A stretch of DNA of 64,000 nt from Candidatus Bathyarchaeota archaeon (GTDB lineage Archaea > Thermoproteota > Bathyarchaeia > 40CM-2-53-6), in NCBI GenBank assembly GCA_005888745.1, contig VBBS01000026.1:1-64000 (forward strand), written 5' to 3'. This document shows, one piece after another, positions 1 to 64,000 of the stretch (the first letter of the stretch is position 1; every line of letters begins with the position of its first letter). The notes beneath the pieces were generated by a model. That model did no database searches. It worked only from the letters and a program-made list of their open reading frames with translations, and was not told where the DNA came from. A program made the position numbers and the translations under genes.

Positions 1-1299
1 CATTCGAGAGAAGTAGAGGAATGTCTTGCTGATCACGTGGTGCGCGTCCGATAGCACCTCAGGGTATCCTGATTGCTCCGATAGTCGGAGTAGAGCAGGC
101 AATTCATCTAGGGCTCTTCGCAGTAGGTCTTTTCGTTTCTCTTGGTCAATTTCGACAAGATACATAGAAGTGTAGTATTCCGCTCTTGGCGCCCCAGTCC
201 AGAGAAGGCCTCCACGAGCGCTGAGGAAAGACATCGCAGCGTAGCATCTTTGAGCCTCTTCCGCGTAACTAAGGGCTTTGTCGCACTGCCTAATTGCTTC
301 GGCTCCATCTTCAGTCTCGAAGGTCGTAAAGAGCGTAGGCTGGGCCAACCAATCTAGCGCCGAGGCGATGAGGAAGTTGTCACCCCTTGCTCGGGCGAAT
401 TTCAGCGTAAGTTCTTGGCTTTCAGCCGTTTCCGTGAAACTCTTGCTTGGGTCCTTTCCTTCCTCAAACTCCATCCCAGCAGGTGAGTCAAATCTCAAGG
501 ACTCGATGTGCGCGATTTCCTCTGAGAGATCTCTGGCTTCTCTCCAATATTTGACCGCTCTCCCCCGGCAGGTTTTCTTCTCAGCTTTGTCCTCCGGTCC
601 AAGAACTCTCTCCAGGCGCAGAAGGTGGGTTGCTACCTGGACTAGAGAAAGCGCAAGCTGAGATTGGGAAGAGTTCAGACGGGAGTATCTGATCGCCTCT
701 TCTCCGAGGGATATGGCCTCCCTCATCATTTTTCTCCTTTCTGAAATGCTCCAATCAAGGGAGAAGGCTTTTTGAGCGGTTATGCCCAACCGAGTGTAGG
801 TTTCAACAAAGTTCTCAAACTGTAGAGCTTTCTGACAAGCTTCCAAGGATTGTTTCGTCAGGGCCCAAGCGCTGTCTAGGTGCTGCTTTCTTTTCTTTGG
901 GTTGGCATCGAGCCAGGACTCTAGGTAGGCGACCATGGCTTGGCAGCGAAATGCCGACGGCCCGTCGGGGCTAGTCGATGTATTATCGAAGCGCCCTTTC
1001 TTGCAGACTTCTATCGCCGATCGTATCCCGGGTCCAAATTCACTTGGACTCTGCGTCTGCATTGCAGCTTGAAAAAGAGAGTAGCCGAGTCTCGCCCTGA
1101 GTAGGTTCTCAAGCGAAGACCCCGTCAGCCTTGAAAGCGCCCGCGTATAGTAGGCCGAGGCTTCTTGCCACTTGAAAGCCACTTCACTTTCCTCAGCCGC
1201 AGCTAGACACTCGTCTGAAACTTCGGCTTCGGTTAAAGAGGAGACCATTTTTCTTTCTTCACAAAACATCGGTTCATCGCTCTGTTCATAAAAGCTCAT
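1..1299 (-). CDS. Helical-repeat (TPR-like) protein, 3' end beyond window
   Basis: An open frame runs from an ATG at 1299 to the left edge without a stop, so at least 433 codons are present and the C-terminus is missing. The translation is rich in Ala, Glu, Leu and Arg. It has recurring helix pairs of about 35-40 residues with Trp/Tyr/Ala spacing, such as KWQEASAYYTRALSRL near residue 40, which suggests tetratricopeptide-like repeats. I see no catalytic motif, signal peptide or membrane segment in this part. In-frame ATG codons also occur 10 and 17 codons further in, so the start is uncertain; an in-frame stop lies upstream near 1400. TPR arrays usually hold protein partners. A regulatory or enzymatic domain could lie in the missing part, but nothing visible shows one. 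Confidence 0.7.
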   Translation of the reverse strand, partial: MSFYEQSDEPMFCEERKMVSSLTEAEVSDECLAAAEESEVAFKWQEASAYYTRALSRLTGSSLENLLRARLGYSLFQAAMQTQSPSEFGPGIRSAIEVCKKGRFDNTSTSPDGPSAFRCQAMVAYLESWLDANPKKRKQHLDSAWALTKQSLEACQKALQFENFVETYTRLGITAQKAFSLDWSISERRKMMREAISLGEEAIRYSRLNSSQSQLALSLVQVATHLLRLERVLGPEDKAEKKTCRGRAVKYWREARDLSEEIAHIESLRFDSPAGMEFEEGKDPSKSFTETAESQELTLKFARARGDNFLIASALDWLAQPTLFTTFETEDGAEAIRQCDKALSYAEEAQRCYAAMSFLSARGGLLWTGAPRAEYYTSMYLVEIDQEKRKDLLRRALDELPALLRLSEQSGYPEVLSDAHHVISKTFLYFSRM

Positions 1300-1809
1300 C
1301 CAGAGACGGGTTCCTACGGCCGGGAGGAATAACGCGGACCCAGCTACCGGAGGCAACATTGGGGCAGTGAAGAGGTGAATTCTCAGACACGAAATCGGAA
1401 ATCAATAAGGAGGAGGGCCTCGCCGTTCCACACTTTCGGGCAATGGCTAGGCACCTACGGAAAAAGGCAACGGGTTCTGAGCTTCAATCAAACAAAAATA
1501 GCGTCGAGTGATTCGAGCTTCGAGTAAAACCCAGAGAGTTAAGTCGGGACTAAGGGCGCAGAGAATGGACTCCAAAGCTCCGGTTCGATTCCCTTCTAAG
1601 GCTATCCACAATCACGTTCCAATCGAGCTGACTCTGCATAGTTTGAAAGCTCAGTCGAGGCAGCTGGACCCGCCTTCTAAAGCCGCAATTTCATGTCGTG
1701 GCAATCGGATTCTTCATAGTGCGAAAGAATAGAGAAGATATTGAGGGCGACTTAGGATATCGTGAGGAAAATAAAAACGAGAGCGAAACGTGTTCGAATG
1801 TGTTAGAAT
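1300..1809. other. Intergenic region between divergent genes
   Basis: No convincing gene is seen. A 74-codon frame at 1508-1732 has no recognisable features and is probably spurious. Just before the GTG start of the next gene there is an AT-rich stretch near 1767-1777. It is followed by a 10-base tandem pair, GTGTTCGAAT and GTGTTAGAAT, at 1790-1809 that abuts the start codon and could be a regulatory site. Confidence 0.5.
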
Positions 1810-3381
1810 GTGGACGTCAAACCTTTGAAGATTAATTGGATCCCCGGAAAGAATAAAGAATTGTCATTGTTCCTCTTATTAGCTCGTAAGCGACGTAGGG
1901 AAGTCGACAGTCGATCGACCCTTCGGTGGGGTGCACGCGCAATTCGTAGCGTGGGATTAATAGCATTAGTCGGGGTGGTTGTTCTCGCCAGCATGGGTAT
2001 TGCGCTGGCGCACGAAGTATCGAGTTCGAACTCGCCTCAAAGTCCTACTCGAATGAGCCAAATTGTCACCACGTGCCCCACGGGTTATGCTTCCGCGATC
2101 AGTAGATGCGTCCCTCGAGAGTGCGTATTCAGGTCTGCTAGCCAATTTGATGAGAACACAGGAGACTTGACATTCAACAATGGCACTCGTATAGTCATTC
2201 CAGCGCACTGCCTGAATGGTCATAACGACGCAAAGGGAACTACTATCTCAAGCACATTACCCGTCAGCCCTTCTGCGGCCTCCGTGTATCCCGCCACAAC
2301 CGCTTGGATTGAGGACACCAAATATGCCAATTGTGGATGGTCTGGATGTAGTCAGCTTACCTCTTTCTCCGGCAACTGGCCTGTGCCCAACAACCCTGCA
2401 ACAACAACTGATGGCCAGTCAATATACCTATTCATAGGTATGACGAACTGGTGGGACGCAAATCCAACTTATGGCCAACTCATCCAGAATGTTCTCCAGT
2501 GGGGACCAGTTAATGCCTACAGTTGCGTCAACGGTGGTTCGTACTGGGGAATAGCAAATTACTACGTAGGTAATAATTGGTGTGTGGTTAGTGACCTCAA
2601 GCAAGTGAACGTCGGTGACGTTATCGGGGGACTAATGGGAAAGACTTCGTGCGGCAATAATTGTTACTATTGGTACATGTCGACAACAGATCAGACCACC
2701 GGAGCAGGCTCCTTCATGAACGTAGCAGCACCCACCATGTACAACGTATATGTTACTCTTGAAGTGCATAATGTCGTCCAGTGCTCTGACTATCCTGCTT
2801 CAGGTTCTACTAACTTCTACAATTTGAATGTTGGCGGCGGAACACCTGGTTGGGGAAACCAAGGCCCGATAAATGACTGCCCCGACGAGAGCGTAGCCGC
2901 CTACGGCTCCAGCTTAGTTATCTTAAACTATTATTATCCACCACCCCCACCGCCACCACCAGGTGGTGGTTGCGTCGCCCAGGGCACACCTATTCTCACG
3001 AACCATGGCTATGTCCCTGTCCAAACGCTGAAGCCTGGCGAAATTGTTCTAGGATTCGACTTGAGGAATGGTCAGACAATGTCGCTTCGGCTAGTGTCGA
3101 ACACTATGACTTGGGAGAACTCGTTGATCAGAATCAATGATGGTGCGCTCCTCCTCACCGCCACTAATCAGCCGATCTACACTAGAAACTCTACCTACAT
3201 CGGCTGGGTACGCGACCCTCAGAACTTGAAAGTTGGCGAGTCGATCTATGATGCAGTCAATCACCAATGGGTGCCGATATACAGCGTCGAGAATGTCTAT
3301 GACAGAACCAGGGTATACGACGTCGTCACGGCGGGGCCGAACAACTTCATAGCCAATGGATACCTACTGGATTACAAGTAG
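1810..3381 (+). CDS. Secreted G1-peptidase-like protein with C-terminal Hint domain
   Basis: A 523-residue exported protein with a GTG start. After a basic N-terminus, residues about 49-67 form one hydrophobic segment ending in ALA, a likely signal or anchor. Residues about 165-365 follow the pattern of the glutamic peptidase (G1, eqolisin) beta-sandwich: a W-x-V-P motif at 190-193, a Gln at 226 in LIQNVL, a V-x-x-GD motif, and a Glu at 318 in VTLEVHN. Gln and Glu are the catalytic pair of that family, so activity is possible but inferred. Eight prolines and three glycines then lead to Cys388, which opens a 136-residue Hint domain (CVAQGTPILT ... NFIANG). Hint domains cleave or splice themselves. 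Here the block-B histidine is replaced by Gln454, and the end is ANGYLLDYK instead of His-Asn, so the chemistry may be altered. Many Cys residues fit an extracellular site. Confidence 0.7.
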   Translation: MDVKPLKINWIPGKNKELSLFLLLARKRRREVDSRSTLRWGARAIRSVGLIALVGVVVLASMGIALAHEVSSSNSPQSPTRMSQIVTTCPTGYASAISRCVPRECVFRSASQFDENTGDLTFNNGTRIVIPAHCLNGHNDAKGTTISSTLPVSPSAASVYPATTAWIEDTKYANCGWSGCSQLTSFSGNWPVPNNPATTTDGQSIYLFIGMTNWWDANPTYGQLIQNVLQWGPVNAYSCVNGGSYWGIANYYVGNNWCVVSDLKQVNVGDVIGGLMGKTSCGNNCYYWYMSTTDQTTGAGSFMNVAAPTMYNVYVTLEVHNVVQCSDYPASGSTNFYNLNVGGGTPGWGNQGPINDCPDESVAAYGSSLVILNYYYPPPPPPPPGGGCVAQGTPILTNHGYVPVQTLKPGEIVLGFDLRNGQTMSLRLVSNTMTWENSLIRINDGALLLTATNQPIYTRNSTYIGWVRDPQNLKVGESIYDAVNHQWVPIYSVENVYDRTRVYDVVTAGPNNFIANGYLLDYK

Positions 3382-4081
3382 GGCGTCTCACTGAGAAAGG
3401 ATCTTGACCTAAGAGGCAGGGAAAAGGCCAAATTTCCTTGTGGAAAATAGTTCGGCGAGAGGACGTTAGAACCAATACGAAAATCCAATTCTAACAGTCC
3501 CTTGACTCAGCAAGTAGGACTCGGAGGGTTTGACGGTCGTCCATCGCAGGGTCTTGGAGAGTAGACCCGTCGAGTTGAGGACTATTGGAACATACCTCTG
3601 TACCTGTCTATCACCAAGGTAGGCTAGTGCCCCTGCTAGGAACCTATTAAGCGGGTCAAGATTCTTAGTTGCTTGGACGAAATCCTCCATGAATCTTGGA
3701 CCCGTAACCTGCGCATTGCTGAACTGGACCTCCGCGGTGATGTCTTAGAAGGTCTAACTTGACCGATCAAGTCCCCGACACGTCCCAATGAAACAGCGGG
3801 AACTTGGATGTCTTCAAAAGACGAGAACCTGCTGGCTAGCATAGTTCCCCCGATAGTATAATGGTTACCCGGAAGATAAACCCGGATGTTGGTTCGGACT
3901 CACATCCATTTGTGATTAGGTAACTTAAGGATATCGAAAAACTTGGCTTTCCATCGCCTAGCTGGGCAACTTCATTCGAACTTTTGCCGTTGTCGCTCGG
4001 AGCTTCGCTATTCAGACCGCAAATAGCGCTTGTATACCTGGAGCCTTTCGGCAATCAGGCGAAGGAAATCTTCCTGTAATT
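3382..4081. other. Gene-poor stretch with decayed coding traces
   Basis: About 700 bases without an intact gene. The minus strand carries short broken reading frames (see 3466-3842), and a 72-codon frame at 3836-4054 has no recognisable content. A tRNA-like string near 3846-3920 does not fold into a proper cloverleaf. Confidence 0.5.
3466..3842 (-). pseudogene. Possible frameshifted small gene, unknown product
   Basis: Two minus-strand frames look like parts of one protein broken by a frameshift near 3740-3760. The upstream part begins at an ATG at 3842 and contains FEDIQVPAVSLGRVGDL. The downstream part continues, after a stop in its own frame, as DITAEVQFSNAQVTGPRF and then a regular alternating polar/hydrophobic sequence ending in IGFSYWF at 3466. 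The downstream part reads like real beta-rich protein. I do not recognise the family. Either a short unrelated gene starts at 3690 or this is a decayed gene; the second seems likelier because the surrounding sequence is also degraded. Confidence 0.3.
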
Positions 4082-4249
4082 TCAGACGATAAGCCCGGCT
4101 AGAAGTACGATTGCGATTACAGTTTCAGCCGTGCCCGCATCGATCTCTTGACGTCCGCTAGTAAGGCTCGTAAAATGGGCCGTGGCTGCACCCAGGAAGA
4201 CAGCTAGTTCAGCTACTAGAAACAGTCGAACAATACGTGCATCATTCAT
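4082..4249 (-). CDS. Small two-helix membrane protein, perhaps truncated
   Basis: A 55-codon frame starts at an ATG at 4249 and ends at a TGA at 4084-4082. It encodes two hydrophobic segments, roughly residues 8-24 (LFLVAELAVFLGAATA) and 42-55 (TVIAIVLLAGLIV), joined by a polar loop. The second helix ends abruptly at the stop, so the gene may be the front of a longer membrane protein cut by a point mutation or frameshift. It lies upstream of degraded sequence, which fits truncation. Function is unknown. Confidence 0.45.
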   Translation of the reverse strand: MNDARIVRLFLVAELAVFLGAATAHFTSLTSGRQEIDAGTAETVIAIVLLAGLIV

Positions 4250-4348
4250 ATGCTCGTGTAGTTAGTAAGATCACTATCTAAAGCATGAGCCGGTAAAAAC
4301 AAAGAAGAGGGGTTTGAGACAGTCGTCGAAGACTGTCTCTGACTGCTC

Positions 4349-6265
4349 TCAGTGTCCATTGACGTTGTAGATGGCGATGAAAATGTCGCTTGCCAGTACC
4401 GGGTTGCCTTCGAATGTCTTGTTTGGCTTGACGCCGGTCCAGACTCCGTAGACTGTCCCGTCATTAGTAAGTACTACGTGGTTATAGTCGCCGATGAATG
4501 CGCCAGCAGTGAAAGCATTGTCATAGTTTGACGGGAACTGTGCGATCAATGTTTCCTTCCAGTTCACTAGATCCGTGGTATAGCCGACTGTGGCTCTTGA
4601 AAACTTGTTAGGTATCGGATTAGTGTCGTAGCGCCTGTCCAAGTATAATACCACAACCTGTCCGTTTGCATTGGCCGCGACCCATGGATAGAACTGGTCC
4701 TTGTTGTTTGCAGGGGTGACTGATGGCTTGTCCTGGTTCACCAGTTTTGGTGAAGTCCATGACACACCGTTGTTGGTGCTGGTGATGATGAAGACATCAT
4801 TGTCCGTATTCAGGCCCGCGGGACAATTGTAGGATGTTGCAGGATTCGTTGTGCGAGGACCAACATGTTGGCCTGAAAACTCGCCTGCGTGGGCCCGGTC
4901 GTCGGCCCATGCGATGTACAATTGACCATTGCTAATGTTGATGGCAAAGCCTTCGGTTGATGAGAGACGGAAGTTGCTATTGCAAAGCGTTGATCGTCCC
5001 TGTCCACCCGTTGTCTGGACTGGGTAATCATCGAATCCGTCGTAGACTGGAAACGTGGCAAGGTATGCTCCATCCACCGTGAAGCCGCTTGCTGTCGCTG
5101 CAGGATGGACCCTTGTGACAAGGTATTGGTCGCGGTGTTCCGGTATCTCGTGCTGGCCATTGATGAATACTACGTAGACAGTGCCGTCCTTGGCGACTAC
5201 TGGGACAGAAAACTGGTCTTCGACGCAGCGGCCCGCGTTAGCAGCGTTGAGCGCAAATCCGAGACAGTTCGGATTCGTAACTATTGAACCCGTCACGTCG
5301 ATCGGGTTAGAGAAGGTGTTGCCCTTGTCATCCGAAAAAGCCAGCTCGATTGGAGAGGCAGAGTACACGCTACCTGTTGAGTCAAGCATGAACTGGCTCC
5401 ATGTAACATAGATTCGTCCATAGAATGGGCTTGTTGGCGTATTGTCAATGGCCAGCCATTCCTTATCGTTGAAGATGCTACAGTCCTGACCGGTAAAGGA
5501 ACCATCCCAATAGGTAATTGTACGTACTCCGCCACCAGTCGCTGTTGGAGCGAACCGCTTGTTGATCGGCCTCGTCCAGTCTAGACCATTCGGCGATCGG
5601 TAGAGGTAGACTCCGCTGGCGCAGTTGTCAGCTGAAAAGCCGATGCTCGTGTAATAGTACTCATTGTCCTTCTGACTATACACGACTACGGGGTCACCGG
5701 TGCCGATGGGCGGTGCAGAGTAGATGCAACTGGTGCCGGTTCCTCCAGCACACATCAGTGAGAATGGTGGGAAGTAGGTTTCGGCTGGGAAGCTTGCACC
5801 CTTCAAGTGAGTGTAGGATCCGCCCCCGACGGGGCCTCCGATTCCATAGTCGTTTGCGCCCGCAACAACTGTTCCGGTCGCTGGGTTTACAGTGACCGCC
5901 GGCTCATCTCTTGGCCGCTGGTTAAAATCCTTGTTCAACTGGCTACTGGGCACGGCCGCGGGCGGTCCACCTTCTCCTCCACCATTTTGGCCTCCCCCAT
6001 TGGCATCATCGTCTCCGTGATTGCCAGTGAATCCCATGTTGGCTATCTTGGCAAACATTGACATCGTTGCCGGCTCGGAGAGCACTGGTAACCTTGGAGT
6101 AGCAATAGTAGGCTCGTGTGCTACTGGTTTTACAACGCCTGTTGCGGCCAGCGAGGACGCTAATAGTACGATGATTACAGCTGTGCTTGTCTTGGCTGCG
6201 ATGATTTTATGTGTGAAGCTGTTGAGATTTTTCAATAAAAACAATTTGTTTTCGCTCCGTTTCAT
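4349..6265 (-). CDS. Secreted sialidase-like BNR beta-propeller protein
   Basis: A 638-residue exported protein. The N-terminus is basic, followed by a hydrophobic segment at about residues 24-46 (a signal peptide or anchor), a Pro/Gly/Asn-rich linker and then the globular part. The globular part opens with RDEPAVTVNPATGTVVAG, a motif typical of sialidase/BNR-repeat propellers in exported prokaryotic proteins. At least three Asp-box-like repeats are visible: RSPNGLDWTRP, SDDKGNTFSNP and STNNGVSWTSP, the last two close to the S-x-D-x-G-x-x-W consensus. The family includes exo-sialidases, but many members bind or act on other glycans, and I cannot assign catalytic residues. It is transcribed alone from a promoter region holding a 14-base direct repeat (6312-6341). 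A role outside the cell on glycans or polymers is inferred. Confidence 0.75.
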   Translation of the reverse strand: MKRSENKLFLLKNLNSFTHKIIAAKTSTAVIIVLLASSLAATGVVKPVAHEPTIATPRLPVLSEPATMSMFAKIANMGFTGNHGDDDANGGGQNGGGEGGPPAAVPSSQLNKDFNQRPRDEPAVTVNPATGTVVAGANDYGIGGPVGGGSYTHLKGASFPAETYFPPFSLMCAGGTGTSCIYSAPPIGTGDPVVVYSQKDNEYYYTSIGFSADNCASGVYLYRSPNGLDWTRPINKRFAPTATGGGVRTITYWDGSFTGQDCSIFNDKEWLAIDNTPTSPFYGRIYVTWSQFMLDSTGSVYSASPIELAFSDDKGNTFSNPIDVTGSIVTNPNCLGFALNAANAGRCVEDQFSVPVVAKDGTVYVVFINGQHEIPEHRDQYLVTRVHPAATASGFTVDGAYLATFPVYDGFDDYPVQTTGGQGRSTLCNSNFRLSSTEGFAINISNGQLYIAWADDRAHAGEFSGQHVGPRTTNPATSYNCPAGLNTDNDVFIITSTNNGVSWTSPKLVNQDKPSVTPANNKDQFYPWVAANANGQVVVLYLDRRYDTNPIPNKFSRATVGYTTDLVNWKETLIAQFPSNYDNAFTAGAFIGDYNHVVLTNDGTVYGVWTGVKPNKTFEGNPVLASDIFIAIYNVNGH

Positions 6266-6311
6266 GGCAGGAAACTTTTAAGGGTCGTGTCGAGAGACAA
6301 TATTTTCGAGA

Positions 6312-6341
6312 TCTGATAATATCGAATTCTGATAATATCGA
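6312..6341. repeat. Two 14-base direct repeats in a promoter region
   Basis: The string TCTGATAATATCGA occurs at 6312-6325 and again at 6328-6341, giving a period of 16 bases. It lies 47-76 bases upstream of the leftward sialidase-like gene, beside AT-rich strings that could serve as TATA elements (near 6275-6305). The position suggests paired binding sites for a regulator, though none is identified. Confidence 0.6.
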
Positions 6342-6633
6342 CTTCCGAAATATTGTCACGGATATTTAGGGATCATTTGCAAGATATTACTTGAAAATTC
6401 CTTGTCTTTCCGCTTCCGTGCGACGAGTGCCTGTGGGTATGAGTTCAAGGGCTGACAGCGTAACAAGATTGGAGACGTCGGAGTGGGATAGTATCGGGGC
6501 TGTCTGGGCTTCGAGAGAATCGAATGAATGGCAACGGCAAACGGGCATGTTATCACCATAGTGAAATCGCATGATAAATCGATAGCGCCGCGAACCTGGC
6601 GCCCAGGCGGACCGCTTCAAAATATTTCTCACG

Positions 6634-6940
6634 TTATAGACCTTTGCGGAACTTCCATTTGCCGCTCATCTGATTCACTACGAGACTGGAATCGCTTCTC
6701 ACTTCGATGACAGAATCTTCCTGCTTCTTCGTTAAGAGAAACTCTTGGGCTTCGCAGAGCGCTACATATTCCGCCACATTGCTGCTCATGGCAGGGCCCT
6801 TGCCTACAATTCCTGACTTTTGGCTAGAACATTGATGGAATCACTTTTGATCGCGTAGCCAAAGGTCGCCGTGCCCATCGTAAATTTTCACGAGCAGTTT
6901 CTCAACGTTCTTCTTCAAGATCTCATCTTCACCAAAATAC
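6634..6940 (-). pseudogene. Broken ribonuclease HI gene
   Basis: Reading leftward, three pieces in different frames match the order of an RNase HI fold protein. Piece one, up to about 6870, gives NVEKLLVKIYDG, the first strand with its Asp. Piece two gives GTATFGYAIKSDSINVLAKS. Piece three gives GIVGKGPAMSSNVAEYVAL, with the conserved Glu helix, then IEVRSDSSLVVNQMSGKW, with the next catalytic Asp, and stops at a TAA at 6636-6634. At least two frameshifts are needed to join them, and the C-terminal catalytic Asp region is missing. RNase HI cuts RNA in RNA-DNA hybrids, but this copy cannot be functional as read. It is flanked by non-coding sequence on both sides. Confidence 0.65.
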
Positions 6941-7075
6941 CCCTCAGGGTATTAACGTGGGCTAATCGTACCATCGCGTCACTCTTCCCGATTCGACAGA
7001 TGTCTAAGTCACAATCGGCTACCTGGCGATCGCCGGGTCTTTGTTTAAATCCCCAACCATTACGATGGGCCCGTC
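6941..7075. other. Intergenic region before cysteine-synthase-like gene
   Basis: No gene is seen. Together with the RNase HI remnant and the sialidase promoter, it makes up the roughly 800-base gap between 6266 and 7075. It presumably carries the promoter of the next gene, but I could not single out a clear TATA element. Confidence 0.4.
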
Positions 7076-8035
7076 ATGATAGGAACTCAGATCGAACGGA
7101 AGCAAGTGCCTAGCGCCGACGTCGATATTCTTGGCTCGATCGGGAATACTCCCATGTTTCAGCTCCGGAAAATGGCCGGACCAGGTATGGCTGAGGTCTG
7201 GGTGAAATGGGAAGGAGCCAATCCAACCGGTAGCATGAAAGATCGAATGGCTCTCTCGATGATTGAGGGAGCTGAAAAAAGAGGTCAATTGAAACCTGAA
7301 GGAAGCGTGGTCGAATACACTGGCGGAAGCACCGGCAGTTCATTGGCAATGGTTTGTGCTGCTAAAGGTTACCGTTCACACTTCGTCTCTTCAGACGCGT
7401 TCGCCGAGGAGAAGCTGAACACTATGAGAGCACTCGGCGCCACTGTCGATATAGTTCCTAGCGTTAATCGGAAGATTACACCTGAACTGATCCAGGAATT
7501 GATAGCCAAGGCCAGAGAATTGTCCAAGCAGCCAAACACTTTCTGGACGGACCAGTTCAACAATCCAGACAACAAGAACGGATATCATAAAATGGGCGAG
7601 GAGATAGTACGCCACCTGAATAGCTTCGACGCGTTCGTAATGTCGGTGGGAACGGGAGGCTGCTTCTCAGGAAACAGTGAAGTGCTCAAAGATCAATTAA
7701 GCAACGTGAAATGTGTGGCGGTGGAACCTGCATCATCGCGACACTTGTCAAAGGGACCACTCGGCGGTCACCGAATTGAAGGAATAGGACCAGGATTCAT
7801 ACCGAAAATAATGAGGATGGATCTTGTTGACAGAATCATACCCGTCACCGATGAAGACGCGTACAGTACTGCCCGTCAGCTCGGAAAAACCGAGGGAGTG
7901 TTTGGAGGAATCTCTAGTGGAGCAAACGTGTATGCGGCTCTTCAAATAGCCCGTGAACTCGGTCCCGGACATAGAACCGTAACTGTGATCGTAGACTCCG
8001 GTCTAAGATACCTTGCCGGAGACCTATTCCATTAG
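7076..8035 (+). CDS. Cysteine-synthase-family PLP enzyme
   Basis: A 319-residue fold-type II pyridoxal-phosphate enzyme of the cysteine synthase/cystathionine beta-synthase family. Visible hallmarks in order: GNTPMFQL; the PLP-binding lysine K55 in NPTGSMKDR; the substrate loop YTGGSTGSSLA; the phosphate-binding glycine loop SVGTGGCFSG; and GISSGAN near the C-terminus. These enzymes usually make cysteine from O-acetyl- or O-phosphoserine and sulfide. The exact activated serine used cannot be read here. The length is normal for the family. No sulfur-metabolism genes are adjacent, so it stands as a single gene. Confidence 0.85.
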   Translation: MIGTQIERKQVPSADVDILGSIGNTPMFQLRKMAGPGMAEVWVKWEGANPTGSMKDRMALSMIEGAEKRGQLKPEGSVVEYTGGSTGSSLAMVCAAKGYRSHFVSSDAFAEEKLNTMRALGATVDIVPSVNRKITPELIQELIAKARELSKQPNTFWTDQFNNPDNKNGYHKMGEEIVRHLNSFDAFVMSVGTGGCFSGNSEVLKDQLSNVKCVAVEPASSRHLSKGPLGGHRIEGIGPGFIPKIMRMDLVDRIIPVTDEDAYSTARQLGKTEGVFGGISSGANVYAALQIARELGPGHRTVTVIVDSGLRYLAGDLFH

Positions 8036-8108
8036 CTAAGAAACACCGAGGGAAACCGAACGCAAGCTTGTCTCGACAGAGTGAAACTTACAGGCTACGG
8101 GCTCGTCC

Positions 8109-8498
8109 TTGAACCATACGGGCCGAACCACTGTCTTACTTGCGCTCGCGACATTGTCTTCTTGGCTCGGAGAGGCGTTACACAACGCGATTGAATTGCC
8201 GGGATTGACAATTCTGAGTCTTGAGACCATCGTTCCGGGAACCTTGGCGGGTCTTCTTTTCGGTCTGTACCTCTTCTTGCCTTCCACGCGGGTCTCTCTT
8301 GTGTTGTTGCTTGGCTGGGGTCTTTTGAATCTGGTCGGCGGAGGGATCATCTCGGTGCTCCCATTGAACTTCCTTCCCTTTGCCCCACCACAGACCGTGA
8401 GGCACTATCTATCGCATGTATTCTACAGTGTGGCCGAGATTCCGTTAATCCTAATCACGGCAAGGTTGCTTCGACAGTCTATTTCTAGGAGCGACTAG
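8109..8498 (+). CDS. Four-helix membrane protein, unknown
   Basis: A 129-residue protein with a TTG start. Four hydrophobic stretches are visible at about residues 8-24, 39-56, 62-82 and 104-121, with little sequence outside the membrane. The second loop carries LPSTR. I recognise no family. It follows the cysteine-synthase-like gene by 73 bases on the same strand and might be cotranscribed, but no functional link is evident. Confidence 0.55.
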   Translation: MNHTGRTTVLLALATLSSWLGEALHNAIELPGLTILSLETIVPGTLAGLLFGLYLFLPSTRVSLVLLLGWGLLNLVGGGIISVLPLNFLPFAPPQTVRHYLSHVFYSVAEIPLILITARLLRQSISRSD

Positions 8499-8586
8499 AT
8501 GGAATCTCGTAGTACCGATGAAGGGGAGGCTTTGTTTTCACTGCGCCAAGCGATGAAGCCACGGTCTATGATGTTCGGTAGAAGAA

Positions 8587-8623
8587 GGGTTTGAACTTGC
8601 ATTTGCTCCCACGCCCGAGGCTC
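8587..8623 (+). repeat. Dispersed repeat, copy A
   Basis: A 37-base element with the core TTGAACTTGCATTTGCTCCC followed by ACGCCCGAGGCTC. Related copies in the same orientation lie at 10254, 12256, 13193 and 16787. This copy sits directly upstream of the AbiE-like pair, with the paired operator sites starting seven bases after it. Confidence 0.8.
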
Positions 8624-8629
8624 AACTTA

Positions 8630-8683
8630 TTACTGCTACGGTAAGAATACGATAGACATATTTAGTGCTTACTGCTATGGTAA
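8630..8683 (+). promoter_or_regulatory. Paired operator-like sites before AbiE-like genes
   Basis: TTACTGCTACGGTAA at 8630-8644 and TTACTGCTATGGTAA at 8669-8683 differ by one base and are spaced 39 bases apart, start to start. Each is an imperfect palindrome with TTAC and GTAA ends. A TATA-like CATATTTA lies between them near 8655-8662. AbiE antitoxins are known to bind repeats in their own promoter, so autoregulation by the following winged-helix protein is a reasonable inference. Confidence 0.6.
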
Positions 8684-8705
8684 TGATTGTCAAGGGAGAC
8701 CCAAA

Positions 8706-9323
8706 TTGGGCTATTATGAATTGTGGAACGTTTTGTCCCAGTGGAAGGAGGAATTCTCCACAAAGGAGTTCGCTTCCACGTTTGCCAGCCCTGACCCCAA
8801 TAAAGTGTTACATGATATGTCGAAGAAGGGGTTGTTGGAAAAAACTGGTTGGGGGAAGTATCGGGTGATTCCCCAAAAGGAGTACGTGAAGATGAGGGCA
8901 GACATACAGACTGCGTATGACATAGTGAAAAAGCCAGGATTACCCTATGCATTTACCGGAGCGGACGCAGTATTCTTCTGGACGAAAGGAGGTTACAACG
9001 CAGACAGATTTTTTGGCTTTTACCCTGTCGTCTTGAAAGTCAAACGGGAAGACTTGAGAAGATGGCGAAATTTCTTTGAGTCAGAAAAGAAGAAGTGGGT
9101 TGTCCAAGGAAAACCGTCTAAAGAAACGTTGTATGGTATCTTCTACTACTTGCAACCCGTGGGAAAGTTGCCTAAAATTGAGATAAATGGATACAGTGTA
9201 GACTCGTTGAACGAGACTATAAAGTTCTGCAAGAACAAAGCATACACGTACGAACCTGCTTTGGAAATGTTGGATGAAATGTACGACTTGGGCATGGGGA
9301 TCAAATACAGAGAATCCAAGTGA
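8706..9323 (+). CDS. AbiEi-like winged-helix protein (putative antitoxin)
   Basis: A 205-residue protein, read from a TTG at 8706; the frame is open a little further upstream, so the start is not certain. Residues about 1-60 look like a winged helix: a helix with FSTKEFA, then DPNKVLHDMSKKGLLEKTGWGKYRV, the usual wing hairpin. The rest is basic and aromatic, with an FTGADAVFFW segment. This order of winged helix then a longer C-terminal domain resembles the AbiEi antitoxin family and related transcriptional regulators that precede nucleotidyltransferase toxins. The nucleotidyltransferase gene follows 4 bases later. Two repeated sites lie upstream. Its role as antitoxin and repressor is inferred from context; sequence similarity to AbiEi is only general. 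Confidence 0.6.
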   Translation: MGYYELWNVLSQWKEEFSTKEFASTFASPDPNKVLHDMSKKGLLEKTGWGKYRVIPQKEYVKMRADIQTAYDIVKKPGLPYAFTGADAVFFWTKGGYNADRFFGFYPVVLKVKREDLRRWRNFFESEKKKWVVQGKPSKETLYGIFYYLQPVGKLPKIEINGYSVDSLNETIKFCKNKAYTYEPALEMLDEMYDLGMGIKYRESK

Positions 9324-9327
9324 TGAA

Positions 9328-10125
9328 ATGGATCTTGTGGCAAGAGAAAACGAAATCCTCAGGCTACTCAACATAGTTTCAAAATCAGGCATAGATTTCA
9401 TAGTAGTAGGCGGATATGCAGTCAGTGCCCACGCCAAGCACAGGTTTTCGGTAGACTGCGACCTAGTCGCGAAGGCCAGCGATCTAAGATCATTGGGAGT
9501 TCTTCTTGAAAAGGAAGGATTCGACAAACGAATAGAAAATGACAAGTTCGATGATACCTACGGTGGTAGATTCATCAGGTACGTCAAGAAGATTAACGAA
9601 CTACCGGTGAGCATAGACCTGCTGATAAACTCCCTCGTCTGTCGTCAAACGGGCGGATCCTGGAGCTACGATTATGTCTCAGCCAACTCGGTGGATGCTT
9701 ACGTACCAGGCATTCAAGAATCCGTCAGAGCCAAGATTCCCACGAAGGAATTATTGATGGCTTTCAAGTTACACTCTGGGAGAAGGCCCGATGTGAGAGA
9801 TGTCGTGATGCTTGGAGAAGAGGCGGATTGGAAGGCTGTCCTCGATCACATGAATAGAGGCTCTCCAAAGGAGCTAAAGAGTAACCTTAAGCGGTTTATT
9901 GAAAGTTTGGAGGACAAGAGGTTAATCGATTCCCTCAAAGGAGAGTTTACGCTGCATGGGGATGTTGGTCCAAGGATTCGTCGTTCGACGGAGCAAGTTC
10001 AGAAAATATTAGACGAATTGGATGAAAAAACCGAGCATGAATCAAGCTCCCCACGTAATAGGGGTAAACGGCCAAAAGTAATAGCAAGTGGCGGATTCAA
10101 TAGCGAATTACCATCTTGGCTTTGA
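9328..10125 (+). CDS. AbiEii/MNT-type nucleotidyltransferase (putative toxin)
   Basis: A 265-residue protein starting at an ATG 4 bases after the stop of the AbiEi-like gene. The frame is open further upstream, but a start there would overlap the partner. Near the N-terminus it carries the minimal nucleotidyltransferase signature: GGYAVSAHAKHRFSVDCDLV, with the GG loop and the Asp-x-Asp pair of the active site. Such enzymes transfer nucleotides to RNA or protein targets, and in AbiE systems they act as toxins that stop growth during phage attack. The tight pairing with a winged-helix gene supports a type IV toxin-antitoxin module. The target cannot be read from sequence. The C-terminal 40 residues are Lys/Ser/Pro-rich and probably unstructured. 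Confidence 0.75.
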   Translation: MDLVARENEILRLLNIVSKSGIDFIVVGGYAVSAHAKHRFSVDCDLVAKASDLRSLGVLLEKEGFDKRIENDKFDDTYGGRFIRYVKKINELPVSIDLLINSLVCRQTGGSWSYDYVSANSVDAYVPGIQESVRAKIPTKELLMAFKLHSGRRPDVRDVVMLGEEADWKAVLDHMNRGSPKELKSNLKRFIESLEDKRLIDSLKGEFTLHGDVGPRIRRSTEQVQKILDELDEKTEHESSSPRNRGKRPKVIASGGFNSELPSWL

Positions 10126-10469
10126 CAGACCAAAGCGACTGCAGACTTGAACCCTGAGGGTAAGCCCAGAGTTCGATTCTTGCTCTCGATACAAAACCGA
10201 GACCAATAGAATCCAACCCTCCGAACCTGGAGGCGAAGCCAGCTGTGGAAAAGGGGGTTGAACTTGCATTTGCTCTCACGCCCGAAGCTCGCCCAGGCGC
10301 CAACAATCACACAGATGGGTCCAGAGTCACGAGTCGATGACCTGAATCCCGATCCTAAAGTTACTACACTTCTGACACAGAGGCGCCTCATTCCTGCCCC
10401 AGACAAGAGTTTGCGAAGTGGGGAAGAAAATGCTGTTGCCCAGGATGGCCCCCCGTTTCCTGGCAAATT
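10126..10469. other. Repeat-bearing spacer between defence modules
   Basis: No gene is supported; open frames here are low-complexity by-products of the dispersed repeat. The stretch holds repeat copy B at 10254-10336. A T-arm-like string near 10165-10185 does not form a tRNA. Confidence 0.6.
10254..10336 (+). repeat. Dispersed repeat, long copy B
   Basis: The 37-base core at 10254-10290 is followed by a further 46 bases, including CAATCACACAGATGGGTCCA, that closely match copy D at 13193-13275. Copies B and D therefore form an approximately 83-base direct repeat about 2.9 kb apart. They bracket the ATPase gene and the first AbrB/PIN pair, as if marking the ends of an inserted or duplicated segment. 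Confidence 0.85.
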
Positions 10470-12059
10470 CTAGATAAGCAGAAGCGCGAGGTGGACAGGA
10501 ACTTCTAGATGTGAGCTTTTCGTGGCAAGAGTGTCCTTCGTGAGTATGAGCCCGGTGGTAGATTTTCCGGCCTTCTGAAAGTCGATTATTGGTTTCGCGT
10601 CGTCTGATGATATCCTGTTCTGGTATTTCACTTCCACCGGAAGGTACTTGTTGACGAGGCGAACAGCGAAATCCAGCTGTCTTGAGCTAGGCCCCTTCCA
10701 GTAGAAGAGCTGGTCGCTGTAGTCGAACAGGGTCGAAGGATTGTAGCTGAAGAGTAACCTAACAAGGTGGTTTGCTACGACCGATTCCACCAGCTTCGAC
10801 ACTTTCTCTGGTTCCGATAGAAAGTTGAGAGCTTCACGGTAGGGGTCCCTGCCCAGTGCCCATGATCTTAGCGCGTGAAAGATGAACGGATCTTCGAAGT
10901 GCGACTTTCTGGGGTCCCTGACATTGGATGCGTCTTTGCTTAAGTCCAGCTTTTGGATGATGTCTATCACGAAACTGTCCTTCAGGAAATCCAGGTAAAC
11001 ACCGGTGGTGTGATGAGACGATACATCAGTTTCCTGCCGGAGACCGTTGAGAGAAATGGCCGTCCCCAGCGCTTCCATGAGTTTCCTAACAACCTGTCTC
11101 AGCACGATTTCACGCCCGTTCCATCTGGCGATGTCCCGCAAAACCAGGTTCACATAGTCTTCGTAGAGGTCCTTGGAAATGGAACCGGAGGAAATGTAGC
11201 TATCGACTACTTTTGGGACGCCACCTGTGAGTAGGTACTCTTTGAAGAGAGTCTGCACTTCCTTGGAAAGAAGCTTGAGCTCCTCTACTTCCTTCGGCAG
11301 CTCTCCCTTCATTATCTGACTCCAGAGAGCATGCCGTCTAGGTCGCTTCAGGAGATCCCAGTCTCGAATCATGGTTTGGATCCTCTCACTCCTAGTGTCC
11401 ACATACTCTGAAAACTTGGTGGGCAGGAGTATTTTGTCCGGCAGATGATCCTTGAGCTTGCCAACTTCTCCCCTTCGACGGGCAAGAGTCTCGGTAGCTT
11501 TGCGCAAGTCGATACTGTGAGACCCAGTCAAGACAAGAGTGCATTTCGTAAGTCTTCCAGCATCGTAGAGGGACTTGACGCCCTTCTGCCAATCTTTCAC
11601 AGAGGAAATTTCGTCGAGAACAATGTAGAGTCTTGTCGTCTTGTCTATGGGAGCCTCTGCCTTCGTGTCGTCGAGTTTCGGTCCCGAGAGCCAGCCTTTG
11701 AACCCGACGCCTCTGTCCTTTGCCACGGTGTCCTTTCGCGAGAAATCCTGATAGGACGTTATTATTCGGACAAGCCGTTCTGGGCCTTCGACTAGATCGC
11801 ACGGCCAGTAGAATATGTGCCTCGCTTCTACTCCAGATTCTAGCAGGTCCCGAATCTTCAGCTTCATCAGCGTAGTCTTGCCGACTTGTCGAGGACCTCT
11901 CAGAACGTAGATTACGTCAAGGTTCCACTCGAAGGTGTCGCCGAGTCTCGGTGTCCATTTGAATTTTGACGCTTCCCAGTCGACTATCAGAGGGTCTTTG
12001 TCAATCGCCTTCTTGTTCAGCCACCAGGGGTTATTCTCGACAAAATCTGCTTGGGACAA
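10470..12059 (-). CDS. AAA-type ATPase with DUF4143 nuclease-like domain
   Basis: Read from a TTG at 12059, 529 residues; an AGGGGAAG ribosome site lies just upstream. The longer frame back to 12293 crosses the promoter and a repeat and is unlikely to be translated. Residues 55-62 form Walker A (GPRQVGKT). Further on are the Walker B strand LYIVLDEISSVKDW and a sensor-like LVLTGSHSIDLRK. A helical region follows, with LLTGGVPKVVDSY. The C-terminus has SRQLDFAV ... LPVEVKYQ, the Asp and Glu-x-Lys spacing of the restriction-endonuclease-like DUF4143 fold. This ATPase family is widespread in archaea and mobile regions and its role is poorly known; defence or mobility is a guess. The promoter holds two palindromes around a TATA box. 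Confidence 0.8.
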   Translation of the reverse strand: MSQADFVENNPWWLNKKAIDKDPLIVDWEASKFKWTPRLGDTFEWNLDVIYVLRGPRQVGKTTLMKLKIRDLLESGVEARHIFYWPCDLVEGPERLVRIITSYQDFSRKDTVAKDRGVGFKGWLSGPKLDDTKAEAPIDKTTRLYIVLDEISSVKDWQKGVKSLYDAGRLTKCTLVLTGSHSIDLRKATETLARRRGEVGKLKDHLPDKILLPTKFSEYVDTRSERIQTMIRDWDLLKRPRRHALWSQIMKGELPKEVEELKLLSKEVQTLFKEYLLTGGVPKVVDSYISSGSISKDLYEDYVNLVLRDIARWNGREIVLRQVVRKLMEALGTAISLNGLRQETDVSSHHTTGVYLDFLKDSFVIDIIQKLDLSKDASNVRDPRKSHFEDPFIFHALRSWALGRDPYREALNFLSEPEKVSKLVESVVANHLVRLLFSYNPSTLFDYSDQLFYWKGPSSRQLDFAVRLVNKYLPVEVKYQNRISSDDAKPIIDFQKAGKSTTGLILTKDTLATKSSHLEVPVHLALLLI

Positions 12060-12072
12060 GCCGTTCTTCCCC

Positions 12073-12123
12073 TGGCAATTAACTGCCAAGCAATTTATAA
12101 AGGCATTGGCAGTGCATTGCCAA
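12073..12123 (-). promoter_or_regulatory. ATPase promoter: TATA box between two palindromes
   Basis: On the leftward strand a TATA-like TTTATAAA (12094-12101) lies between two related palindromes. Upstream is TTGGCA-N6-TGCCAA (12106-12123). Downstream is TGGCA-N6-TGCCA (12073-12088), which would cover the transcription start expected 20-25 bases after the TATA box. Such a pair around a core promoter is typical of repression by a dimeric regulator. Which protein binds is unknown. Confidence 0.65.
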
Positions 12124-12255
12124 GAAGCACTCCTACCCAGGCAACCCCTGAACGAGTGACCGTATAGTGGAATTGTGTTCCAAAAGCAATCAGTGGCCGA
12201 CCTCCGCCGCCCTGAAGCCTCACTTTCATGAAGTGGAATCCTTTCGTGAAGAAAA

Positions 12256-12280
12256 GGGTTTGAATTTGCATTTGCTCCCA
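12256..12280 (+). repeat. Dispersed repeat, partial copy C
   Basis: Twenty-five bases, GGGTTTGAATTTGCATTTGC and then TCCCA, match the first part of the dispersed element with one change. The CGCCCGAGGCTC tail is absent. This shortened copy lies between the ATPase and the first AbrB/PIN pair. Confidence 0.7.
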
Positions 12281-12378
12281 ACGGATGGAACATGAACTAG
12301 CAATCAAACCGCAAGAACCGAATAAACCGGTCGAAATTAAGTACAAGCACGACTAACAATGTACTGATAGCTTAAAAG

Positions 12379-12392
12379 TAAGACGCGTCTTA
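12379..12392. promoter_or_regulatory. Palindromic operator of first AbrB/PIN pair
   Basis: TAAGACGCGTCTTA is a perfect 14-base palindrome ending 15 bases before the AbrB start. A TATA-like CTTAAAAG precedes it at 12372-12378. Antitoxins of this type commonly repress their own operon, so binding by the AbrB product is a fair inference. Confidence 0.65.
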
Positions 12393-12407
12393 TTCTAGTC
12401 GACGAGT

Positions 12408-12680
12408 ATGGATTTAGAGATGACGAGGGTCTCCAGTAAAGGCCAAGTTGTTATTCCGGGACTCATTCGAGAACGGCTGGGACTGACCGGGGGAAGTAGA
12501 CTCTTGGTCTTTGGGGAAGGTGACATGATCATCTTGAAAAAGATCGGGACTGGGTCTCAGGAGACTGGAGAGACTCTGGCAACTGTCAGGAAGAAGATTC
12601 GGGCGCTACGTGTCACCCGTGACGATGTCTCTAGGGAAATTAGGGCGGTTAAGAAGGAGCGGGCTAGACGGGCCCGTTGA
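12408..12680 (+). CDS. AbrB/SpoVT-family antitoxin
   Basis: A 90-residue protein starting at ATG. Residues 6-45 form the swapped-hairpin AbrB fold: RVSSKGQVVIPGLIRERLGL, then a glycine turn and LVFGEGDMIILKKI. This fold binds DNA as a dimer. The C-terminal half is a basic helix (KKIRALRVTRDD ... KKERARRAR) that probably wraps and blocks the partner toxin. Its stop overlaps the PIN gene by 4 bases, so the two are translated together. A palindrome just upstream (12379-12392) is the likely operator. Confidence 0.85.
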   Translation: MDLEMTRVSSKGQVVIPGLIRERLGLTGGSRLLVFGEGDMIILKKIGTGSQETGETLATVRKKIRALRVTRDDVSREIRAVKKERARRAR

Positions 12681-13102
12681 AACTACGGATAGTGGTTGAC
12701 ACAAACGTCCTCCTTTCTGGAATATTCTTCGAGAAGGGAAACGAGGCCCAGGTTCTCCAGCTCATCCTAGAAGATAAAGTGGGGTTGCTCGCGAGCCTCG
12801 AGACGCTAGAGGAGCTTAGAGAGACCCTCACGCGACCAAAGTTCCATCTCTCGTCCAGCGAGAGCCTCACTATCTTCCAGATAATACTGGGAAAATCTGA
12901 GGTTATCCTCAACATCAACGAGGCGGAAGTTAGGTGCCTTGATAGAGATGACCAGAAATTCCTGGACTGCGCCCACACGGGAAGAGCGGACTATATGGTG
13001 ACGGGCGACCCGGATCTACTGGACATCAGACAGGTGGGACGAACTAGGATACTGAGGGCCGCTCAGCTAATCAGAGATCTGAAGAACCTGTCTCATGATT
13101 AG
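12677..13102 (+). CDS. PIN-domain toxin (COG1569 type)
   Basis: A 141-residue protein starting at a TTG inside the overlap with the AbrB stop (TTGA). It has the PIN nuclease layout: IVVDTNVLLSG with the first metal-binding Asp at residue 8, an acidic pair in TLEELRETL, then DRDDQKFLDCA and YMVTGDPDLL with the later acidic ligands. PIN toxins are Mg-dependent ribonucleases, often cutting tRNA or rRNA. The partner AbrB protein upstream completes a type II toxin-antitoxin pair. The domain resembles the free PIN family of COG1569 more than classic VapC. Confidence 0.85.
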   Translation: MKLRIVVDTNVLLSGIFFEKGNEAQVLQLILEDKVGLLASLETLEELRETLTRPKFHLSSSESLTIFQIILGKSEVILNINEAEVRCLDRDDQKFLDCAHTGRADYMVTGDPDLLDIRQVGRTRILRAAQLIRDLKNLSHD

Positions 13103-13192
13103 CCGGAGAAACTGGGATTCTGGCCACCTGTTTGTTCAAGCGGACTGATTGCGAGATCTCGGGCCTGAGAGATTACGGGACCGAGCGGAACA

Positions 13193-13275
13193 GGGTTTGA
13201 ACTTGCATTTGCTCCCACGCCCGAAGCTCACCCGGGCGCAAACAATCACACAGATGGGTCCAGTGTCACGAGTCG
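13193..13275 (+). repeat. Dispersed repeat, long copy D
   Basis: The core (13193-13229) and the 46-base extension match copy B at 10254-10336 closely, down to CAATCACACAGATGGGTCCA and GAGTCG. It lies just past the first AbrB/PIN pair and before the oppositely oriented second pair. Confidence 0.85.
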
Positions 13276-13350
13276 CTAGCCCGGATCGGGATCTAGAGGT
13301 ACGGCTTGGAAGCACTCTATTCGTCTACGATGGATGTCGACTTGACAAGA

Positions 13351-13740
13351 TCATCGCGTGATGAGGACGCAATCTTCCTCACCTGCAAAGTCCCGGTCGA
13401 AGGTGAGTACTCGTTCGCCGACTGACCTCGCGGCCGCAAGGACAAGTCCGTCGATAAGACCGAAACTTCCAAATCCCTTCTTGCGTCGCTCATTCTTGAG
13501 CTTAGAGCCTTCCAAACAGATTTCCTCATCGACTGGGATAATGTTGGCTAGATTCTTTACCGCTTCGACTCTCTCTCTAACAGATATTCTGTTCGCAATG
13601 CACCAATCCGAGAGTTCGCCGAGCTGAACCACAAGCATGTACAATTCCTCGGCCCCAATGTGTCCTTGTATCAGCTTGAACTCTTTGGAGGTTCTGGAAT
13701 GCCGCAGAATCTCGATAATGGTGCTGGTATCGACAAGCAA
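13351..13740 (-). CDS. VapC-type PIN-domain toxin
   Basis: A 129-residue protein starting at a TTG that directly follows the stop of the AbrB gene. MLVDTSTIIEILR carries the first PIN Asp at residue 4; an acidic residue lies in QLGELSDW. FGSFGLIDGLVLAAARSVGERVLTFDRDF holds the later acidic ligands and matches the VapC pattern closely. VapC toxins are ribonucleases, often against initiator tRNA or rRNA loops. It is paired with the AbrB-type antitoxin at 13741-13959 and is convergent with the first AbrB/PIN pair across repeat copy D. Confidence 0.85.
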   Translation of the reverse strand: MLVDTSTIIEILRHSRTSKEFKLIQGHIGAEELYMLVVQLGELSDWCIANRISVRERVEAVKNLANIIPVDEEICLEGSKLKNERRKKGFGSFGLIDGLVLAAARSVGERVLTFDRDFAGEEDCVLITR

Positions 13741-13959
13741 CTAGAATCTGTCTCGTTTCTCTCTCGTGAACGGCTTACTTTTTCGGTCCATGCCTGCGAT
13801 ACTTTCGAGGGAGGAATCCCGCGTAGATTTCGGGATCGCCAAAGACACCCTAATCGTATCCCCTTCGCCCGCACCCACTTCGTCCAACAGCTCCTTCGGT
13901 ATTATCACCGCCATGGAGTTTCCAACTCTCCTGATCTTCCCGGTCAACACACGAGACAT
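13741..13959 (-). CDS. VapB/AbrB-family antitoxin
   Basis: A 72-residue protein. Residues 5-40 are the AbrB DNA-binding hairpin: GKIRRVGNSMAVIIPKELLDEVGAGEGDTIRV. The rest is a basic, Ser-rich tail likely to bind the toxin. The ATG lies about 25 bases after a TATA element, which suggests a leaderless mRNA, with a perfect palindrome between the two. The VapC gene follows with no gap. Together they form a second type II toxin-antitoxin module in the island. Confidence 0.85.
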   Translation of the reverse strand: MSRVLTGKIRRVGNSMAVIIPKELLDEVGAGEGDTIRVSLAIPKSTRDSSLESIAGMDRKSKPFTREKRDRF

Positions 13960-13965
13960 AACTCC

Positions 13966-13988
13966 GTTATTACGTAATAACTATATAA
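13966..13988 (-). promoter_or_regulatory. Promoter and palindromic operator of vapBC pair
   Basis: GTTATTACGTAATAAC at 13966-13981 is a perfect 16-base palindrome, and TATATAA at 13982-13988 is the TATA box for leftward transcription. The start codon at 13959 falls where transcription would begin, so a repressor on the palindrome would block initiation directly. Confidence 0.7.
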
Positions 13989-14242
13989 GCATGGCTTCCG
14001 AAACACGGTTCTATCGACCCGGCGCGGCGCGGTCTAAAGAACTTCAAGACACCGATCCTTCCGGGTTATAGAATCTATCATAATTTCGTCCGGCCTCATT
14101 CAGCGTTGAAACGGCGGGACTCCCGCCGATGCCTGCGGAATTTCTGTCGAGGGTGATAACATGTGGATAACGCTGATCCAAAATGCTACCCAGTTACGAA
14201 AACCAGACGATTAGCACGGGAGCGACAAATGTTTCTTCCTGA

Positions 14243-14464
14243 ATGGATTCGGAACCTTCCTGCTCCGAAGGGAAGGTTGCTTATTCCATCCGTAACGTGC
14301 GTGATTGGCCGGTGACTCCGAATTGTGGAGCTTGTGGAAAGCTTATCCCTAGGGAAGCAAGGTACAAGCGGGTTGCTTATCGAAGAAGGCTTTTGTGGAA
14401 GGATAAGGAAGAACGAGCCTACTGTCTTCGTTGTGTTTCGCGAGCAAAAACATGTAGAGAATGA
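14243..14464 (+). CDS. Small Cys-rich (zinc-ribbon-like) protein
   Basis: A 73-residue protein starting at ATG. It has two pairs of cysteines: NCGACGKLIP (C-x-x-C) and, about 35 residues later, YCLRCVSRAKTC (C-x-x-C). Basic residues (RYKRVAYRRRLLWKDKEE) lie between the pairs. This is the layout of a treble-clef or ribbon zinc site that could bind nucleic acid or a protein. I do not recognise a named family. It lies between the second toxin-antitoxin pair and membrane-protein genes. Confidence 0.5.
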   Translation: MDSEPSCSEGKVAYSIRNVRDWPVTPNCGACGKLIPREARYKRVAYRRRLLWKDKEERAYCLRCVSRAKTCRE

Positions 14465-14605
14465 GAGAGAGGGCATTTTGAGCGTGAAAACTAAGGATAC
14501 TATCAATAGAAGCATTCCAGCCCTTCGAGCAATCTGGTTTTTATCGTAGAAGAGATGAAGTTGAACATAGGAGTCGAAAAGCCAGGCTAGCACAGTGATC
14601 TGAAC

Positions 14606-15025
14606 TTGGACGACACCTCTGGGTCAAGGTCAAAAATAGAGTCAACAGTCCGATTCTATAATCTGTTGAGTGTTGTATTCTTCGTTCTTGCCGTAATCTC
14701 TCTCAGCATGCTAACACTCTATCTGATACCCGACTTCATAGTGTTGGCCCTCGGGGCTATGGACATCGGAACAATTCTCAACGCAGTCAGTCGAATGATT
14801 TCCCTGCGCAACATACCTGATGCAAATCAACGTCATAGGAAAGCGGCAACTACTGTAAAGTTCTTCCACATCGTAAGCTATGCATGCTTCGGAATTGCCG
14901 CAATCGTTTTTGGTATCGCGCTAAATGACTTGGCCACGGACTTTGCGGTCATGGGATTGGAGCTTACAGGTTGCGGAACAATTCTACGAGCCGTGTCTCG
15001 TGACATTCAGCTAGAAGGCGTCTAG
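14606..15025 (+). CDS. Four-helix membrane protein with internal duplication
   Basis: A 139-residue protein with a TTG start. It consists of two similar halves: VRFYNLLSVVFFVLAVISLS ... GTILNAVSRMISL (about residues 12-67) and VKFFHIVSYACFGIAAIVFG ... GTILRAVSRDIQL (about 83-138). Each half has two membrane helices and ends in GTIL-x-AVSR followed by IxL. The family is unknown to me. The next gene starts 4 bases after its stop, so the two form an operon. Confidence 0.6.
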   Translation: MDDTSGSRSKIESTVRFYNLLSVVFFVLAVISLSMLTLYLIPDFIVLALGAMDIGTILNAVSRMISLRNIPDANQRHRKAATTVKFFHIVSYACFGIAAIVFGIALNDLATDFAVMGLELTGCGTILRAVSRDIQLEGV

Positions 15026-15029
15026 TTGT

Positions 15030-15677
15030 TTGGTCGAAACATGGAAACTGAACAACGTGTTCAAACTGTTTCTTCTATCCTTCATCGCAGTCTTTCTATT
15101 CCTAATATTCGTTCTGAATAATATCCTGGCTTCCCGATACTTACTCATCGTTCTTACCGTTGGAACACTCACCTATCTTGTCATTAGTGTTCGAGTTACC
15201 CGAGCCACAGGTAGTTCCACTATCCCTGAACCTCGACCATTTTTTACCCGTAGCCATCTCCTTGCGATAGTCCTAGTCATCTCCCTGTTTGTCTCATCCT
15301 ATTTCATAGTTCGTACCATCACGGCCCCGTCAGCCTTTCAACTGGTGAAATTCCAATACTTGGTTCTTCCAAACGGTACAGCTTTCTCAATGCGCCCGTT
15401 GCAACCGGGTAATGAGTGCGCGTGGTTGGAAAGCATGAACATCACGACACAGCAAAGAGCCAAGCAACAGGGAGTGCCTGACTGCGATTTCGTGTCGTGG
15501 TATCACCGAACTAGTCCCCCTACACTGTTCCTTGAGTTTCAGAACTTCACGGAATATGCCTACAATCTCAACAGCACGACGGTTAGAACTAGCGGATCAG
15601 AACTTCTCTGCTTCTCTCTATCCTCTCAAAGTTTTCAGTGCTGGGTGCCACCTGCAACAGTCTCTCACCTAAAATGA
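15030..15677 (+). CDS. Membrane protein with exposed C-terminal domain
   Basis: A 215-residue protein with a TTG start 4 bases after the preceding stop. Three hydrophobic segments lie at about residues 10-29, 33-51 and 75-93, followed by a soluble domain of about 120 residues. That domain has several N-x-S/T sequons (NITT, NFTE, NSTT) and four cysteines (NECAW, DCDF, LLCFS, QCWV), which suggests it faces outside the cell with disulfides. No family is recognised. It is probably cotranscribed with the duplicated membrane protein before it. Confidence 0.55.
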   Translation: MVETWKLNNVFKLFLLSFIAVFLFLIFVLNNILASRYLLIVLTVGTLTYLVISVRVTRATGSSTIPEPRPFFTRSHLLAIVLVISLFVSSYFIVRTITAPSAFQLVKFQYLVLPNGTAFSMRPLQPGNECAWLESMNITTQQRAKQQGVPDCDFVSWYHRTSPPTLFLEFQNFTEYAYNLNSTTVRTSGSELLCFSLSSQSFQCWVPPATVSHLK

Positions 15678-15734
15678 GACAGCTATTCGAAGGCTACACT
15701 CAGTCTCGGAAACGTGTAACGCATTACGCGGTAT

Positions 15735-16151
15735 TCAGGATATCACTTCAACATGGACAATAGTGGTTACTGTCTCTCCATACTGCTCTGTCTTCTGGAC
15801 GATGAGGTGGTATGTTCCACTTTGCTGGACACCAACATTGAAACCAGCTTGAGTTATGTTCGTAACCTGCTTTCGGACGAGATAGGTTGTTGCCACCGAA
15901 TTCTGCTGGTACCAGAATGTTACATAAACATCATATTGGGCGGTGCTGACAGCGATGTTGACATTTCTGTTTCCGAGGACAAAGAGATCAAACTGCCACT
16001 GATGACTCTCTTTCACTGTCTGAGTATCGGCTACTAGAACCCGTGGAATGTACTGATCGTAAACATACGCTGAAACCGCCGAAACTATGACAGCAGCCAG
16101 GAAGATCGCGAGTGTCAGTTTGTATTTTTTCTTCTTGTATTTTTTCTTCAA
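15735..16151 (-). CDS. Membrane-anchored secreted small protein
   Basis: A 138-residue protein. A very basic start (MKKKYKKKKYK) is followed by one hydrophobic segment at about residues 12-30. After that comes a soluble part of about 105 residues with alternating hydrophobic residues (VNIAVSTAQYDVYVTFWY ... GTYHLIVQKT), typical of a small beta-sandwich. It is probably exposed outside the cell. It is convergent with the preceding membrane-protein operon. The family is unknown. Confidence 0.55.
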   Translation of the reverse strand: MKKKYKKKKYKLTLAIFLAAVIVSAVSAYVYDQYIPRVLVADTQTVKESHQWQFDLFVLGNRNVNIAVSTAQYDVYVTFWYQQNSVATTYLVRKQVTNITQAGFNVGVQQSGTYHLIVQKTEQYGETVTTIVHVEVIS

Positions 16152-16295
16152 TGACTGGTCAAATCGATGGGCTGTGACCTATTCAAGCGGAACCGAGTTA
16201 TAGCTATCACCCCTAGTCCATGCAATCGGACAGTTGTTCGACAAACCGAACACGACTGATAGCATGATTGGTTATAGGAGTATCCAAGGGTACCA

Positions 16296-16412
16296 TTAGA
16301 AGCAACATTCAAGCTTACTATTATCTGGAATACTCACGATGAAAAAAGCCAAAGCAAGTCCCACTAACAGAAGTACTTTGGTAGGGTTACGCCAGACTTT
16401 GGAAAGGTTCAT
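16296..16412 (-). CDS. Very short membrane peptide or truncated gene
   Basis: A 38-codon frame from an ATG at 16412: a short basic start (MNLSKVWRNPTK), then a hydrophobic helix (VLLLVGLALAFFIVSI) and a short tail ending in CCF. It looks like the N-terminus of an exported protein. With a stop so soon it could be a real small membrane peptide or a remnant. Only the start and the helix support it. Confidence 0.3.
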   Translation of the reverse strand: MNLSKVWRNPTKVLLLVGLALAFFIVSIPDNSKLECCF

Positions 16413-17216
16413 TCCACACTAAGAATGTAGGGCAATGATAACGGGGCTAGGTTTACTGCTGGCTAAACTTCCGTATTGGAAGGAGTGCGAAAGGAAGAAA
16501 CGAAAACGTCGTGATCGTCGCCTCTGCCTGGTTACTCTTGTCAAGGTGTTTGAAATTCGGAAGGGCCTTTGCGTCTCACGATGGACTTTGCATAGCAATG
16601 CTATGATGAGACTGTGGCCAGCAAAGTAGTCACTTAGGACTAGTTGACGGTTCGAGTCTATCCGACGGAGTTAACAGCCAAAAAACGTCCGACGATAACT
16701 ACCAAAGCCCTCGACGATTCCCCTCTACTGAGTAGTTCCACTGTAGATTCTGGGTTGGTTCTTGCGGCCATCCGGCTGGGATTGAGGGGTTTGAACTTGC
16801 ATTTGCTGCCACGCCCGAGGCTACACATTGCAAACGACTGATGGAAAAGATTGGCCGACTTCAAGACACTATCTGTTCTCTTGGAGGCTTAGAAGACGTG
16901 CAACAGCATGCCCTCTCGAGTCGAAAGGACGGCTGCTAACATGTCCTCGTCTATATCGACCCATAGTTCTTTGCCGGTGAGATCATGTTTCGTAGCTGCC
17001 TGTCATCTTACATCACGAGTAGTTTCACGGTAATTATTCGGATAGGTCTACTCCTTTTCATTAACGCACGCATCTGTTACTCTTCATGGAGAATATTGAT
17101 GACTTCTCTATCAAGGGACGCTCGAACATCCAGATTCCAAGGGCATATTCTCGCCTTTTCCCGAGTCAACCGAACCAATGGGCTTAGCTAACCGAATTGA
17201 AACAGATGGAAACCAG
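16413..17216. other. Gene-free stretch with repeat copy E
   Basis: About 800 bases without a supportable gene. Open frames at 16435-16629 and 16985-17191 have no protein-like features. It contains repeat copy E (16787-16822), which closes the accessory island on the right. Confidence 0.5.
16787..16822 (+). repeat. Dispersed repeat, copy E
   Basis: A 36-base match to the dispersed element with one change in the centre (TTTGCTGCC for TTTGCTCCC) and CCCGAGGCT at the end, as in copy A. It is the most distant copy, 8.2 kb from copy A, and lies in non-coding DNA in the same orientation. Confidence 0.8.
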
Positions 17217-19289
17217 ATGAAGAGACGGAGCAGCCTAAGTAGCGGCCTTTCCGCCCTCCTTCTCGCCACAGCTATGATAGGCCCGAGCATTAGTATTCCG
17301 ATCCGGAACACTCCTGCAGAACATTTCCTCGCAATGATGACGACGTTTCCGACGAATCCCTTCTACAATCCCAGCTACGGCTACTCCAACTTCTACTACA
17401 CCATGCGAGGTGCGTCTGGGACAGATCAGGTTCCCATTGCAGTCTACTCAAACACTGTCAGCGGAAACCTGATCTGTGGAAAATCCTGCCCTGATAACAC
17501 GCTCTATAACGCGGCCCAAGGAACCCTTTACATCCCGATTGGGCTCGCTTCAGATCACGTCGCCTACAACGATTGCGTCTCGGTAATCTGCGGCATAAAC
17601 CTCGCAAACTGGAGCTACAAACTACCCGCAGGGATACCTGACTACTGCAGCGGCCAGCCCACGAGTCTCCCGGGCCTTGACAACTCCGACCGGTGCTATG
17701 ATGTTAGAGGGTTCGACCTTCAAGGCGGGATCACTGGAGCAAATGGGGGAATCCTTCTGACCTCCGATAATCCAGCCGGAGATCCTACCTGCACAAACTA
17801 CAACGGCAGCACCCCCGATAAGGGAAATGTTCCCTCCAATAGTTGCTGGGCAGCAGATTATGCCGTGGTGCAGTCAGCCCAGACCGTCAACCCGCCCTGC
17901 ATCTCTGGAGTAACTGCCTGCATATCCAGTTCATCTGTAACCGCGACGAGTAACACAACAGTAGTCAACCCAATCATCAACGGGAAACGGTACAACGGAA
18001 CCTTCGTACAGCTTGGAACACAAATCACCCAGAAGACGTGGTACATTTATCGCGAGATTACGAGTCTAGCCATCCAGATCGTACCGTCCACAATAACCCT
18101 GCTCTGTACGAAAACAAATACAGGTGTCGCCAACGTCTGCACCGGCTCGAACGCTAACGTTTGCGGACCCTTCGCTATGGGCAAATGCGACCCCATGCCC
18201 TCACTGATCAATGCGCTCCCCACGTTTCAGAAAGAAATCAACAGTGCCTCTCTTCTCACCAATACACGAATCAGCTTCGGCCTCAACGTGATTGGTTTCG
18301 GCGGGCTTTCGTGCAGCCAGGAGGACCTTTCCTCAGGCGACTGTTGGTATGGAATAGTCGGAGCCTGGGTCGGAGGACAAGGCGTACAAACAGCAGGCTG
18401 CACAGGAAGCAACTCATGCAGTTTCGGCGCCACCGGCCAACCACACGCTCAGCTTCCAATCTTTCAAGACGCTCAGTTAACGCAGCCAGCAACCATTCCG
18501 CCTGTCGACCAACTCGTCAATCTCGCACAGCTAACGAATCAGACGATGTCAACAGTCATCGCGGCGAACACCCATTCCCAAGTTTTCACGTACGTGGACA
18601 CTCAAAATCTTGGGGTGCAATACGCTTCGACCCCGACCAGTTGCGCTCTGAGTAACTTGAATCAATGCTTCAACACTCCTCCGCCGGTGATAGTGAACAT
18701 ACCGATAGTCTACGACATCATAGGCTCACAGAGCCTAGCAAACTGGCTGTACAAATATCCAGGAATACCGCCGAACGGTGGGACGACATCAGGGTTCGTA
18801 TCCGGCCAAGTAATCGACGCCTCAAGCAAAAATCTCTTCGGGCAGTATTCTCCCATAGTCGGAGCTTGCATCGGAGTCGGAGGACCATGCTCCGGACAGC
18901 CAGCTCAAATTCAACAATCGACAGATACCAACGGACGATTTACTCTCAGCAATATCCCGCCGGGAACTTACACGATCTGGGCTACATATCCTGGATACTT
19001 CAACCTCTTCCGAACAAATGTCATAGTTTCGGTCGGAGCTACGACTGACGTTAGTTTTGCAATGTCACCCGTCAGCGCTCCAGGATTGTTGTGCCTGATT
19101 CCACCAATAGCTAACCCACTACCGTTCCAGCCCCCCATGTTCGGCGGACTTTGCATCCCATCCTGGACTGTATGGGTCGGCGGCGGCGTAGTCGCCGGGC
19201 TATCCCTCGTCTTCGCCTGGAGCCATACAGCACCCGCCAGAGCAACAGCTGGAATCATTAGATTAGGCGCTAGAAAGCGCGCACCGTGA
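17217..19289 (+). CDS. Large secreted protein with carboxypeptidase-regulatory-like domain
   Basis: About 690 residues from the ATG at 17217 (MKRRSSLS...); an in-frame ATG at 17178 would add 13 polar residues ahead of the signal peptide and is less likely. The signal region is followed by a long, Cys-, Asn- and Thr-rich domain of unknown family. About 90 residues near the C-terminus form a carboxypeptidase-regulatory-like beta-sandwich: SGQVIDASSKNLFG ... TDTNGRFTLSNIPPGTYTIWATYPGY. A final hydrophobic segment (VWVGGGVVAGLSLVFAW) and a basic tail suggest membrane anchoring. The regulatory-like domain often acts as a spacer or sugar-binding module in surface proteins. Function is otherwise unknown; a surface-layer or adhesive role is speculation. 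Confidence 0.7.
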   Translation: MKRRSSLSSGLSALLLATAMIGPSISIPIRNTPAEHFLAMMTTFPTNPFYNPSYGYSNFYYTMRGASGTDQVPIAVYSNTVSGNLICGKSCPDNTLYNAAQGTLYIPIGLASDHVAYNDCVSVICGINLANWSYKLPAGIPDYCSGQPTSLPGLDNSDRCYDVRGFDLQGGITGANGGILLTSDNPAGDPTCTNYNGSTPDKGNVPSNSCWAADYAVVQSAQTVNPPCISGVTACISSSSVTATSNTTVVNPIINGKRYNGTFVQLGTQITQKTWYIYREITSLAIQIVPSTITLLCTKTNTGVANVCTGSNANVCGPFAMGKCDPMPSLINALPTFQKEINSASLLTNTRISFGLNVIGFGGLSCSQEDLSSGDCWYGIVGAWVGGQGVQTAGCTGSNSCSFGATGQPHAQLPIFQDAQLTQPATIPPVDQLVNLAQLTNQTMSTVIAANTHSQVFTYVDTQNLGVQYASTPTSCALSNLNQCFNTPPPVIVNIPIVYDIIGSQSLANWLYKYPGIPPNGGTTSGFVSGQVIDASSKNLFGQYSPIVGACIGVGGPCSGQPAQIQQSTDTNGRFTLSNIPPGTYTIWATYPGYFNLFRTNVIVSVGATTDVSFAMSPVSAPGLLCLIPPIANPLPFQPPMFGGLCIPSWTVWVGGGVVAGLSLVFAWSHTAPARATAGIIRLGARKRAP

Positions 19290-19308
19290 GGAAAAGGAGG
19301 AGAAATAA

Positions 19309-19995
19309 TTGGGAACGAACCGAGATTTTGACGCGATAACCTTCGATTGCTACGGGACCCTTATCGACTGGGAGACAGGAATCCATGCAGCCTTCAGGGA
19401 ATCGCTCAAGGATCTCGGATTGAGCCGTTCTGAAGAATCCAGACTGTTCGACCGCTACCTAGAGGAAGAAAAGCGGATCGAAGCTCAGAAGCCTTACAGG
19501 CCATATCGAAAAGTCCTTGCTGAGGCCTTCAACGCAGCGGCCCGAAGCTTCGGAAAGACGGTTCCGGAAGAAGCATCTCATCTTCTTGCAGTACAGCTGC
19601 CCACATGGCGTCCTTTTCCAGACACGAACCCTGCGCTCGAAAAGCTGGCAAGAAACTACCAGTTAGGAATATTGTCTAATGTTGACGACGATCTTCTGGA
19701 AAGCACATTGAAACACCTCAGAGTCCCATTCGACATACTCCTCACCGCAGAACGAGTGAGATCGTACAAGCCCGCGACGGCGCATTTTGAACAAGCGCGG
19801 AAGGTTATCGGGGTCGATAAGGGCTGGCTTCATGTCGCCGCAAGTCTCTACCACGACATCGAGCCTGCCTCAAAGCTTCAAATCAAGACCGCATGGGTCA
19901 ACAGAAAGAGTTCGCTTGAAGGCCAGAAATACTCAGGTGTCTTGCTAAAGGAAGTCAAGGACCTGACACAGCTTGCAGAATGGCTCGAATCTTAG
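19309..19995 (+). CDS. HAD-family hydrolase (haloacid-dehalogenase type II-like)
   Basis: A 228-residue protein. The TTG start is supported by a strong GGAGGAG ribosome site 5-8 bases upstream. All HAD motifs are visible: the nucleophile in ITFDCYGTLIDW, motif II in LGILSNVDDD, the lysine in RSYKPATAHF, and the acidic motif IV region in HVAASLYHDIEPA. The GTLIDWETG start and overall size resemble L-2-haloacid dehalogenase and related phosphatases. The substrate cannot be told from sequence; a small phosphoester or haloacid is possible. It lies 19 bases after the large secreted protein. Confidence 0.85.
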   Translation: MGTNRDFDAITFDCYGTLIDWETGIHAAFRESLKDLGLSRSEESRLFDRYLEEEKRIEAQKPYRPYRKVLAEAFNAAARSFGKTVPEEASHLLAVQLPTWRPFPDTNPALEKLARNYQLGILSNVDDDLLESTLKHLRVPFDILLTAERVRSYKPATAHFEQARKVIGVDKGWLHVAASLYHDIEPASKLQIKTAWVNRKSSLEGQKYSGVLLKEVKDLTQLAEWLES

Positions 19996-20207
19996 GCCCC
20001 GGGCAGCGGACCGCAGAGGCGTCTTGTTTGCCTGCCGAGGTTACAGATCTGCTGAAACATCGACTTAGATCTAGTTCCATGTCGCGAAGTCTGTTATAGT
20101 CCCTCAGCACCTTCAGTACGCTGGCTTCCTCTGCCTTCAGAGAGCAATCCTTCCTAACTGAACAAATCGCGAGGGTTTTATCAGCAGTAATCCCAGAATA
20201 CCCCTTC

Positions 20208-20885
20208 ATGAAGAGCACGCCTTTGAAATGGGAAACCCATTGCCACACGGTGTACAGCAACAAGCATCTCCGAAGGTTCGATGCCCTAAACAGTCCTAGA
20301 GAAATGATAGAGGCAGCCATTAGGAAGGGGCTGCACGGAATGATCATAACGGACCACGACACGGTCAAGGGGGGACTTGTTGGGAAAGAAGTCGCCAACT
20401 ACTACAGAGACTTCAAGGTTATCCCCGGCGCAGAGATAACAAGCCGTGCTGGACACATTCTAGCAATAGGCATCGATAAGAACGTTCAGAAAGGTCTGGG
20501 TGTCGAGGAGACCGTTGAACTGATTCATGATCTTGGAGGAGTCGCGGTAGCTTCCCACCCCTTTTCAAGCCGTGTGAGACCCTCGGTAGGCGAGTCTTGT
20601 CTAAAAGCGGATGGCGCGGAGGTGTTCAACGCAACAAACAGAGGCTTAGATAATTCTAGAGCGATGTCTCTTGCCAAAATGCACGGTCTTCCCGGGACGG
20701 CGGGGAGCGATGCTCACTGGGCCAGAACTGTGGGAACCGCTGGAATTATCTGCGACGACCCCGTTGAGAATATTCTGAACGGAAGAGTTGAGCTGTTTGG
20801 AACATATGTCAGCACGTGGGACATGAGAGCGTTCAATTTTCGACAAATGGCATCCATGATACCGAACAGGGCGCTCTGGAAATAG
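20208..20885 (+). CDS. PHP-domain metal-dependent phosphoesterase
   Basis: A 225-residue protein of the polymerase and histidinol phosphatase (PHP) family. Metal ligands are visible in order: ETHCHTVYSNKH near the start, ITDHDTVKG, PGAEITS, HPFSSRVRPS, and AGSDAHWARTVG near the C-terminus. Members hydrolyse phosphoesters such as histidinol phosphate, 5'-nucleotides of short RNAs or 3',5'-bisphosphates. The short length and lack of a fused domain fit a general metal-dependent phosphoesterase. A TATA-like GGGTTTTA lies about 30 bases before the ATG, which suggests a nearly leaderless message. Confidence 0.85.
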   Translation: MKSTPLKWETHCHTVYSNKHLRRFDALNSPREMIEAAIRKGLHGMIITDHDTVKGGLVGKEVANYYRDFKVIPGAEITSRAGHILAIGIDKNVQKGLGVEETVELIHDLGGVAVASHPFSSRVRPSVGESCLKADGAEVFNATNRGLDNSRAMSLAKMHGLPGTAGSDAHWARTVGTAGIICDDPVENILNGRVELFGTYVSTWDMRAFNFRQMASMIPNRALWK

Positions 20886-20898
20886 TCACGGAAGGCTT

Positions 20899-21402
20899 CT
20901 AGCGGCTCTTTGCCGCCGGCTCAACCGGTTCGTCACCAGGATAGGCTCTTGATAGAGTTCCCTGGCAATTGTCGATAATCATTCTAGGAGTCTTGAGAAT
21001 TTGGGCATGGTCCTCCGCGTTCTTGTCCAAATCCGAAGCGACTCTATGCCAGTGATCCGGGACGGTAGCGTATACGGGTTCGAATATGGCCCACTTGTCC
21101 GTGTAGGAGAAGAACTTGGAACCCGCCTTCATCAATAGCAGGTAAGCCTCTCCGATCGACCCTTCGTCGAGAGTCTTGACGTGATCCTTATGGAATAGCA
21201 TCAATCGTTCTCTGTGGCCTTTCATCGTCTTTGTCCGCGCTAGTTTCCACCTCTGAAACTCGGCCAATACTTCTCCTTGAGAGATCCGACAAAGAGGACA
21301 GAACCCGACAGCTTGAGTGCTCCCAGCAATCGTGGCGCCAGAAATAGAGTGTTTGTCCCAAGACAATGCTAGGATCTCCAACAAAATAACTCGAACGTCC
21401 AC
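20899..21402 (-). CDS. HIT-like protein with atypical His motif
   Basis: A 167-residue protein. GFCPLCRISQGE resembles the zinc-binding start of HIT-superfamily hydrolases. It is followed by W-x-LARTKTMKGHRERLMLFHKDH, as in the strand with a GH turn, and late in the sequence by VPDHWHRVASD, where HIT proteins carry H-x-H-x-H. Here the third His is absent, so the catalytic triad is incomplete as read. The N-terminal 30 residues look like extra sequence, and the true start may be closer to the cysteines. HIT enzymes cleave nucleotide phosphoanhydride or phosphoramidate bonds; whether this one does is uncertain. Confidence 0.5.
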   Translation of the reverse strand: MDVRVILLEILALSWDKHSISGATIAGSTQAVGFCPLCRISQGEVLAEFQRWKLARTKTMKGHRERLMLFHKDHVKTLDEGSIGEAYLLLMKAGSKFFSYTDKWAIFEPVYATVPDHWHRVASDLDKNAEDHAQILKTPRMIIDNCQGTLSRAYPGDEPVEPAAKSR

Positions 21403-21577
21403 GCCAGATTAGAATATTGTCCTCAGCCTAGATAATTCTACATATTTAGATTACTGCCGATACCAAAGAGACAGCTGTCCCGCGACTCCTTATAGGAGTC
21501 CATTTCTGAAAGACGAATCGAGCCGTGAGCGTGAGGACTAGGACATAACGATGCGAGGCTAGCTCAAGGGAAAACCG

Positions 21578-23692
21578 ATGTCACACAAACTGCGAACTGA
21601 GATACTTCTGGTTTCCCAAACCGTCATCATATCCTTACTTCTGTATTGGATGTTTCTCGAAACCCAGTCCAACTCTTTCTTGAAATCCTGGCTATCCCAG
21701 AATTTCCCCCTCGGCCTCGTCCTACTCAACCCGTGGGTTGTAGCCGCAGCGATCGCGGAGCTAGCTCTAGTCACCGGATTCTGGATCATTCGACTGGAGA
21801 GCGAAGGGCGCACTCCAAGAGTGCGAACCCGACAACGGGCCGATTTGAAACAAGAACCGCAATACAAGGCCCGCCTGGCCAGCGAGAATGACCTCGCGCT
21901 TCCAAGCTCGAAACCCTTCTACGAAACGACCGAGGTGCCTATCTTGATCCTAACACTCGCCCTTGCAACACAGGCTGTCTCTCTCTGGTTTGTCACAGCC
22001 GCAACTTTCCGAATTACAAGCTTCACAGCGGACTCGTTCTTCTACTATTCCAATCTACCGTTCACGTATTGGTGGGGCCTCGGGGCCACACTAGCCCTGC
22101 TTTTCACTCGTTCCGTCTTCCGCGGACGAGGACAAACCGTTCTGGATATTTCGGCGTTATTCCTGCTTTCCTTCTATCTTATTGGGCTCCCATCTTTTGT
22201 CTATCAAGACCCGAGGTTCCTCGACGCTTACTATCACACCGGAAACTCGCTTAACCTTCTCAACTATCAGGCCTGGCTGAACTCTCCCAGCTGGTATGGT
22301 CACCAGTTTCCGGGTGTATTCTTGTTCGTCGGGCAATTGATTTCGATTGCGGGAATAGATCCGTTCCAACTCATGAGATTCTACCCCCTTGGCCTATCAC
22401 TAGTGATCGTGTTTATGGTATACGTCATCACTAAGATGTTCAGCTCGCAATTCGCATCAATAGCCTCAGCTACGTTTCTAGGAGGAATGTGGTTCCAGTT
22501 TCATATCTCGCCCCAGAGCTTGGAGCTGATTCTGTATCTAGGGCTCATATTCTTGGTTCTGAAAATAATTGAGGACGCGCCGCGGAGAAAGCTCTGGACC
22601 ATGACCGGACTGGCATCAATTCCTACTTTTGTCGGGAGCCACCCCGAGACGCCTCTTGCTTTCACGCTCGGCCTCGCCGGCTTTCTGATATTGTCTCTGT
22701 TGAAATCGAAGAAAACCTTCCAACAACAAAGCCTGAGATCAGTGCTGCCCTTCAGCGCTCTCATCTGCTGGGTCTTGGTCTGGTGGTTTGTCGTCGCGGT
22801 TGATGCTCTGAACCTTGTCCAGACTACAATTCTAGCAAAGGCCGTGCTAACACTGTCCCAGCTACCGATCGGCATCAAGACGCAAGCATCTCTTCCCTTG
22901 ACACCGTCGTTCAGCTACGGGGTCACGGTCCTAGTAGAGCAAGTAGTCTCCGTCGTGGTCTGGGCAGCAGGGCTCTCCTACTTCCTATTTCTGCGAAAAC
23001 TCCAGCCTAGAGAACTATTCCTCGGGGGTCTCTTTCTAGCCGGGGTGTCGACAATACCCATCGCGGTCTTTGGTCGAACCGATGTTCTCCAGAGAAGCTA
23101 CTTGTTCGCCCTCGTTCCGTTCGTGATTCTAACTGCTTGGCTGCTTGAGCGAAGATCGGTGCTCACTTTTCGAGGCAGGGATCTTTTCCGATTATTTAGA
23201 ACTGGGTTCATCATAATGATGGTTCTCTTCGCGGTCCTCATACCAGTAGCGCGGTACGGAATCGACCCGTTCCACTACATACCCGGCTCCTCGCTCTACG
23301 CTGCAAATGTCGCTGCTGGGCTACAACAACATTCCATTCTGTTCCTTGAGCCAGATGAGGACGGTTGGCGGTTCTATGCAGGTCTCGAAGGCGCCATTAG
23401 CCAGCCAAAACTGGAACAGAGCAATATCGCCGGCCAACCTGGCGGTTTTGTAAAACCGAACAGTGACGCCACGCTTCCAGGTTTCAACTTGACCTATTCG
23501 AACGCTGATAGCACCGCAGCGTACATTGTGCTTCCTAGCTATTGGCAGAACCTCTACAGCTTAAGGTTCGGACACAACTCGACTTTTTACTACGCAGTTA
23601 GAAATGACTTTACGGCTAACGTTACGCAGAACTTCAACCTAGTCTACTCGACGGGAACCGACGAGATCTATGCTAATCCGGGTTTAGGATGA
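21578..23692 (+). CDS. Polytopic membrane protein, GT-C glycosyltransferase-like
   Basis: A 704-residue protein with about 12 membrane segments spread through its first 560 residues and an exposed C-terminal domain of about 130 residues rich in N-x-S/T sequons. The first large loop has YQDPRFLDAYYHTGNSLN, similar in position to the acidic loop of GT-C lipid-sugar transferases (ArnT/PMT/oligosaccharyltransferase type). Repeated aromatic and Arg residues in short loops also fit. This assignment is by architecture only. It lies near DUF1616 genes and a glycan locus, so a role in surface glycosylation is a reasonable inference. It converges with the next gene with a 9-base gap. Confidence 0.55.
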   Translation: MSHKLRTEILLVSQTVIISLLLYWMFLETQSNSFLKSWLSQNFPLGLVLLNPWVVAAAIAELALVTGFWIIRLESEGRTPRVRTRQRADLKQEPQYKARLASENDLALPSSKPFYETTEVPILILTLALATQAVSLWFVTAATFRITSFTADSFFYYSNLPFTYWWGLGATLALLFTRSVFRGRGQTVLDISALFLLSFYLIGLPSFVYQDPRFLDAYYHTGNSLNLLNYQAWLNSPSWYGHQFPGVFLFVGQLISIAGIDPFQLMRFYPLGLSLVIVFMVYVITKMFSSQFASIASATFLGGMWFQFHISPQSLELILYLGLIFLVLKIIEDAPRRKLWTMTGLASIPTFVGSHPETPLAFTLGLAGFLILSLLKSKKTFQQQSLRSVLPFSALICWVLVWWFVVAVDALNLVQTTILAKAVLTLSQLPIGIKTQASLPLTPSFSYGVTVLVEQVVSVVVWAAGLSYFLFLRKLQPRELFLGGLFLAGVSTIPIAVFGRTDVLQRSYLFALVPFVILTAWLLERRSVLTFRGRDLFRLFRTGFIIMMVLFAVLIPVARYGIDPFHYIPGSSLYAANVAAGLQQHSILFLEPDEDGWRFYAGLEGAISQPKLEQSNIAGQPGGFVKPNSDATLPGFNLTYSNADSTAAYIVLPSYWQNLYSLRFGHNSTFYYAVRNDFTANVTQNFNLVYSTGTDEIYANPGLG

Positions 23693-23701
23693 AGCGCAGA
23701 G

Positions 23702-24313
23702 TTAGGCGGCGTTAAACCAGATCTGAAGCCAATTGCCAATCCTAGAACCGGGTCCCTCATACCCGTAGAGGAAGGAATTAGCCGCTAGGTCGTAAGTCCA
23801 TAGTTCGAAGAAGAATCTGAATTTCAATCCCTTAGCAGCACCGACAGGTGGGGACACTTGCTGGCCATTAACGGTCATGCCGAGGACTACCAACCCTCCA
23901 GCCTGATTTTCGGAATTGATGCTCCAGGTGAAATTGATGGAGGCGGTTTGGCCACTCGGAATGAACCTTGAAGCGTTTCCTATCTGAGGTGTATCGCTTG
24001 CAGGCGCTGTGGCATTGGGAGTCTTACTAGTACTGTTTCCCAAGCGATAGACGATACCGACGTACTGGATCGAGCCCATCTGGTTCGTCACTTCAAAGTG
24101 CCAAGTCAGAACCTTGTGCGCGGTAACGTTCATTCCGACTCCTGAGAAGTAGTTGGATAGAGTTTCACTCGACGAGAAGACTCCCCATGCAATAAACGGT
24201 TGAGCGGGCGCCTTACTGAGAGCGTAATAGGCGACTGAACTGTAGATCAGACTGAAGCTTGCTAATAACACGACAAACGTAAGGATCCTTCGCCGCACTC
24301 TCGTGGTCCTCAC
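23702..24313 (-). CDS. DUF1616-like extracellular domain protein
   Basis: A 203-residue protein. A basic start is followed by a membrane segment at about residues 10-30. The exported part has LTWHFEVTNQMGSIQYVGIVYRLGNST, the hallmark of the soluble C-terminal half of archaeal DUF1616 proteins (hydrophobic strand, TN-x-MGS, then NST). Several sequons are present. In typical family members this domain follows four membrane helices, which are missing here. The matching membrane half appears as a separate gene at 24835-25425. Its start overlaps the stop of the upstream gene at 24310 by 4 bases. Confidence 0.6.
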   Translation of the reverse strand: MRTTRVRRRILTFVVLLASFSLIYSSVAYYALSKAPAQPFIAWGVFSSSETLSNYFSGVGMNVTAHKVLTWHFEVTNQMGSIQYVGIVYRLGNSTSKTPNATAPASDTPQIGNASRFIPSGQTASINFTWSINSENQAGGLVVLGMTVNGQQVSPPVGAAKGLKFRFFFELWTYDLAANSFLYGYEGPGSRIGNWLQIWFNAA

Positions 24314-24792
24314 TCTAGGCGTAATCTGCGCAATCTTATCTTGCGAACGAAGCTCTTGACGCGATGAAGTTCAATCACCAGCAGAGTGGAACCTAGGCCA
24401 GTTGCCAAGGCAAGCGAGTAAACGCCTAGTCGGCTCAGAAGCGTCTGGGTCCGGGCGGCGCTGGCTACACTCAGAGCCTCAACCGATGTAGTAGTGGACA
24501 GGTTAAGAGATAGACTCGCGTAAATGCCGGACCCAGTCTTGTTTGTCGGGAGCAGTTCAATCGCACTTTGCTCAAAAGATAGGGCAAGGTTCAGACTGCT
24601 TGCAAGTTGGGAAACAGCCGCGGCAGAGGCACCATCCAGATCCGCCTGTTGCACAATCTGGAAGGCCTGAACGATCTTGTTCTGTGCGATATCGACGGGG
24701 GTTGACTGGGCTGACGCCTTGTCCGTTGTACCTGAAAGTGAAGAAAGGAGAATGAAGAGAATCCCCAGAAGGGCCAAATGACGGAAGCGCAT
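24310..24792 (-). CDS. Secreted or membrane protein beside DUF1616 gene
   Basis: A 160-residue protein with a signal peptide (residues about 5-28, ending SAQS). A helical, Ala/Ser/Gln-rich middle follows, then a membrane helix (YSLALATGLGSTLLVIEL, about 125-143), and it ends in a basic tail. It overlaps the DUF1616-like gene by 4 bases and must be cotranscribed. The layout is a type I membrane protein with a helical external domain. The family is not recognised. It may form a complex with the split DUF1616 proteins. Confidence 0.55.
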   Translation of the reverse strand: MRFRHLALLGILFILLSSLSGTTDKASAQSTPVDIAQNKIVQAFQIVQQADLDGASAAAVSQLASSLNLALSFEQSAIELLPTNKTGSGIYASLSLNLSTTTSVEALSVASAARTQTLLSRLGVYSLALATGLGSTLLVIELHRVKSFVRKIRLRRLRLE

Positions 24793-24834
24793 ATCTGGGT
24801 CTCGAGTCTGACGGGAAGGGTTAGGCTTTAGGAT

Positions 24835-25425
24835 TTGCCCGCTCTAACGAAGGAAGCCGTCTTGACTGTTGTTGGAAAGCGCCATCCTTCAACATTGGCT
24901 GACCTCAAAAAATGCCTCGAAGACGAGATGATCAAGGTCAGCGATGAGGAGCTTCTGCCCTTGATCAGGCAAATGCAATCCAGAGGAGAGATCACCGTGT
25001 ACCTTCCAGCGAGGGCTAGCACGTTCGAGGAATATCTTACCTCCTATTGGAACACTTGGTGGGTATATCTGGCTGTAAGCGTCGCGGTTTCGGAATCGTT
25101 TCTCGTCTTTTTGGAATCACAGACCGGACCACTATTGTTTCTAAGAGTGGTGTTCGGGATCGGCTTATTGGGCCTCGTTCCAGGATATTTGACAGTCCGG
25201 ATAATCTTTCCGGGTGGACAAATCAACGTTCTCGAGCAGCTCGTTCTCAGCGTTTTTCTTAGCGTCCTAGTCTCCATCACAATTGGCGTAGTGCTAGGGA
25301 TAGGCCCATTTTTTCTTCCGTCCTACAACGCCCTCCTAGTGAGCCTCTATGTCTTGGCCGCTGCGCCCGTAGCGGCTTACCGTTCCCATCGTTTTTCCGC
25401 GGGAACCCAAAGTCCCCTCAAGTAG
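24835..25425 (+). CDS. DUF1616-like membrane half with N-terminal winged helix
   Basis: A 196-residue protein. Residues about 1-65 look like a winged helix (STLADLKKCLEDEMIKVSDEELLPLIRQMQSRGEITV), followed by four membrane helices from about residue 77. The helices include LRVVFGIGLLGLVPGYLTV and IFPGGQINVLEQLVLSVFLSVLV, matching the membrane part of DUF1616 (LR-x-x-x-G, PGY, FP-x-x-x-LD-x-x-E). The usual extracellular C-terminal domain is absent and appears to be encoded by the divergent gene at 23702-24313. Such proteins cluster with archaeal glycan genes. The start is TTG. Confidence 0.65.
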   Translation: MPALTKEAVLTVVGKRHPSTLADLKKCLEDEMIKVSDEELLPLIRQMQSRGEITVYLPARASTFEEYLTSYWNTWWVYLAVSVAVSESFLVFLESQTGPLLFLRVVFGIGLLGLVPGYLTVRIIFPGGQINVLEQLVLSVFLSVLVSITIGVVLGIGPFFLPSYNALLVSLYVLAAAPVAAYRSHRFSAGTQSPLK

Positions 25426-25489
25426 ATGAGGAAGAAACCCGCGCCTATCTCTTCTGGGTTAGCGGGAGGATGGCGCTCCTTAAGACGAG

Positions 25490-26731
25490 TTACGCTGTTG
25501 CTTCTACTGTGACCGGGACTCTCGTTCCGGAGATTTGTTCCCAGTTCACCTGCGGCCCTCCAAAGGCAAGCTTGAACAAGCTTGCCATCAACAGTAGCTG
25601 GAAGGCTAAGAAGGCGATTGCACCCAGCACCCATGGCCCTGATCCTCGTGGACTCTTAACCTCGATGCCCTCGTATCGATTGACCAAGAAATAGGTGACC
25701 AGGAGCAGAGGAATGGAAAGTACTACCGTTGTCAGGAGGGCAATCGCCGCAGAAACAGGCGCAATGACGGCCAAGCCGAGGAAGGAGACGAGCGCGATTG
25801 TCAATAGAACCGGTGAGACTACGTGAACGAAAAATTCGAATGGAAAGACAACCGTGCCGTATTTGCCAAGGTTCCTCCTAAACAGCACACTAGAGTTTTG
25901 CAGCAGCGCGTGTTGGTTATTCATTCCTCTTCTGAACTTATGCCTCAGCTTGGGTCCGAGCTTGTCTGCCTCTGTCTCGAAGAACGGAACGTTTGAAGCA
26001 TAGGCAGCCTTGAATCCTTTCCTTCTCACCGTAACAGTGAGTTCTACGTCATCACACACGGTCCCGGGACGCAGCGGCTCTAAGAGTTCCGTCTTGTATG
26101 CGGAAAGTTCGCTCTCGCACATAAACGGTGTATCAACACTTGCCTCAGCTAACCTGACAGCCGTGTAGATTCGCCTGTAGCCAATTTCTAGATTTGCCAG
26201 AAAAGACATTGCTCCAACTGGAATCTCAACTCCTGAAACGGCACCGATCTCTGGCCTATCAATATTCTCGACAAGTCTTGACACGGAGTCAGACGGGAAT
26301 GTGACGTCGGCATCTGTTAGGATCAGTATTTCTGACCTAACTGTTCGCATTGCCTCGTTTATCGCCTCGCTCTTTCCTCGTCTGATCGGCTGTTCGATCA
26401 GAACTAGGTTGACTTGACTCGCATGTTCTTGAGCAAATCTATTGACAATGCTTCGTGTTTCGTCCGTAGAAGCGCTATCGACCACGATCACTTCAAGGTT
26501 TTCACTAGGATAATCGATCTGGAGGACATTATCGAGCTTTCGTTGGATGATTGAAGCCTCGTTGTATGTGGGAATCACCAAGGAGACCGTAGGATTTGTT
26601 CGGCGCTGACCTCTAGGTGACGGCGTCGCAGTGCTCCCGAATAGTATCGCGAGCCCCAGAGTGTAGATAACGAGCATTGCAAATGCAGTCGTGTAGTAGA
26701 CAGTCCCAAGGATAGAAACGAGGAAGCTCAT
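25490..26731 (-). CDS. GT2-family membrane glycosyltransferase
   Basis: A 413-residue protein. One N-terminal helix is followed by a GT-A catalytic domain: VSLVIPTYNEASII, VIVVDSASTDET, ILTDADVTF (the DxD metal site), VCDDVELTVTVRRKGF (acid/base region) and FRRGMNNQHAL (the equivalent of Q-x-x-RW). Three or four C-terminal membrane helices follow. This is the layout of processive or lipid-linked transferases such as hyaluronan or poly-GlcNAc synthases, with family length normal. It is the last gene of the leftward glycan operon, 14 bases after the deacetylase gene. The donor sugar is unknown. Confidence 0.85.
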   Translation of the reverse strand: MSFLVSILGTVYYTTAFAMLVIYTLGLAILFGSTATPSPRGQRRTNPTVSLVIPTYNEASIIQRKLDNVLQIDYPSENLEVIVVDSASTDETRSIVNRFAQEHASQVNLVLIEQPIRRGKSEAINEAMRTVRSEILILTDADVTFPSDSVSRLVENIDRPEIGAVSGVEIPVGAMSFLANLEIGYRRIYTAVRLAEASVDTPFMCESELSAYKTELLEPLRPGTVCDDVELTVTVRRKGFKAAYASNVPFFETEADKLGPKLRHKFRRGMNNQHALLQNSSVLFRRNLGKYGTVVFPFEFFVHVVSPVLLTIALVSFLGLAVIAPVSAAIALLTTVVLSIPLLLVTYFLVNRYEGIEVKSPRGSGPWVLGAIAFLAFQLLLMASLFKLAFGGPQVNWEQISGTRVPVTVEATA

Positions 26732-26745
26732 CGCGCCGCCACGAG

Positions 26746-28335
26746 CTATTTCTCCGAGCCTTTCGATAATTCAATTACACTCGGACCCGCCAACTTCTCG
26801 ACCTTGAAGCCTTCAATCCCGTATCCTGTCACAAACTCGAGCTCAAGCATATCTGCTCCCTCCTGACCGTTGGCTTGTTGCAAACTCGCCTTTCCCTCCG
26901 TTATCCTAATCTGTGACTGTTCTCGGCTTGTCCACCAGTCGGCCAATTCGCCGAGACTCAGAATATCGCAGCTGGAGTCGGAACGGAACGACTTGAGGAG
27001 ACGATGATACTCTGCCTGCCCGCCTTCTAGCCCGAATTCGTAGTCAGGGTGAGTGAGCAGCACGCAGACCCCTCCCACTCCCTTCACCCATTTAGAAACA
27101 TCAATCAGTCGATCGACTGCCTGGGCGATGCCCAACTCCCCTATTCTAATGAGCTGATGGTCCTGAGGAAGCGACACTGGAACCTCAACAATTCCCGAAA
27201 TGCGGAATGGAAAGATCGTTCCGACACCATGAGGTTTCAGAGACGTTGGCGATAGCGCCTCCCAACTAGGGACTGACGAGTCGAATCGGTAGCCGGCCTT
27301 TCCAACTGCATCCAGGATCTCTCGACTGTGCTGCAAGAGTGGGGATCTGAACCCTCGGACCCTACCCCTAGCGAGAAGTTCAAGCCTTTCCCTGCACTGA
27401 ATCAGCCTCTCTACCTTGTCCTTGTATCTTGCGAAGAGCAGCCGGCCGTCGTGCTTCGTATCATGTGCTCCAACCTCCCCCGTCTTTGCGAGATATGTCA
27501 ATAGCTGGGAAGATAGTGGGTAACGCTCGCTGGGAATATTCCAAGTTGAGCGAATATCGAGTTCTTTCTCTACTTCGACGAGCCTGCTCGCACCGTCCTC
27601 TAGGCCGACCTGGGTTTCAACATCGTGGCTGACTGCGAGGACATGAGTCCTTCCTTTCCTCCAGAAGCCTATCCGCGGAATCGCCTTTCCAGAGGCGATC
27701 ACAAGGCTGGCGAGGAAGATGGTTCTGAGACACTCGACGGGTCCAAGCATCTCCTCCCTGAACTGGGCAATGTTTTTTCTTGCCTTGAAAACTCGATTCC
27801 TTATGAAAGAGGGAATCTTGTCGTACGAGAAAGGCATCATCGCGAGGAGCCGGAATTTCCAACTTGGATTCTCGTCCAATCTGCCATAGATCAATCTGTA
27901 ATACTCTGACACAAGGTCCGTTGAGAGAAGATGGACATTTGTTCCGAGAATTTGGTGGAGGATCGTTGTACTCCCGTCTCTCAATACAGGCTTAAGACGT
28001 GATCCTGAAAACTGGTTTAGAACCGTTTTCAGAGAGACGAAAGTGCCGGATGAGACGGGCAAGCGAAGTAATGCTTCTTCTTTGAAGATTTCGAGGCCGA
28101 ATCGTCGCGCGACACTCTTGGCCTCCTCGGTTCCAACTGGGGAAATAATTACGGGACGACCTTCCGGGGAGACCGCGCTGTCCGCGAGTCCAGCTGTGAG
28201 GAATAACTGACCTCGATCCTGAACTTGCTCAAGAGTGTATGGGACCTTCCAGAAATCAGCGTATTCTTGCAGAATGGCCAAGTTTTGCGGATCCCTTGAG
28301 CCAAGAGCAATTGGAGAAGTTAGTGTTTCTGTCAA
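26746..28335 (-). CDS. NodB-type polysaccharide deacetylase-like protein
   Basis: 529 residues when read from a TTG at 28335, two bases after the preceding stop. An ATG at 28389 would overlap that gene by 52 bases and seems less likely. The first 240 residues are of unknown fold. The catalytic part is visible as AVSHDVETQVGLE (the metal/base acidic pair), GAHDTKHDG (the H-x-x-x-H metal site) and VRGFRSPLLQHS (the R-x-P motif), the core of carbohydrate esterase family 4. These enzymes remove acetyl groups from N-acetyl sugars. With two GT2 genes on either side, it likely edits the same glycan. The long extra N-terminal region is unusual. Confidence 0.75.
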   Translation of the reverse strand: MTETLTSPIALGSRDPQNLAILQEYADFWKVPYTLEQVQDRGQLFLTAGLADSAVSPEGRPVIISPVGTEEAKSVARRFGLEIFKEEALLRLPVSSGTFVSLKTVLNQFSGSRLKPVLRDGSTTILHQILGTNVHLLSTDLVSEYYRLIYGRLDENPSWKFRLLAMMPFSYDKIPSFIRNRVFKARKNIAQFREEMLGPVECLRTIFLASLVIASGKAIPRIGFWRKGRTHVLAVSHDVETQVGLEDGASRLVEVEKELDIRSTWNIPSERYPLSSQLLTYLAKTGEVGAHDTKHDGRLLFARYKDKVERLIQCRERLELLARGRVRGFRSPLLQHSREILDAVGKAGYRFDSSVPSWEALSPTSLKPHGVGTIFPFRISGIVEVPVSLPQDHQLIRIGELGIAQAVDRLIDVSKWVKGVGGVCVLLTHPDYEFGLEGGQAEYHRLLKSFRSDSSCDILSLGELADWWTSREQSQIRITEGKASLQQANGQEGADMLELEFVTGYGIEGFKVEKLAGPSVIELSKGSEK

Positions 28336-28337
28336 CT

Positions 28338-29066
28338 CTATTTCTTGACTCTGAGTCTTAGCAGAAGCAGTGGCCCCACAATTTGCCACCAGTCCTTCGA
28401 TGGTGAGATGTGAGAGTATTTCCTGTTTTTCATTGCAGAGTAGTCCTTGGAAACTGGCCTCTCGGTAAATTTGTAGCCGAGTGTGAGGACTTTGTAGTGA
28501 AGGTAGTATTCTAGCTCATATCTGTCCAGCCAGCTCTGCCACAGGTTGATGCGCGAATCCTCCACAATCGAGGCTTTGTAGGCTCTGAAACCATTCGTAA
28601 CCTCGGTGCATCGGACTCCTGTCATAAACGACCAGACGTAAGGAAATACCCGGGTGAAGATACTCCTCAGAAAGGGATTCTTTTCTCGGCGGCCGCCTGG
28701 GAGAAACCGGGAACCCTGAACGTAATCGTACCCTTCTTCTATGATGGGAGTTGTCAGCCTAGGAATTTCGCGTGGGTCATCTTTGCCGTTTCCCGCCATT
28801 ATGACGATGAGCTCAAATCCATTTTCGAGCGCGTACTTGTAACCCTGGCGTATGGCATAACCAATTCCTTTCCGGACAGGGTTCTCGATGGTCGTAACGG
28901 GAACTCTAATTTGTCTTCTGGCCTCTTCGATCGTGCCTAACGTGACGACTCCTGGTTTGTCTGCTACGATGCATATCTCATCGACATAGCCGGGCGCGAA
29001 TCTCTCGAGAACGGCTCCAATGGTGTCTGATTCCCCGTATACCGGAATGATTGCTATAGACTTCAA
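28338..29066 (-). CDS. GT2-family glycosyltransferase (dolichol-phosphate-sugar synthase-like)
   Basis: A 242-residue soluble GT-A enzyme. Its TTG start overlaps the stop of the acetyltransferase gene (TTGA). Motifs: IAIIPVYGESDTIGAVL, a second acidic site in EICIVADKPG, KGIGYAIRQGYKYAL, and IVIMAGNGKDDP at the nucleotide-metal site, where the usual D-x-D is replaced by N-x-K-D-D. NGFRAYK follows. This pattern resembles dolichol-phosphate mannose or glucose synthases and related transferases. The shifted DxD is worth noting. It probably moves a sugar from a nucleotide donor onto a lipid carrier. Confidence 0.8.
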   Translation of the reverse strand: MKSIAIIPVYGESDTIGAVLERFAPGYVDEICIVADKPGVVTLGTIEEARRQIRVPVTTIENPVRKGIGYAIRQGYKYALENGFELIVIMAGNGKDDPREIPRLTTPIIEEGYDYVQGSRFLPGGRREKNPFLRSIFTRVFPYVWSFMTGVRCTEVTNGFRAYKASIVEDSRINLWQSWLDRYELEYYLHYKVLTLGYKFTERPVSKDYSAMKNRKYSHISPSKDWWQIVGPLLLLRLRVKK

Positions 29067-29572
29067 GGCCGCGTTGACCCTTTGGTGGTACGTGCTCTTG
29101 CTAATGCGACCCTGGGGGAAATGGTCGCGCTCACAACTCGCGCAGGGTTGCCGAAGGCAATGGCGTTGTCTGGTATGTCCCTAGTTACAACGGAGCCGGA
29201 ACCGATGAGAGCATTTTCTCCAATAGTCACTCCGGGGTTGATTACGCTTCGCGCCCCTATCGATGCGAACTTCTTTACGCGGGTTTGGAGAAGCTTCCAT
29301 TCGCCATGGGCCCTGGGATATTTGTCGTTGGTGAATGTCACGCTGGGTCCGATGAAGACATCGTCCTCAATGGTCACTCCCGTAGGGATGAAAACGAATG
29401 GCCTGATCTTGCAGTTGTCGCCTATCGTGACCCCCTCTTCAACGTAGACGAACGCGTCTATCTTGGTGTTCTTTCCAATCTTGCCCCCGTAGAGGTTTAC
29501 TTGATCATATACTCGTGAGAACCGTCCGATTTTCGTCTTCTTGATAATCGAGTATTTTGGGCGTCTCCTCAC
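29063..29572 (-). CDS. Left-handed beta-helix N-acetyltransferase (WbpD-like)
   Basis: A 169-residue hexapeptide-repeat protein. Repeats run from about residue 28: GGKIGKNTKI, VEEGVTIGDNCKI, VTIEDDVFIGP, then after a loop IGARSVINPGVTIGENALIGSGSVV. It ends with DIPDNAIAFGNPARVV, the usual end of sugar acetyltransferases. VTFTNDKYPRAHGEW is characteristic of the WbpD group, which acetylates the 3-amino group of UDP-2-acetamido-3-amino-2,3-dideoxy-glucuronic acid. Neighbouring dehydrogenase and aminotransferase genes are the previous steps of that route. Start and stop overlap both neighbours by 4 bases. Confidence 0.8.
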   Translation of the reverse strand: MRRRPKYSIIKKTKIGRFSRVYDQVNLYGGKIGKNTKIDAFVYVEEGVTIGDNCKIRPFVFIPTGVTIEDDVFIGPSVTFTNDKYPRAHGEWKLLQTRVKKFASIGARSVINPGVTIGENALIGSGSVVTRDIPDNAIAFGNPARVVSATISPRVALARARTTKGSTRP

Positions 29573-30579
29573 TTTGCAGGAATCTCCTCGGCGAGGGGCA
29601 CCTCTACTCGCACGGTTCGCTCTTGACGAAGAGATTCGCGTGCGGCCTCTAAAACACTGACGACCCGGGCTCCGAGAACCCCATCTGAGAGGTTGGCAAA
29701 GGGCTTGGAGTCCAGGCTGTTTGAAATGCAGTCGACGAAGTGTGTGACCTCCTCTCTAAGCGTATTGCTGGGGGTGATGGAAATCTGGGTACTGCTTGAA
29801 CCGTGAAGGACCCCCTTTTGCTCCGAGCAGTCTAGGTATGCCATGCCCTTGCTTCCGACTACTGTGACATCTCTGCGCTTTTCCCTGTCGAGCCAGCTTA
29901 CTTCTACTTGGGCAGCTAGGCCATTTGGGTGCTCCGCAGTGATGAAAGCCACTTCCTCGTTCTCTTTTGTTCTGTACCCTTTTCCTCTACAGGTGATCTT
30001 GTTCGGCCACATGTCTAGGAGATAGTTGCAAATGTCGAAGGGGTGAGGAGCTAGATCTGTGATAACTTCTCGGTATCCTTGTGGAGGTAGAAAACCTGTC
30101 CATCCGAATCGGACATAGTAAAGCTCCCCTAGGACTCCTGTGTTCATGGCTTGTCGGAGTTCTCTTACCCCGTTATTGAATCTGTGAATATGTCCCACGC
30201 AAAGCACTCTCTTGCTCTCACGCGCGATTTCGACGAGTTGGTAGGCTTCCTTTGAATTGAGGGTGAGAGGCTTCTCTACCAGCACGTTCTTTCCGTGCCT
30301 GAGAAATCTTGAAGCGACCTCAAAGTGTGTAGCGTTCGGCGTGCAAATGTGCACTCCCGACAGATCTGGATCAGTTAGTAGTCCTTGGTAGTCTACACGA
30401 TAGTCTTGGGATCCAAATTCCTGTCTGCATTGAGCGAGCATTGTTGGCGAGTTGTCGACGACAGCGTGAAGCTGGACTCGTCCAGTAGTTCGGCCCACGT
30501 CAAGGATTTCCCGGATGACCTTTTTTCCCCAGTAACCTCCGCCTATGACGGCAATTCGGACCGGATTCGTAGCACTCAC
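29569..30579 (-). CDS. Gfo/Idh/MocA oxidoreductase (WbpB-like)
   Basis: A 336-residue NAD(P)-dependent sugar oxidoreductase. The dinucleotide site is IAVIGGGYWGKKVIREI. NVLVEKPLTLN holds the conserved EKP lysine, and YREVITDLAPHPFDICNYLL the active-site His. This family oxidises the 3-hydroxyl of nucleotide sugars, and in the WbpB role acts on UDP-GlcNAcA. Position supports that role: the aminotransferase lies 12 bases upstream and the acetyltransferase overlaps by 4. Family length is normal. UDP-GlcNAc 6-dehydrogenase, which would supply the substrate, is not in the window. Confidence 0.85.
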   Translation of the reverse strand: MSATNPVRIAVIGGGYWGKKVIREILDVGRTTGRVQLHAVVDNSPTMLAQCRQEFGSQDYRVDYQGLLTDPDLSGVHICTPNATHFEVASRFLRHGKNVLVEKPLTLNSKEAYQLVEIARESKRVLCVGHIHRFNNGVRELRQAMNTGVLGELYYVRFGWTGFLPPQGYREVITDLAPHPFDICNYLLDMWPNKITCRGKGYRTKENEEVAFITAEHPNGLAAQVEVSWLDREKRRDVTVVGSKGMAYLDCSEQKGVLHGSSSTQISITPSNTLREEVTHFVDCISNSLDSKPFANLSDGVLGARVVSVLEAARESLRQERTVRVEVPLAEEIPAK

Positions 30580-30591
30580 CCTCTTCCTTGT

Positions 30592-31710
30592 TTATTTGGA
30601 TATGGCTGGATCTCTCACTAGTCGGGCGACGGTCCGGACTTCCTCCTCGGTGATTGCCGGGTGAATCGGTAGACTCAGTACGCGTCCCGCAAGCCTCTCC
30701 GCTTGGGGGAATGTTCCCTCTGAGTATCTGTATCTTGTCCGGTAAGGCGTTTGAAGGTGAATCGGTATGGGGTAGTGAATGGCCGCTTCCACTCCGTTCT
30801 TCTCAAGGTGCAAGGCAAGTTGATCTCGGTGGTTGCTTCGAACTACGAACAGGTGATACACGGAGGTTGTGCCTGGCGTGTCTGCAGGCGGTAATTCGAC
30901 ACTGGCCGTACCCTCCAGCTCTGTTCTGTACAAGTTCGCTATTCTTCTTCGAGCTTCGTTCCACTTGTCTAGCCTTCTCAACTGGACCCTCCCTATCGCC
31001 GCGTTTACGGTGTTGAGCCTCGAGGTGTAGCCAATCCGTTGCATTGTATATTTTGACGCTCGACCGCAGTCTCTGAAGCTGCGAGCTGCATCAGCGACTT
31101 TTTCGTCGTTGGTTACAATCATACCGCCGTCCCCGCACACGGTCATGTTTTTGCTGGTGTAGAAGGAGAAACAACCCACATGTCCTATAGAGCCAACTCG
31201 TCGTCCATTATACTCTGCCCCGTGAGCTTGACAGTCGTCTTCAATGATGCTGATCCCCTTGTCCTCCGCGAGGTCTCGAAACTCGTCCATTCTTGCCGGG
31301 TGTCCATACAAGTGGACTGGAATAATCGCACGAGTGTCTGGAGCGAGTCTTGCCTCTACCTTCTGTGGGTCAAGGTTAAAACCATCATTCTCTACGTCAG
31401 CAAATCTGGGTTGGGCACCAGCATGAATTACGGCATTAGACGTCGCGAAGAACGAGAAGGGAGTTGTTATGACTTCATCGCTTTCCTGGATTCCCATCGA
31501 CTGCAAGGCGATTTGTAGCGCGGCGGTGCCAGAGGCTGTTGAGACTGCGTGTCGAACGCCACAGTAACGTGCAAATTCTTCTTCGAACTTGTAGACACTC
31601 TCTCCCATGACCAGTTTTTCATTTTGCAGAGAGAGAAGAGCGGCCTGAAGCATCTCTTGGTCTACGATTGGCCTCATAAGTGGAATCTTGAATCCGTGCT
31701 TGACCTGCAT
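30592..31710 (-). CDS. DegT/DnrJ/EryC1 sugar aminotransferase (WbpE-like)
   Basis: A 372-residue PLP-dependent aminotransferase. Landmarks are STASGTAALQIALQ near the N-terminus, IIEDDCQAHGAEY (PLP-stacking and Asp), and FSFYTSKNMTVCGDGGMIV with the Schiff-base lysine. The C-terminal domain ends with YPIPIHLQTPYR and LSLPIHPAIT, as in sugar aminotransferases. It would put an amino group on a 3-keto nucleotide sugar using glutamate, matching the WbpE step beside WbpB- and WbpD-like genes. It is the first gene of a six-gene leftward operon. Confidence 0.88.
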   Translation of the reverse strand: MQVKHGFKIPLMRPIVDQEMLQAALLSLQNEKLVMGESVYKFEEEFARYCGVRHAVSTASGTAALQIALQSMGIQESDEVITTPFSFFATSNAVIHAGAQPRFADVENDGFNLDPQKVEARLAPDTRAIIPVHLYGHPARMDEFRDLAEDKGISIIEDDCQAHGAEYNGRRVGSIGHVGCFSFYTSKNMTVCGDGGMIVTNDEKVADAARSFRDCGRASKYTMQRIGYTSRLNTVNAAIGRVQLRRLDKWNEARRRIANLYRTELEGTASVELPPADTPGTTSVYHLFVVRSNHRDQLALHLEKNGVEAAIHYPIPIHLQTPYRTRYRYSEGTFPQAERLAGRVLSLPIHPAITEEEVRTVARLVRDPAISK

Positions 31711-32112
31711 TACAGTATCAGCCCCACCGACGGGATCTTTTGTGAGGACTGTTTCCTTGCTCGTCCTTCAGTCACCTTAGCGATGAGACCTGGGGTTCGC
31801 GAGTTTTAACCCTTCCTAGATAAAATCGTCACTTTCAATCGCTTTAATGACAAAGAAATCCGAAGATATCGTATTGGTCTACAAACCAAACGAGACTGGA
31901 ATTGGATAAATACCGCGCGACCAGAATTTCTACTTCGAGACTGTTACTCGGAAGCACAGGAGAAAAGTGAGGAACCAAGATGAATCCAGTATTTTTCCTC
32001 AAAGGCATGACCATTATCCTTGTTCCAGACAACTGTGGGAAACAAATTTGTGAAAATAGGGCCGTCGTCAGGAAAACATTCAATTCTATTCGGTGGATTT
32101 AGGGGCTATCTC
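31711..32112. other. Divergent promoter region of the glycan locus
   Basis: About 400 bases between the leftward sugar operon and the rightward trio. An AT-rich GTTTTAAC near 31802-31809 could serve leftward transcription. GATAAATACC near 31905 could serve rightward. No gene is seen. Confidence 0.45.
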
Positions 32113-33171
32113 ATGAAACTGAATTTTCTTGAAGAAATAGGTGGCGTAAAAACTGCTCGAAGGGAAGCAGAATCCCTTCTCCTCGCAACCGCATTGCTGA
32201 GAAACGACAAGCTCATGCTGAAAGACGGGGAGAGCATGCTGAAACTGGCGAAGAAGAACAAAGTCCTCTTGCGAGCCGCTGGCGTGATTGGTCTCCCCCC
32301 CGACGCATTCGACGAGGCAACAAAGGATGCCCGTGAAGCGTTTCACTTGTATGATCAGATGAGCGATTTCTTCACTAAACGCGGAGTCTCTTTCGTCGCG
32401 ATAAAATCTTTCGACTCGTTACCGGACATCGGTCATGATATTGACCTCCTAGTTCCCTCGCCGGAGGAACTTTTGCTAGCAGAGAAATTGTTGGTGAACG
32501 AATACAGAGTCCGTGTTCAAGGGCTCACGCACTGCGACAGGTTACTCGGAAAATTCAGCTGCTTTCTGCCAGGATACAAACACGATTTTGAGCTTTATCC
32601 CACAATCAGCCAACTCGGCGAAACGCACTTGGACCCGAATCAAGTTCTTCATGAACGCAGGAAGGTGACACTCGAAGGACACTCTGTGTGGATGACTTCT
32701 GATTCTGATAGAGTACTAATACGAGTGATTCACGCGATGTTTCGCCACAATTTTCTCAAACTATCAGACATTTTGGACTTTCTGAAACTGATTGAGACCG
32801 CCAGCATTCAAGAGGTTGTAGAAAAAATTGACAACGCTCGAATTGGCGACGCCTTCATCTTCTACCTCGCCTCAATAGAGCGTTTCCTGCGAGCCTGCCA
32901 AATCGAAAACCACACCTTCCTAGAGATGAAGAAAAAGGCACAGGAAAGGTTTGGCAACGACCGATTGGGATTCCTCCGACGCGATAGACTCGTACTTCCC
33001 TACAGGATCCCGACGGTCGCGATTGTCATGCTCTTCTTGGTCAAGGCCGCGCGAGAGGCTGCGAGCGCGAGATGGAAGAGCGCGATTTCTTGCCTAGTTG
33101 CTCCACCGCTGATGATTCTCGATTTCATTAGCGCCGCGCTAAGGGTAGGCGGAAGGGGAGGAGTATGGTAA
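32113..33171 (+). CDS. Nucleotidyltransferase-like protein with C-terminal helix
   Basis: 352 residues from the ATG at 32113, which has AGGGG nine bases upstream; the frame is open back to a TTG at 32020. The first 90 residues are helical. GVSFVAIKSFDSLPDIGHDIDLLV looks like the core of an uncharacterised nucleotidyltransferase family: a strand, then D-x-D in HDIDLL. RHNFLKLSDILDFLKL lies in a helical C-terminal domain. A hydrophobic stretch near the end (APPLMILDFISAALRV) may touch the membrane. It starts a three-gene operon with a kinase-like and a phosphoesterase gene. The substrate is unknown; transfer of a nucleotide or phosphate group to a glycan or lipid is inferred. Confidence 0.6.
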   Translation: MKLNFLEEIGGVKTARREAESLLLATALLRNDKLMLKDGESMLKLAKKNKVLLRAAGVIGLPPDAFDEATKDAREAFHLYDQMSDFFTKRGVSFVAIKSFDSLPDIGHDIDLLVPSPEELLLAEKLLVNEYRVRVQGLTHCDRLLGKFSCFLPGYKHDFELYPTISQLGETHLDPNQVLHERRKVTLEGHSVWMTSDSDRVLIRVIHAMFRHNFLKLSDILDFLKLIETASIQEVVEKIDNARIGDAFIFYLASIERFLRACQIENHTFLEMKKKAQERFGNDRLGFLRRDRLVLPYRIPTVAIVMLFLVKAAREAASARWKSAISCLVAPPLMILDFISAALRVGGRGGVW

Positions 33172-33172
33172 A

Positions 33173-33820
33173 ATGAACAAGATTCTGATAACACTCAGCG
33201 GAACCCACGGCTCAGGAAAATCAACCAATGCTGGCAAGTGCTACTACCTCCTCAACAAGGCCGGTTACAGATTCTCCTATCTGCGACACCAGGATCTGCT
33301 CGATCCCTTCGGTTTTATCGTCAGACGAGCCGCCAGGATACTACACACGAGCGCCGAAGAGCTCGAGAAACTAACACCGACCAGGGTTCTCTGGTCCCTA
33401 TACTTGCTCTACATATACTATCCCATACTCCTCGCGGGAATAGGGATCCGCAAGCTGCTAGGCTATAGTACGGTATGCGATAGATACGTTTACGATCTGA
33501 TCGTAGCGTTCAGAGACAATGACATGAGTGTCCCCAGTGAATCCTTGCTCCTCAGATTGATACCCCGTCCCAATGCATCATTTGTCATGGACGCTCCCGA
33601 GCAACGCATTCTGGCAGACCGCCCAGAACATACAGCCGAGTTCATTAGAAAAGAAAAATGGCTCTATTTGAAACTCGCGGACGACTTCAACCTGACAAAA
33701 ATCAACACAGGTGACTCTCCCTCGATCGTCTGGGACAAGATAACGGCGCAGGTCAGGACGGCCCTAGGGGAAGGCCCACCGCTTAAGCACATCCCCGTCC
33801 AAGCGGTCATCCAAACATGA
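33173..33820 (+). CDS. Thymidylate-kinase-like P-loop kinase
   Basis: A 215-residue protein starting two bases after the preceding stop, with GGAGGAG upstream. The P-loop is LSGTHGSGKSTNAGK at residues 7-21. STVCDRYVYDLIVAFRD matches the DR(Y/H) substrate motif of thymidylate-kinase-type enzymes. VMDAPEQRILADRPEH fills the LID region. It is too divergent to be the housekeeping TMP kinase, with hydrophobic insertions (LYLLYIYYPILLAGIGI). Its stop overlaps the phosphoesterase start by 4 bases. A kinase for a sugar, polyol or lipid headgroup in the same pathway as its neighbours is plausible. Confidence 0.7.
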   Translation: MNKILITLSGTHGSGKSTNAGKCYYLLNKAGYRFSYLRHQDLLDPFGFIVRRAARILHTSAEELEKLTPTRVLWSLYLLYIYYPILLAGIGIRKLLGYSTVCDRYVYDLIVAFRDNDMSVPSESLLLRLIPRPNASFVMDAPEQRILADRPEHTAEFIRKEKWLYLKLADDFNLTKINTGDSPSIVWDKITAQVRTALGEGPPLKHIPVQAVIQT

Positions 33821-35319
33821 AAGCGCTAGTTCTCGGTGTAGACTCCGCATCTCCTATCCTCATTCAGAAATGGATCGACGAGCTTCCAAACCTTCGAACA
33901 ATTTTTGACACCGGCGCACACGGAGTCTTGAAATCGATCGTCCCGCCCGAAAGCGTCCCTGCGTGGCAGTGCTTTGCCACAGGGAAGAACCCTGCAAAGA
34001 TTGGAGTCTATGGTTTCACATACATTGGAAGAGACCGGCAACTGAAATTCGGCAAGACTACCCCAGAGCTTGGGTGTTTTTGGGACATTTGCTCGCAGAG
34101 AGGAATCACGGTTGGAGTCTTCAACGTTCCAGGAACCTATCCTCCCTACCCTGTAAACGGCTTCATGGTCTCAGGCTTCCCTGTCCCGCCTCACAAGGTC
34201 TGGTCCTACCCCGACGATCTTATGAAGAGACTCAACTCATCTGTTGGCGGTTATGAGGTCGACGTTCCGTTAACCAAGCCCGCAAGTATGAAGGGTGGAG
34301 AGAAAACATACCTCCTCCAGGTTCAACGGTTGCACGACAAGACTCTCCAGGCCGCTAAGCTATTGATTGAATGGTATAGTCCGGAGATTTTCGTAATGAC
34401 GTTCCAGGCAATTGATCAAGTCCATCACGACTTTTGGAAATACATGGATAGGCAAGACTCCTCCTATTCCAACGTACTGCACGACTGGTACATCAATATG
34501 GACACCGCGATCGGAGAGCTTCGTGAACTGTCGGGCGCGGAGAGTCACATTCTCGTCCTCTCCGACCATGGATCGGCTCCAGTCTCCTCGGCGTTGTACA
34601 TCAACAAGTACTTGGAATCGCACGGTCTTCTGACGGTCAAGGGTCCGGTGAAGCGTAAAGGCGAAACCTATACGAAACTTAGGAACTGGGTCTTGAAGAC
34701 CCTGCCTCCGAGTGCCATCGCGACAGTCTACAGGTTGACGCCCGAATTCATTGGCTACAGATTTACTGAATCAGCAGCTATAGAACGAACACTTCAGAGC
34801 CTCGTAGACAACATAGGTTGGGACAAGACGCTCGCCTTCTCAACTGGCGGACACCAGGCGCACATCTATGTGACCTATGATCTCATTGACAAACTCCAGC
34901 ATGGAGAAGGCTCTCAGACCAAAACAGGCGTCGTGGACAAGCTCCGCAACTTGATGAGCGAGCTCACGGATCCAAAGACCGGCGAAAAATTATCCCCGAT
35001 TTTCCATTCCAAAGAAGACACGTTCAAGGGACCATTCCAGTACGACGCGCCTGACCTCTGCGTCGAGCTCTACATAGGGAATGAGAAGGTCCAGGTTAAT
35101 CCAAGACTGGGAACAAAGCAGCTCTGGAGTTCCTCACCACACTTCTCATCAATACACACTAGAGAGGGTTTCTACGGAATAGCCGGACCAGACATTCGAC
35201 CGGGAACGAAACTCGACGCAAATCTTCTAGACCTTGCACCCACCTTGCTTAGACTATTGAAGGTAGAAACCACGTCAGACTTTGACGGTCGAGTCCTAGA
35301 TCAGATCTTCGCAAATTGA
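33817..35319 (+). CDS. Alkaline-phosphatase-superfamily phosphoesterase
   Basis: A 500-residue member of the nucleotide pyrophosphatase/phosphodiesterase branch. VLGVDSASP gives the first metal Asp (residue 9). VPPESVPAWQCFATGKNP presents Ser46 where relatives have the Thr/Ser nucleophile. YSPEIFVMTFQAIDQVHHDFW and ILVLSDHGSAP supply further metal ligands. No signal peptide is seen, so it acts in the cytoplasm or at the inner membrane surface. Overlap with the kinase gene argues for a shared pathway, perhaps handling phosphodiester-linked glycan or lipid. Such enzymes often occur in archaeal surface-polysaccharide clusters, and the next locus fits that. Confidence 0.8.
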   Translation: MKALVLGVDSASPILIQKWIDELPNLRTIFDTGAHGVLKSIVPPESVPAWQCFATGKNPAKIGVYGFTYIGRDRQLKFGKTTPELGCFWDICSQRGITVGVFNVPGTYPPYPVNGFMVSGFPVPPHKVWSYPDDLMKRLNSSVGGYEVDVPLTKPASMKGGEKTYLLQVQRLHDKTLQAAKLLIEWYSPEIFVMTFQAIDQVHHDFWKYMDRQDSSYSNVLHDWYINMDTAIGELRELSGAESHILVLSDHGSAPVSSALYINKYLESHGLLTVKGPVKRKGETYTKLRNWVLKTLPPSAIATVYRLTPEFIGYRFTESAAIERTLQSLVDNIGWDKTLAFSTGGHQAHIYVTYDLIDKLQHGEGSQTKTGVVDKLRNLMSELTDPKTGEKLSPIFHSKEDTFKGPFQYDAPDLCVELYIGNEKVQVNPRLGTKQLWSSSPHFSSIHTREGFYGIAGPDIRPGTKLDANLLDLAPTLLRLLKVETTSDFDGRVLDQIFAN

Positions 35320-35404
35320 GGCCTCATAGAATGACGACCTTCATCCAGCAAACCTGGACTAGAGCATCAAGTAATTCGAGACCCATTCAGGAGGTCAAGA
35401 AGAA

Positions 35405-36436
35405 TTGCGAATAGCCATCAACGGATTTGGACGTATCGGACGATGTTTCTATCGAGCGATCTTGGAGAACAAATACTCAAACGTGGAGGTAGCTGTGATA
35501 AACTCGACTTCTGCTCCTCGCACCCTCGCTCATCTCTTGAAGTATGACACAACCTATGGAACCCTTCCTTTGGATGTCAGCTGGGACTCTGAAGGCATCA
35601 CCGCTGCGGGAAAGAGAGTACCTTGCCTCAGTCAAAGGAACGCGTCATTGATAAATTGGAAAAGTTTCGAAGTTGATGTGGTGCTCGAGAGCACAGGTCA
35701 ACCCCTCCAGCGTGACGACTTAAACAAGTACATCAGTAACGGAGCCGGAAGAGTTTTGATCAGCGCTCCTTCCGAAGATGCAGACGTGATCCTCATTCCT
35801 GGATGCAATCTGGAAACGTACAATCCGAGTCAACACAGGATCATCTCAATGGGCTCATGCACAACGAACTGCCTAGCACCCTGCCTCGCGGTCCTAGACG
35901 GTGATTTTGGGGTTACACACGGGTTTGCTACGACCATCCATTCCTACACCAACGACCAAAGATTGCTCGATGGGTCTCATGAGGATCTTCGGAGGGCGAG
36001 AGCAGCAGGCCAATCCTTGATACCGACTCGAACCGGCGCCACTCAGACCATAGGAAAAATCCTCCCACGCCTCAAGGGAAAAATTACCTGTTCAGCAATT
36101 AGAGCGCCTACCTCGACAGTCTCGCTTCTTGACCTCGTCGTCCAGTGCAGGAAAGAGGCGAACAGGAACGAGGTCAACAGCGCCTTCGAACGAGCATCAG
36201 TGGAGAAACTGAGAGGGATCCTCGCAATCTCCGACGAGCCATTAGTCTCCGTTGATTACAAGAAGAACCCGCATTCGGCGGTCATAGATGGGCTTTCGAC
36301 TGGAACAAACGGTTCAATGGTCCGGGTACTGGCCTGGTATGACAATGAATGGGCATATTCGTTGCGCTTGATCGAGACACTACAACAAATCCATCGACCT
36401 GACATGATACCGCAAGTTCCCTCGAGAAATCCCTGA
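35405..36436 (+). CDS. gap: Type I glyceraldehyde-3-phosphate dehydrogenase
   Basis: A 343-residue phosphorylating GAPDH of the type common in bacteria and eukaryotes, not the type II archaeal enzyme. INGFGRIGR binds NAD(P). The catalytic Cys152 is in MGSCTTNCLAP, with His179 in TIHSYTNDQ. TRTGATQTIGKILP and the end WYDNEWAYSLRLIETL are standard. The residue after strand two is Asn33 in VINS, where NAD-specific enzymes carry Asp, so NADP use is possible. The TTG start has a strong AGGAGGT site 10 bases upstream. It oxidises glyceraldehyde 3-phosphate in glycolysis or runs the reverse in gluconeogenesis. Confidence 0.9.
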   Translation: MRIAINGFGRIGRCFYRAILENKYSNVEVAVINSTSAPRTLAHLLKYDTTYGTLPLDVSWDSEGITAAGKRVPCLSQRNASLINWKSFEVDVVLESTGQPLQRDDLNKYISNGAGRVLISAPSEDADVILIPGCNLETYNPSQHRIISMGSCTTNCLAPCLAVLDGDFGVTHGFATTIHSYTNDQRLLDGSHEDLRRARAAGQSLIPTRTGATQTIGKILPRLKGKITCSAIRAPTSTVSLLDLVVQCRKEANRNEVNSAFERASVEKLRGILAISDEPLVSVDYKKNPHSAVIDGLSTGTNGSMVRVLAWYDNEWAYSLRLIETLQQIHRPDMIPQVPSRNP

Positions 36437-36657
36437 CAAAACCATCAGAATAATCGGTCTCGTATTTCTTGCTCCGGAAATGCGATAGTCAACTAATTAT
36501 CAAAGGATAAGCATTTCAAATCGGGATCGTCCTTTCCTCTGTTTCACAAAAAAAGTACGTGACGCTTAAATCCCTAACGACCAACTCGACGACCAGGGTT
36601 GAAGGTTACCCATCGTAAGGCTCTTCCCATGCTAAGACCAGCTCAAAATTGTCATGA

Positions 36658-36978
36658 TTGGACAGAGGGGAGTCGTCCTTGAGTCGATGGGAGTGCCTGT
36701 CCGGGCACATCTTAGAGGGGAACTTTTTCCCTCCCCCGGCCGAATCTAACGGGAACGGCACGGGGACGCTCACTACATTTTCCTGTCCTTCCTGCGGCGA
36801 AGTAATGACCTTGTCAAGGGAGGAAGGAGCAATGGAACTGCTGAAGCGCATTCGAGAATTCATCGGAGAAGTTTCCAGGGACCCGCAATACGGAACCGAG
36901 GGATCCACAATGCTCACCAAAGTGCAGCGGCTCGAGTTCGCGATCAGAAAGCTCGCTGAAGAAGCAGCAAGACCGTAG
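36658..36978 (+). CDS. Small zinc-ribbon-like protein
   Basis: A 106-residue protein; a stop codon directly precedes the TTG start. WECLSGHIL and, about 30 residues later, FSCPSCGEVM could form a Cys/His metal site; the C-terminal half is helical and charged. A TATA-like CTTAAAT lies about 95 bases upstream. The function is unknown. It precedes the dephospho-CoA kinase gene by about 100 bases on the same strand. Confidence 0.5.
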   Translation: MDRGESSLSRWECLSGHILEGNFFPPPAESNGNGTGTLTTFSCPSCGEVMTLSREEGAMELLKRIREFIGEVSRDPQYGTEGSTMLTKVQRLEFAIRKLAEEAARP

Positions 36979-37074
36979 CACGCGCGTCCATCAACTCGGC
37001 TTCTCAGGAACAGATTCTCAAGCAGAAACCTCTCCATTCCTTACGGTCTGTCATGGACGCAGGTTTAGAAAGAC

Positions 37075-37611
37075 ATGCATAGACTAGTTGTGGCCTTGAC
37101 CAGGTTCAGACTGTCTCAATCAGACCTTGTTCGGCTGAAGACGCCGCTTGGAAAACTAATCCCGGGCACCCCTATCGAGACTATGCCGAAGCTGAAGCTG
37201 CATCTTCAAAAAACTAAACCGCCCAAAGTCACGACGGTTGGCGACGTGGTTTCTAGGGAAAGCATGACCGCTGGAATACCAGTCAACCTGAGAATAGTAG
37301 ACCAGATGACGCTTAGAAAACGAATCAGCCAGACTGAAATCAAAACTGAGCGGACTTACAGAGTGGTCAACCCAGCGGGTGTCATTACAAAGGAGGCTTG
37401 GGACGCGATCAAACAAGCTTTGCAGGATAGGGAGGCCGTAATCTATGTGGATGGCGAAGAGGACCTACTTGCGATTCCAGCCATCTTGGAATCCCCAGAC
37501 AATGCCGTCATTGTTTACGGACAACCCTCAGAGGGTATTGTCATTGTAACCGCAGCTCCAACTATGAAGACGGAGATCAGAGATATGGTGAGCCGAATGG
37601 CGGAGGAGTAG
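37075..37611 (+). CDS. GTP-dependent dephospho-CoA kinase (DUF359)
   Basis: A 178-residue protein of the archaeal DUF359 family, which phosphorylates dephospho-CoA to CoA with GTP in archaea that lack CoaE. The hallmark KPPKVTTVGDVVSRESMTAGI is followed by NLRIVDQMTLRKRI; toward the end are VDGEEDLLAIPAIL and VIVYGQPSEGIVIV. In the family these motifs bind GTP and metal. Family length is about 170-180 residues, so the gene is complete. It is one of the best archaeal markers in the window. Confidence 0.88.
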   Translation: MHRLVVALTRFRLSQSDLVRLKTPLGKLIPGTPIETMPKLKLHLQKTKPPKVTTVGDVVSRESMTAGIPVNLRIVDQMTLRKRISQTEIKTERTYRVVNPAGVITKEAWDAIKQALQDREAVIYVDGEEDLLAIPAILESPDNAVIVYGQPSEGIVIVTAAPTMKTEIRDMVSRMAEE

Positions 37612-37639
37612 AACTTCAGTTCAAGGGGCGATCGACGCT

Positions 37640-38470
37640 TCAGGCTCGGACGAAGCTCGCGCAGATCATTCCATAATAGGTGGGGACATCGTATGACAGT
37701 AGGTTTCCTCTCATCTTGACGACCCGTATGATCCCGGCCAACATCGCCATCTGCCATAGACTGTCAGGTTTCGCCTCCTCAACAAATCTCTTGCTCAGCC
37801 TAGAAATTGACCCGATGTGATTCTCTTGAATTGCCCTTGAAACAAACTGGTCATAGTTGGCAGCGCTCGGATGATACCCGTAAGGCCCCGATTTCTTGTG
37901 TGCATGCGCCTGATCAGCGCTTGCGACGAACACGATGTGCTTCCTTCCTTTCTCAGCCATCTCCCCAATTGCCATCCCAAACCCTATATTTTGCCTGAGT
38001 GGAATCTCTCTAGACGGTGTAACTATTACCGTCCTCGCTTTGACACGCTGTTCTCTGGAGACAAACCACATCGGGACTAGGACCCCCCAATCCATCGGCA
38101 TGTCTGACCCAAGCCCTTCCGCAGTTCCGTAATTGGCGCCTACAACGGGCAGCTGTTTTCGAGTTGACTCTTTAAGAAGGTCTTCGGCAGATTCTCGGTC
38201 GCACTTCAGACTCAGCTTCACCTTTGTTCCGCCTGGACCATATAGTTGGCCCGTAGAGTTCTCGGCAGTCACAATCGCTATATTATTTTGGAGCCTTAGA
38301 TTATGCGGGCTTGCGATGATTATCAAATCCGGCTTCATATCTCGAATGTCCCTCGCAATTTTCCGTACTGATTCCCTTGTCTTCTCGAAAAGGTGGTCGG
38401 TTTTTCGAACTGCAAGCTGTGGTATTATGTCGCTCCCGTGCGGCACTATGCATGCATAATCAAGCGGCAT
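37640..38470 (-). CDS. Class III extradiol dioxygenase / MEMO-like protein
   Basis: A 276-residue protein with the LigB/MEMO fold. ACIVPHGSDII, LIIIASPHNLRLQ, then ANYGTAEGLGSDMPMDWGVLVPMWF, and VFVASADQAHAHKKSGPYGYHP follow the order of that superfamily. The His residues in PHG and SPHN are the usual iron ligands of class III ring-cleaving dioxygenases. MEMO-type proteins share this fold without proven dioxygenase activity. MDWG replaces the common DHG motif. With a homogentisate operon 9 kb away a role in aromatic breakdown is possible, but nothing here shows it. Confidence 0.7.
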   Translation of the reverse strand: MPLDYACIVPHGSDIIPQLAVRKTDHLFEKTRESVRKIARDIRDMKPDLIIIASPHNLRLQNNIAIVTAENSTGQLYGPGGTKVKLSLKCDRESAEDLLKESTRKQLPVVGANYGTAEGLGSDMPMDWGVLVPMWFVSREQRVKARTVIVTPSREIPLRQNIGFGMAIGEMAEKGRKHIVFVASADQAHAHKKSGPYGYHPSAANYDQFVSRAIQENHIGSISRLSKRFVEEAKPDSLWQMAMLAGIIRVVKMRGNLLSYDVPTYYGMICASFVRA

Positions 38471-38529
38471 TATAGGTCCAGCCTAGCCGAATCTGAGGGC
38501 CAGCTTTAGAATATTCTGCCTGCATGGGA

Positions 38530-39684
38530 CTAGCGTCGACGAAGAAGGGTCGACGTCACAAGAATGGAAGGGAATAGTATTCCCGCCCCGGCATAGAAGA
38601 TCCACTGGATCCCGAGATCAGCAACGAAACCGCCGATAATGTTTCCAATAGCGAGACCGATGCTTAGGACTATGCTGTATAGTGCATTTGCCGAACCTCT
38701 CTTGGCTTTGCCCGAGATGTCCGCTATGTAGGCGAGTATCGTCGGGGCGACCGCTGATGCAAGAAAGAACATCGGCCAGAGGAAGAACTCATACTTCAAG
38801 AAATCGTTTCTAGGAAGGGACCATCCGAAGAGGAGCAAGAATCCCAACTCGCCAAAGGCGCCTATGACCATTACCCTTGTTCGCCCGATCTTATCGGATA
38901 CGTGGCCGAAAACGATGGCCCCTAGTGCGAATAGACCGCCAAGAACTCCGAGGAAGATCAGAGTCTCTCTGGTGAGAGCGATGTTGGAGTCTCGGAAGGC
39001 CTTGGGCAGAAGAAAGTACATTCCTAGAATAATGGTCTGTGCGATCCAGACAGGGATCACGGGACGTATCTTGGCTCCTATTCTTCTCTGTCGAATCTTC
39101 GGCTGCTTTAGCTCCCAGACTCTCACCGGCTCTACGAGAAACTTGGCTGCCATTAATCCCGCGAAGAGGAAGACCCCCGCGGTCACCCAGAACGCATATG
39201 GCAACAACTTATCGGGAAAAACATTGACCAATATTCCCCCAACTCCGAACCCGAGTCCATAACCTCCTAAGTTGGCGAGGTCGAATCCTCCCATGCTTTT
39301 CCCTCGATTAGTAAGTTTCGTCGCATCTCCCAGGAGTGTCAGGGAGGTTACCGCTGCAGTCGCGGCTGAGATCCCCATCAATGCATGGAGAATGGAAACG
39401 TTTAGCAGATTTCGGGTGAAGCCGATCGCTGCTGTGAGAATCGTGATCATTATCATTCCGATGATATGGAGTCTCTTTCGGCTGAATCGATCTGCGAGAC
39501 GGCCGATAGGGAGGGCGGAGACCGCCTCGGACATGGGGTAGAGTGCGAGAATGACTCCGATTATGTAGCCTGGTGCCTGGAGATAGAGTGGAAAGAGGAT
39601 CGTAATCGATCCGAATCCGATTCTTGTTAGAAAGACGGCCACGTAGAGGTATAGCACCATTCGCAGCCCGACCTTACGCGGCAA
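38530..39684 (-). CDS. Major facilitator superfamily transporter
   Basis: A 384-residue membrane protein with about 12 helices. ALPIGRLADRFSRKRLHIIGM is the family signature between helices 2 and 3. IVFGHVSDKIGRTRVMVIGA is its counterpart in the second half. The short length (no large central loop) fits drug/sugar-efflux-type MFS members. The substrate cannot be read. It is transcribed alone, 59 bases from the dioxygenase-like gene. Confidence 0.85.
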   Translation of the reverse strand: MPRKVGLRMVLYLYVAVFLTRIGFGSITILFPLYLQAPGYIIGVILALYPMSEAVSALPIGRLADRFSRKRLHIIGMIMITILTAAIGFTRNLLNVSILHALMGISAATAAVTSLTLLGDATKLTNRGKSMGGFDLANLGGYGLGFGVGGILVNVFPDKLLPYAFWVTAGVFLFAGLMAAKFLVEPVRVWELKQPKIRQRRIGAKIRPVIPVWIAQTIILGMYFLLPKAFRDSNIALTRETLIFLGVLGGLFALGAIVFGHVSDKIGRTRVMVIGAFGELGFLLLFGWSLPRNDFLKYEFFLWPMFFLASAVAPTILAYIADISGKAKRGSANALYSIVLSIGLAIGNIIGGFVADLGIQWIFYAGAGILFPSILVTSTLLRRR

Positions 39685-39804
39685 TGAGGCACCTATCTTT
39701 AGGTCGGCACTATGTTGAGCGTGTAATAGGCTAACTGGTCCTCTAGGTGGGATTATCAGGAAACTAGGATGAAAACTGTACGAGTGCGCGAGCGCGTAAA
39801 CTGA

Positions 39805-40239
39805 CTATATTCTTCGCGCTAATTGTAGCACGTTCAACCCGATCCCTGTATCCTTAGCTTTGACTAGCTTTCCGGGAAGCTTCAATAGACCAATTTCTAC
39901 CATGTTGGCAGATGACCCTTCGGCCAGGTGGCCGCCAATTACTGAAAAATCCCTGCGGCCTAGGGTTATGTGGACATGTGGGAGGGGCTCGCGGTTCATG
40001 CTGGCGATGTTGCCGGAGAGGGCTAGGATTTCGAGGTCGTCTTCGAATGTTTCGTATCTGTATTGTTTCGTTCTGAAGTCGTAGTGGCCGAGTTTGACCT
40101 TGCTAAGGGAGCCGATGCCTTCGAGTAGGCTTGCGCCGATCCGCTTTGTCGTGGCGAATTGTCGTAAGGATTGAAGAATGTCATCTCCGGATTCGAGCCT
40201 AAGAACATACCTGTCGGTTCCCAATTGGGTGTAGATCAT
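39805..40239 (-). CDS. PPC (DUF296) domain protein
   Basis: A 144-residue protein. RLESGDDILQSLRQFA, ASLLEGIGSLSKVKLGHYD, and PLPHVHITLGRRDFSVIGGHLAEG are the standard motifs of the PPC/DUF296 fold, with the two His of PHVH and the GGHL-x-x-G end. Stand-alone prokaryotic PPC proteins form trimers and bind metal or nucleotide; their function is unknown. In plants the domain sits beside AT-hooks, but none is present here. It precedes the LarA-type gene on the opposite side of a short intergenic gap. Confidence 0.8.
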   Translation of the reverse strand: MIYTQLGTDRYVLRLESGDDILQSLRQFATTKRIGASLLEGIGSLSKVKLGHYDFRTKQYRYETFEDDLEILALSGNIASMNREPLPHVHITLGRRDFSVIGGHLAEGSSANMVEIGLLKLPGKLVKAKDTGIGLNVLQLARRI

Positions 40240-40308
40240 GAAAGAGTCGAACTGATAGGTTCTGGTTAAACCTAGTTGATTTCGTTGATGGACTGGGGCC
40301 GACCTGGC

Positions 40309-41613
40309 TTACACGGCTACTGGAACCGTGGACGAGCCGTAGGGAATAACCGCCACGTCCTTTTCGTAAAGGGTCTGCTCAAGGGTTCTTAGCGCATCGT
40401 CTATTGATCTGAAGAACTTGATCCTCGTCTTGCTCAAGAGCTCTTCAACGGGCGCGGGCGCGTTAGGCGAGACCACGACGAAGTCGGCCTTCTTGGCGTC
40501 TAGGGAGAACCTGTTCGGCTTCTGCGAGGCCTCCGTAACCTTTCCAAGCTTGGCTCGCTTCTTCAAGTCCTCGACGACCATCTCAGGCTCCATCTTGCCA
40601 TAGGTTTCCATCTCGGCCTTGAACGCGTCTCCTCCTATCCCTGTTTCAAGCGAAGCGAGTAACATTACTGTGGACTTTGGTTGGTGTGACGGAATTACAA
40701 GGCCGGCGCCGAAGGTCGCGGCTTTGAGGGACTGGTACAGGTTCGTTCCCGTGGGACCATCGGCAACCGTGACTACGAGAGCTGATGGGCTGGATGTCAC
40801 GGAGTGGGCTCTACGGGAATAGTTCTCGGCGAGCTGCTGGTGAGCAAGGTTGGGATCTCCATAGGCCGCCTTGACTAGGCCGCCGTCTTGGTTGAGGACG
40901 AAATCTAGGATTCGATGCTCTATCTTCATGAACTCTCGAAGAACGTTTGGAACTTCGTTCATGTCTTCTCTGGTCGGGTTGCCCTTTATCGCGAGCTCTC
41001 TGCAGTTCGGGTTGCCAATTACGTACCCATGGTTTGTGGTTATGGTCTTGAGGCCTGAGCAGCCAGGAAGGAGAGCCTTGGCTCCTCCCTCGTAGCCGGC
41101 AAAATAGTGTGGCTGAACGTTTAGGGTTGAGATGAGTAGATCTCTGTCGAAGAGTTCCTTGTTCAGCTCGACGGGTGTGCCTCTGCTCGTGACTCCGATC
41201 CACTCATATTTGCTCGTGGGATTCTTGACCGAGCTGACCCTGATGTTCTTCTGGTAGCGTTTGTAGATGTCTTCTCCGACGACTTTCTTGATGAAGTCGG
41301 GGTCGGATGGAACGTGAGTTCCTCCGGCGCAGATGATTTTGATATCATCTGTCTTCGGCTCGATCATGTTAATGAGCTGTGAAATGAAGGGTGAGTGTTT
41401 TCGTGTGAAGTCCGAGAAGATGATGGCGGGGCTCCAGCACTTTTCTCTCTCGAATGGTTTCGCGCCTATAGGGGTCGCGAGGGCTTCGCGGAACGCGATC
41501 TCGACTGGCTTCGTGGGCAGGGGCGTTGGTCTTATCCATCGAATCTTCTCAGAGGAGAGTAGTTTGCTGCCGCCGAATTGGTCGAGAACGGAGAGGCTGA
41601 CCGTGCTGGTCAA
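40309..41613 (-). CDS. LarA-family (nickel-pincer racemase-like) protein
   Basis: A 434-residue member of the lactate racemase family. AIIFSDFTRKHSP matches the D-D-x-TR motif, GGTHVPSDPDF the G-x-H-R-P region, and VQPHYFAGYEGGAKALLPGCSGLKTI the conserved PH-x-x-AG-x-x-GG-K stretch that carries the cofactor-bound lysine. LarA enzymes racemise or epimerise 2-hydroxyacids using a nickel pincer nucleotide made by LarB, LarC and LarE. Those genes are not in the window, so the cofactor must come from elsewhere. The specific hydroxyacid is unknown. Confidence 0.8.
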   Translation of the reverse strand: MTSTVSLSVLDQFGGSKLLSSEKIRWIRPTPLPTKPVEIAFREALATPIGAKPFEREKCWSPAIIFSDFTRKHSPFISQLINMIEPKTDDIKIICAGGTHVPSDPDFIKKVVGEDIYKRYQKNIRVSSVKNPTSKYEWIGVTSRGTPVELNKELFDRDLLISTLNVQPHYFAGYEGGAKALLPGCSGLKTITTNHGYVIGNPNCRELAIKGNPTREDMNEVPNVLREFMKIEHRILDFVLNQDGGLVKAAYGDPNLAHQQLAENYSRRAHSVTSSPSALVVTVADGPTGTNLYQSLKAATFGAGLVIPSHQPKSTVMLLASLETGIGGDAFKAEMETYGKMEPEMVVEDLKKRAKLGKVTEASQKPNRFSLDAKKADFVVVSPNAPAPVEELLSKTRIKFFRSIDDALRTLEQTLYEKDVAVIPYGSSTVPVAV

Positions 41614-41930
41614 GGCTATGTTTGATCACTGCTCGGAGCTGATTTAAAGATTATAGAATCGGGCTCCGTTAACTTGTCGTCGGTGCCTCTCTGACGTATA
41701 TGGAGGGTCTTTGCTCTTGTCGTTTATTGTGTTGGCTGTAAAGTCTGTCTGGCAGTACCATGTTCCTATAGATGATGTTCTCCGGTCGCTGGGCGTGTTC
41801 AGACAGATGGTCCGACTCCTACGGTAATCCCTGGAGTCGATGCCCCGAAGCTAACTCAACCAACCAAGAGCCAACAGAACCTATGATCGTCTCCCCGTCT
41901 GCAGCTGTTTTTTGTTGACAAAGAAAGGGG
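41614..41930. other. Intergenic region beyond LarA gene
   Basis: About 320 bases with no supportable gene. A T-rich run on the leftward strand lies beside the hairpin at 41931-41952. The rest holds nothing recognisable. Confidence 0.45.
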
Positions 41931-41952
41931 TCCGCCCTTTGCCTAGGGCGGA
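41931..41952 (-). terminator. GC-rich hairpin after a small membrane gene
   Basis: TCCGCCCT and AGGGCGGA form a perfect 8-base stem with a 6-base loop. It lies 7 bases after the stop of the leftward gene at 41959-42312, and on that strand it is followed by CCCCTTTCTTTG. This fits a terminator or an mRNA-protecting 3' hairpin; archaea rely mainly on T-tracts, so the second is also possible. Confidence 0.5.
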
Positions 41953-41958
41953 TTGAGG

Positions 41959-42312
41959 CTAGCGGCCTGAGGTGCTGGAGGTGGCCACGGATGCACCCTT
42001 GAAGGTGTATCCGAGGAATCCTCCGATGAGTCCTAGGATCAATCCGACAAAGTTCAGTGATATTACCGAGAAGACGAGCACGAGTATTGATCCTATTTTC
42101 CTCTGGGCCGCGTTTTTGTACAGCAGCAATGATCCGACGAGCGTTAGTATGCCTGCGATGCTTCCCCATATCAGGATCATTGACGAGCCGATTCCTGGTA
42201 TCAGCAGGGAGCTGACTGTGCTAGCTATGAAGGCACTGATCAGGGTGATTACCCCTGCAAGCGCTGACAGCGCAAAAGCTGCTGTTGGCTTTGGCGATGT
42301 GTTTACTGCCAA
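41959..42312 (-). CDS. Small four-helix membrane protein
   Basis: A 117-residue protein. Four hydrophobic segments lie at about residues 10-30, 36-60, 70-85 and 86-103, with short polar loops (YKNAAQRKIGS). The final ten residues are Ser/Thr-rich. It has the look of the small Gly-rich membrane proteins common in archaea (DUF4064-like), but no family can be named with confidence. A hairpin follows the stop. Confidence 0.6.
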   Translation of the reverse strand: MAVNTSPKPTAAFALSALAGVITLISAFIASTVSSLLIPGIGSSMILIWGSIAGILTLVGSLLLYKNAAQRKIGSILVLVFSVISLNFVGLILGLIGGFLGYTFKGASVATSSTSGR

Positions 42313-42884
42313 AGTTCATCCTGATAGGTAACTCGTGCATGTAGACTATCAACGAACTGTAACCCCTGACGCTGTTCATGACGCATCCTTGTGCACAATC
42401 GCAGCAAAGATTCTGCAAAGCGTGCCTTGTCCGTCTTCCAGAGACTCTTATAGGCCTCGGAAGGCGTTTCGTGAAGGGCGGGGCGCGGGCTTACTGAGAC
42501 AATTTTCACTCGCCTCCCGTGCACAGTTTTGATCCTTGGCAAGGTCTCTCTTCCAGGCAAAGAGCCGACCGGCAAGGGAACGCCTTTGGGAATCAAATTT
42601 TGTGTTGGAATAGTCCGAAGCGCCTTGTCCAGAATTCAATGAGTCTGTGACTTCTGCCTATTTTTCGAGCGATCCCAGCCTCCGTCATATAATCCAGGAT
42701 CGACAGCAACAATTGCCTGAGCTCCCTCTGCCCAAAAAACTGCAATTCTCTTCGAGAGGGTCGCGCCCGAAGTAACTAGGTTAAAAAACGCCGCAGTCTT
42801 CTCCCGTAAAGGATTGATCAAAGGGGATCATGCAGTCGCAATCACTGGTCCTTTGTGTCATCAACCGCAGAGGTCGCCAAAAAT
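42313..42884. other. Gene-free region before aldo-keto reductase
   Basis: About 570 bases. Short overlapping minus-strand frames (42448-42639 and 42636-42821) read like protein in places but have no recognisable motif and are left unannotated. No repeat or RNA gene is seen. Confidence 0.4.
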
Positions 42885-43829
42885 ATGCGATATAGGATTC
42901 TAGGCAAGACTTCGCTCAAGGTCAGCGAAGTAGGTTTTGGGGGATGGCAAATTGGCGGTAACGCCTTCGGGAATAGTTACGGGCCGACCGACGATAAACA
43001 GTCGCTCGCAGCGATAGGGAGAGCACTAGAGCTGGGATGCAACTTCTTCGATACAGCCGATGTATACGGTCACGGACACAGTGAGGAGTTGCTTGGCCAA
43101 GCTCTCAGAGGACACCGATCAGAGGTTATCATTGCCACGAAAATAGGTGGCGACTTTTACCACGGAGTCCCTAGAATGAACTTCAACCCAGACTATCTCG
43201 AGTTTGCACTCAAGAAAAGCTGTGAACGGCTGGGCACTGATTACGTTGATCTCTACCAGTTGCACAATCCTCCAACCCAACTGGTCAAAGACGGGAGAGT
43301 CTTCAAGACCCTTCAGAGACTCAGGGTCTCGGGAAAAATCAGGCATTATGGCATCTCGATCCACGATCCACAAGAGGGTCTTCTCGCGATGAGAGACCGC
43401 GAACTAGGAGCTATCCAGGTCGCATTTAATATTCTACGACAGGAGGCTAAGAACCAGCTCTTTCCGGAAGCTACTAAGAACAATGTCGGGATCATTGCCC
43501 GAGAACCGCTAGCGAACGGGTTTCTCGGCGGAAAGCTGAAGGCGGAATCCAGGTTCCCCCAGGGAGATATCCGTCACAATTTTCCACATGATTACATCTC
43601 GCAACTCACATTTGCAGCAGACAAGTTGAGGTTCCTCGAATCTAATAGTCGAACCATGGCGCAGGCAGCTATCAGGTTCGTGCTCGACCACAAAGACGTA
43701 TCGACAGTAATCCCTGGAGCGAAGACCCGTGAACATGTCGAAGATAACTTCGCTTCTTCTGGATCCCCGTCATTGACGGGCGAGGAACTTCTTCGAATCA
43801 AGTTCCTTCGCGATCAAGGGTTCACGTAG
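42885..43829 (+). CDS. Aldo-keto reductase
   Basis: 314 residues from the ATG at 42885 (MRYRILGKTSLKVSEVGFG), the standard start of the family; a GTG at 42855 would add ten residues. The catalytic tetrad is present: Asp56 and Tyr61 in NFFDTADVYGHGHSE, Lys86 in IIATKIGGD, and His127 in LYQLHNPP. The end has DHKDVSTVIPGAKTREHVEDN, the NADP-binding loop. Such enzymes reduce aldehydes, ketones or sugars with NADPH. The substrate is unknown. The DUF309 gene follows 28 bases later on the same strand. Confidence 0.9.
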   Translation: MRYRILGKTSLKVSEVGFGGWQIGGNAFGNSYGPTDDKQSLAAIGRALELGCNFFDTADVYGHGHSEELLGQALRGHRSEVIIATKIGGDFYHGVPRMNFNPDYLEFALKKSCERLGTDYVDLYQLHNPPTQLVKDGRVFKTLQRLRVSGKIRHYGISIHDPQEGLLAMRDRELGAIQVAFNILRQEAKNQLFPEATKNNVGIIAREPLANGFLGGKLKAESRFPQGDIRHNFPHDYISQLTFAADKLRFLESNSRTMAQAAIRFVLDHKDVSTVIPGAKTREHVEDNFASSGSPSLTGEELLRIKFLRDQGFT

Positions 43830-43857
43830 TATAGACCAGCGGAAGCACTGGACGAGA

Positions 43858-44460
43858 ATGATGAGATTCCTTGTGAGGCTTGTTAACAACAAGGCTTACA
43901 CGCCGAAAGACGTGAAAGTTTTACAAACGAAGATCCGAGAACTACTGGGGTCCGCAGATATGATCGGAAACCTCAGGGTAAGTACTAGTGCGATCGAATT
44001 CGACCTCTTCGCAGAACAATCCGATCTCAACAGATCTAGGAATCTCCTGGAGGCAAAGATCTCTAAGGTCGTTACGCTCAGATCCCTTGATTCCAGAAGT
44101 TCTACAAGAGAGGATAGCGACGCGCTTCGAGAAGGAATCGACTTGTTCAATCAAGAGAGGTTCTGGGAGGCTCACGAGGTCCTGGAGGAGATCTGGCATC
44201 CTGCAACGGGCGTCGACCGAGATGCTATTCAAGGCCTGATTCTGACAGCTGCAGCGCTCGTTCATTACCAGAGAAACGAGAAATCTGTTTGCGTCTCAAT
44301 CCTTGGCAGGGCCAAGGAAAAGCTGGGCACACTCAACCACTTCAAAGATCTTGACATTAGAAGTCTGAGGGTTAGTATTGAGAGCATCTTGGAAAACAAC
44401 ACGCCTGTGTTGCTCCGGATCCAAGGGGTCAAAACGAAAACCCGCGCACCTCCTCCGTGA
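43858..44460 (+). CDS. DUF309-domain protein
   Basis: A 200-residue protein. The C-terminal half carries the DUF309 signature: LREGIDLFNQERFWEAHEVLEEIWHP followed by RDAIQGLILTAAALVHY. In that family the FWEAHE-x-LE-x-W helix holds a cluster of acidic and His residues, suggesting metal or ligand binding, but the function is not known. The first 90 residues are a separate, mixed alpha/beta segment. It follows the aldo-keto reductase closely, and the two may be cotranscribed. Confidence 0.75.
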   Translation: MMRFLVRLVNNKAYTPKDVKVLQTKIRELLGSADMIGNLRVSTSAIEFDLFAEQSDLNRSRNLLEAKISKVVTLRSLDSRSSTREDSDALREGIDLFNQERFWEAHEVLEEIWHPATGVDRDAIQGLILTAAALVHYQRNEKSVCVSILGRAKEKLGTLNHFKDLDIRSLRVSIESILENNTPVLLRIQGVKTKTRAPPP

Positions 44461-44513
44461 AGGTATCTGCACCCTTTTAGCGGGAGAATTCAAGGAGACC
44501 GGGGGACGCTTCA

Positions 44514-45137
44514 ATGGCATTCGTAAACATTGACAACAGATACTCCAGCGCCCTCGCGACGATAGCTGGGATTATTCTCACCCTGACAAGACCAGTTCTA
44601 TCGAACCTAGTGCCGGGCACCGCATCGAATCCATGGGTTGGGCTATTCACAAGCCTTTCTTCCAACGGCCTGACAGTGTTCTCGGTTCTAGCCGGTATCC
44701 TCGCGATACTCGTGCAGATCGGAGGAGTCACGATCCTTCTAGGGGGCCTACTCTGCTATGCAAACCATCTGAGGTCAGGAAAGGAACTGGTCGGGCTTGG
44801 AACAACATTTGGACTGGTCGACCTCTTGACCTCAATACCATCGCTTGCATCGGGCAGTTATGGACCGCCGCTCTGGATTGCTTGGGTAGGCCTCTTTTGC
44901 GCTGTCTTCGCGGATAGACACATCAAAGGTCCGAAGGATTCGTACGCAGGAGAAGTACGAAAGCTCTTGGTTTCTCTTCGTTCCCGAATGAGCCGGGAGA
45001 GAGTTTCCAAGAAGAAGCGAGAAAGACAGGCTCGAAGAGCGCGAGCCAGAAAGAGAGCCACGAGAATCCCTGGGGTTTCAGCGAGACCATACAAACTCGG
45101 CAGCAACAGCGACGACCAGGGCCAGTCCTCCACCTAA
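44514..45137 (+). CDS. Four-helix membrane protein with basic tail
   Basis: A 207-residue protein with four hydrophobic segments at about residues 12-30, 52-72, 73-86 and 115-136. It has a 60-residue, strongly basic cytoplasmic tail (KKKRERQARRARARKRATR). The tail could bind nucleic acid or ribosomes, as in some membrane-linked ribosome-binding proteins, but that is speculation. Its last 60 bases overlap the end of the opposite-strand gene at 45078-45242. Confidence 0.6.
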   Translation: MAFVNIDNRYSSALATIAGIILTLTRPVLSNLVPGTASNPWVGLFTSLSSNGLTVFSVLAGILAILVQIGGVTILLGGLLCYANHLRSGKELVGLGTTFGLVDLLTSIPSLASGSYGPPLWIAWVGLFCAVFADRHIKGPKDSYAGEVRKLLVSLRSRMSRERVSKKKRERQARRARARKRATRIPGVSARPYKLGSNSDDQGQSST

Positions 45138-45242
45138 AAGAATTGATGGAGTGTGGAGAAGTGCGAAACCCCCCACAACGACTACTAGGAGTACGAACAG
45201 TACTAGAAGATCTGCGATGAAGTTCTTGTCCACCTGATCCAT
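45078..45242 (-). CDS. Small membrane protein, 54 residues
   Basis: Read from the ATG at 45242 (MDQVDKNFIADLLVLFV...), it gives two hydrophobic segments, LLVLFVLLVVVVGGFAL and ILLGGGLALVVAVAAEFVW. A longer frame back to 45425 would overlap the proline dehydrogenase 3' end and adds a sequence with no protein-like features. The convergent gene overlaps its last 60 bases. The function is unknown. Confidence 0.45.
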   Translation of the reverse strand: MDQVDKNFIADLLVLFVLLVVVVGGFALLHTPSILLGGGLALVVAVAAEFVWSR

Positions 45243-45336
45243 AGCAACGTCTTCTCCGTTTTCAGCTTCATTTTTCGAATGTTTAGCGGGCGATTCGAAA
45301 CTGTAGATAAGCTCTGCTCCTCTTTCTTTGTTTGGC

Positions 45337-46188
45337 TTAGCCGGTGATGGATCGAAGCAGGAGTAGAATGTTCCGCTTTCGCTCGCGCATTCTTCGCTTG
45401 CTATAGTTGTACCATTCTGGTCCATAGGGAATGTATTCGCTTACACGGTACCCTTCTTTTACCAAGTTTGGCTTGACGTCGTCTCTTATGCCCTTCAGCA
45501 ATTGGAATTCGAAGTCTCGTTTGTAGTCCTGGGATAGGATTCTCGCCTTATCGATGAGTTTTCCATCATGTGTGCCGATACCGAAATGGTCTCCTTGCTC
45601 GAAGAGAATTGCCATGAGCTTGAGATAGTTGGCGTCAACATCACTTCTCTTCTTGTAAGCCACCTCTGCGTTCTCAGGGTAGGCGCCCTTCACCAGCCGG
45701 ACTATTCCTCCGCGAGGGAGGAGGTCTTTGAGGTCAGACTCGGTTCGTTTCATGTTTGCTTGCAAGCAAACACCCAACCGTGGGTAGCTGGGGAAAATTT
45801 CTGAATATGACCTAATTGTCGCCTCGGTGTAAGGTGAGTTCTCCATGTCTATCCAGACAAACTCGTCGCAGGTTTCGGCCTTTTCCACAATTCCGCGGAG
45901 ATTCGAATTGTATAGAGTAGGATTTGCAGCAAGCCCAATTTGGGACGGTTTCACAGAAATTGTGCCCTCGATCCTCTCTGCCCGTATACGATCCAAGAGC
46001 TTGAGGTATTCTTCGGTGTAGCTTTGAATTAGCTTCTGGTCCGGAGTGTGTTCGCCTAGCCGGTTGAGGATTGCCCTGAGTTCTCTGTTGTTCGCGTCGT
46101 GGGCGACTTTGATCGCGTCCTCAAGAGTGTATCCTGCAATCCATCTCTTTGCTACCCGGTAGAGAAGTCTTTCAGTTAGCCCTGGCAT
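45337..46188 (-). CDS. Proline dehydrogenase
   Basis: A 283-residue single-domain PRODH with the flavin-dependent beta/alpha-barrel. Landmarks are GTISVKPSQIGL near the start of the barrel, VWIDMENSPYTEAT, LGVCLQANMKRTESDL, and GGIVRLVKGAYPE, followed by FGIGTHDGKLID, FEFQLLKGIRDD and EYIPYGPEWYNYSKRRMRER, the signature C-terminus that binds FAD and proline. It oxidises proline to pyrroline-5-carboxylate, passing electrons to a quinone or other acceptor. It follows the aromatic-catabolism genes on the same strand; the 1-pyrroline-5-carboxylate dehydrogenase that completes the route is not in the window. Confidence 0.9.
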   Translation of the reverse strand: MPGLTERLLYRVAKRWIAGYTLEDAIKVAHDANNRELRAILNRLGEHTPDQKLIQSYTEEYLKLLDRIRAERIEGTISVKPSQIGLAANPTLYNSNLRGIVEKAETCDEFVWIDMENSPYTEATIRSYSEIFPSYPRLGVCLQANMKRTESDLKDLLPRGGIVRLVKGAYPENAEVAYKKRSDVDANYLKLMAILFEQGDHFGIGTHDGKLIDKARILSQDYKRDFEFQLLKGIRDDVKPNLVKEGYRVSEYIPYGPEWYNYSKRRMRERKRNILLLLRSITG

Positions 46189-46261
46189 GAGACATTACCT
46201 GATGTTCCGCCATCCTAAAACTGGATTGAGGAAACCTCTCGAGGTTAAGGATTTCAGCTCT

Positions 46262-47368
46262 CTAGAGTATCGCCTCTAGAACGTCTAGCGCCATTGAATA
46301 TTCTTCCGGCCCCGACGCGTCTCTCGCAATCGATGGCAGATCCTCTCTTCGGATACCGTAGTCGCTTAGTCTCTTGGAGAGCCCGAGGTCTTTGACTAAT
46401 TCTCCGACTCCCTCGGCAGCGTGCTGCGCCTGTTTGTCCTTGCTGAGCCCTTTCAAGCCTTGTACTTCTGCTTCAGCGATCAACGCGAGCCTGTCTGGAT
46501 ATTTTCTGGCAAGGTGTTTCATTACCTCAGAAAGGGTCAGGCATGAGGTGATGCCGTGGGGTATGTTCCAAGTGGCACCGATTACTCGGCCGATCGCGTG
46601 GCTCAGCCCGGTGCCGACGCTTTGGACTCCTGCGAAGGACATCCATGCCGCCGTCTGGCACGCGAGGCGGGGCGCTATTTCATTGGGGTTGTCTGTAGAG
46701 CGCTTGAGGTTCTGGAAGAGAAGTGTGATGGATTCGAGTGCGAGAGTGTCGACGTACGGTTGGTGTCTGGGGGAGTAGATGGACTCAACTGCATGATCGA
46801 GACTCCGGATTCCGGTACAAGCCCACAGCCAAGATGGTGTATCAATCGTCATTATTGGGTCGAGAAAGATGAACCGTGGAACGAGCCTTGGATCGCGAAT
46901 CCCGGTCTTCCTTTTCGTGGTGTCATCCGTCATTCCCGCTGAATGTGAGAATTCAGCGGCTGAGAGTGTCGTGGGGATTGCAAGGTGAGCCATAGCAGAT
47001 CTGTTGAAGTTTTCTGACAGTTCTTTTACAACGACTTTCGCGGAGTCGATGGGGCTGCCGCCTCCAAGACTGATTAGAGAGTCCGCTCTTGCACTCTGCG
47101 CGTCGCTGATCGCTCGTTTTATTTCGCTGATCGGAGCGTGCTGCCTGACGCCTGAGAAGACGCCCGCGATCTTTCGTCCCGACGCTTTCTCAACTGTCTC
47201 TACCAGCCTCGTCTTGTCCGCTATGGTCTGTCCTGTTATGACAAAAGGGCGTCGTGACTTGATTCTGTCAAGCTCTTCGGCTAACCTTGAAATTGACCCG
47301 GGTCCGAAGTGAACTCGCTCGATGGGCAGGTAGGAATACTCGCCGCTGACGACTTGCGCGTTAGACAA
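46262..47368 (-). CDS. Iron-type dehydrogenase (maleylacetate-reductase-like)
   Basis: About 368 residues from a TTG at 47368; an ATG at 47455 is also in frame but would overlap the homogentisate gene by 50 bases. RVHFGPGSISRLAEEL opens the fold, SLISLGGGSPIDSAKVV binds the nucleotide, and IPTTLSAAEFSHSAG is the family loop. The metal ligands appear in RSLDHAVESIY and GLSHAIGRVIGATWNIPHGITSC. The closest general group is maleylacetate reductase/iron alcohol dehydrogenase, which reduces maleylacetate or a similar 4-oxo acid. Its place between homogentisate dioxygenase and proline dehydrogenase suggests a role in the aromatic route, perhaps handling a ring-cleavage product. Confidence 0.8.
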   Translation of the reverse strand: MSNAQVVSGEYSYLPIERVHFGPGSISRLAEELDRIKSRRPFVITGQTIADKTRLVETVEKASGRKIAGVFSGVRQHAPISEIKRAISDAQSARADSLISLGGGSPIDSAKVVVKELSENFNRSAMAHLAIPTTLSAAEFSHSAGMTDDTTKRKTGIRDPRLVPRFIFLDPIMTIDTPSWLWACTGIRSLDHAVESIYSPRHQPYVDTLALESITLLFQNLKRSTDNPNEIAPRLACQTAAWMSFAGVQSVGTGLSHAIGRVIGATWNIPHGITSCLTLSEVMKHLARKYPDRLALIAEAEVQGLKGLSKDKQAQHAAEGVGELVKDLGLSKRLSDYGIRREDLPSIARDASGPEEYSMALDVLEAIL

Positions 47369-47405
47369 AAGCGTCAGCTTTGGACTTGTAACGGGTGGAG
47401 TTTGT

Positions 47406-48581
47406 CTATTTCTTGACTGGTGTCTGCCAGCTGAAGGGGTAGTTGGGATCGTCAAGCTTCTCCGCGATCGAAGTCACCTTCAACGGCTTCTTAGTTTCGA
47501 TCATTATTGCCAGTTCGTTCGTGGAGTCTTTTCCGATGCTTGCTTCCACGGCTCCTGGTTGGGGTCCGTGGTGGACGCCCCTCCGGTGTAGTGTGAACGA
47601 TCCTACTTCTATTCCTCGACGGCTGCTGAAGTCCCCGCTTACGTAGTATAGAACCTCGTCGCTGTCAATGTTGCTGTGGTTGTATGGGACGGGTATAGCT
47701 TGGGGATGGTAGTCGAGTTTTCGCGGGACGAAGGATAGCACATCGAACCCTGGTGCTTCGAAGGTCTGATGGATCGGTGGCGGCTGGTGGACCCGACCGG
47801 TTAAGGGCTCGAAATCGTTGACGTTGAAGATCCATGGGTAGAGGTAACCGTCCCATCCTACAACATCGATAGGGTGGAAGTCGAAAACATAGGACATTAG
47901 CGAGTTGTCGATCTTGACTCGGACCTCAAACTCTCCCGACTCGTTATGCGGGGCAAGCTTCTCCGGCCGACGGAAATCTCTGTCTGCATAAGGCGCCAGT
48001 TCTACCAGCTGGCCGTAATCGTTTCTGTACCGCTTGGGAATCTCGATGGGCCCCCCGGATTCGGTAACCATGAACCGGTTGTCCTTTCCCTCCAGGTTTA
48101 CTCTGTAGGTAGTTCCTCGGGGGACGATGACAAAGTCTCCCTCGTGGAAGGGAAGGATTCCGAAGACAGATTCCAGGCTTCCCTTTCCTTCATGGATGAA
48201 GTACAGCTCGTCTCCTTGGGCGTTCCTGAAGAACCAGTCCATGCCATGGGAGGGTCGGACGGTTGAGACGAAAACATCGTCATTGTAGAACAAGGGCTGG
48301 CGTCCCTCAACCGGGTCCTTTGCCAGTTCAGTGTTCTTGGTGCGGACGTGGTGATGCCGATGGAGGTCTGGCATCCATCGAGTTATCGCGAGCTCCTCAA
48401 GCTTCTTGATGTGGGACACTTTGGTTGGGGGGTTGATGTGATATAGGGTTGAGTAGACTCCTGAGAATGCTTCGGTCCCGAAAACCTCTTCCTGGTACAA
48501 CGAGCCGTCTGGCTTTCGGAACTGGGTGTGCCTCTTGGCGGGGAGTTTGCCGAGGCTGTAATAACTGGGCAATTTGCTCAC
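47406..48581 (-). CDS. hmgA: Homogentisate 1,2-dioxygenase
   Basis: A 391-residue enzyme that opens homogentisate to maleylacetoacetate with Fe(II) and oxygen. It has the double-cupin layout. The first half carries FFRNAQGDELYFIHEGKGSLES and FHEGDFVIVPRGTTYRV. The second half carries PYNHSNIDSDEVLYYVSG and FTLHRRGVHHGPQPGAVEASIG, with the His/Glu iron ligands typical of the family. Family length is 380-440 residues. Its start overlaps the fumarylacetoacetase stop by 4 bases, and 4-hydroxyphenylpyruvate dioxygenase is two genes upstream, which fixes the pathway as tyrosine/phenylalanine breakdown. Confidence 0.92.
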   Translation of the reverse strand: MSKLPSYYSLGKLPAKRHTQFRKPDGSLYQEEVFGTEAFSGVYSTLYHINPPTKVSHIKKLEELAITRWMPDLHRHHHVRTKNTELAKDPVEGRQPLFYNDDVFVSTVRPSHGMDWFFRNAQGDELYFIHEGKGSLESVFGILPFHEGDFVIVPRGTTYRVNLEGKDNRFMVTESGGPIEIPKRYRNDYGQLVELAPYADRDFRRPEKLAPHNESGEFEVRVKIDNSLMSYVFDFHPIDVVGWDGYLYPWIFNVNDFEPLTGRVHQPPPIHQTFEAPGFDVLSFVPRKLDYHPQAIPVPYNHSNIDSDEVLYYVSGDFSSRRGIEVGSFTLHRRGVHHGPQPGAVEASIGKDSTNELAIMIETKKPLKVTSIAEKLDDPNYPFSWQTPVKK

Positions 48582-49588
48582 TCTGAGGTTTTCTCGGGGC
48601 GTATAACTTTGTTTCTCAATCCTCCCAGTCTTTCTATCTCAAGCTCCACGATGTCTCCTGGTTTGAGCCAGGAGTGCACCTCTGGTCCGAGCTCTAAGAG
48701 CGATCCTGTTCCTATGGTCCCGGATCCGAACACTTCTCCGGGTTGGAGCTGAACGGATTGCGAGGCCCGGGCTATCATCTGTGGGAAGGTCCAGTGCATC
48801 TTGTCCATGTTTCCGATCGAGAGTTGTTTGTTGTTGACTTTGGCGGTCATCTTGAGATTGAACTTGCCCGGCGCGGTCCTCCGGTCTTGTAGCTCGTCTG
48901 GGGTGACGAGCCATGGTCCGAGCGAGGTAGCGAAGTCCTTTGCCTTAGCCGGGCCCAGCCCGATTTTCATCTCGCCCACCTGAACGTCCCGCGCGCTCCA
49001 ATCGTTCATTATAGTGTAGCCTGCGATGTGGGCTTCAGCTTCCGATTCCGGTATGTCCATTCCACCTCGTCCGATTACACACGCGACCTCAAGCTCGTAG
49101 TCGAGAGTCTTAGTGTAGGATGGATAGGGCACGTTGTCTTCCGGACCATAGATTACGTGCGGGTTTGAGTAGTAGAAGGCGGGAAACTCGTACCACTCCT
49201 GCGGCATTGGAAGGCCTCTGCGGGCTCGAGCGGCTTTGACATGGTCTTCGAATGCGTAGAAGTCTCGCAGAGTCGGGGGGTCTGGAACTGGAGCCTTAAG
49301 CGCGGCGTCTTCGATACGAGTCATGAATCGATGGACGTGTTCTGGTGCTATTCTGTTGAATATCCGCCACGACACGGATTGAAGATCGTCTAGGAGTTTC
49401 GGGTTCCTAGATAGGATCTGTTTGATGGTGATGACGGCAGGTAGGTTTCGAATTGATCGTGGAGCGGAAATCTTCAGCTTTTCAGCTGTGCCGGCAACTT
49501 CGTCGATATCTAGTATCCATTCTCCCCACAGCAGCCCAGTACGGGTCTTGGTCGGCGTCTTCTCTTTGCTGTAGGAGACCAGTTTCAT
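48578..49588 (-). CDS. Fumarylacetoacetate hydrolase-family protein
   Basis: A 336-residue protein of the fumarylacetoacetase/FAH family. The metal and substrate motifs are visible: YPSYTKTLDYELEVACVIGRGGMDIPES, IAGYTIMNDWSARDVQ, and FATSLGPWLVTPDEL, with GEVFGSGTIGTGS toward the end. It cleaves fumarylacetoacetate to fumarate and acetoacetate, the last step of tyrosine breakdown. Some relatives also take maleylacetoacetate or other acylpyruvates, which would explain the missing isomerase gene. It sits 6 bases after the hydroxyphenylpyruvate dioxygenase gene. Confidence 0.88.
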   Translation of the reverse strand: MKLVSYSKEKTPTKTRTGLLWGEWILDIDEVAGTAEKLKISAPRSIRNLPAVITIKQILSRNPKLLDDLQSVSWRIFNRIAPEHVHRFMTRIEDAALKAPVPDPPTLRDFYAFEDHVKAARARRGLPMPQEWYEFPAFYYSNPHVIYGPEDNVPYPSYTKTLDYELEVACVIGRGGMDIPESEAEAHIAGYTIMNDWSARDVQVGEMKIGLGPAKAKDFATSLGPWLVTPDELQDRRTAPGKFNLKMTAKVNNKQLSIGNMDKMHWTFPQMIARASQSVQLQPGEVFGSGTIGTGSLLELGPEVHSWLKPGDIVELEIERLGGLRNKVIRPEKTSE

Positions 49589-49594
49589 CTGAGG

Positions 49595-50683
49595 CTAGAG
49601 GTTTCCCCGCTTCGCCTGTTCTGCTTCTATGGATTGGAACAGGGCCTTGAAGTTGCCTTTCCCAAATGATTCGCTTCCTTTCCTCTGGATGAGCTCGAAG
49701 AACAGTGTGGGCCGATCTTGGAGGGGTTTGGTGAATATCTGGAGCATGTAACCCTTCTCATCCTTGTCCACCAGTATGCCTAGACGTTTTAGATCATCTA
49801 TCCTCTCCGAGATTCCTCCGACGCGCTTAGGAAGTTCTGCATAGTAGCTGTCGGGTGTCCGCAGGAATTCTATTCCGCGCTCGGCCAATCTTGCGACGGT
49901 GGCGACGAGGTCTTCAGTGGAGATGGCGAGGTGTTGGACTCCGGCGCCCTTGAAGTAGTCTAGGTATTCTTGAATCTGCGATTTTCTTTTTCCCGCGGCA
50001 GGCTCGTTGATCGGGAACTTTACTGTCCCGCTGGGATTGCGCATGACTTTGGAGCGGAGGGCTGAGTATTCGGTGCTGATATCTTTGTCGTCGAAGCTGA
50101 TGAGCTGGGTGAACCCGAAGACGTTGCCGTAGAACTCCACCCAATAATCCATCTTTCCCTCTTCCACGTTAGCGACCACGTGGTCGACATGTTTCAGGCC
50201 CACGGACTCGGCTTTCCCTGGGAATGGTGTGTATCCTGGGGCGAATATTCCGCGATAGTCGTGACGTTCAATGAACGTATGTACGGTATCGCCGTAGGCT
50301 GCGATGGCAGCGCCGCGGATGGTACCGTAATCGTCCTTGAGGATCTTCGGAGCCTGTATTCCCTTGGCTCCGCGACGAATTGCTTCCTTGTATGTCCAGT
50401 CAACATCTTTGACTCGCATGGCAACGTCGGCTACACCGTCTCCATGCGTGATTACGTACCTGGAGATCGGATGGTCTGGAATTAGGGACGAGGTCAGTAG
50501 AAGTCTGATATCGCCTTGCTGCATCAGGTAGGAGGTCTTGTCCTTGACCCCTGTCTCTGGTCCGCTGTAGGCTACGGGTGCGAAGCCGAACCCGTTCTTG
50601 TAAAAGTAGCTGGCCTGTTTCGCGTTTCCAACGTAGAGCTCAACATAGTCTATTCCTTCGATAGGCAACGCATCGTTCTTCAA
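49595..50683 (-). CDS. hpd: 4-Hydroxyphenylpyruvate dioxygenase
   Basis: A 362-residue enzyme of the vicinal-oxygen-chelate fold that turns 4-hydroxyphenylpyruvate into homogentisate, with a TTG start. It shows EGIDYVELYVGNAKQASYFYKNGFGF, then VGLKHVDHVVANVEEGKMDYWVEFY, AGVQHLAISTEDLVATV, and LQIFTKPLQDRPTLFFELIQRKGS. The two His and the late Glu are the iron ligands. Size and motif order match bacterial and plant enzymes. It is the first gene of the five-gene operon; tyrosine aminotransferase, needed to make its substrate, is not present here. Confidence 0.93.
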   Translation of the reverse strand: MKNDALPIEGIDYVELYVGNAKQASYFYKNGFGFAPVAYSGPETGVKDKTSYLMQQGDIRLLLTSSLIPDHPISRYVITHGDGVADVAMRVKDVDWTYKEAIRRGAKGIQAPKILKDDYGTIRGAAIAAYGDTVHTFIERHDYRGIFAPGYTPFPGKAESVGLKHVDHVVANVEEGKMDYWVEFYGNVFGFTQLISFDDKDISTEYSALRSKVMRNPSGTVKFPINEPAAGKRKSQIQEYLDYFKGAGVQHLAISTEDLVATVARLAERGIEFLRTPDSYYAELPKRVGGISERIDDLKRLGILVDKDEKGYMLQIFTKPLQDRPTLFFELIQRKGSESFGKGNFKALFQSIEAEQAKRGNL

Positions 50684-50768
50684 TTTTGGATCGAGGGGAT
50701 TATCCTACGTTGAACCTTTTAACCTATTTCTCAACATCCGAGATGAAGGTTACGAGATCGACAGTAGG

Positions 50769-51602
50769 TTAGAGAAGATTATCGGAGAAGAAGCCTAGAA
50801 CAAGATTCTCCACCTCCTCAGGCGCGTCCTCAGGAACAAAGTGCCCGGCCTTCACCTGAGTCAACTTTGCATTCGGAATCATCTTGGTCACTCTCTCAGC
50901 ATAGATCGGGGCCGTTTTTCCTGTTCCCCAGATCACCAGGGTTGGAATTTTCAGCCGAGGAAGGCCCTGCTCTATCTCTTTCATGGGTTTGAAGCTAGGG
51001 TGTGTGGGCGAGTCCGGGAACATTCTAGGGAATGCTTGGTAGGATTTCTTCGCTTCGTCATCCGGGAAAGGTGCCCAGTAGGCTTCCATCGCACTCTCTG
51101 TAATGTTCTCTGGATTGACTGATGAATCCTTGATGATCGCAGGGGTGATTTTCGCAGCCACTTGAGGAGGGAGACGATAGTCTGATGTGAGGAAAGTGTT
51201 CATGATTACCAGACCCGCGACGTTTTGCGGGTGCCGTATCGCGTACTGCATAGCGAGGGGACCTCCCCAGTCGTGCAGTATCAGGATTACATTTCTGAGC
51301 CCTAGGGATTCGATATAGCTGGAAACTATCCTTGCGTGGTGTGGAAAGTCGTGGAGGTCCGGGTTTGGCTTTTCTGATTTTCCGAAACCCATGAGATCGA
51401 ACGCGAGGGCTCGGTGACCTGACCCCGTGATAGCCGGGACTAGACGCCTCCACATGTAGGACCAGGCTGGGTTGCCGTGAACCATTACAACCGGACGGGT
51501 GCCGGAACCCTCGTCCACGTAGTGGATTGCCAACCCGTCTAGGTGGACCCATCTTTCCGCGAAGGGCCATCCCTCGAAGTATGGCCAGCCTTGTCGGATC
51601 AT
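50769..51602 (-). CDS. Alpha/beta hydrolase (haloalkane dehalogenase-like)
   Basis: A 277-residue protein. PVVMVHGNPAWSYMWRRLVPA matches the halide-binding region (HGNP) of haloalkane dehalogenases. ILILHDWGGPLAMQYA is the nucleophile elbow with Asp instead of Ser, also with the Trp beside it. LVIWGTGKTAPI and KAGHFVPEDAPEEV hold the later acid and His. The family removes halogens from alkanes or opens epoxides, but many members act on other esters. It lies upstream of the aromatic operon on the same strand, with an 85-base gap. Confidence 0.8.
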   Translation of the reverse strand: MIRQGWPYFEGWPFAERWVHLDGLAIHYVDEGSGTRPVVMVHGNPAWSYMWRRLVPAITGSGHRALAFDLMGFGKSEKPNPDLHDFPHHARIVSSYIESLGLRNVILILHDWGGPLAMQYAIRHPQNVAGLVIMNTFLTSDYRLPPQVAAKITPAIIKDSSVNPENITESAMEAYWAPFPDDEAKKSYQAFPRMFPDSPTHPSFKPMKEIEQGLPRLKIPTLVIWGTGKTAPIYAERVTKMIPNAKLTQVKAGHFVPEDAPEEVENLVLGFFSDNLL

Positions 51603-51843
51603 CTACAAGCCTCTCGTAAACAGCCTGTTCGGTGACGAGATGCGCGGCCCTGTTGCGATATAGGGATTTAGTAGCCTCAGACTCTTCATTCAGGTACCGG
51701 GTTCTTGATTCGCTCAATATCGATTCTCTTGGGTTTTTCACAACTCGCCGCAAGTCCTTCTAAGACTGGAGTTTTTGTTTCTGCAGACGGGAGAAACTGT
51801 AATATTCCGTTGCTGCCCGCAACATCTCTCGGGCTAAGAGATC

Positions 51844-52671
51844 ATGGACTGGGGAATGAAAAACCGGCTTTCAAGAATAATCAAGCCTGAGACAGGCCGC
51901 ACAGTGATGCTTGCAGTGGATCACGGCTACTTCATGGGTCCCACTCACAAGCTGGAGGAGCCTCGGAAAACGATCGAGCCTCTTCTAGATTATTCTGACG
52001 CGATAATGTGTACCCGTGGAGTGCTCAGGACCTCTATTAATCCAGGAGCCAACGTGCCGATTGTCCTCCGAGTTTCGGGCGGAGCTAGCATAATCGGAGA
52101 GTCTCTGACCAACGAGGCGATTACAACATCGGTCCGGGATGCTGTCCGGCTAAACGTCGCGGCGATGGCTCTCTCGATATTTGTCGGGTCTATTCACGAG
52201 CGTCAGACTCTGACGAACCTTGGCAGGCTGGTGAATGAAGGAGAGGAAAACGGAATTCCAGTTCTCGCTGTTACGGCGGTAGGCAAGGAGCTGGAGAAGC
52301 GTGATGCGCGCTATCTTGCCTTGGCTTGCAGAATCGCCGCGGAGATAGGGGCCCATTTCGTCAAGACATACTATTGCGAGGATTTCGGAAAGGTCGTAAA
52401 GGGTTGTCCGGTACCATTGGTTGTGGCTGGAGGACCGAAGCTTGAGACAGAACTGGACGCGTTCCAACTCGCCCATGACGCGATCCAGGAGGGAGCGGTA
52501 GGCGTGGACATGGGCCGGAACATCTGGCAGTCAGAGCAGCCAGTGCCGATGATAAAGGCGATTCGAGAGATCGTTCATGGAGGCGTGACGGTGAGGGAGG
52601 CTCAGGAAATCTACAACAGGGCGAAGAATAACAAGGAACAGATAATCCTTAGACAGTCTACGGCACGCTAG
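51844..52671 (+). CDS. LsrF-like thiolase/class I aldolase
   Basis: A 275-residue beta/alpha-barrel of the DhnA/LsrF family. MDWGMKNRLSRIIKP, AVDHGYFMGPT, MCTRGVLRTSI and VGVDMGRNIWQSEQPV match LsrF, the enzyme that cleaves the phosphorylated autoinducer-2 breakdown product 3-hydroxy-2,4-pentanedione 5-phosphate in enteric bacteria. Lys174 in FVKTYY is the Schiff-base residue. Archaeal relatives in this family also make 2-amino-3,7-dideoxyheptulosonate for aromatic amino acids, so specificity is open. No lsrK or lsr transporter is nearby. AlaX follows about 20 bases later. Confidence 0.8.
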   Translation: MDWGMKNRLSRIIKPETGRTVMLAVDHGYFMGPTHKLEEPRKTIEPLLDYSDAIMCTRGVLRTSINPGANVPIVLRVSGGASIIGESLTNEAITTSVRDAVRLNVAAMALSIFVGSIHERQTLTNLGRLVNEGEENGIPVLAVTAVGKELEKRDARYLALACRIAAEIGAHFVKTYYCEDFGKVVKGCPVPLVVAGGPKLETELDAFQLAHDAIQEGAVGVDMGRNIWQSEQPVPMIKAIREIVHGGVTVREAQEIYNRAKNNKEQIILRQSTAR

Positions 52672-52691
52672 TCGTTTGGGGAGGATTATCA

Positions 52692-53387
52692 ATTACCAGG
52701 AAGCTGTACTGGGAGGAATCCTACTCCAAGGAGTTCACTGCTAAGGTGGTTTCTGTCGATGGTCAGGCGGTTGTTCTGGACCAGACTCTCTTCTATCCTC
52801 GAGGTGGAGGTGTGGCATGTGATACCGGAACCCTAGACACGTCAAAGGTCCGAGAGACAACAAAAGCTGATGACAAGATACTTCACGCGCTAGAATCGCC
52901 CGTAACCTTGAGGGTTGGAGACAAAGTGACCGGAAATGTCGATTGGGAAAGGAGACATAGATTAATGCGGATGCATACTGCCGGACACCTTCTCAGCTCT
53001 ATTTTCTATTCGAAGGCCAACTGTCGGATAACAGGAAACCAGATCGATGTGGACCGGTCCAGGATGGACTTCAATCTTGAATCTTTCGATCGAACCCAGA
53101 TCGAAGGATACGTCGTGGAAGCGAACGAGCTGATAAGAAAAGACGCGCCGGTGAAGACATACTTTCTAGGCCGAGAGGAAGCCCTCAAGCTCCCGGACAT
53201 GGTGAAGCTTGCTGAGGCCGCGCCACCAGAAGAGGCCCAGCTTAGAATCGTAGAGATCGAAGGCGTCGACCGCCAAGCCGATGGTGGACTGCACGTGTCC
53301 CATCTCAAAGAGATCGGACAGATCCAGCTGCTCAAGCTAGAGAACAAGGGAAAAACGAACAGACGGTTGTACTATGACCTGGTTTGA
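52692..53387 (+). CDS. AlaX alanyl-tRNA editing protein, ATT start
   Basis: 231 residues when read from an ATT at 52692, with GGGGAGG 7 bases upstream. The first conventional start in frame, a GTG at 52746, would delete residues that match the family (TRKLYWEESYSKEFTAK). The editing core is clear: DQTLFYPRGGG, RRHRLMRMHTAGHLLSSIF with the H-x-x-x-H zinc ligands, and ADGGLHVSHLKEIGQI. AlaX removes serine or glycine wrongly attached to tRNA-Ala. Its length fits the medium-size (AlaX-M) type. It is in operon-like spacing after the LsrF-like gene. Confidence 0.85.
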   Translation: MTRKLYWEESYSKEFTAKVVSVDGQAVVLDQTLFYPRGGGVACDTGTLDTSKVRETTKADDKILHALESPVTLRVGDKVTGNVDWERRHRLMRMHTAGHLLSSIFYSKANCRITGNQIDVDRSRMDFNLESFDRTQIEGYVVEANELIRKDAPVKTYFLGREEALKLPDMVKLAEAAPPEEAQLRIVEIEGVDRQADGGLHVSHLKEIGQIQLLKLENKGKTNRRLYYDLV

Positions 53388-53535
53388 GAAGGCCATGACC
53401 CGTTCGCCCAGTTCGGCTCCTGCTCATCCCTAAATCGTGTCCTGGCTAAGACCCGTCGGCCATTTGAGCTGAAAAGGATGGTGTAACAACCCTGACATCG
53501 CTAAGAATAGAAAAAATAGGGAAGTTTTTTGGGTT

Positions 53536-53832
53536 CTAAGGCGTCGTCACTGGTACTGGCGGGGTAGCGGATAGGGTCGACTTTCGTCGGTTCCGAGAGA
53601 TGGCCCACAGTGCTCCAGTGGCGAGAACGGCGATTCCGGCGCCGGCGAGGAAGTAGATCATGGACATGTTGAAGGCAAGGCTGCCCGCGGGCGATGCTGG
53701 ATTCGCACTATTTCCTCCAGAGGTTGCGGATCCGGTTGATGTGGAGCTCTGTGTGGGTTGGAGGGCCATCCGTTTTGACAGGTCGAGATTGGTGTTTGAG
53801 AGGCTTAGAGTGAACGTCAGCCTTGATAACAC
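53536..53832 (-). CDS. Short C-terminally anchored protein, possibly truncated
   Basis: A 98-residue protein from a GTG at 53832. A Ser/Thr-rich linker (about residues 30-50) leads to a membrane helix (MIYFLAGAGIAVLATGALWAIS) and a basic, Pro-rich end. This is the usual tail of an exported archaeal surface protein, but there is no signal peptide. Protein-like sequence continues upstream for about 25 codons until a stop, so the N-terminal domain may have been lost. The function is unknown. Confidence 0.45.
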   Translation of the reverse strand: MLSRLTFTLSLSNTNLDLSKRMALQPTQSSTSTGSATSGGNSANPASPAGSLAFNMSMIYFLAGAGIAVLATGALWAISRNRRKSTLSATPPVPVTTP

Positions 53833-54003
53833 GGTCCGGATGACCGAAACGGGAGCCGTTACGGGAATGCCGTTGTTGTAATGATCCCGCTGGATACTCG
53901 TTGGTAGTTTGCGTTAGCGAAGAAATGGTTGATGAGTAGCCGAACAGCAGATCAGACACCCCGGTCTAATCAAGGAATCCTTCGATTTGTTGAATCCCGT
54001 TCC

Positions 54004-54576
54004 TCACCACCTTTCATAATGGGCAAAATCTCTCAGAAGTCTTCTTCCACGATTCAACGACGGAGACGGAACATCTTTGCCGAAGTCCGGATAGCCTAGA
54101 GAAAGGACCCCGACAGGCTCGTAGTGCTCGGGAATGCCTAGCTCATCTCGTAGAATGCCTGGTTTGAAGATACCAACGCTCCCCGCGAACGCCGCCGCCA
54201 GTCCCTCATTCACAGCTGCAAGGAATACAAGCATGCAACTGCAACCAACGTCGAAATACCAGAAGGGAATTGGCCAATCAATTTCCTTTCCTCCCGAACG
54301 AATCTTGTCCGTTTCGTGGTAACGGTCGTGCACGATTTTCTCGCTGACGCAGGGAATCAAGAAAACTGGCGCGTTGCTTCTCAGATCCCTGAGCTTCCTC
54401 ACCTTCTCGCGTTTTTCTTTATCAGTGACTACTACGTAAGAGACCTCCTGGCTGTAGCCCGCGCTAGGATAGTGCTGGGCGAGTGAGAGAATTCGCTTGA
54501 GCTTCTCTCGGGGTACAGGGTCTAGTTTGAAAGCCCGGACCATTCTGCGGGCTAGTACAGTTCTCGTAAAGTCCAT
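54004..54576 (-). CDS. Nitroreductase-family flavoprotein
   Basis: A 190-residue protein. RTVLARRMVRAFKLDPVPREKLKRIL contains the RR motif that contacts FMN phosphate. QHYPSAGYSQEVSYVVV is the substrate/FMN loop, and GVLSLGYPDFGK lies near the C-terminus, where the family ends strand five. These homodimers reduce nitroaromatics, quinones or flavins with NAD(P)H; some have quite different roles, such as flavin breakdown. Divergent from the ABC exporter operon. The substrate is unknown. Confidence 0.85.
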   Translation of the reverse strand: MDFTRTVLARRMVRAFKLDPVPREKLKRILSLAQHYPSAGYSQEVSYVVVTDKEKREKVRKLRDLRSNAPVFLIPCVSEKIVHDRYHETDKIRSGGKEIDWPIPFWYFDVGCSCMLVFLAAVNEGLAAAFAGSVGIFKPGILRDELGIPEHYEPVGVLSLGYPDFGKDVPSPSLNRGRRLLRDFAHYERW

Positions 54577-54703
54577 GTTGGTCGAGCTATGCCTCGGACC
54601 TCTTCAAAAGCATGCCTTGAATCATCGCGGGTTTTTATCCGGCCTCTTTCTGACCCCTGCCAAACACGTGCTGGCGTTCCGAGACTTTGCAATCTAGGAT
54701 TGG

Positions 54704-55639
54704 TTGTCCATAATAACGTTTGACAACGCTGGGAAGCGTTTCGGGAGTCTTGATGCTGTCAAGGACTTCTCGATAACCATCAAGGACGGTGAGATTCTGG
54801 GGCTTCTGGGTCCTAATGGTGCTGGCAAGACTACTTTGATGCTCATGATGGGAACGGTCTATCGTCCTACTAGCGGTACAATCTCGGTTAACGGATATGA
54901 TGTTGTGAAGCATCCTAACGAGGTCAGGAAGCTCATCGGAATCGCATTCCAAGACCCGCGGCTTGACGGCATTCTTAGCGCGTTTGATGTGTTGAACTGG
55001 CACCTCAAAATGACTACGCTGTTCGATAAAGTCGAGCGCCGACGGAGAGTTGAGGATGTTCTGAAATCTCTCGATCTATGGGAGGCTCGCAAGAAACGGA
55101 CCTGGCTGATGAGTGGAGGTATGAAGAAGAAAGTTGAGGACGCTAAGATCCTGGTTCAACGCCCAAGCATAGCGGTGTTCGACGAGCCCACGGCGTTCCT
55201 AGACGTTCCCAGTAGGTTGTTGGTCTGGAAGATGATACGCCAGCTGCGAGATGAAGGATCAACTGTCATCGTAGCTACCAACATGATGGACGAGGCTGAA
55301 CGACTCTCAGAGAGAGTCGCCATTGTCAACAAGGGCAAGCTGGTCGCGAGCGAAACCCCGGAGCAGTTGAAAGGCACTGTAAAGGGCGGCGAAGTGTTAG
55401 AGCTCACACTGAACGACGGGTCTGAATTCAAGCCTGGCCTGTTAAAAGAATTCCCAGAGGTCCACGATGTGAAGCAACAGGACAACAAGATCATGGTCTT
55501 TCTCAATTCCGGTACACTTCTTCTTCCCAAGATAGTTGACACACTTAGCAGTCAAGGGTTCAAGATCGAAAGTGTTAGGCTGAAGGAGGTTAGTCTGGAA
55601 GATGTCTTCCTCACCTACACTGGCCAGAGACTTGAGTAG
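54704..55639 (+). CDS. ABC-2-type exporter ATP-binding protein
   Basis: A 311-residue ATPase with a TTG start. Walker A is GLLGPNGAGKTTL. The Q-loop is IGIAFQDPRLDG. The signature WLMSGGMKKKVEDAKIL replaces the usual LSGGQ with MSGGM. Walker B is IAVFDEPTAFLD, and the switch region has VIVATNMMDEAE, with Asn in place of the common His. A C-terminal domain (VLELTLNDGSEF ... VSLEDVFLTYTGQRLE) is as in drug- and lipid-exporting members. It overlaps the first permease gene by 38 bases. Substrate unknown. Confidence 0.9.
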   Translation: MSIITFDNAGKRFGSLDAVKDFSITIKDGEILGLLGPNGAGKTTLMLMMGTVYRPTSGTISVNGYDVVKHPNEVRKLIGIAFQDPRLDGILSAFDVLNWHLKMTTLFDKVERRRRVEDVLKSLDLWEARKKRTWLMSGGMKKKVEDAKILVQRPSIAVFDEPTAFLDVPSRLLVWKMIRQLRDEGSTVIVATNMMDEAERLSERVAIVNKGKLVASETPEQLKGTVKGGEVLELTLNDGSEFKPGLLKEFPEVHDVKQQDNKIMVFLNSGTLLLPKIVDTLSSQGFKIESVRLKEVSLEDVFLTYTGQRLE

Positions 55640-56414
55640 TCCGCCCTTAGCTAAGGAATCGTCCACCCGTCTCGTATTTCAGATGGCTCTGCGAGACGTG
55701 TCGGTCCTATTCAGGACACCCTGGATCATCATCACGCGGAGCCTGGCGTTCGTAATCCAGCTCTTTGTGTTCGCTTTCCTCATCAGCGGATTGATCCATG
55801 TTCCTGGTCTAAACTTCTTCCAATACTACGCGGTTGGAAGCGTCGTGGCAACGATTGCCTCCATATCCTTCGTCATCGGCTACGATATCTTCGAAGAAGC
55901 AGAAGAAGGAGTGCTTGATTACCTGCTGACCCTCCCAATCTCAAGACGACAGTTCATCATCGGCCGAGCACTGGGAGGAGCGTTGAGAGCAATAATCTAC
56001 ATCATCCCAATGTTTCTTGTCGTCGCCTTAATCGAGGGATTCGCACAGCCACTCTCGATCATCTCGGCTCTACTCTCTCTATTCCTCTTGGCTTTCGGCG
56101 TTACAGGCATGTCGATAACTGTGGCCGTGAGTGTAAAGAGCGCCAACAGATTCGACGTGGTCCTGGCTCTTCTTGAACTCGCGGTTTCAAGGGCAAGCAC
56201 TGCGCTCTACCCGATCACTTTCATGCCGCTCTATGTTTCCGTTTTCGCTCCTTTCTCGCCGGTTTCGTTTGCTGCCGATAGTGCACGGGCCTCCCTAGTT
56301 GGGTTCACTCTCGACCTGCCCGCGATTGCAGGGCTTATCGCGTTCGTTGTGGTTTTCCTTGGTTTGGGAGCCGCGTTCTATTTCCGCCGTCTCGAGGGGG
56401 GAATCTATTCTTGA
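55602..56414 (+). CDS. ABC-2-type permease subunit 1
   Basis: A 270-residue permease with six membrane helices. The ATG at 55602 overlaps the ATPase gene; an ATG at 55683 (MALRDVSVLFRTPW) would start right at the usual N-terminal amphipathic helix and is also possible. EEAEEGVLDYLLTLPISRRQFIIGRALGG is the characteristic cytoplasmic loop that couples to the ATPase. The second permease follows with a 4-base overlap, so the exporter is likely a heterodimer of permeases with one ATPase type. Confidence 0.85.
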   Translation: MSSSPTLARDLSSPPLAKESSTRLVFQMALRDVSVLFRTPWIIITRSLAFVIQLFVFAFLISGLIHVPGLNFFQYYAVGSVVATIASISFVIGYDIFEEAEEGVLDYLLTLPISRRQFIIGRALGGALRAIIYIIPMFLVVALIEGFAQPLSIISALLSLFLLAFGVTGMSITVAVSVKSANRFDVVLALLELAVSRASTALYPITFMPLYVSVFAPFSPVSFAADSARASLVGFTLDLPAIAGLIAFVVVFLGLGAAFYFRRLEGGIYS

Positions 56415-57178
56415 GCAGCATCCGACTGATTCCGTTAATCATCGAGAGAGACGTGCGGGTCCTTTTCTCCGATGCATTTCTAGTCGCCATAATGTTCGCA
56501 AACTTTGCGATCGACCTGTTCGTGACAGCCGCGACATTCGGTCGACTCGTTACCGGCCAAGGCGCGAACTATTTCCTCTTCATAGCACCCGGTTCGAATC
56601 TCATAACGGCCATGGTCGCCGCCTTCCAGTCAGGCAGAGATGTCTGGCGGGAGAAGTACATCAAAGACCTGACCTCATACCTCCTGACTCTTCCTGTGCA
56701 AAGGCCAGTTCTCGCCTTCTCAAGGGTGCTCGGTGGAGTTGTTAGGAGTGTAATCGCGACCTTTCCAGGGACGCTTGTCATATGTTACCTCTACGGGATA
56801 CTCTTTACTCCCAAAGTCTTAGTCGCTTACCTGATCGTCGGCCTCTTTTCTCTGGGGATCGTGGGCCTCTCCATGGCTGTATCCGCGTTCTCTTCAAGCA
56901 TAGAAATGTGGGTCACTATCCGGAGCGTGATCCAGCTCTACCTGTCATTTCTCAGCACCCTGTTCTATTCTGTAAGCGTGTTTCCAAGCGTTCTGGCCCC
57001 GATTGTATCTTCGAATCCCATGACATGGGCCATACAGGCATTTCGGCAACTATCGCCCATTTCATTTGCACAACTTCCCGCAGGCGATTCCCTAGAATCG
57101 ATTTCGATCCTTGCAGGACCCTCACTCGCCTTTGCGTTGCTCGGAACAATCTGCTACATCTGGTACTCGAAGCTATAG
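56411..57178 (+). CDS. ABC-2-type permease subunit 2
   Basis: A 255-residue permease, similar in layout to the preceding one: REKYIKDLTSYLLTLPVQRPVLAFSRVLGG is its coupling loop, and six helices are visible. The TTG start overlaps the TGA of subunit 1 (TTGA). The two permeases share the loop motif L-x-x-YLLTLP-x-x-R and probably arose by duplication. Confidence 0.85.
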   Translation: MSSIRLIPLIIERDVRVLFSDAFLVAIMFANFAIDLFVTAATFGRLVTGQGANYFLFIAPGSNLITAMVAAFQSGRDVWREKYIKDLTSYLLTLPVQRPVLAFSRVLGGVVRSVIATFPGTLVICYLYGILFTPKVLVAYLIVGLFSLGIVGLSMAVSAFSSSIEMWVTIRSVIQLYLSFLSTLFYSVSVFPSVLAPIVSSNPMTWAIQAFRQLSPISFAQLPAGDSLESISILAGPSLAFALLGTICYIWYSKL

Positions 57179-57207
57179 AAGCTTAGAGGAACACGTATTC
57201 GGGAGAC

Positions 57208-58074
57208 TTGGACAAAGTGCGCCAGAGAGTGAACCCGACTAGAGCGGCTCGTCACAAGACAACAGTTTCAAAACCACGGGAACGGAGAGTTGGGAATCAT
57301 TTGGTGAGACGGCCGCAAATCATCGACTCTATGATCGACGCCCTGAAACCACTGGACTATGTTCATGCCTTCTGGGAAGGAGGAGCAGCAGCCCACGACC
57401 GAGTTGATGAATGGTCCGACATAGATGCCTATCTGTTGGTTGACGACTCTAGGGTTGCGGACGCATTTGTTGCCGTCGAAAAAGCTCTCGAGTCATTATC
57501 TCCGATAAAACAGAAGTATGCTGTCAGCCAAAACCCATGGCCGGGTGTGTCACAGGCCTTCTACAGTTTGAAGGCGGCAAGCCAGTATCTCTTGATCGAT
57601 CTTGCCATATTGACAGTATCCAGCCCACAAAAATTCCTCGAACCTGAAATACACGGAAAAGCAATCTTCTACTTCAACAAGACAGGACTGATCGAAGCGC
57701 CCAGATTTAACAAACACGAATTCGATTCAAAGATGAAAGAGAGATCGAGAATACTGAAGGAGAGGTTTAGTATGTTCAACAATTTTGTTCAGAAAGAAAT
57801 TAACAGAGGCAACAGTCTCGAAGCGCTAGAATACTACCGGACGATCGTGGTGGCCTCTCTTGTTGAGGCTCTTCGAATCAAGTACTATCCGGCTCACTAT
57901 GATTTCAGGATGCGATACGTCCAATATGAGCTACCTTTCGAAATCGTCGAGAGGCTGGGAAATCTCTGCTTCGTTAATGGAAAGGAAGACCTTCAGAAAA
58001 AATACCTACAAGCACTGAAATGGTTCAACCGAATAATGACAGAAACCGGCTCAAGCATGCATCCTAAGAGTTAG
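57208..58074 (+). CDS. Aminoglycoside-adenylyltransferase-like nucleotidyltransferase
   Basis: A 288-residue protein, TTG start. HAFWEGGAAAHDRVDEWSDIDAYLLVDD is a complete nucleotidyltransferase active site, with the GG/S loop and the Asp-x-Asp pair in SDIDAYL. The rest is helical, including YYRTIVVASLVEALRIKYYPAHYDF, resembling the kanamycin/streptomycin nucleotidyltransferase helical domain. Such proteins modify antibiotics, other small molecules or proteins. It begins 29 bases after the exporter genes on the same strand, so an exporter-plus-modifier pairing is possible, though no substrate is visible. Confidence 0.7.
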   Translation: MDKVRQRVNPTRAARHKTTVSKPRERRVGNHLVRRPQIIDSMIDALKPLDYVHAFWEGGAAAHDRVDEWSDIDAYLLVDDSRVADAFVAVEKALESLSPIKQKYAVSQNPWPGVSQAFYSLKAASQYLLIDLAILTVSSPQKFLEPEIHGKAIFYFNKTGLIEAPRFNKHEFDSKMKERSRILKERFSMFNNFVQKEINRGNSLEALEYYRTIVVASLVEALRIKYYPAHYDFRMRYVQYELPFEIVERLGNLCFVNGKEDLQKKYLQALKWFNRIMTETGSSMHPKS

Positions 58075-58078
58075 AGCT

Positions 58079-59602
58079 CTAGGTCGAGCCATCGTGGTGC
58101 GATTTGTCCTTCGTCTGTTTGGGATCTTTAGCCATCCCCTTCAGGCGACCCCTATCCCTCCACAACAAGTACGCGATGAGAGCAAAGAATCCGAGAGATC
58201 CAATTTCCAAAGCTAGCGTGAAATAGTCCGGTCCGGTTGACCCTCCGCTCCCACCGTTATTTGGTGGAGGAATGCCAACGCACTTGGCTAGAGGAGTCGC
58301 GATCTCCGCGGATACTAAGCTAAGGACCAAGAGGGCCGCAATGACAATGGTCGCCAGAGAAACAGACGTTGCGACAACTGGTCCTTTACCTCCAGCGGAG
58401 TCGACTCTCAAGCGCCTCCTCCTGATGACGAGATATGTCGCGCCGAGAACCCCTGCCCCAGCGACGAGAATCTCAGGCAGATAGGACGTAACAATATCAA
58501 CGATTGACCGGTTGTTTTGAGGTTGACCCAAAGAATTCGCAGGCACCATACCGATCTGGTTCGCCGCGAACTGTGTGAACCAGAAGTTACCTGATTGGTC
58601 CAAGGCGTTGAGCACGGAATACGATCCGGAGGTAGGAACGTTGAACTCATCCAAGGTGCTGGATGTAGGGTCCAGCCGCCCAACCCGGTCGGCGAGATGC
58701 TCCATAAACCAAAGCCGGCCTTTCTTGTCCATAGCAATTGTAGCTGGAGCTGTGAAACTGTATCCCCTAGTCGGTGGGGAAGTAGAATATTTTCTCAGCG
58801 TCGAGTTCGACGGAAAGAACACGTCGACGGAACTCCCCCCGTGTTCTGCGATCCATACATTGCCAGCTCGATCGAGAACTACTCCAACGGGAGAATTGAC
58901 GGGCTGGGATGGCGTGAATTCCTGAAACGTGTGATCGGTCATATTGAACCTGGCGATCCTATTAGCGTACGACTCGGTAATCCAGAGAAGAGATGTCCCG
59001 TTTTGATACGCCACCTCAGCCGGGCCTGAGTCGGGAGTTGGGAGCAGATATTCCACCATCACATTGCCGGGATAGAGTATCTCCCCAATCCTATTCCCCG
59101 TCACCTCGGTGAACCAAACGTTGCCGGTTTGGTCGATGAAAATAAAGAGTGGGAACGAGTTTGCGGTGTTCGTGCTGAACCTTCTGAAGACTATTGTGTT
59201 AGGATTGAACATCCAGACACTACCTTGACCGCTCGGGTCCGAGAACCAGATCCTTCCCCGCATATCCATCGCTAACGAGTCTGGTTCCACTCCTGTCGCA
59301 TTTGCCTTGAAATCATGAATGGTACCATTTTGTCCGAAAAGTACTCCGATCTTGCCTGCGTTGAATTCGGTGAACCAGAATGTGTTGTTTGGCCCAGCGA
59401 TTATTGCCTCAGGTCCAGAGTCGCTGGTCGGTATCTGAAATTCGGTTATGATGCTGCCAGAGCCCTGTTGGCCCGCGACGAAAATAATGTCAGTTCCGAG
59501 AATGAACGCTAATATCACAATGGTGACGATGAATAGCGCGGTCAGCTTCCTAACAAAATCCGCACTCGCGCCCCTCGGACAAGCTATGACTTCCCTGCTC
59601 AA
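58079..59602 (-). CDS. Secreted Vgb-like (virginiamycin B lyase-type) beta-propeller, membrane-anchored
   Basis: 507 residues from a TTG at 59602, just after the regulator's stop; a longer frame to 59671 overlaps that gene. A signal or anchor helix (LTALFIVTIVILAFILG) comes first. Then about seven blades repeat ITEFQIPTSDSGPEAIIAGPNNTFWFTE-like units: WFSDPSGQGS, VWFTEVTGNRIG, LWITESYANRI, VWIAEHGGS, LWFMEHLADRVG and FWFTQFAANQIG. The family includes streptogramin B lyase, but most archaeal members are of unknown function. Two more hydrophobic segments near the C-terminus suggest anchoring. Stop of the regulator and start of this gene are 4 bases apart, so it is likely controlled by it. Confidence 0.75.
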   Translation of the reverse strand: MSREVIACPRGASADFVRKLTALFIVTIVILAFILGTDIIFVAGQQGSGSIITEFQIPTSDSGPEAIIAGPNNTFWFTEFNAGKIGVLFGQNGTIHDFKANATGVEPDSLAMDMRGRIWFSDPSGQGSVWMFNPNTIVFRRFSTNTANSFPLFIFIDQTGNVWFTEVTGNRIGEILYPGNVMVEYLLPTPDSGPAEVAYQNGTSLLWITESYANRIARFNMTDHTFQEFTPSQPVNSPVGVVLDRAGNVWIAEHGGSSVDVFFPSNSTLRKYSTSPPTRGYSFTAPATIAMDKKGRLWFMEHLADRVGRLDPTSSTLDEFNVPTSGSYSVLNALDQSGNFWFTQFAANQIGMVPANSLGQPQNNRSIVDIVTSYLPEILVAGAGVLGATYLVIRRRRLRVDSAGGKGPVVATSVSLATIVIAALLVLSLVSAEIATPLAKCVGIPPPNNGGSGGSTGPDYFTLALEIGSLGFFALIAYLLWRDRGRLKGMAKDPKQTKDKSHHDGST

Positions 59603-59606
59603 TGAG

Positions 59607-60110
59607 TCAAAAATCCCACAATTGGATGAATCTGTCAGCTGCCTCTTCAAGTACAGTCTGGTCGGCCGCACGAAGCATGGGAAGCAGGCGTTCCGGCTCC
59701 TTCAGTTGATACGCCACTCGTCCGTCTCGGGAGAACGAAGTCATCAATATTTCTACTTCCAGCAAATTGTGGATACGCTCGCTAAGGGTTGACTTTGCTA
59801 GACCCGTGATCGTTGACAGCTGATGGTTTGTCAGCTTTCCGTCCTTAGCAATAGCCCTCAGAATCTTTCCGAAAGTATGACTCCTCAGATGAGAGTACAG
59901 GATCTTCTCCCGCTCGCTGACACCGGAGGAGAAGAGACAGGAACGGCCGCTTACCCTCCAATCGAAGACCTCTCTGTTCCTCTTGAGGGCATCAACATTG
60001 TACCTTACAGAGCTGAAGGAAACCCCCAGTATTCGCTGGATTTGCCTCAAATGGACCCCTGGGAGGAAAGATACGAGCAGCTTGACTCTCGACCTGTTTG
60101 ACCTCTCCAT
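59607..60110 (-). CDS. Double winged-helix transcriptional regulator
   Basis: A 167-residue protein with two predicted winged-helix segments. The first is VHLRQIQRILGVSFSSVRYNVDALKRN (about residues 20-46). The second is FGKILRAIAKDGKLTNHQLSTITGLAKSTLSERIHNLLE (about 80-118), followed by a wing strand (DGRVAYQLKEP). Archaeal regulators with two tandem winged helices are common in surface-protein and membrane operons. It precedes the Vgb-like gene by 4 bases and may control it. No ligand domain is seen. Confidence 0.75.
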   Translation of the reverse strand: MERSNRSRVKLLVSFLPGVHLRQIQRILGVSFSSVRYNVDALKRNREVFDWRVSGRSCLFSSGVSEREKILYSHLRSHTFGKILRAIAKDGKLTNHQLSTITGLAKSTLSERIHNLLEVEILMTSFSRDGRVAYQLKEPERLLPMLRAADQTVLEEAADRFIQLWDF

Positions 60111-60140
60111 GAGCGGTCGCCCAGAGTCACTTGGTCCTGA

Positions 60141-60620
60141 TCATGGATTTACGTTCAGTTGACCATTCAACATGGACTGATGCACCGAGCAAAAAATGTT
60201 GCAGTAGACCACGAAGGATCCGGTCTGGTTCGCAACGAATACCACGTCATGAGCTTCTCCCGGTCCCAGTTTCACCCCCGCGTTGAAATAGTGACTTATA
60301 ACGAACCCGTGAGGCTCGACCGTGTCGTTGTTTTCGACATGTATAGTAACACTTTGTCCTTTCACGACATTCATTATGGGCCACGGTGACGGTTGTGTCT
60401 TGCTGCCGTTGAATCCCTGGTTAGTCATAGTAATTGTGAAGTGTGCTGAAGACAAAGTTTGGGTCGTTTTGAGAAACCCCAAGTAATACGCGCCAAAGAC
60501 GGTGCCTCCTGCAGCCACAACTATGGTCACTAGCAAGAGTATGGTTCTGACTCTTTCCCTATCACGATTGCCATCTTCTTCTTTGCTCAGACTATGATTC
60601 GCCTTAGAAGGTTCTTTCAA
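60141..60620 (-). CDS. Membrane-anchored cupredoxin
   Basis: A 159-residue protein. A charged start is followed by one membrane helix (about residues 27-48), so the domain faces outside. The cupredoxin fold is clear: VVKGQSVTIHVENNDTVEPHGFVI with His104, and VYCNIFCSVHQSM with Cys140, Cys144, His147 and Met150. Cys140-x3-Cys144 resembles a CuA site, but Cys144-x2-His147-x2-Met150 matches a type 1 blue-copper site, since CuA would need one more residue. It is probably an electron carrier. Its start overlaps the stop of the upstream membrane gene by 4 bases. Confidence 0.8.
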   Translation of the reverse strand: MKEPSKANHSLSKEEDGNRDRERVRTILLLVTIVVAAGGTVFGAYYLGFLKTTQTLSSAHFTITMTNQGFNGSKTQPSPWPIMNVVKGQSVTIHVENNDTVEPHGFVISHYFNAGVKLGPGEAHDVVFVANQTGSFVVYCNIFCSVHQSMLNGQLNVNP

Positions 60621-60970
60621 AGGTGAAACGTCTCAACCATGTCGTATCGTCTCTCAACCCTTCTCGTTAGCGCAAGAGTGAAGCTAACGAGCATGAGAAA
60701 ATCCAGCAGGTGAGAGAGGTGAAGATCTAGGAATGGCATCGATACCTGACTTGAGAGCGCCAATGTTTCCAGTAACGTGACTAGTTGACTTAGCCCAAGG
60801 AACACGAATGCAAGCAAGAGGAATGAGTACCTAGAATCATGTCTCTTTGTGTAGGCGCGACCGGCAATAATCAGCAGTACTAATGAGGCTGCGACAAGAA
60901 TAGTGTGAATCAAATCTTCCCCAATGTTGACGAACAAGGTTTGACTTGACTTGGTGTCCAGTGCTGGCAT
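60617..60970 (-). CDS. Small four-helix membrane protein in cupredoxin operon
   Basis: A 117-residue protein with four hydrophobic stretches, at about residues 17-37, 45-65, 66-82 and 84-103. One-loop residues include HTILVAASLVLLIIAGRAY and LDLHLSHLLDFLM, with several His that might bind heme or metal; this is only a guess. It overlaps the cupredoxin gene by 4 bases, which points to a shared membrane electron-transfer role. Confidence 0.6.
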   Translation of the reverse strand: MPALDTKSSQTLFVNIGEDLIHTILVAASLVLLIIAGRAYTKRHDSRYSFLLLAFVFLGLSQLVTLLETLALSSQVSMPFLDLHLSHLLDFLMLVSFTLALTRRVERRYDMVETFHL

Positions 60971-61041
60971 TAAGCATTTTGAAAGTTCGGCTATTGAGCC
61001 ATAACCCCTTTAGTTTCATGTGACTATTACGCAAGCTAGCC

Positions 61042-61863
61042 TTGATAGGATTCCTCGATAGCTTTCTTACGTGGACCGCCGCAACTCTCATTCCAGCTTT
61101 TGTTGGACTGTTCATTATCGTCTTGACGGGAAATGTCTTGAAAGCGAAGCATCTAGCCGCCTTTGCAGTAGGCATCTTTCTTTGGTTTTTCGTTGACACG
61201 ATTGGGGGCGCAGCTAGTCTCGACGTTATCGACGCATTCTCAGCGAGCTTGGTCCAAATTGCCACGGTTGGACTCTTTGCGTTCGGCCTAATTGTTTTCT
61301 TTTCAGTCGATCGTAATCGGAACATCTTCTCTCCTCAGTTAGCGATTGGAAAATACGGGCTTGCGATCCCTCTGCTTGTGGCAGCCTCAGTGGGAATTCA
61401 TGGACTCGGAGAAGGAGCAGCCTTTGGATATCTAGCGTCCCAAACACCTAGCAATAACTTGCTTGATGCATTTGCGGGGCCTAGCGGTGGAGGAGTTAAC
61501 GCGGTAGTGGCATACATCTTGCACAAAGCGCTCGAACCAATGATGATAGGCGCATCCTACTGCGCATACGCCAAAGAGCATGGTAAAGGCACCACAGGCC
61601 GCGTAGGAGATCTCTTCCTGTTGACCATGACATTCGTGATCCCTTCGCTCATAGGTGCCGCCAGCGGCTATTATGTGGCCTACAACGTTTCCTATTTGTA
61701 CGCCCTTGGAACCGGAACATCGATCTACGCGGCTGTAAGGCTCGCCGGACCGTTATATGATAACACGCAAACCACAACCTCAAAGGACTCGTTCAAAATG
61801 GCCCTCTTGATTGTCCTTGGGATACTAGTCATCTATTTCGCGGCATTATTCCATTCAGGCTAG
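61042..61863 (+). CDS. ZIP-family metal transporter-like protein
   Basis: A 273-residue protein with eight predicted membrane helices and a TTG start. Helix IV has ASVGIHGLGEGAAFGY, the counterpart of the ZIP metal-site motif H-N-x-x-EG, and the next has AYILHKALEPMMIG, matching the second half-site (HE-x-P-H-E in the family, changed here). ZIP proteins import zinc, iron or other divalent cations. It converges with a Znu-type uptake operon 30 bases away. The altered second motif leaves the ion uncertain. Confidence 0.75.
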   Translation: MIGFLDSFLTWTAATLIPAFVGLFIIVLTGNVLKAKHLAAFAVGIFLWFFVDTIGGAASLDVIDAFSASLVQIATVGLFAFGLIVFFSVDRNRNIFSPQLAIGKYGLAIPLLVAASVGIHGLGEGAAFGYLASQTPSNNLLDAFAGPSGGGVNAVVAYILHKALEPMMIGASYCAYAKEHGKGTTGRVGDLFLLTMTFVIPSLIGAASGYYVAYNVSYLYALGTGTSIYAAVRLAGPLYDNTQTTTSKDSFKMALLIVLGILVIYFAALFHSG

Positions 61864-61892
61864 AGAACCCTACAGGGCCATACACATTGATC

Positions 61893-62717
61893 CTAGCGGG
61901 CTGAGACCCTCTTCGCCCCAAGAACCGCGACGAAAATTGCCATCGCCATCAGAACAATAGTCGCTCCAGAGGCAATATCGAAGATCAGCGACACAAACAA
62001 TCCAAGAAATGCACTCGCGATTCCAAAAATCGGGGACATGATTATCGTCTGCTTGAACGACTTGCCAATTTGTATACTCGTCAGGGCAGGCAGAACCAGC
62101 AAAGCTGAGATTAGTAGAACACCTACAATAGGAATCGCAGCAATGACCACAACTCCCGCGAGAATGGCGACGAGATAGTCGAAGAACCATGTCTGAACTC
62201 CCGAAGCTCTTGCTTGGGTCTCACTGAAGGTAGTGTAGACTAACTCCTTGTAGAACAGAAAGATGACGCCCAGAACTCCTACGAGTATGACTGAAGCGAT
62301 AATTATCTGATCTAAGTTCACCAGGAGAATACTTCCGAACAGGAGACTTTCTATGCTAATGCCGAAGCCTCTGGCAAGGCTGATGAGGACTATTCCTGAA
62401 GAGAGACCAAGTTGTAAGAAGACCGCTACCGCTGCATCGCTGGAGATCCTAGTTGATCGAATGGCCCTCGTGATTCCCAATGAGCCCAGCACCACGACTA
62501 CAGCAGCAACCCACAACGGTACAATGTCCAAATAGTATCCCAAGGCAAGTCCTCCGAACGCCGTGTGGGAAAGCCCGTCACCGATCAGCGAGACCCGCTT
62601 GAGCACTATGAAAACGCTAAGGATCGAGCTGAGAACCGCGACTATTAGCCCAATAATGAAGGCTCTCTGGACGAACCCGGCCTGCAGTAGGAGCATGAGC
62701 TCGTTAAGGGTGGTCAT
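61893..62717 (-). CDS. Metal ABC transporter permease (ZnuB/TroC-like)
   Basis: A 274-residue permease with about eight helices. VLKRVSLIGDGLSHTAFGGLALGY is the family signature in the N-terminal half, with the ATPase-coupling region nearby. ALLVLPALTSIQIGKSFKQTIIM is the conserved stretch in the second half. It would form the channel for zinc or manganese import. Its start overlaps the ATPase gene by 14 bases. Three-gene order is binding protein, ATPase, permease. Confidence 0.9.
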   Translation of the reverse strand: MTTLNELMLLLQAGFVQRAFIIGLIVAVLSSILSVFIVLKRVSLIGDGLSHTAFGGLALGYYLDIVPLWVAAVVVVLGSLGITRAIRSTRISSDAAVAVFLQLGLSSGIVLISLARGFGISIESLLFGSILLVNLDQIIIASVILVGVLGVIFLFYKELVYTTFSETQARASGVQTWFFDYLVAILAGVVVIAAIPIVGVLLISALLVLPALTSIQIGKSFKQTIIMSPIFGIASAFLGLFVSLIFDIASGATIVLMAMAIFVAVLGAKRVSAR

Positions 62718-63474
62718 GTGTCATCAGTCCAGCAGGATAGTCGTAGAGCTTCGACAACGCAGAGCTAGTTTCAAACTCGGATGTGGGCCCGCAGAAGTAC
62801 AGAGTTCTATTGATACAGGCGATCTTGTTGGCGAGCTTTGTCACTATTCCGATATCGTGTGATGAAAGTAGGATGGTGATGCCAAGATCCCGATTCAGAT
62901 GTGACAGTGTATGATAGAATTCTGACTTGGACAGGCTATCGACTCCGGTTGTAGGCTCATCGAGAATCAGAAGTTTGGGCTTATCGACGATCGCTTTCGC
63001 AATGAAGACCCTTTGAAACTGCCCACCTGAGAGTTGACCAATTCTTCGCTCCTTCAGGCCGTCGATGCCGAGAATCTTCATAGCTTCTTCAGCCCTTAGA
63101 TGGTCTTCCTTGTTGAGCCTATGAAATAGTCCGGCGCCAGGAACCCTTCCGAGCAACACTGTCTCATCGACGGTTGCTGGGAAACTGGTGTCGATAAGTT
63201 GTGCCTTCTGCGGAACGTATCCAATGAGACGAAGGTTCTTTGGCTTTAGCGCTTCCCCGAAGAGTCTTACCGACCCGTGGTTCGGCTTGATGAGCCCCAG
63301 AATGACCCCTAACAGGGTTGACTTGCCAGCACCGTTTGGGCCGATGAGTCCGATGAGGTCTTTCTCGAAGATCTCTAAGTTGACTTTGTCAATCGCTTGG
63401 ACACCGCCGGGATAGTCGACTCGAACATTCTCGAGTTCGACTATTGGCTGATTAGCACCCAAATTCAGGTCCAA
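62704..63474 (-). CDS. Metal ABC transporter ATP-binding protein (ZnuC-like)
   Basis: A 256-residue ATPase. Walker A is GLIGPNGAGKSTLLG; the Q-loop lies in GYVPQKAQLID; the signature is IGQLSGGQFQRVFIAKAI; Walker B is LLILDEPTTGVD; and the switch His is in ILLSSHDIGIV. The pattern fits the metal-chelate group (ZnuC/MntB). It overlaps the binding-protein gene by 23 bases and the permease gene by 14. Confidence 0.93.
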   Translation of the reverse strand: MDLNLGANQPIVELENVRVDYPGGVQAIDKVNLEIFEKDLIGLIGPNGAGKSTLLGVILGLIKPNHGSVRLFGEALKPKNLRLIGYVPQKAQLIDTSFPATVDETVLLGRVPGAGLFHRLNKEDHLRAEEAMKILGIDGLKERRIGQLSGGQFQRVFIAKAIVDKPKLLILDEPTTGVDSLSKSEFYHTLSHLNRDLGITILLSSHDIGIVTKLANKIACINRTLYFCGPTSEFETSSALSKLYDYPAGLMTHDHP

Positions 63475-64000
63475 CGTGGTTCAATGCGATGAGAATGTTG
63501 TTGATGTCGTCCTGTAATTTAATGAGATATGTCTTGCCCACGGCTTGGTCATGAATACTCAGACCCTCAATCGGGTCCATTAAGATTGGTCTTGCGTGGG
63601 TCGCCGCAGCTATCTGATCGGGAACGCTTGTGTTCTCCAATGATTCGAAGCCCACGTAGCACAGATGGTCGTGGTTGATTACGGTTTCAATGTTTTGGAT
63701 GTCTTGGGCTGAGGGCGAGTCTTCAAACGGTCCGAAGACCGCAGTCTGATTTAGACCATATTCCTTGGCAAAGTAGCCGAAGGCAACGTGGAAAGGCACA
63801 AACTCGTGCGTGGCCACGGTCACCGTGGCGTTGACCATCTCGGAGTTAACGAGGTCAAGTTTCGCCCGGTAGGCTCCGGCGTTAGCGGCAAAATATGCTT
63901 GATCGGAAGGATCTGCCTTGTTGAGCCCTTGAACTATATTGTCGACTTGCTTCTTTGCTAGAACTGGGTCCAGCCAAATGTGAGGGTCGACAGCTCTGTT
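63452..64000 (-). CDS. Metal-binding lipoprotein (ZnuA-like), N-terminus beyond window
   Basis: The C-terminal 182 residues of a cluster A-I metal-binding protein; the reading frame continues to the right edge without a start. DPHIWLDPVLAKKQV is the conserved signature holding one metal-binding His. VATHEFVPFHVAFGYFAKEYGL holds the next, and ILMDPIEGLSIHD lies near the C-terminus, where zinc- or manganese-binding members have an acidic ligand. It captures metal outside the cell for the ZnuB/ZnuC transporter. The stretch between the two metal motifs has no long His-rich loop, so manganese or zinc cannot be told apart. Confidence 0.88.
   Translation of the reverse strand, partial: NRAVDPHIWLDPVLAKKQVDNIVQGLNKADPSDQAYFAANAGAYRAKLDLVNSEMVNATVTVATHEFVPFHVAFGYFAKEYGLNQTAVFGPFEDSPSAQDIQNIETVINHDHLCYVGFESLENTSVPDQIAAATHARPILMDPIEGLSIHDQAVGKTYLIKLQDDINNILIALNHVGPEFGC

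Follow-up and report, generated by a model that had tools for sequence, protein, structure and literature searches.

A predicted secreted glutamic-peptidase-like protein with a carboxyl-terminal Hint module in a Bathyarchaeota archaeon

What kind of protein is encoded at positions 1810–3381 of the window (the whole stretch of 64,000 nucleotides of Candidatus Bathyarchaeota archaeon DNA analysed here), and what role does the Hint domain at its carboxyl terminus play? A preliminary description of the locus had read the product as a glutamic-peptidase-like exoprotein joined to an atypical Hint domain. The explanation that best fits the present analysis is that it is probably a secreted precursor belonging to an uncatalogued glutamic-peptidase-like family, one member of which gained a local, non-splicing Hint module. 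The GTG start is preceded by an in-frame TAG at 1804 and the reading frame is unbroken within a 190-kb contig. The features of the gene are the following:

1810–3381, + strand: whole gene, 523 amino acids, GTG start, TAG stop
1939–2010, + strand: signal peptide core, residues about 44–67 (hydropathy; locus L045 has the same layout)
2062–2286, + strand: Cys-containing candidate pro-region, residues about 85–159 (aligns to the amino-terminal regions of L045 and L048)
2287–2943, + strand: glutamic-peptidase-like double-beta-sheet domain, residues 160–378 (homologues, conservation, predicted fold, profile comparison)
2485–2487, 2497–2499 and 2761–2763, + strand: codons of the key residues Gln226, Gln230 and Glu318, respectively
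2938–2970, + strand: Pro8-Gly3 (P8G3) hinge, residues 377–387
2971–3378, + strand: Hint domain, residues 388–523, with Cys388 first, Gln454 at the block-B position and the carboxyl-terminal motif ANGYLLDYK (fold and clade comparison)

The peptidase-like and Hint layout described earlier is confirmed. W190-P-V-P193, Gln226, Glu318, the P8G3 hinge and Cys388 all stand in the translation where they had been placed, as do Gln454 at the block-B position and a carboxyl terminus (NFIANGYLLDYK) that lacks His-Asn. The layout is not due to chance, because residues 160–378 have 75 homologues and the Hint domain has about 20 relatives in the same genus. The hydrophobic core ends in IALA followed by HE, with a probable signal-peptidase site after ALA, which suggests secretion of the gene product, and residues about 85–159 would be a pro-peptide. 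Two other loci of the window were also annotated on the reverse strand. Adjoining homogentisate-dioxygenase-like (HgmA), FAA-hydrolase and HPPD-like genes (47406–50683) form an archaeal tyrosine-degradation cluster, and 58079–59671 codes for a membrane-anchored Vgb-lyase-like beta-propeller.

A genome scan with the single sequence found zero relatives. Relatives of the peptidase-like domain were searched with patterns over one genome per species, and tblastn of the window sequence served to confirm the matches. The patterns were built from the window protein and from two lure sequences, which served for the patterns only and entered no later alignment. This search yielded the 75 relatives, which are found in archaea, Bacteroidetes, Acidobacteria, Actinobacteria, Proteobacteria, Nitrospira, Verrucomicrobia and other groups; the archaeal ones include the Nitrososphaerales MAG contigs L045 and L048. 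A further relative from the same genus, L148, came from an independent profile search. The tblastn matches in G030 and G261 were dropped, being short stretches inside genes of other kinds, and no relative was found in the plasmids and phages searched. The domain of the window protein has no match in Pfam, NCBIfam or PHROGs, and the six relatives checked against Pfam and NCBIfam likewise showed no model for it. It thus defines a widespread bacterial and archaeal family that is uncatalogued in Pfam and NCBIfam.

Conservation in this family bears directly on the peptidase assignment, for which a lack of conservation of Gln226 or Glu318 among homologues had been set beforehand as one of two refuting outcomes. 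Both residues are invariant in all aligned relatives, together with Gln230, Trp246, Pro193 and Pro329 (68-row alignment; 50 relatives without the window protein). Note that the conservation of Gln226 and Gln230 is partly selected, since both fall within one search pattern, while Glu318 lies outside it. The profile-found L148 carries the motifs IIQPVLAWG and VLEAYRL; it keeps Gln226 and Glu318 but has Ala in place of Gln230, which singles out the former two residues. The position two residues after Gln226 is Val in all members, no conserved Glu is found beyond the Trp246 strand, and the family has its own signature, [IL]QPVLQWG and LExYN.

The AlphaFold2 model computed with the family alignment is all-beta (pLDDT 86.8, pTM 0.87), with Gln226 and Glu318 each on strands within well-modelled blocks, and they would face each other in one cleft. 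The other refuting outcome, a predicted fold unlike G1 peptidases, did not occur. The top Foldseek match in the PDB is scytalidoglutamic peptidase (2ifw, E=1.5e-7, TM 0.61); ranks 2–9 are taken by neprosin with four entries, the Bacillus protease CPAVM1 with three chains, and YncM. The two-sheet half-pipe of eqolisins is present in the model with TM 0.61–0.64, values of about 0.6 that denote a common superfamily fold and not a common function. Matches in BFVD are weaker (TM about 0.4) and mix coat-protein and lectin-like folds. Profile comparison by hhalign against archaeal eqolisins gave E=1.1e-4 with the window protein and 8e-5 without it (0.37 for an unrelated Hint profile used as negative control). 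It aligns the W-x-VP strand and places Gln226 on the eqolisin catalytic Gln; this alignment spans the Gln half only, and the equivalence of Glu318 comes from fold order and conservation. The assignment made earlier from motif spacing thus stands as to fold, invariant Gln226/Glu318 and remote eqolisin homology, more firmly than that spacing could show, but not as to membership of the eqolisins; judged by fold and residues, 160–378 would act like a glutamic peptidase of a separate family.

The Hint end had been described as very clear. Its predicted structure supports this (pLDDT 74; matches to a bacterial intein-like domain with TM 0.73, to inteins and to Hedgehog, all at TM about 0.7), while its Pfam Hint scores, 18.8–18.9 bits, are under the curated cut-offs of 28.4 and 35.8; the isolated domain matches Intein_splicing with E=9e-5. 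Its relatives are found in 12 of 18 genomes of the genus, including the window's own, with one to three in each. They are mostly carboxyl-terminal on large secreted repeat proteins and occur also on BNR-like proteins (L127, L137). The window itself codes, on the reverse strand at 4349–6265, a secreted BNR/sialidase-like protein without Pfam match, to which L127 and L137, from other genomes of the genus and ending in Hint, are weakly similar. L125, L130 and L141 are RHS/YD-repeat proteins of the same genus and family that carry a Ser-type Hint in mid-chain with repeats after it, an RHS core also following the Hint in L130 and L141; they are possibly archaeal polymorphic-toxin-like proteins.

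In clade Hint domains whose start is complete, Ser comes directly after a Gly-rich linker, Cys being found only in the window protein. The block-B Thr-x-x-His and the terminal His-Asn are absent in all clade relatives examined. The altered residues therefore do not set this protein apart; Gln454 and the missing His-Asn reflect losses common to the clade. Of the clade's motifs, the window Hint keeps Gly-Thr, Tyr-Asp and Asn-Gly, along with Cys1. The genome holds a second Hint fragment (L142, contig 15), which lacks the first residues and has Lys at block-B. In a quick tree the window Hint and L142 branch, with moderate support, near the Cys-bearing outgroup L134, and for this reason Cys at position 1 is probably ancestral.

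The peptidase-Hint fusion is a singleton. The alignment of L045 and L048 with the window protein begins at the signal peptide and runs up to residue 374, where both relatives stop. The homologue search called for in the preliminary description found no such fusion, Hint being absent from the loci of all peptidase-domain relatives and from L148, which makes the fusion a local event with a single known case. The unbroken ORF within the 190-kb contig makes an assembly error unlikely, although only one genome supports the fusion. Splicing by the window Hint is excluded on sequence grounds, since nothing follows the domain and the terminal His-Asn is missing. The idea of a self-cleaving anchor was not upheld either: hydropathy of the window protein reveals no hydrophobic stretch besides the signal peptide, and an anchor role is rejected on that account. 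Inteins naturally without the block-B His exist, namely the Tko CDC21-1 group (PMC6333167), and cleavage before Cys388 by the predicted Hint is therefore possible by analogy.

In the preferred explanation, the signal peptide would export a precursor in which the short Cys-containing pro-region stands before the double-beta-sheet catalytic domain. Gln226 and Glu318 are predicted to activate water for peptide hydrolysis, probably with an acid pH optimum as in eqolisins and neprosin. In one species the gene would have gained a carboxyl-terminal Hint through the Pro8-Gly3 hinge, in a genus that puts such domains on many surface proteins. The Hint would most likely be a presentation or processing domain, catalysing no more than a slow N-S acyl shift between Gly387 and Cys388, and would give either no cleavage or slow amino-terminal cleavage.

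A doubtful alternative is that the peptidase releases itself, Cys388 attacking Gly387 to form a thioester whose hydrolysis or transfer would free the peptidase or link its carboxyl terminus to a surface nucleophile. Hedgehog-type and type B BIL domains achieve release or transfer through such a thioester. The Ser or Cys nucleophile is found right after Gly in every complete clade member even though the other active-site residues have been lost, and the flexible Pro/Gly hinge would fit release. The missing block-B His stands against this; strain of a steric kind at position -1 can stand in for that residue, but the examples described have a bulky residue there and the window protein has Gly (PMC6333167). 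Furthermore, RHS-type proteins carry the same degenerate Hint in mid-chain and would be cut in two if it cleaved, and no anchor was found from which the peptidase could be released. The wider proposal of a further Gln/Glu-dyad glutamic peptidase branch, one member of which is released or tethered by a Hint cleaving without the block-B His, appears unlikely.

It is quite improbable that the beta-sandwich is a concanavalin-like carbohydrate-binding or -cleaving domain. Lectins, carrageenase, ulvan lyase and GH16-like folds do occur lower in the Foldseek lists, and Ig, PKD or FG-GAP repeats lie downstream in some bacterial members; however, proteases and YncM fill the first nine places among the PDB matches and have better E-values, and the Gln/Glu pair is invariant at the peptidase positions. 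That the fusion is a functionless accident of assembly or gene degradation, as its occurrence in one genome and the weak, divergent Hint scores might suggest, is equally improbable given the single uninterrupted frame in a 190-kb contig, the typical linker and the retained Cys1, Gly-Thr, Tyr-Asp and Asn-Gly.

The preferred reading, a secreted glutamic-peptidase-like precursor with a Hint module gained once, would add a predicted branch to the glutamic peptidases, a class that has received very little study; its dozens of members range from Chitinophaga and mycobacteria to archaea and lack a Pfam or NCBIfam model. The clade's Ser/Cys Hint modules without catalytic His offer a test case for whether and how Hint cleaves without this residue.

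Among the closest known systems are the eqolisins (MEROPS G1, PF01828), which provide the best fold match and share the W-x-VP strand, the aligned catalytic Gln, a Glu on a late strand and, as predicted here, secretion with a pro-region. Their dyad Q53/E136 is matched by Gln226/Glu318, the Glu through fold order. Eqolisin motifs are represented by ILQ24TG and WIVE110 of aspergilloglutamic peptidase. Gly55 (QxG) and Glu69 (WYE), described as conserved in eqolisins (PMC6154417), are both missing from the window family. The PF01828 profile has no match in the window protein, in the tested relatives or in G000, in contrast to true eqolisins, with scores of up to 131 bits. This absence is informative because true eqolisins occur in the same phylum and genus, L014 of G017 from the same genus being a genuine one (E=3.7e-38); the many matches in the phylum show that archaeal eqolisins are not rare. 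The profile-profile comparison (E about 1e-4) relates the window family to the eqolisins, but it does not belong among them. Neprosin, a glutamate-class prolyl endopeptidase (7zva–7zvc) found in plants only (PMC9343461), shares the fold and the position of the assisting residue, its Gln192 lying four residues past Glu188, the spacing of Gln226 and Gln230. There is no detectable sequence match between the two, and neprosin has a Glu/Glu dyad (Glu188 and Glu297; PMC9343461) whereas every member of the window family has Gln as the first of the pair.

For the Hint module, the BIL domain of Clostridium thermocellum (2lwy) has in common the fold (TM 0.73), Cys1 after Gly, Gly-Thr near the start and Tyr-Asp and Asn-Gly near the end; unlike it, the window Hint lacks the block-B His, the carboxyl-terminal His-Asn and downstream sequence. 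The window Hint also differs from the Hedgehog Hog domain (1at0) in lacking the catalytic His and a sterol-binding region after the Hint, but both are carboxyl-terminal Hint domains on secreted proteins, with a Gly-Cys junction and no need for a carboxyl-terminal Asn.
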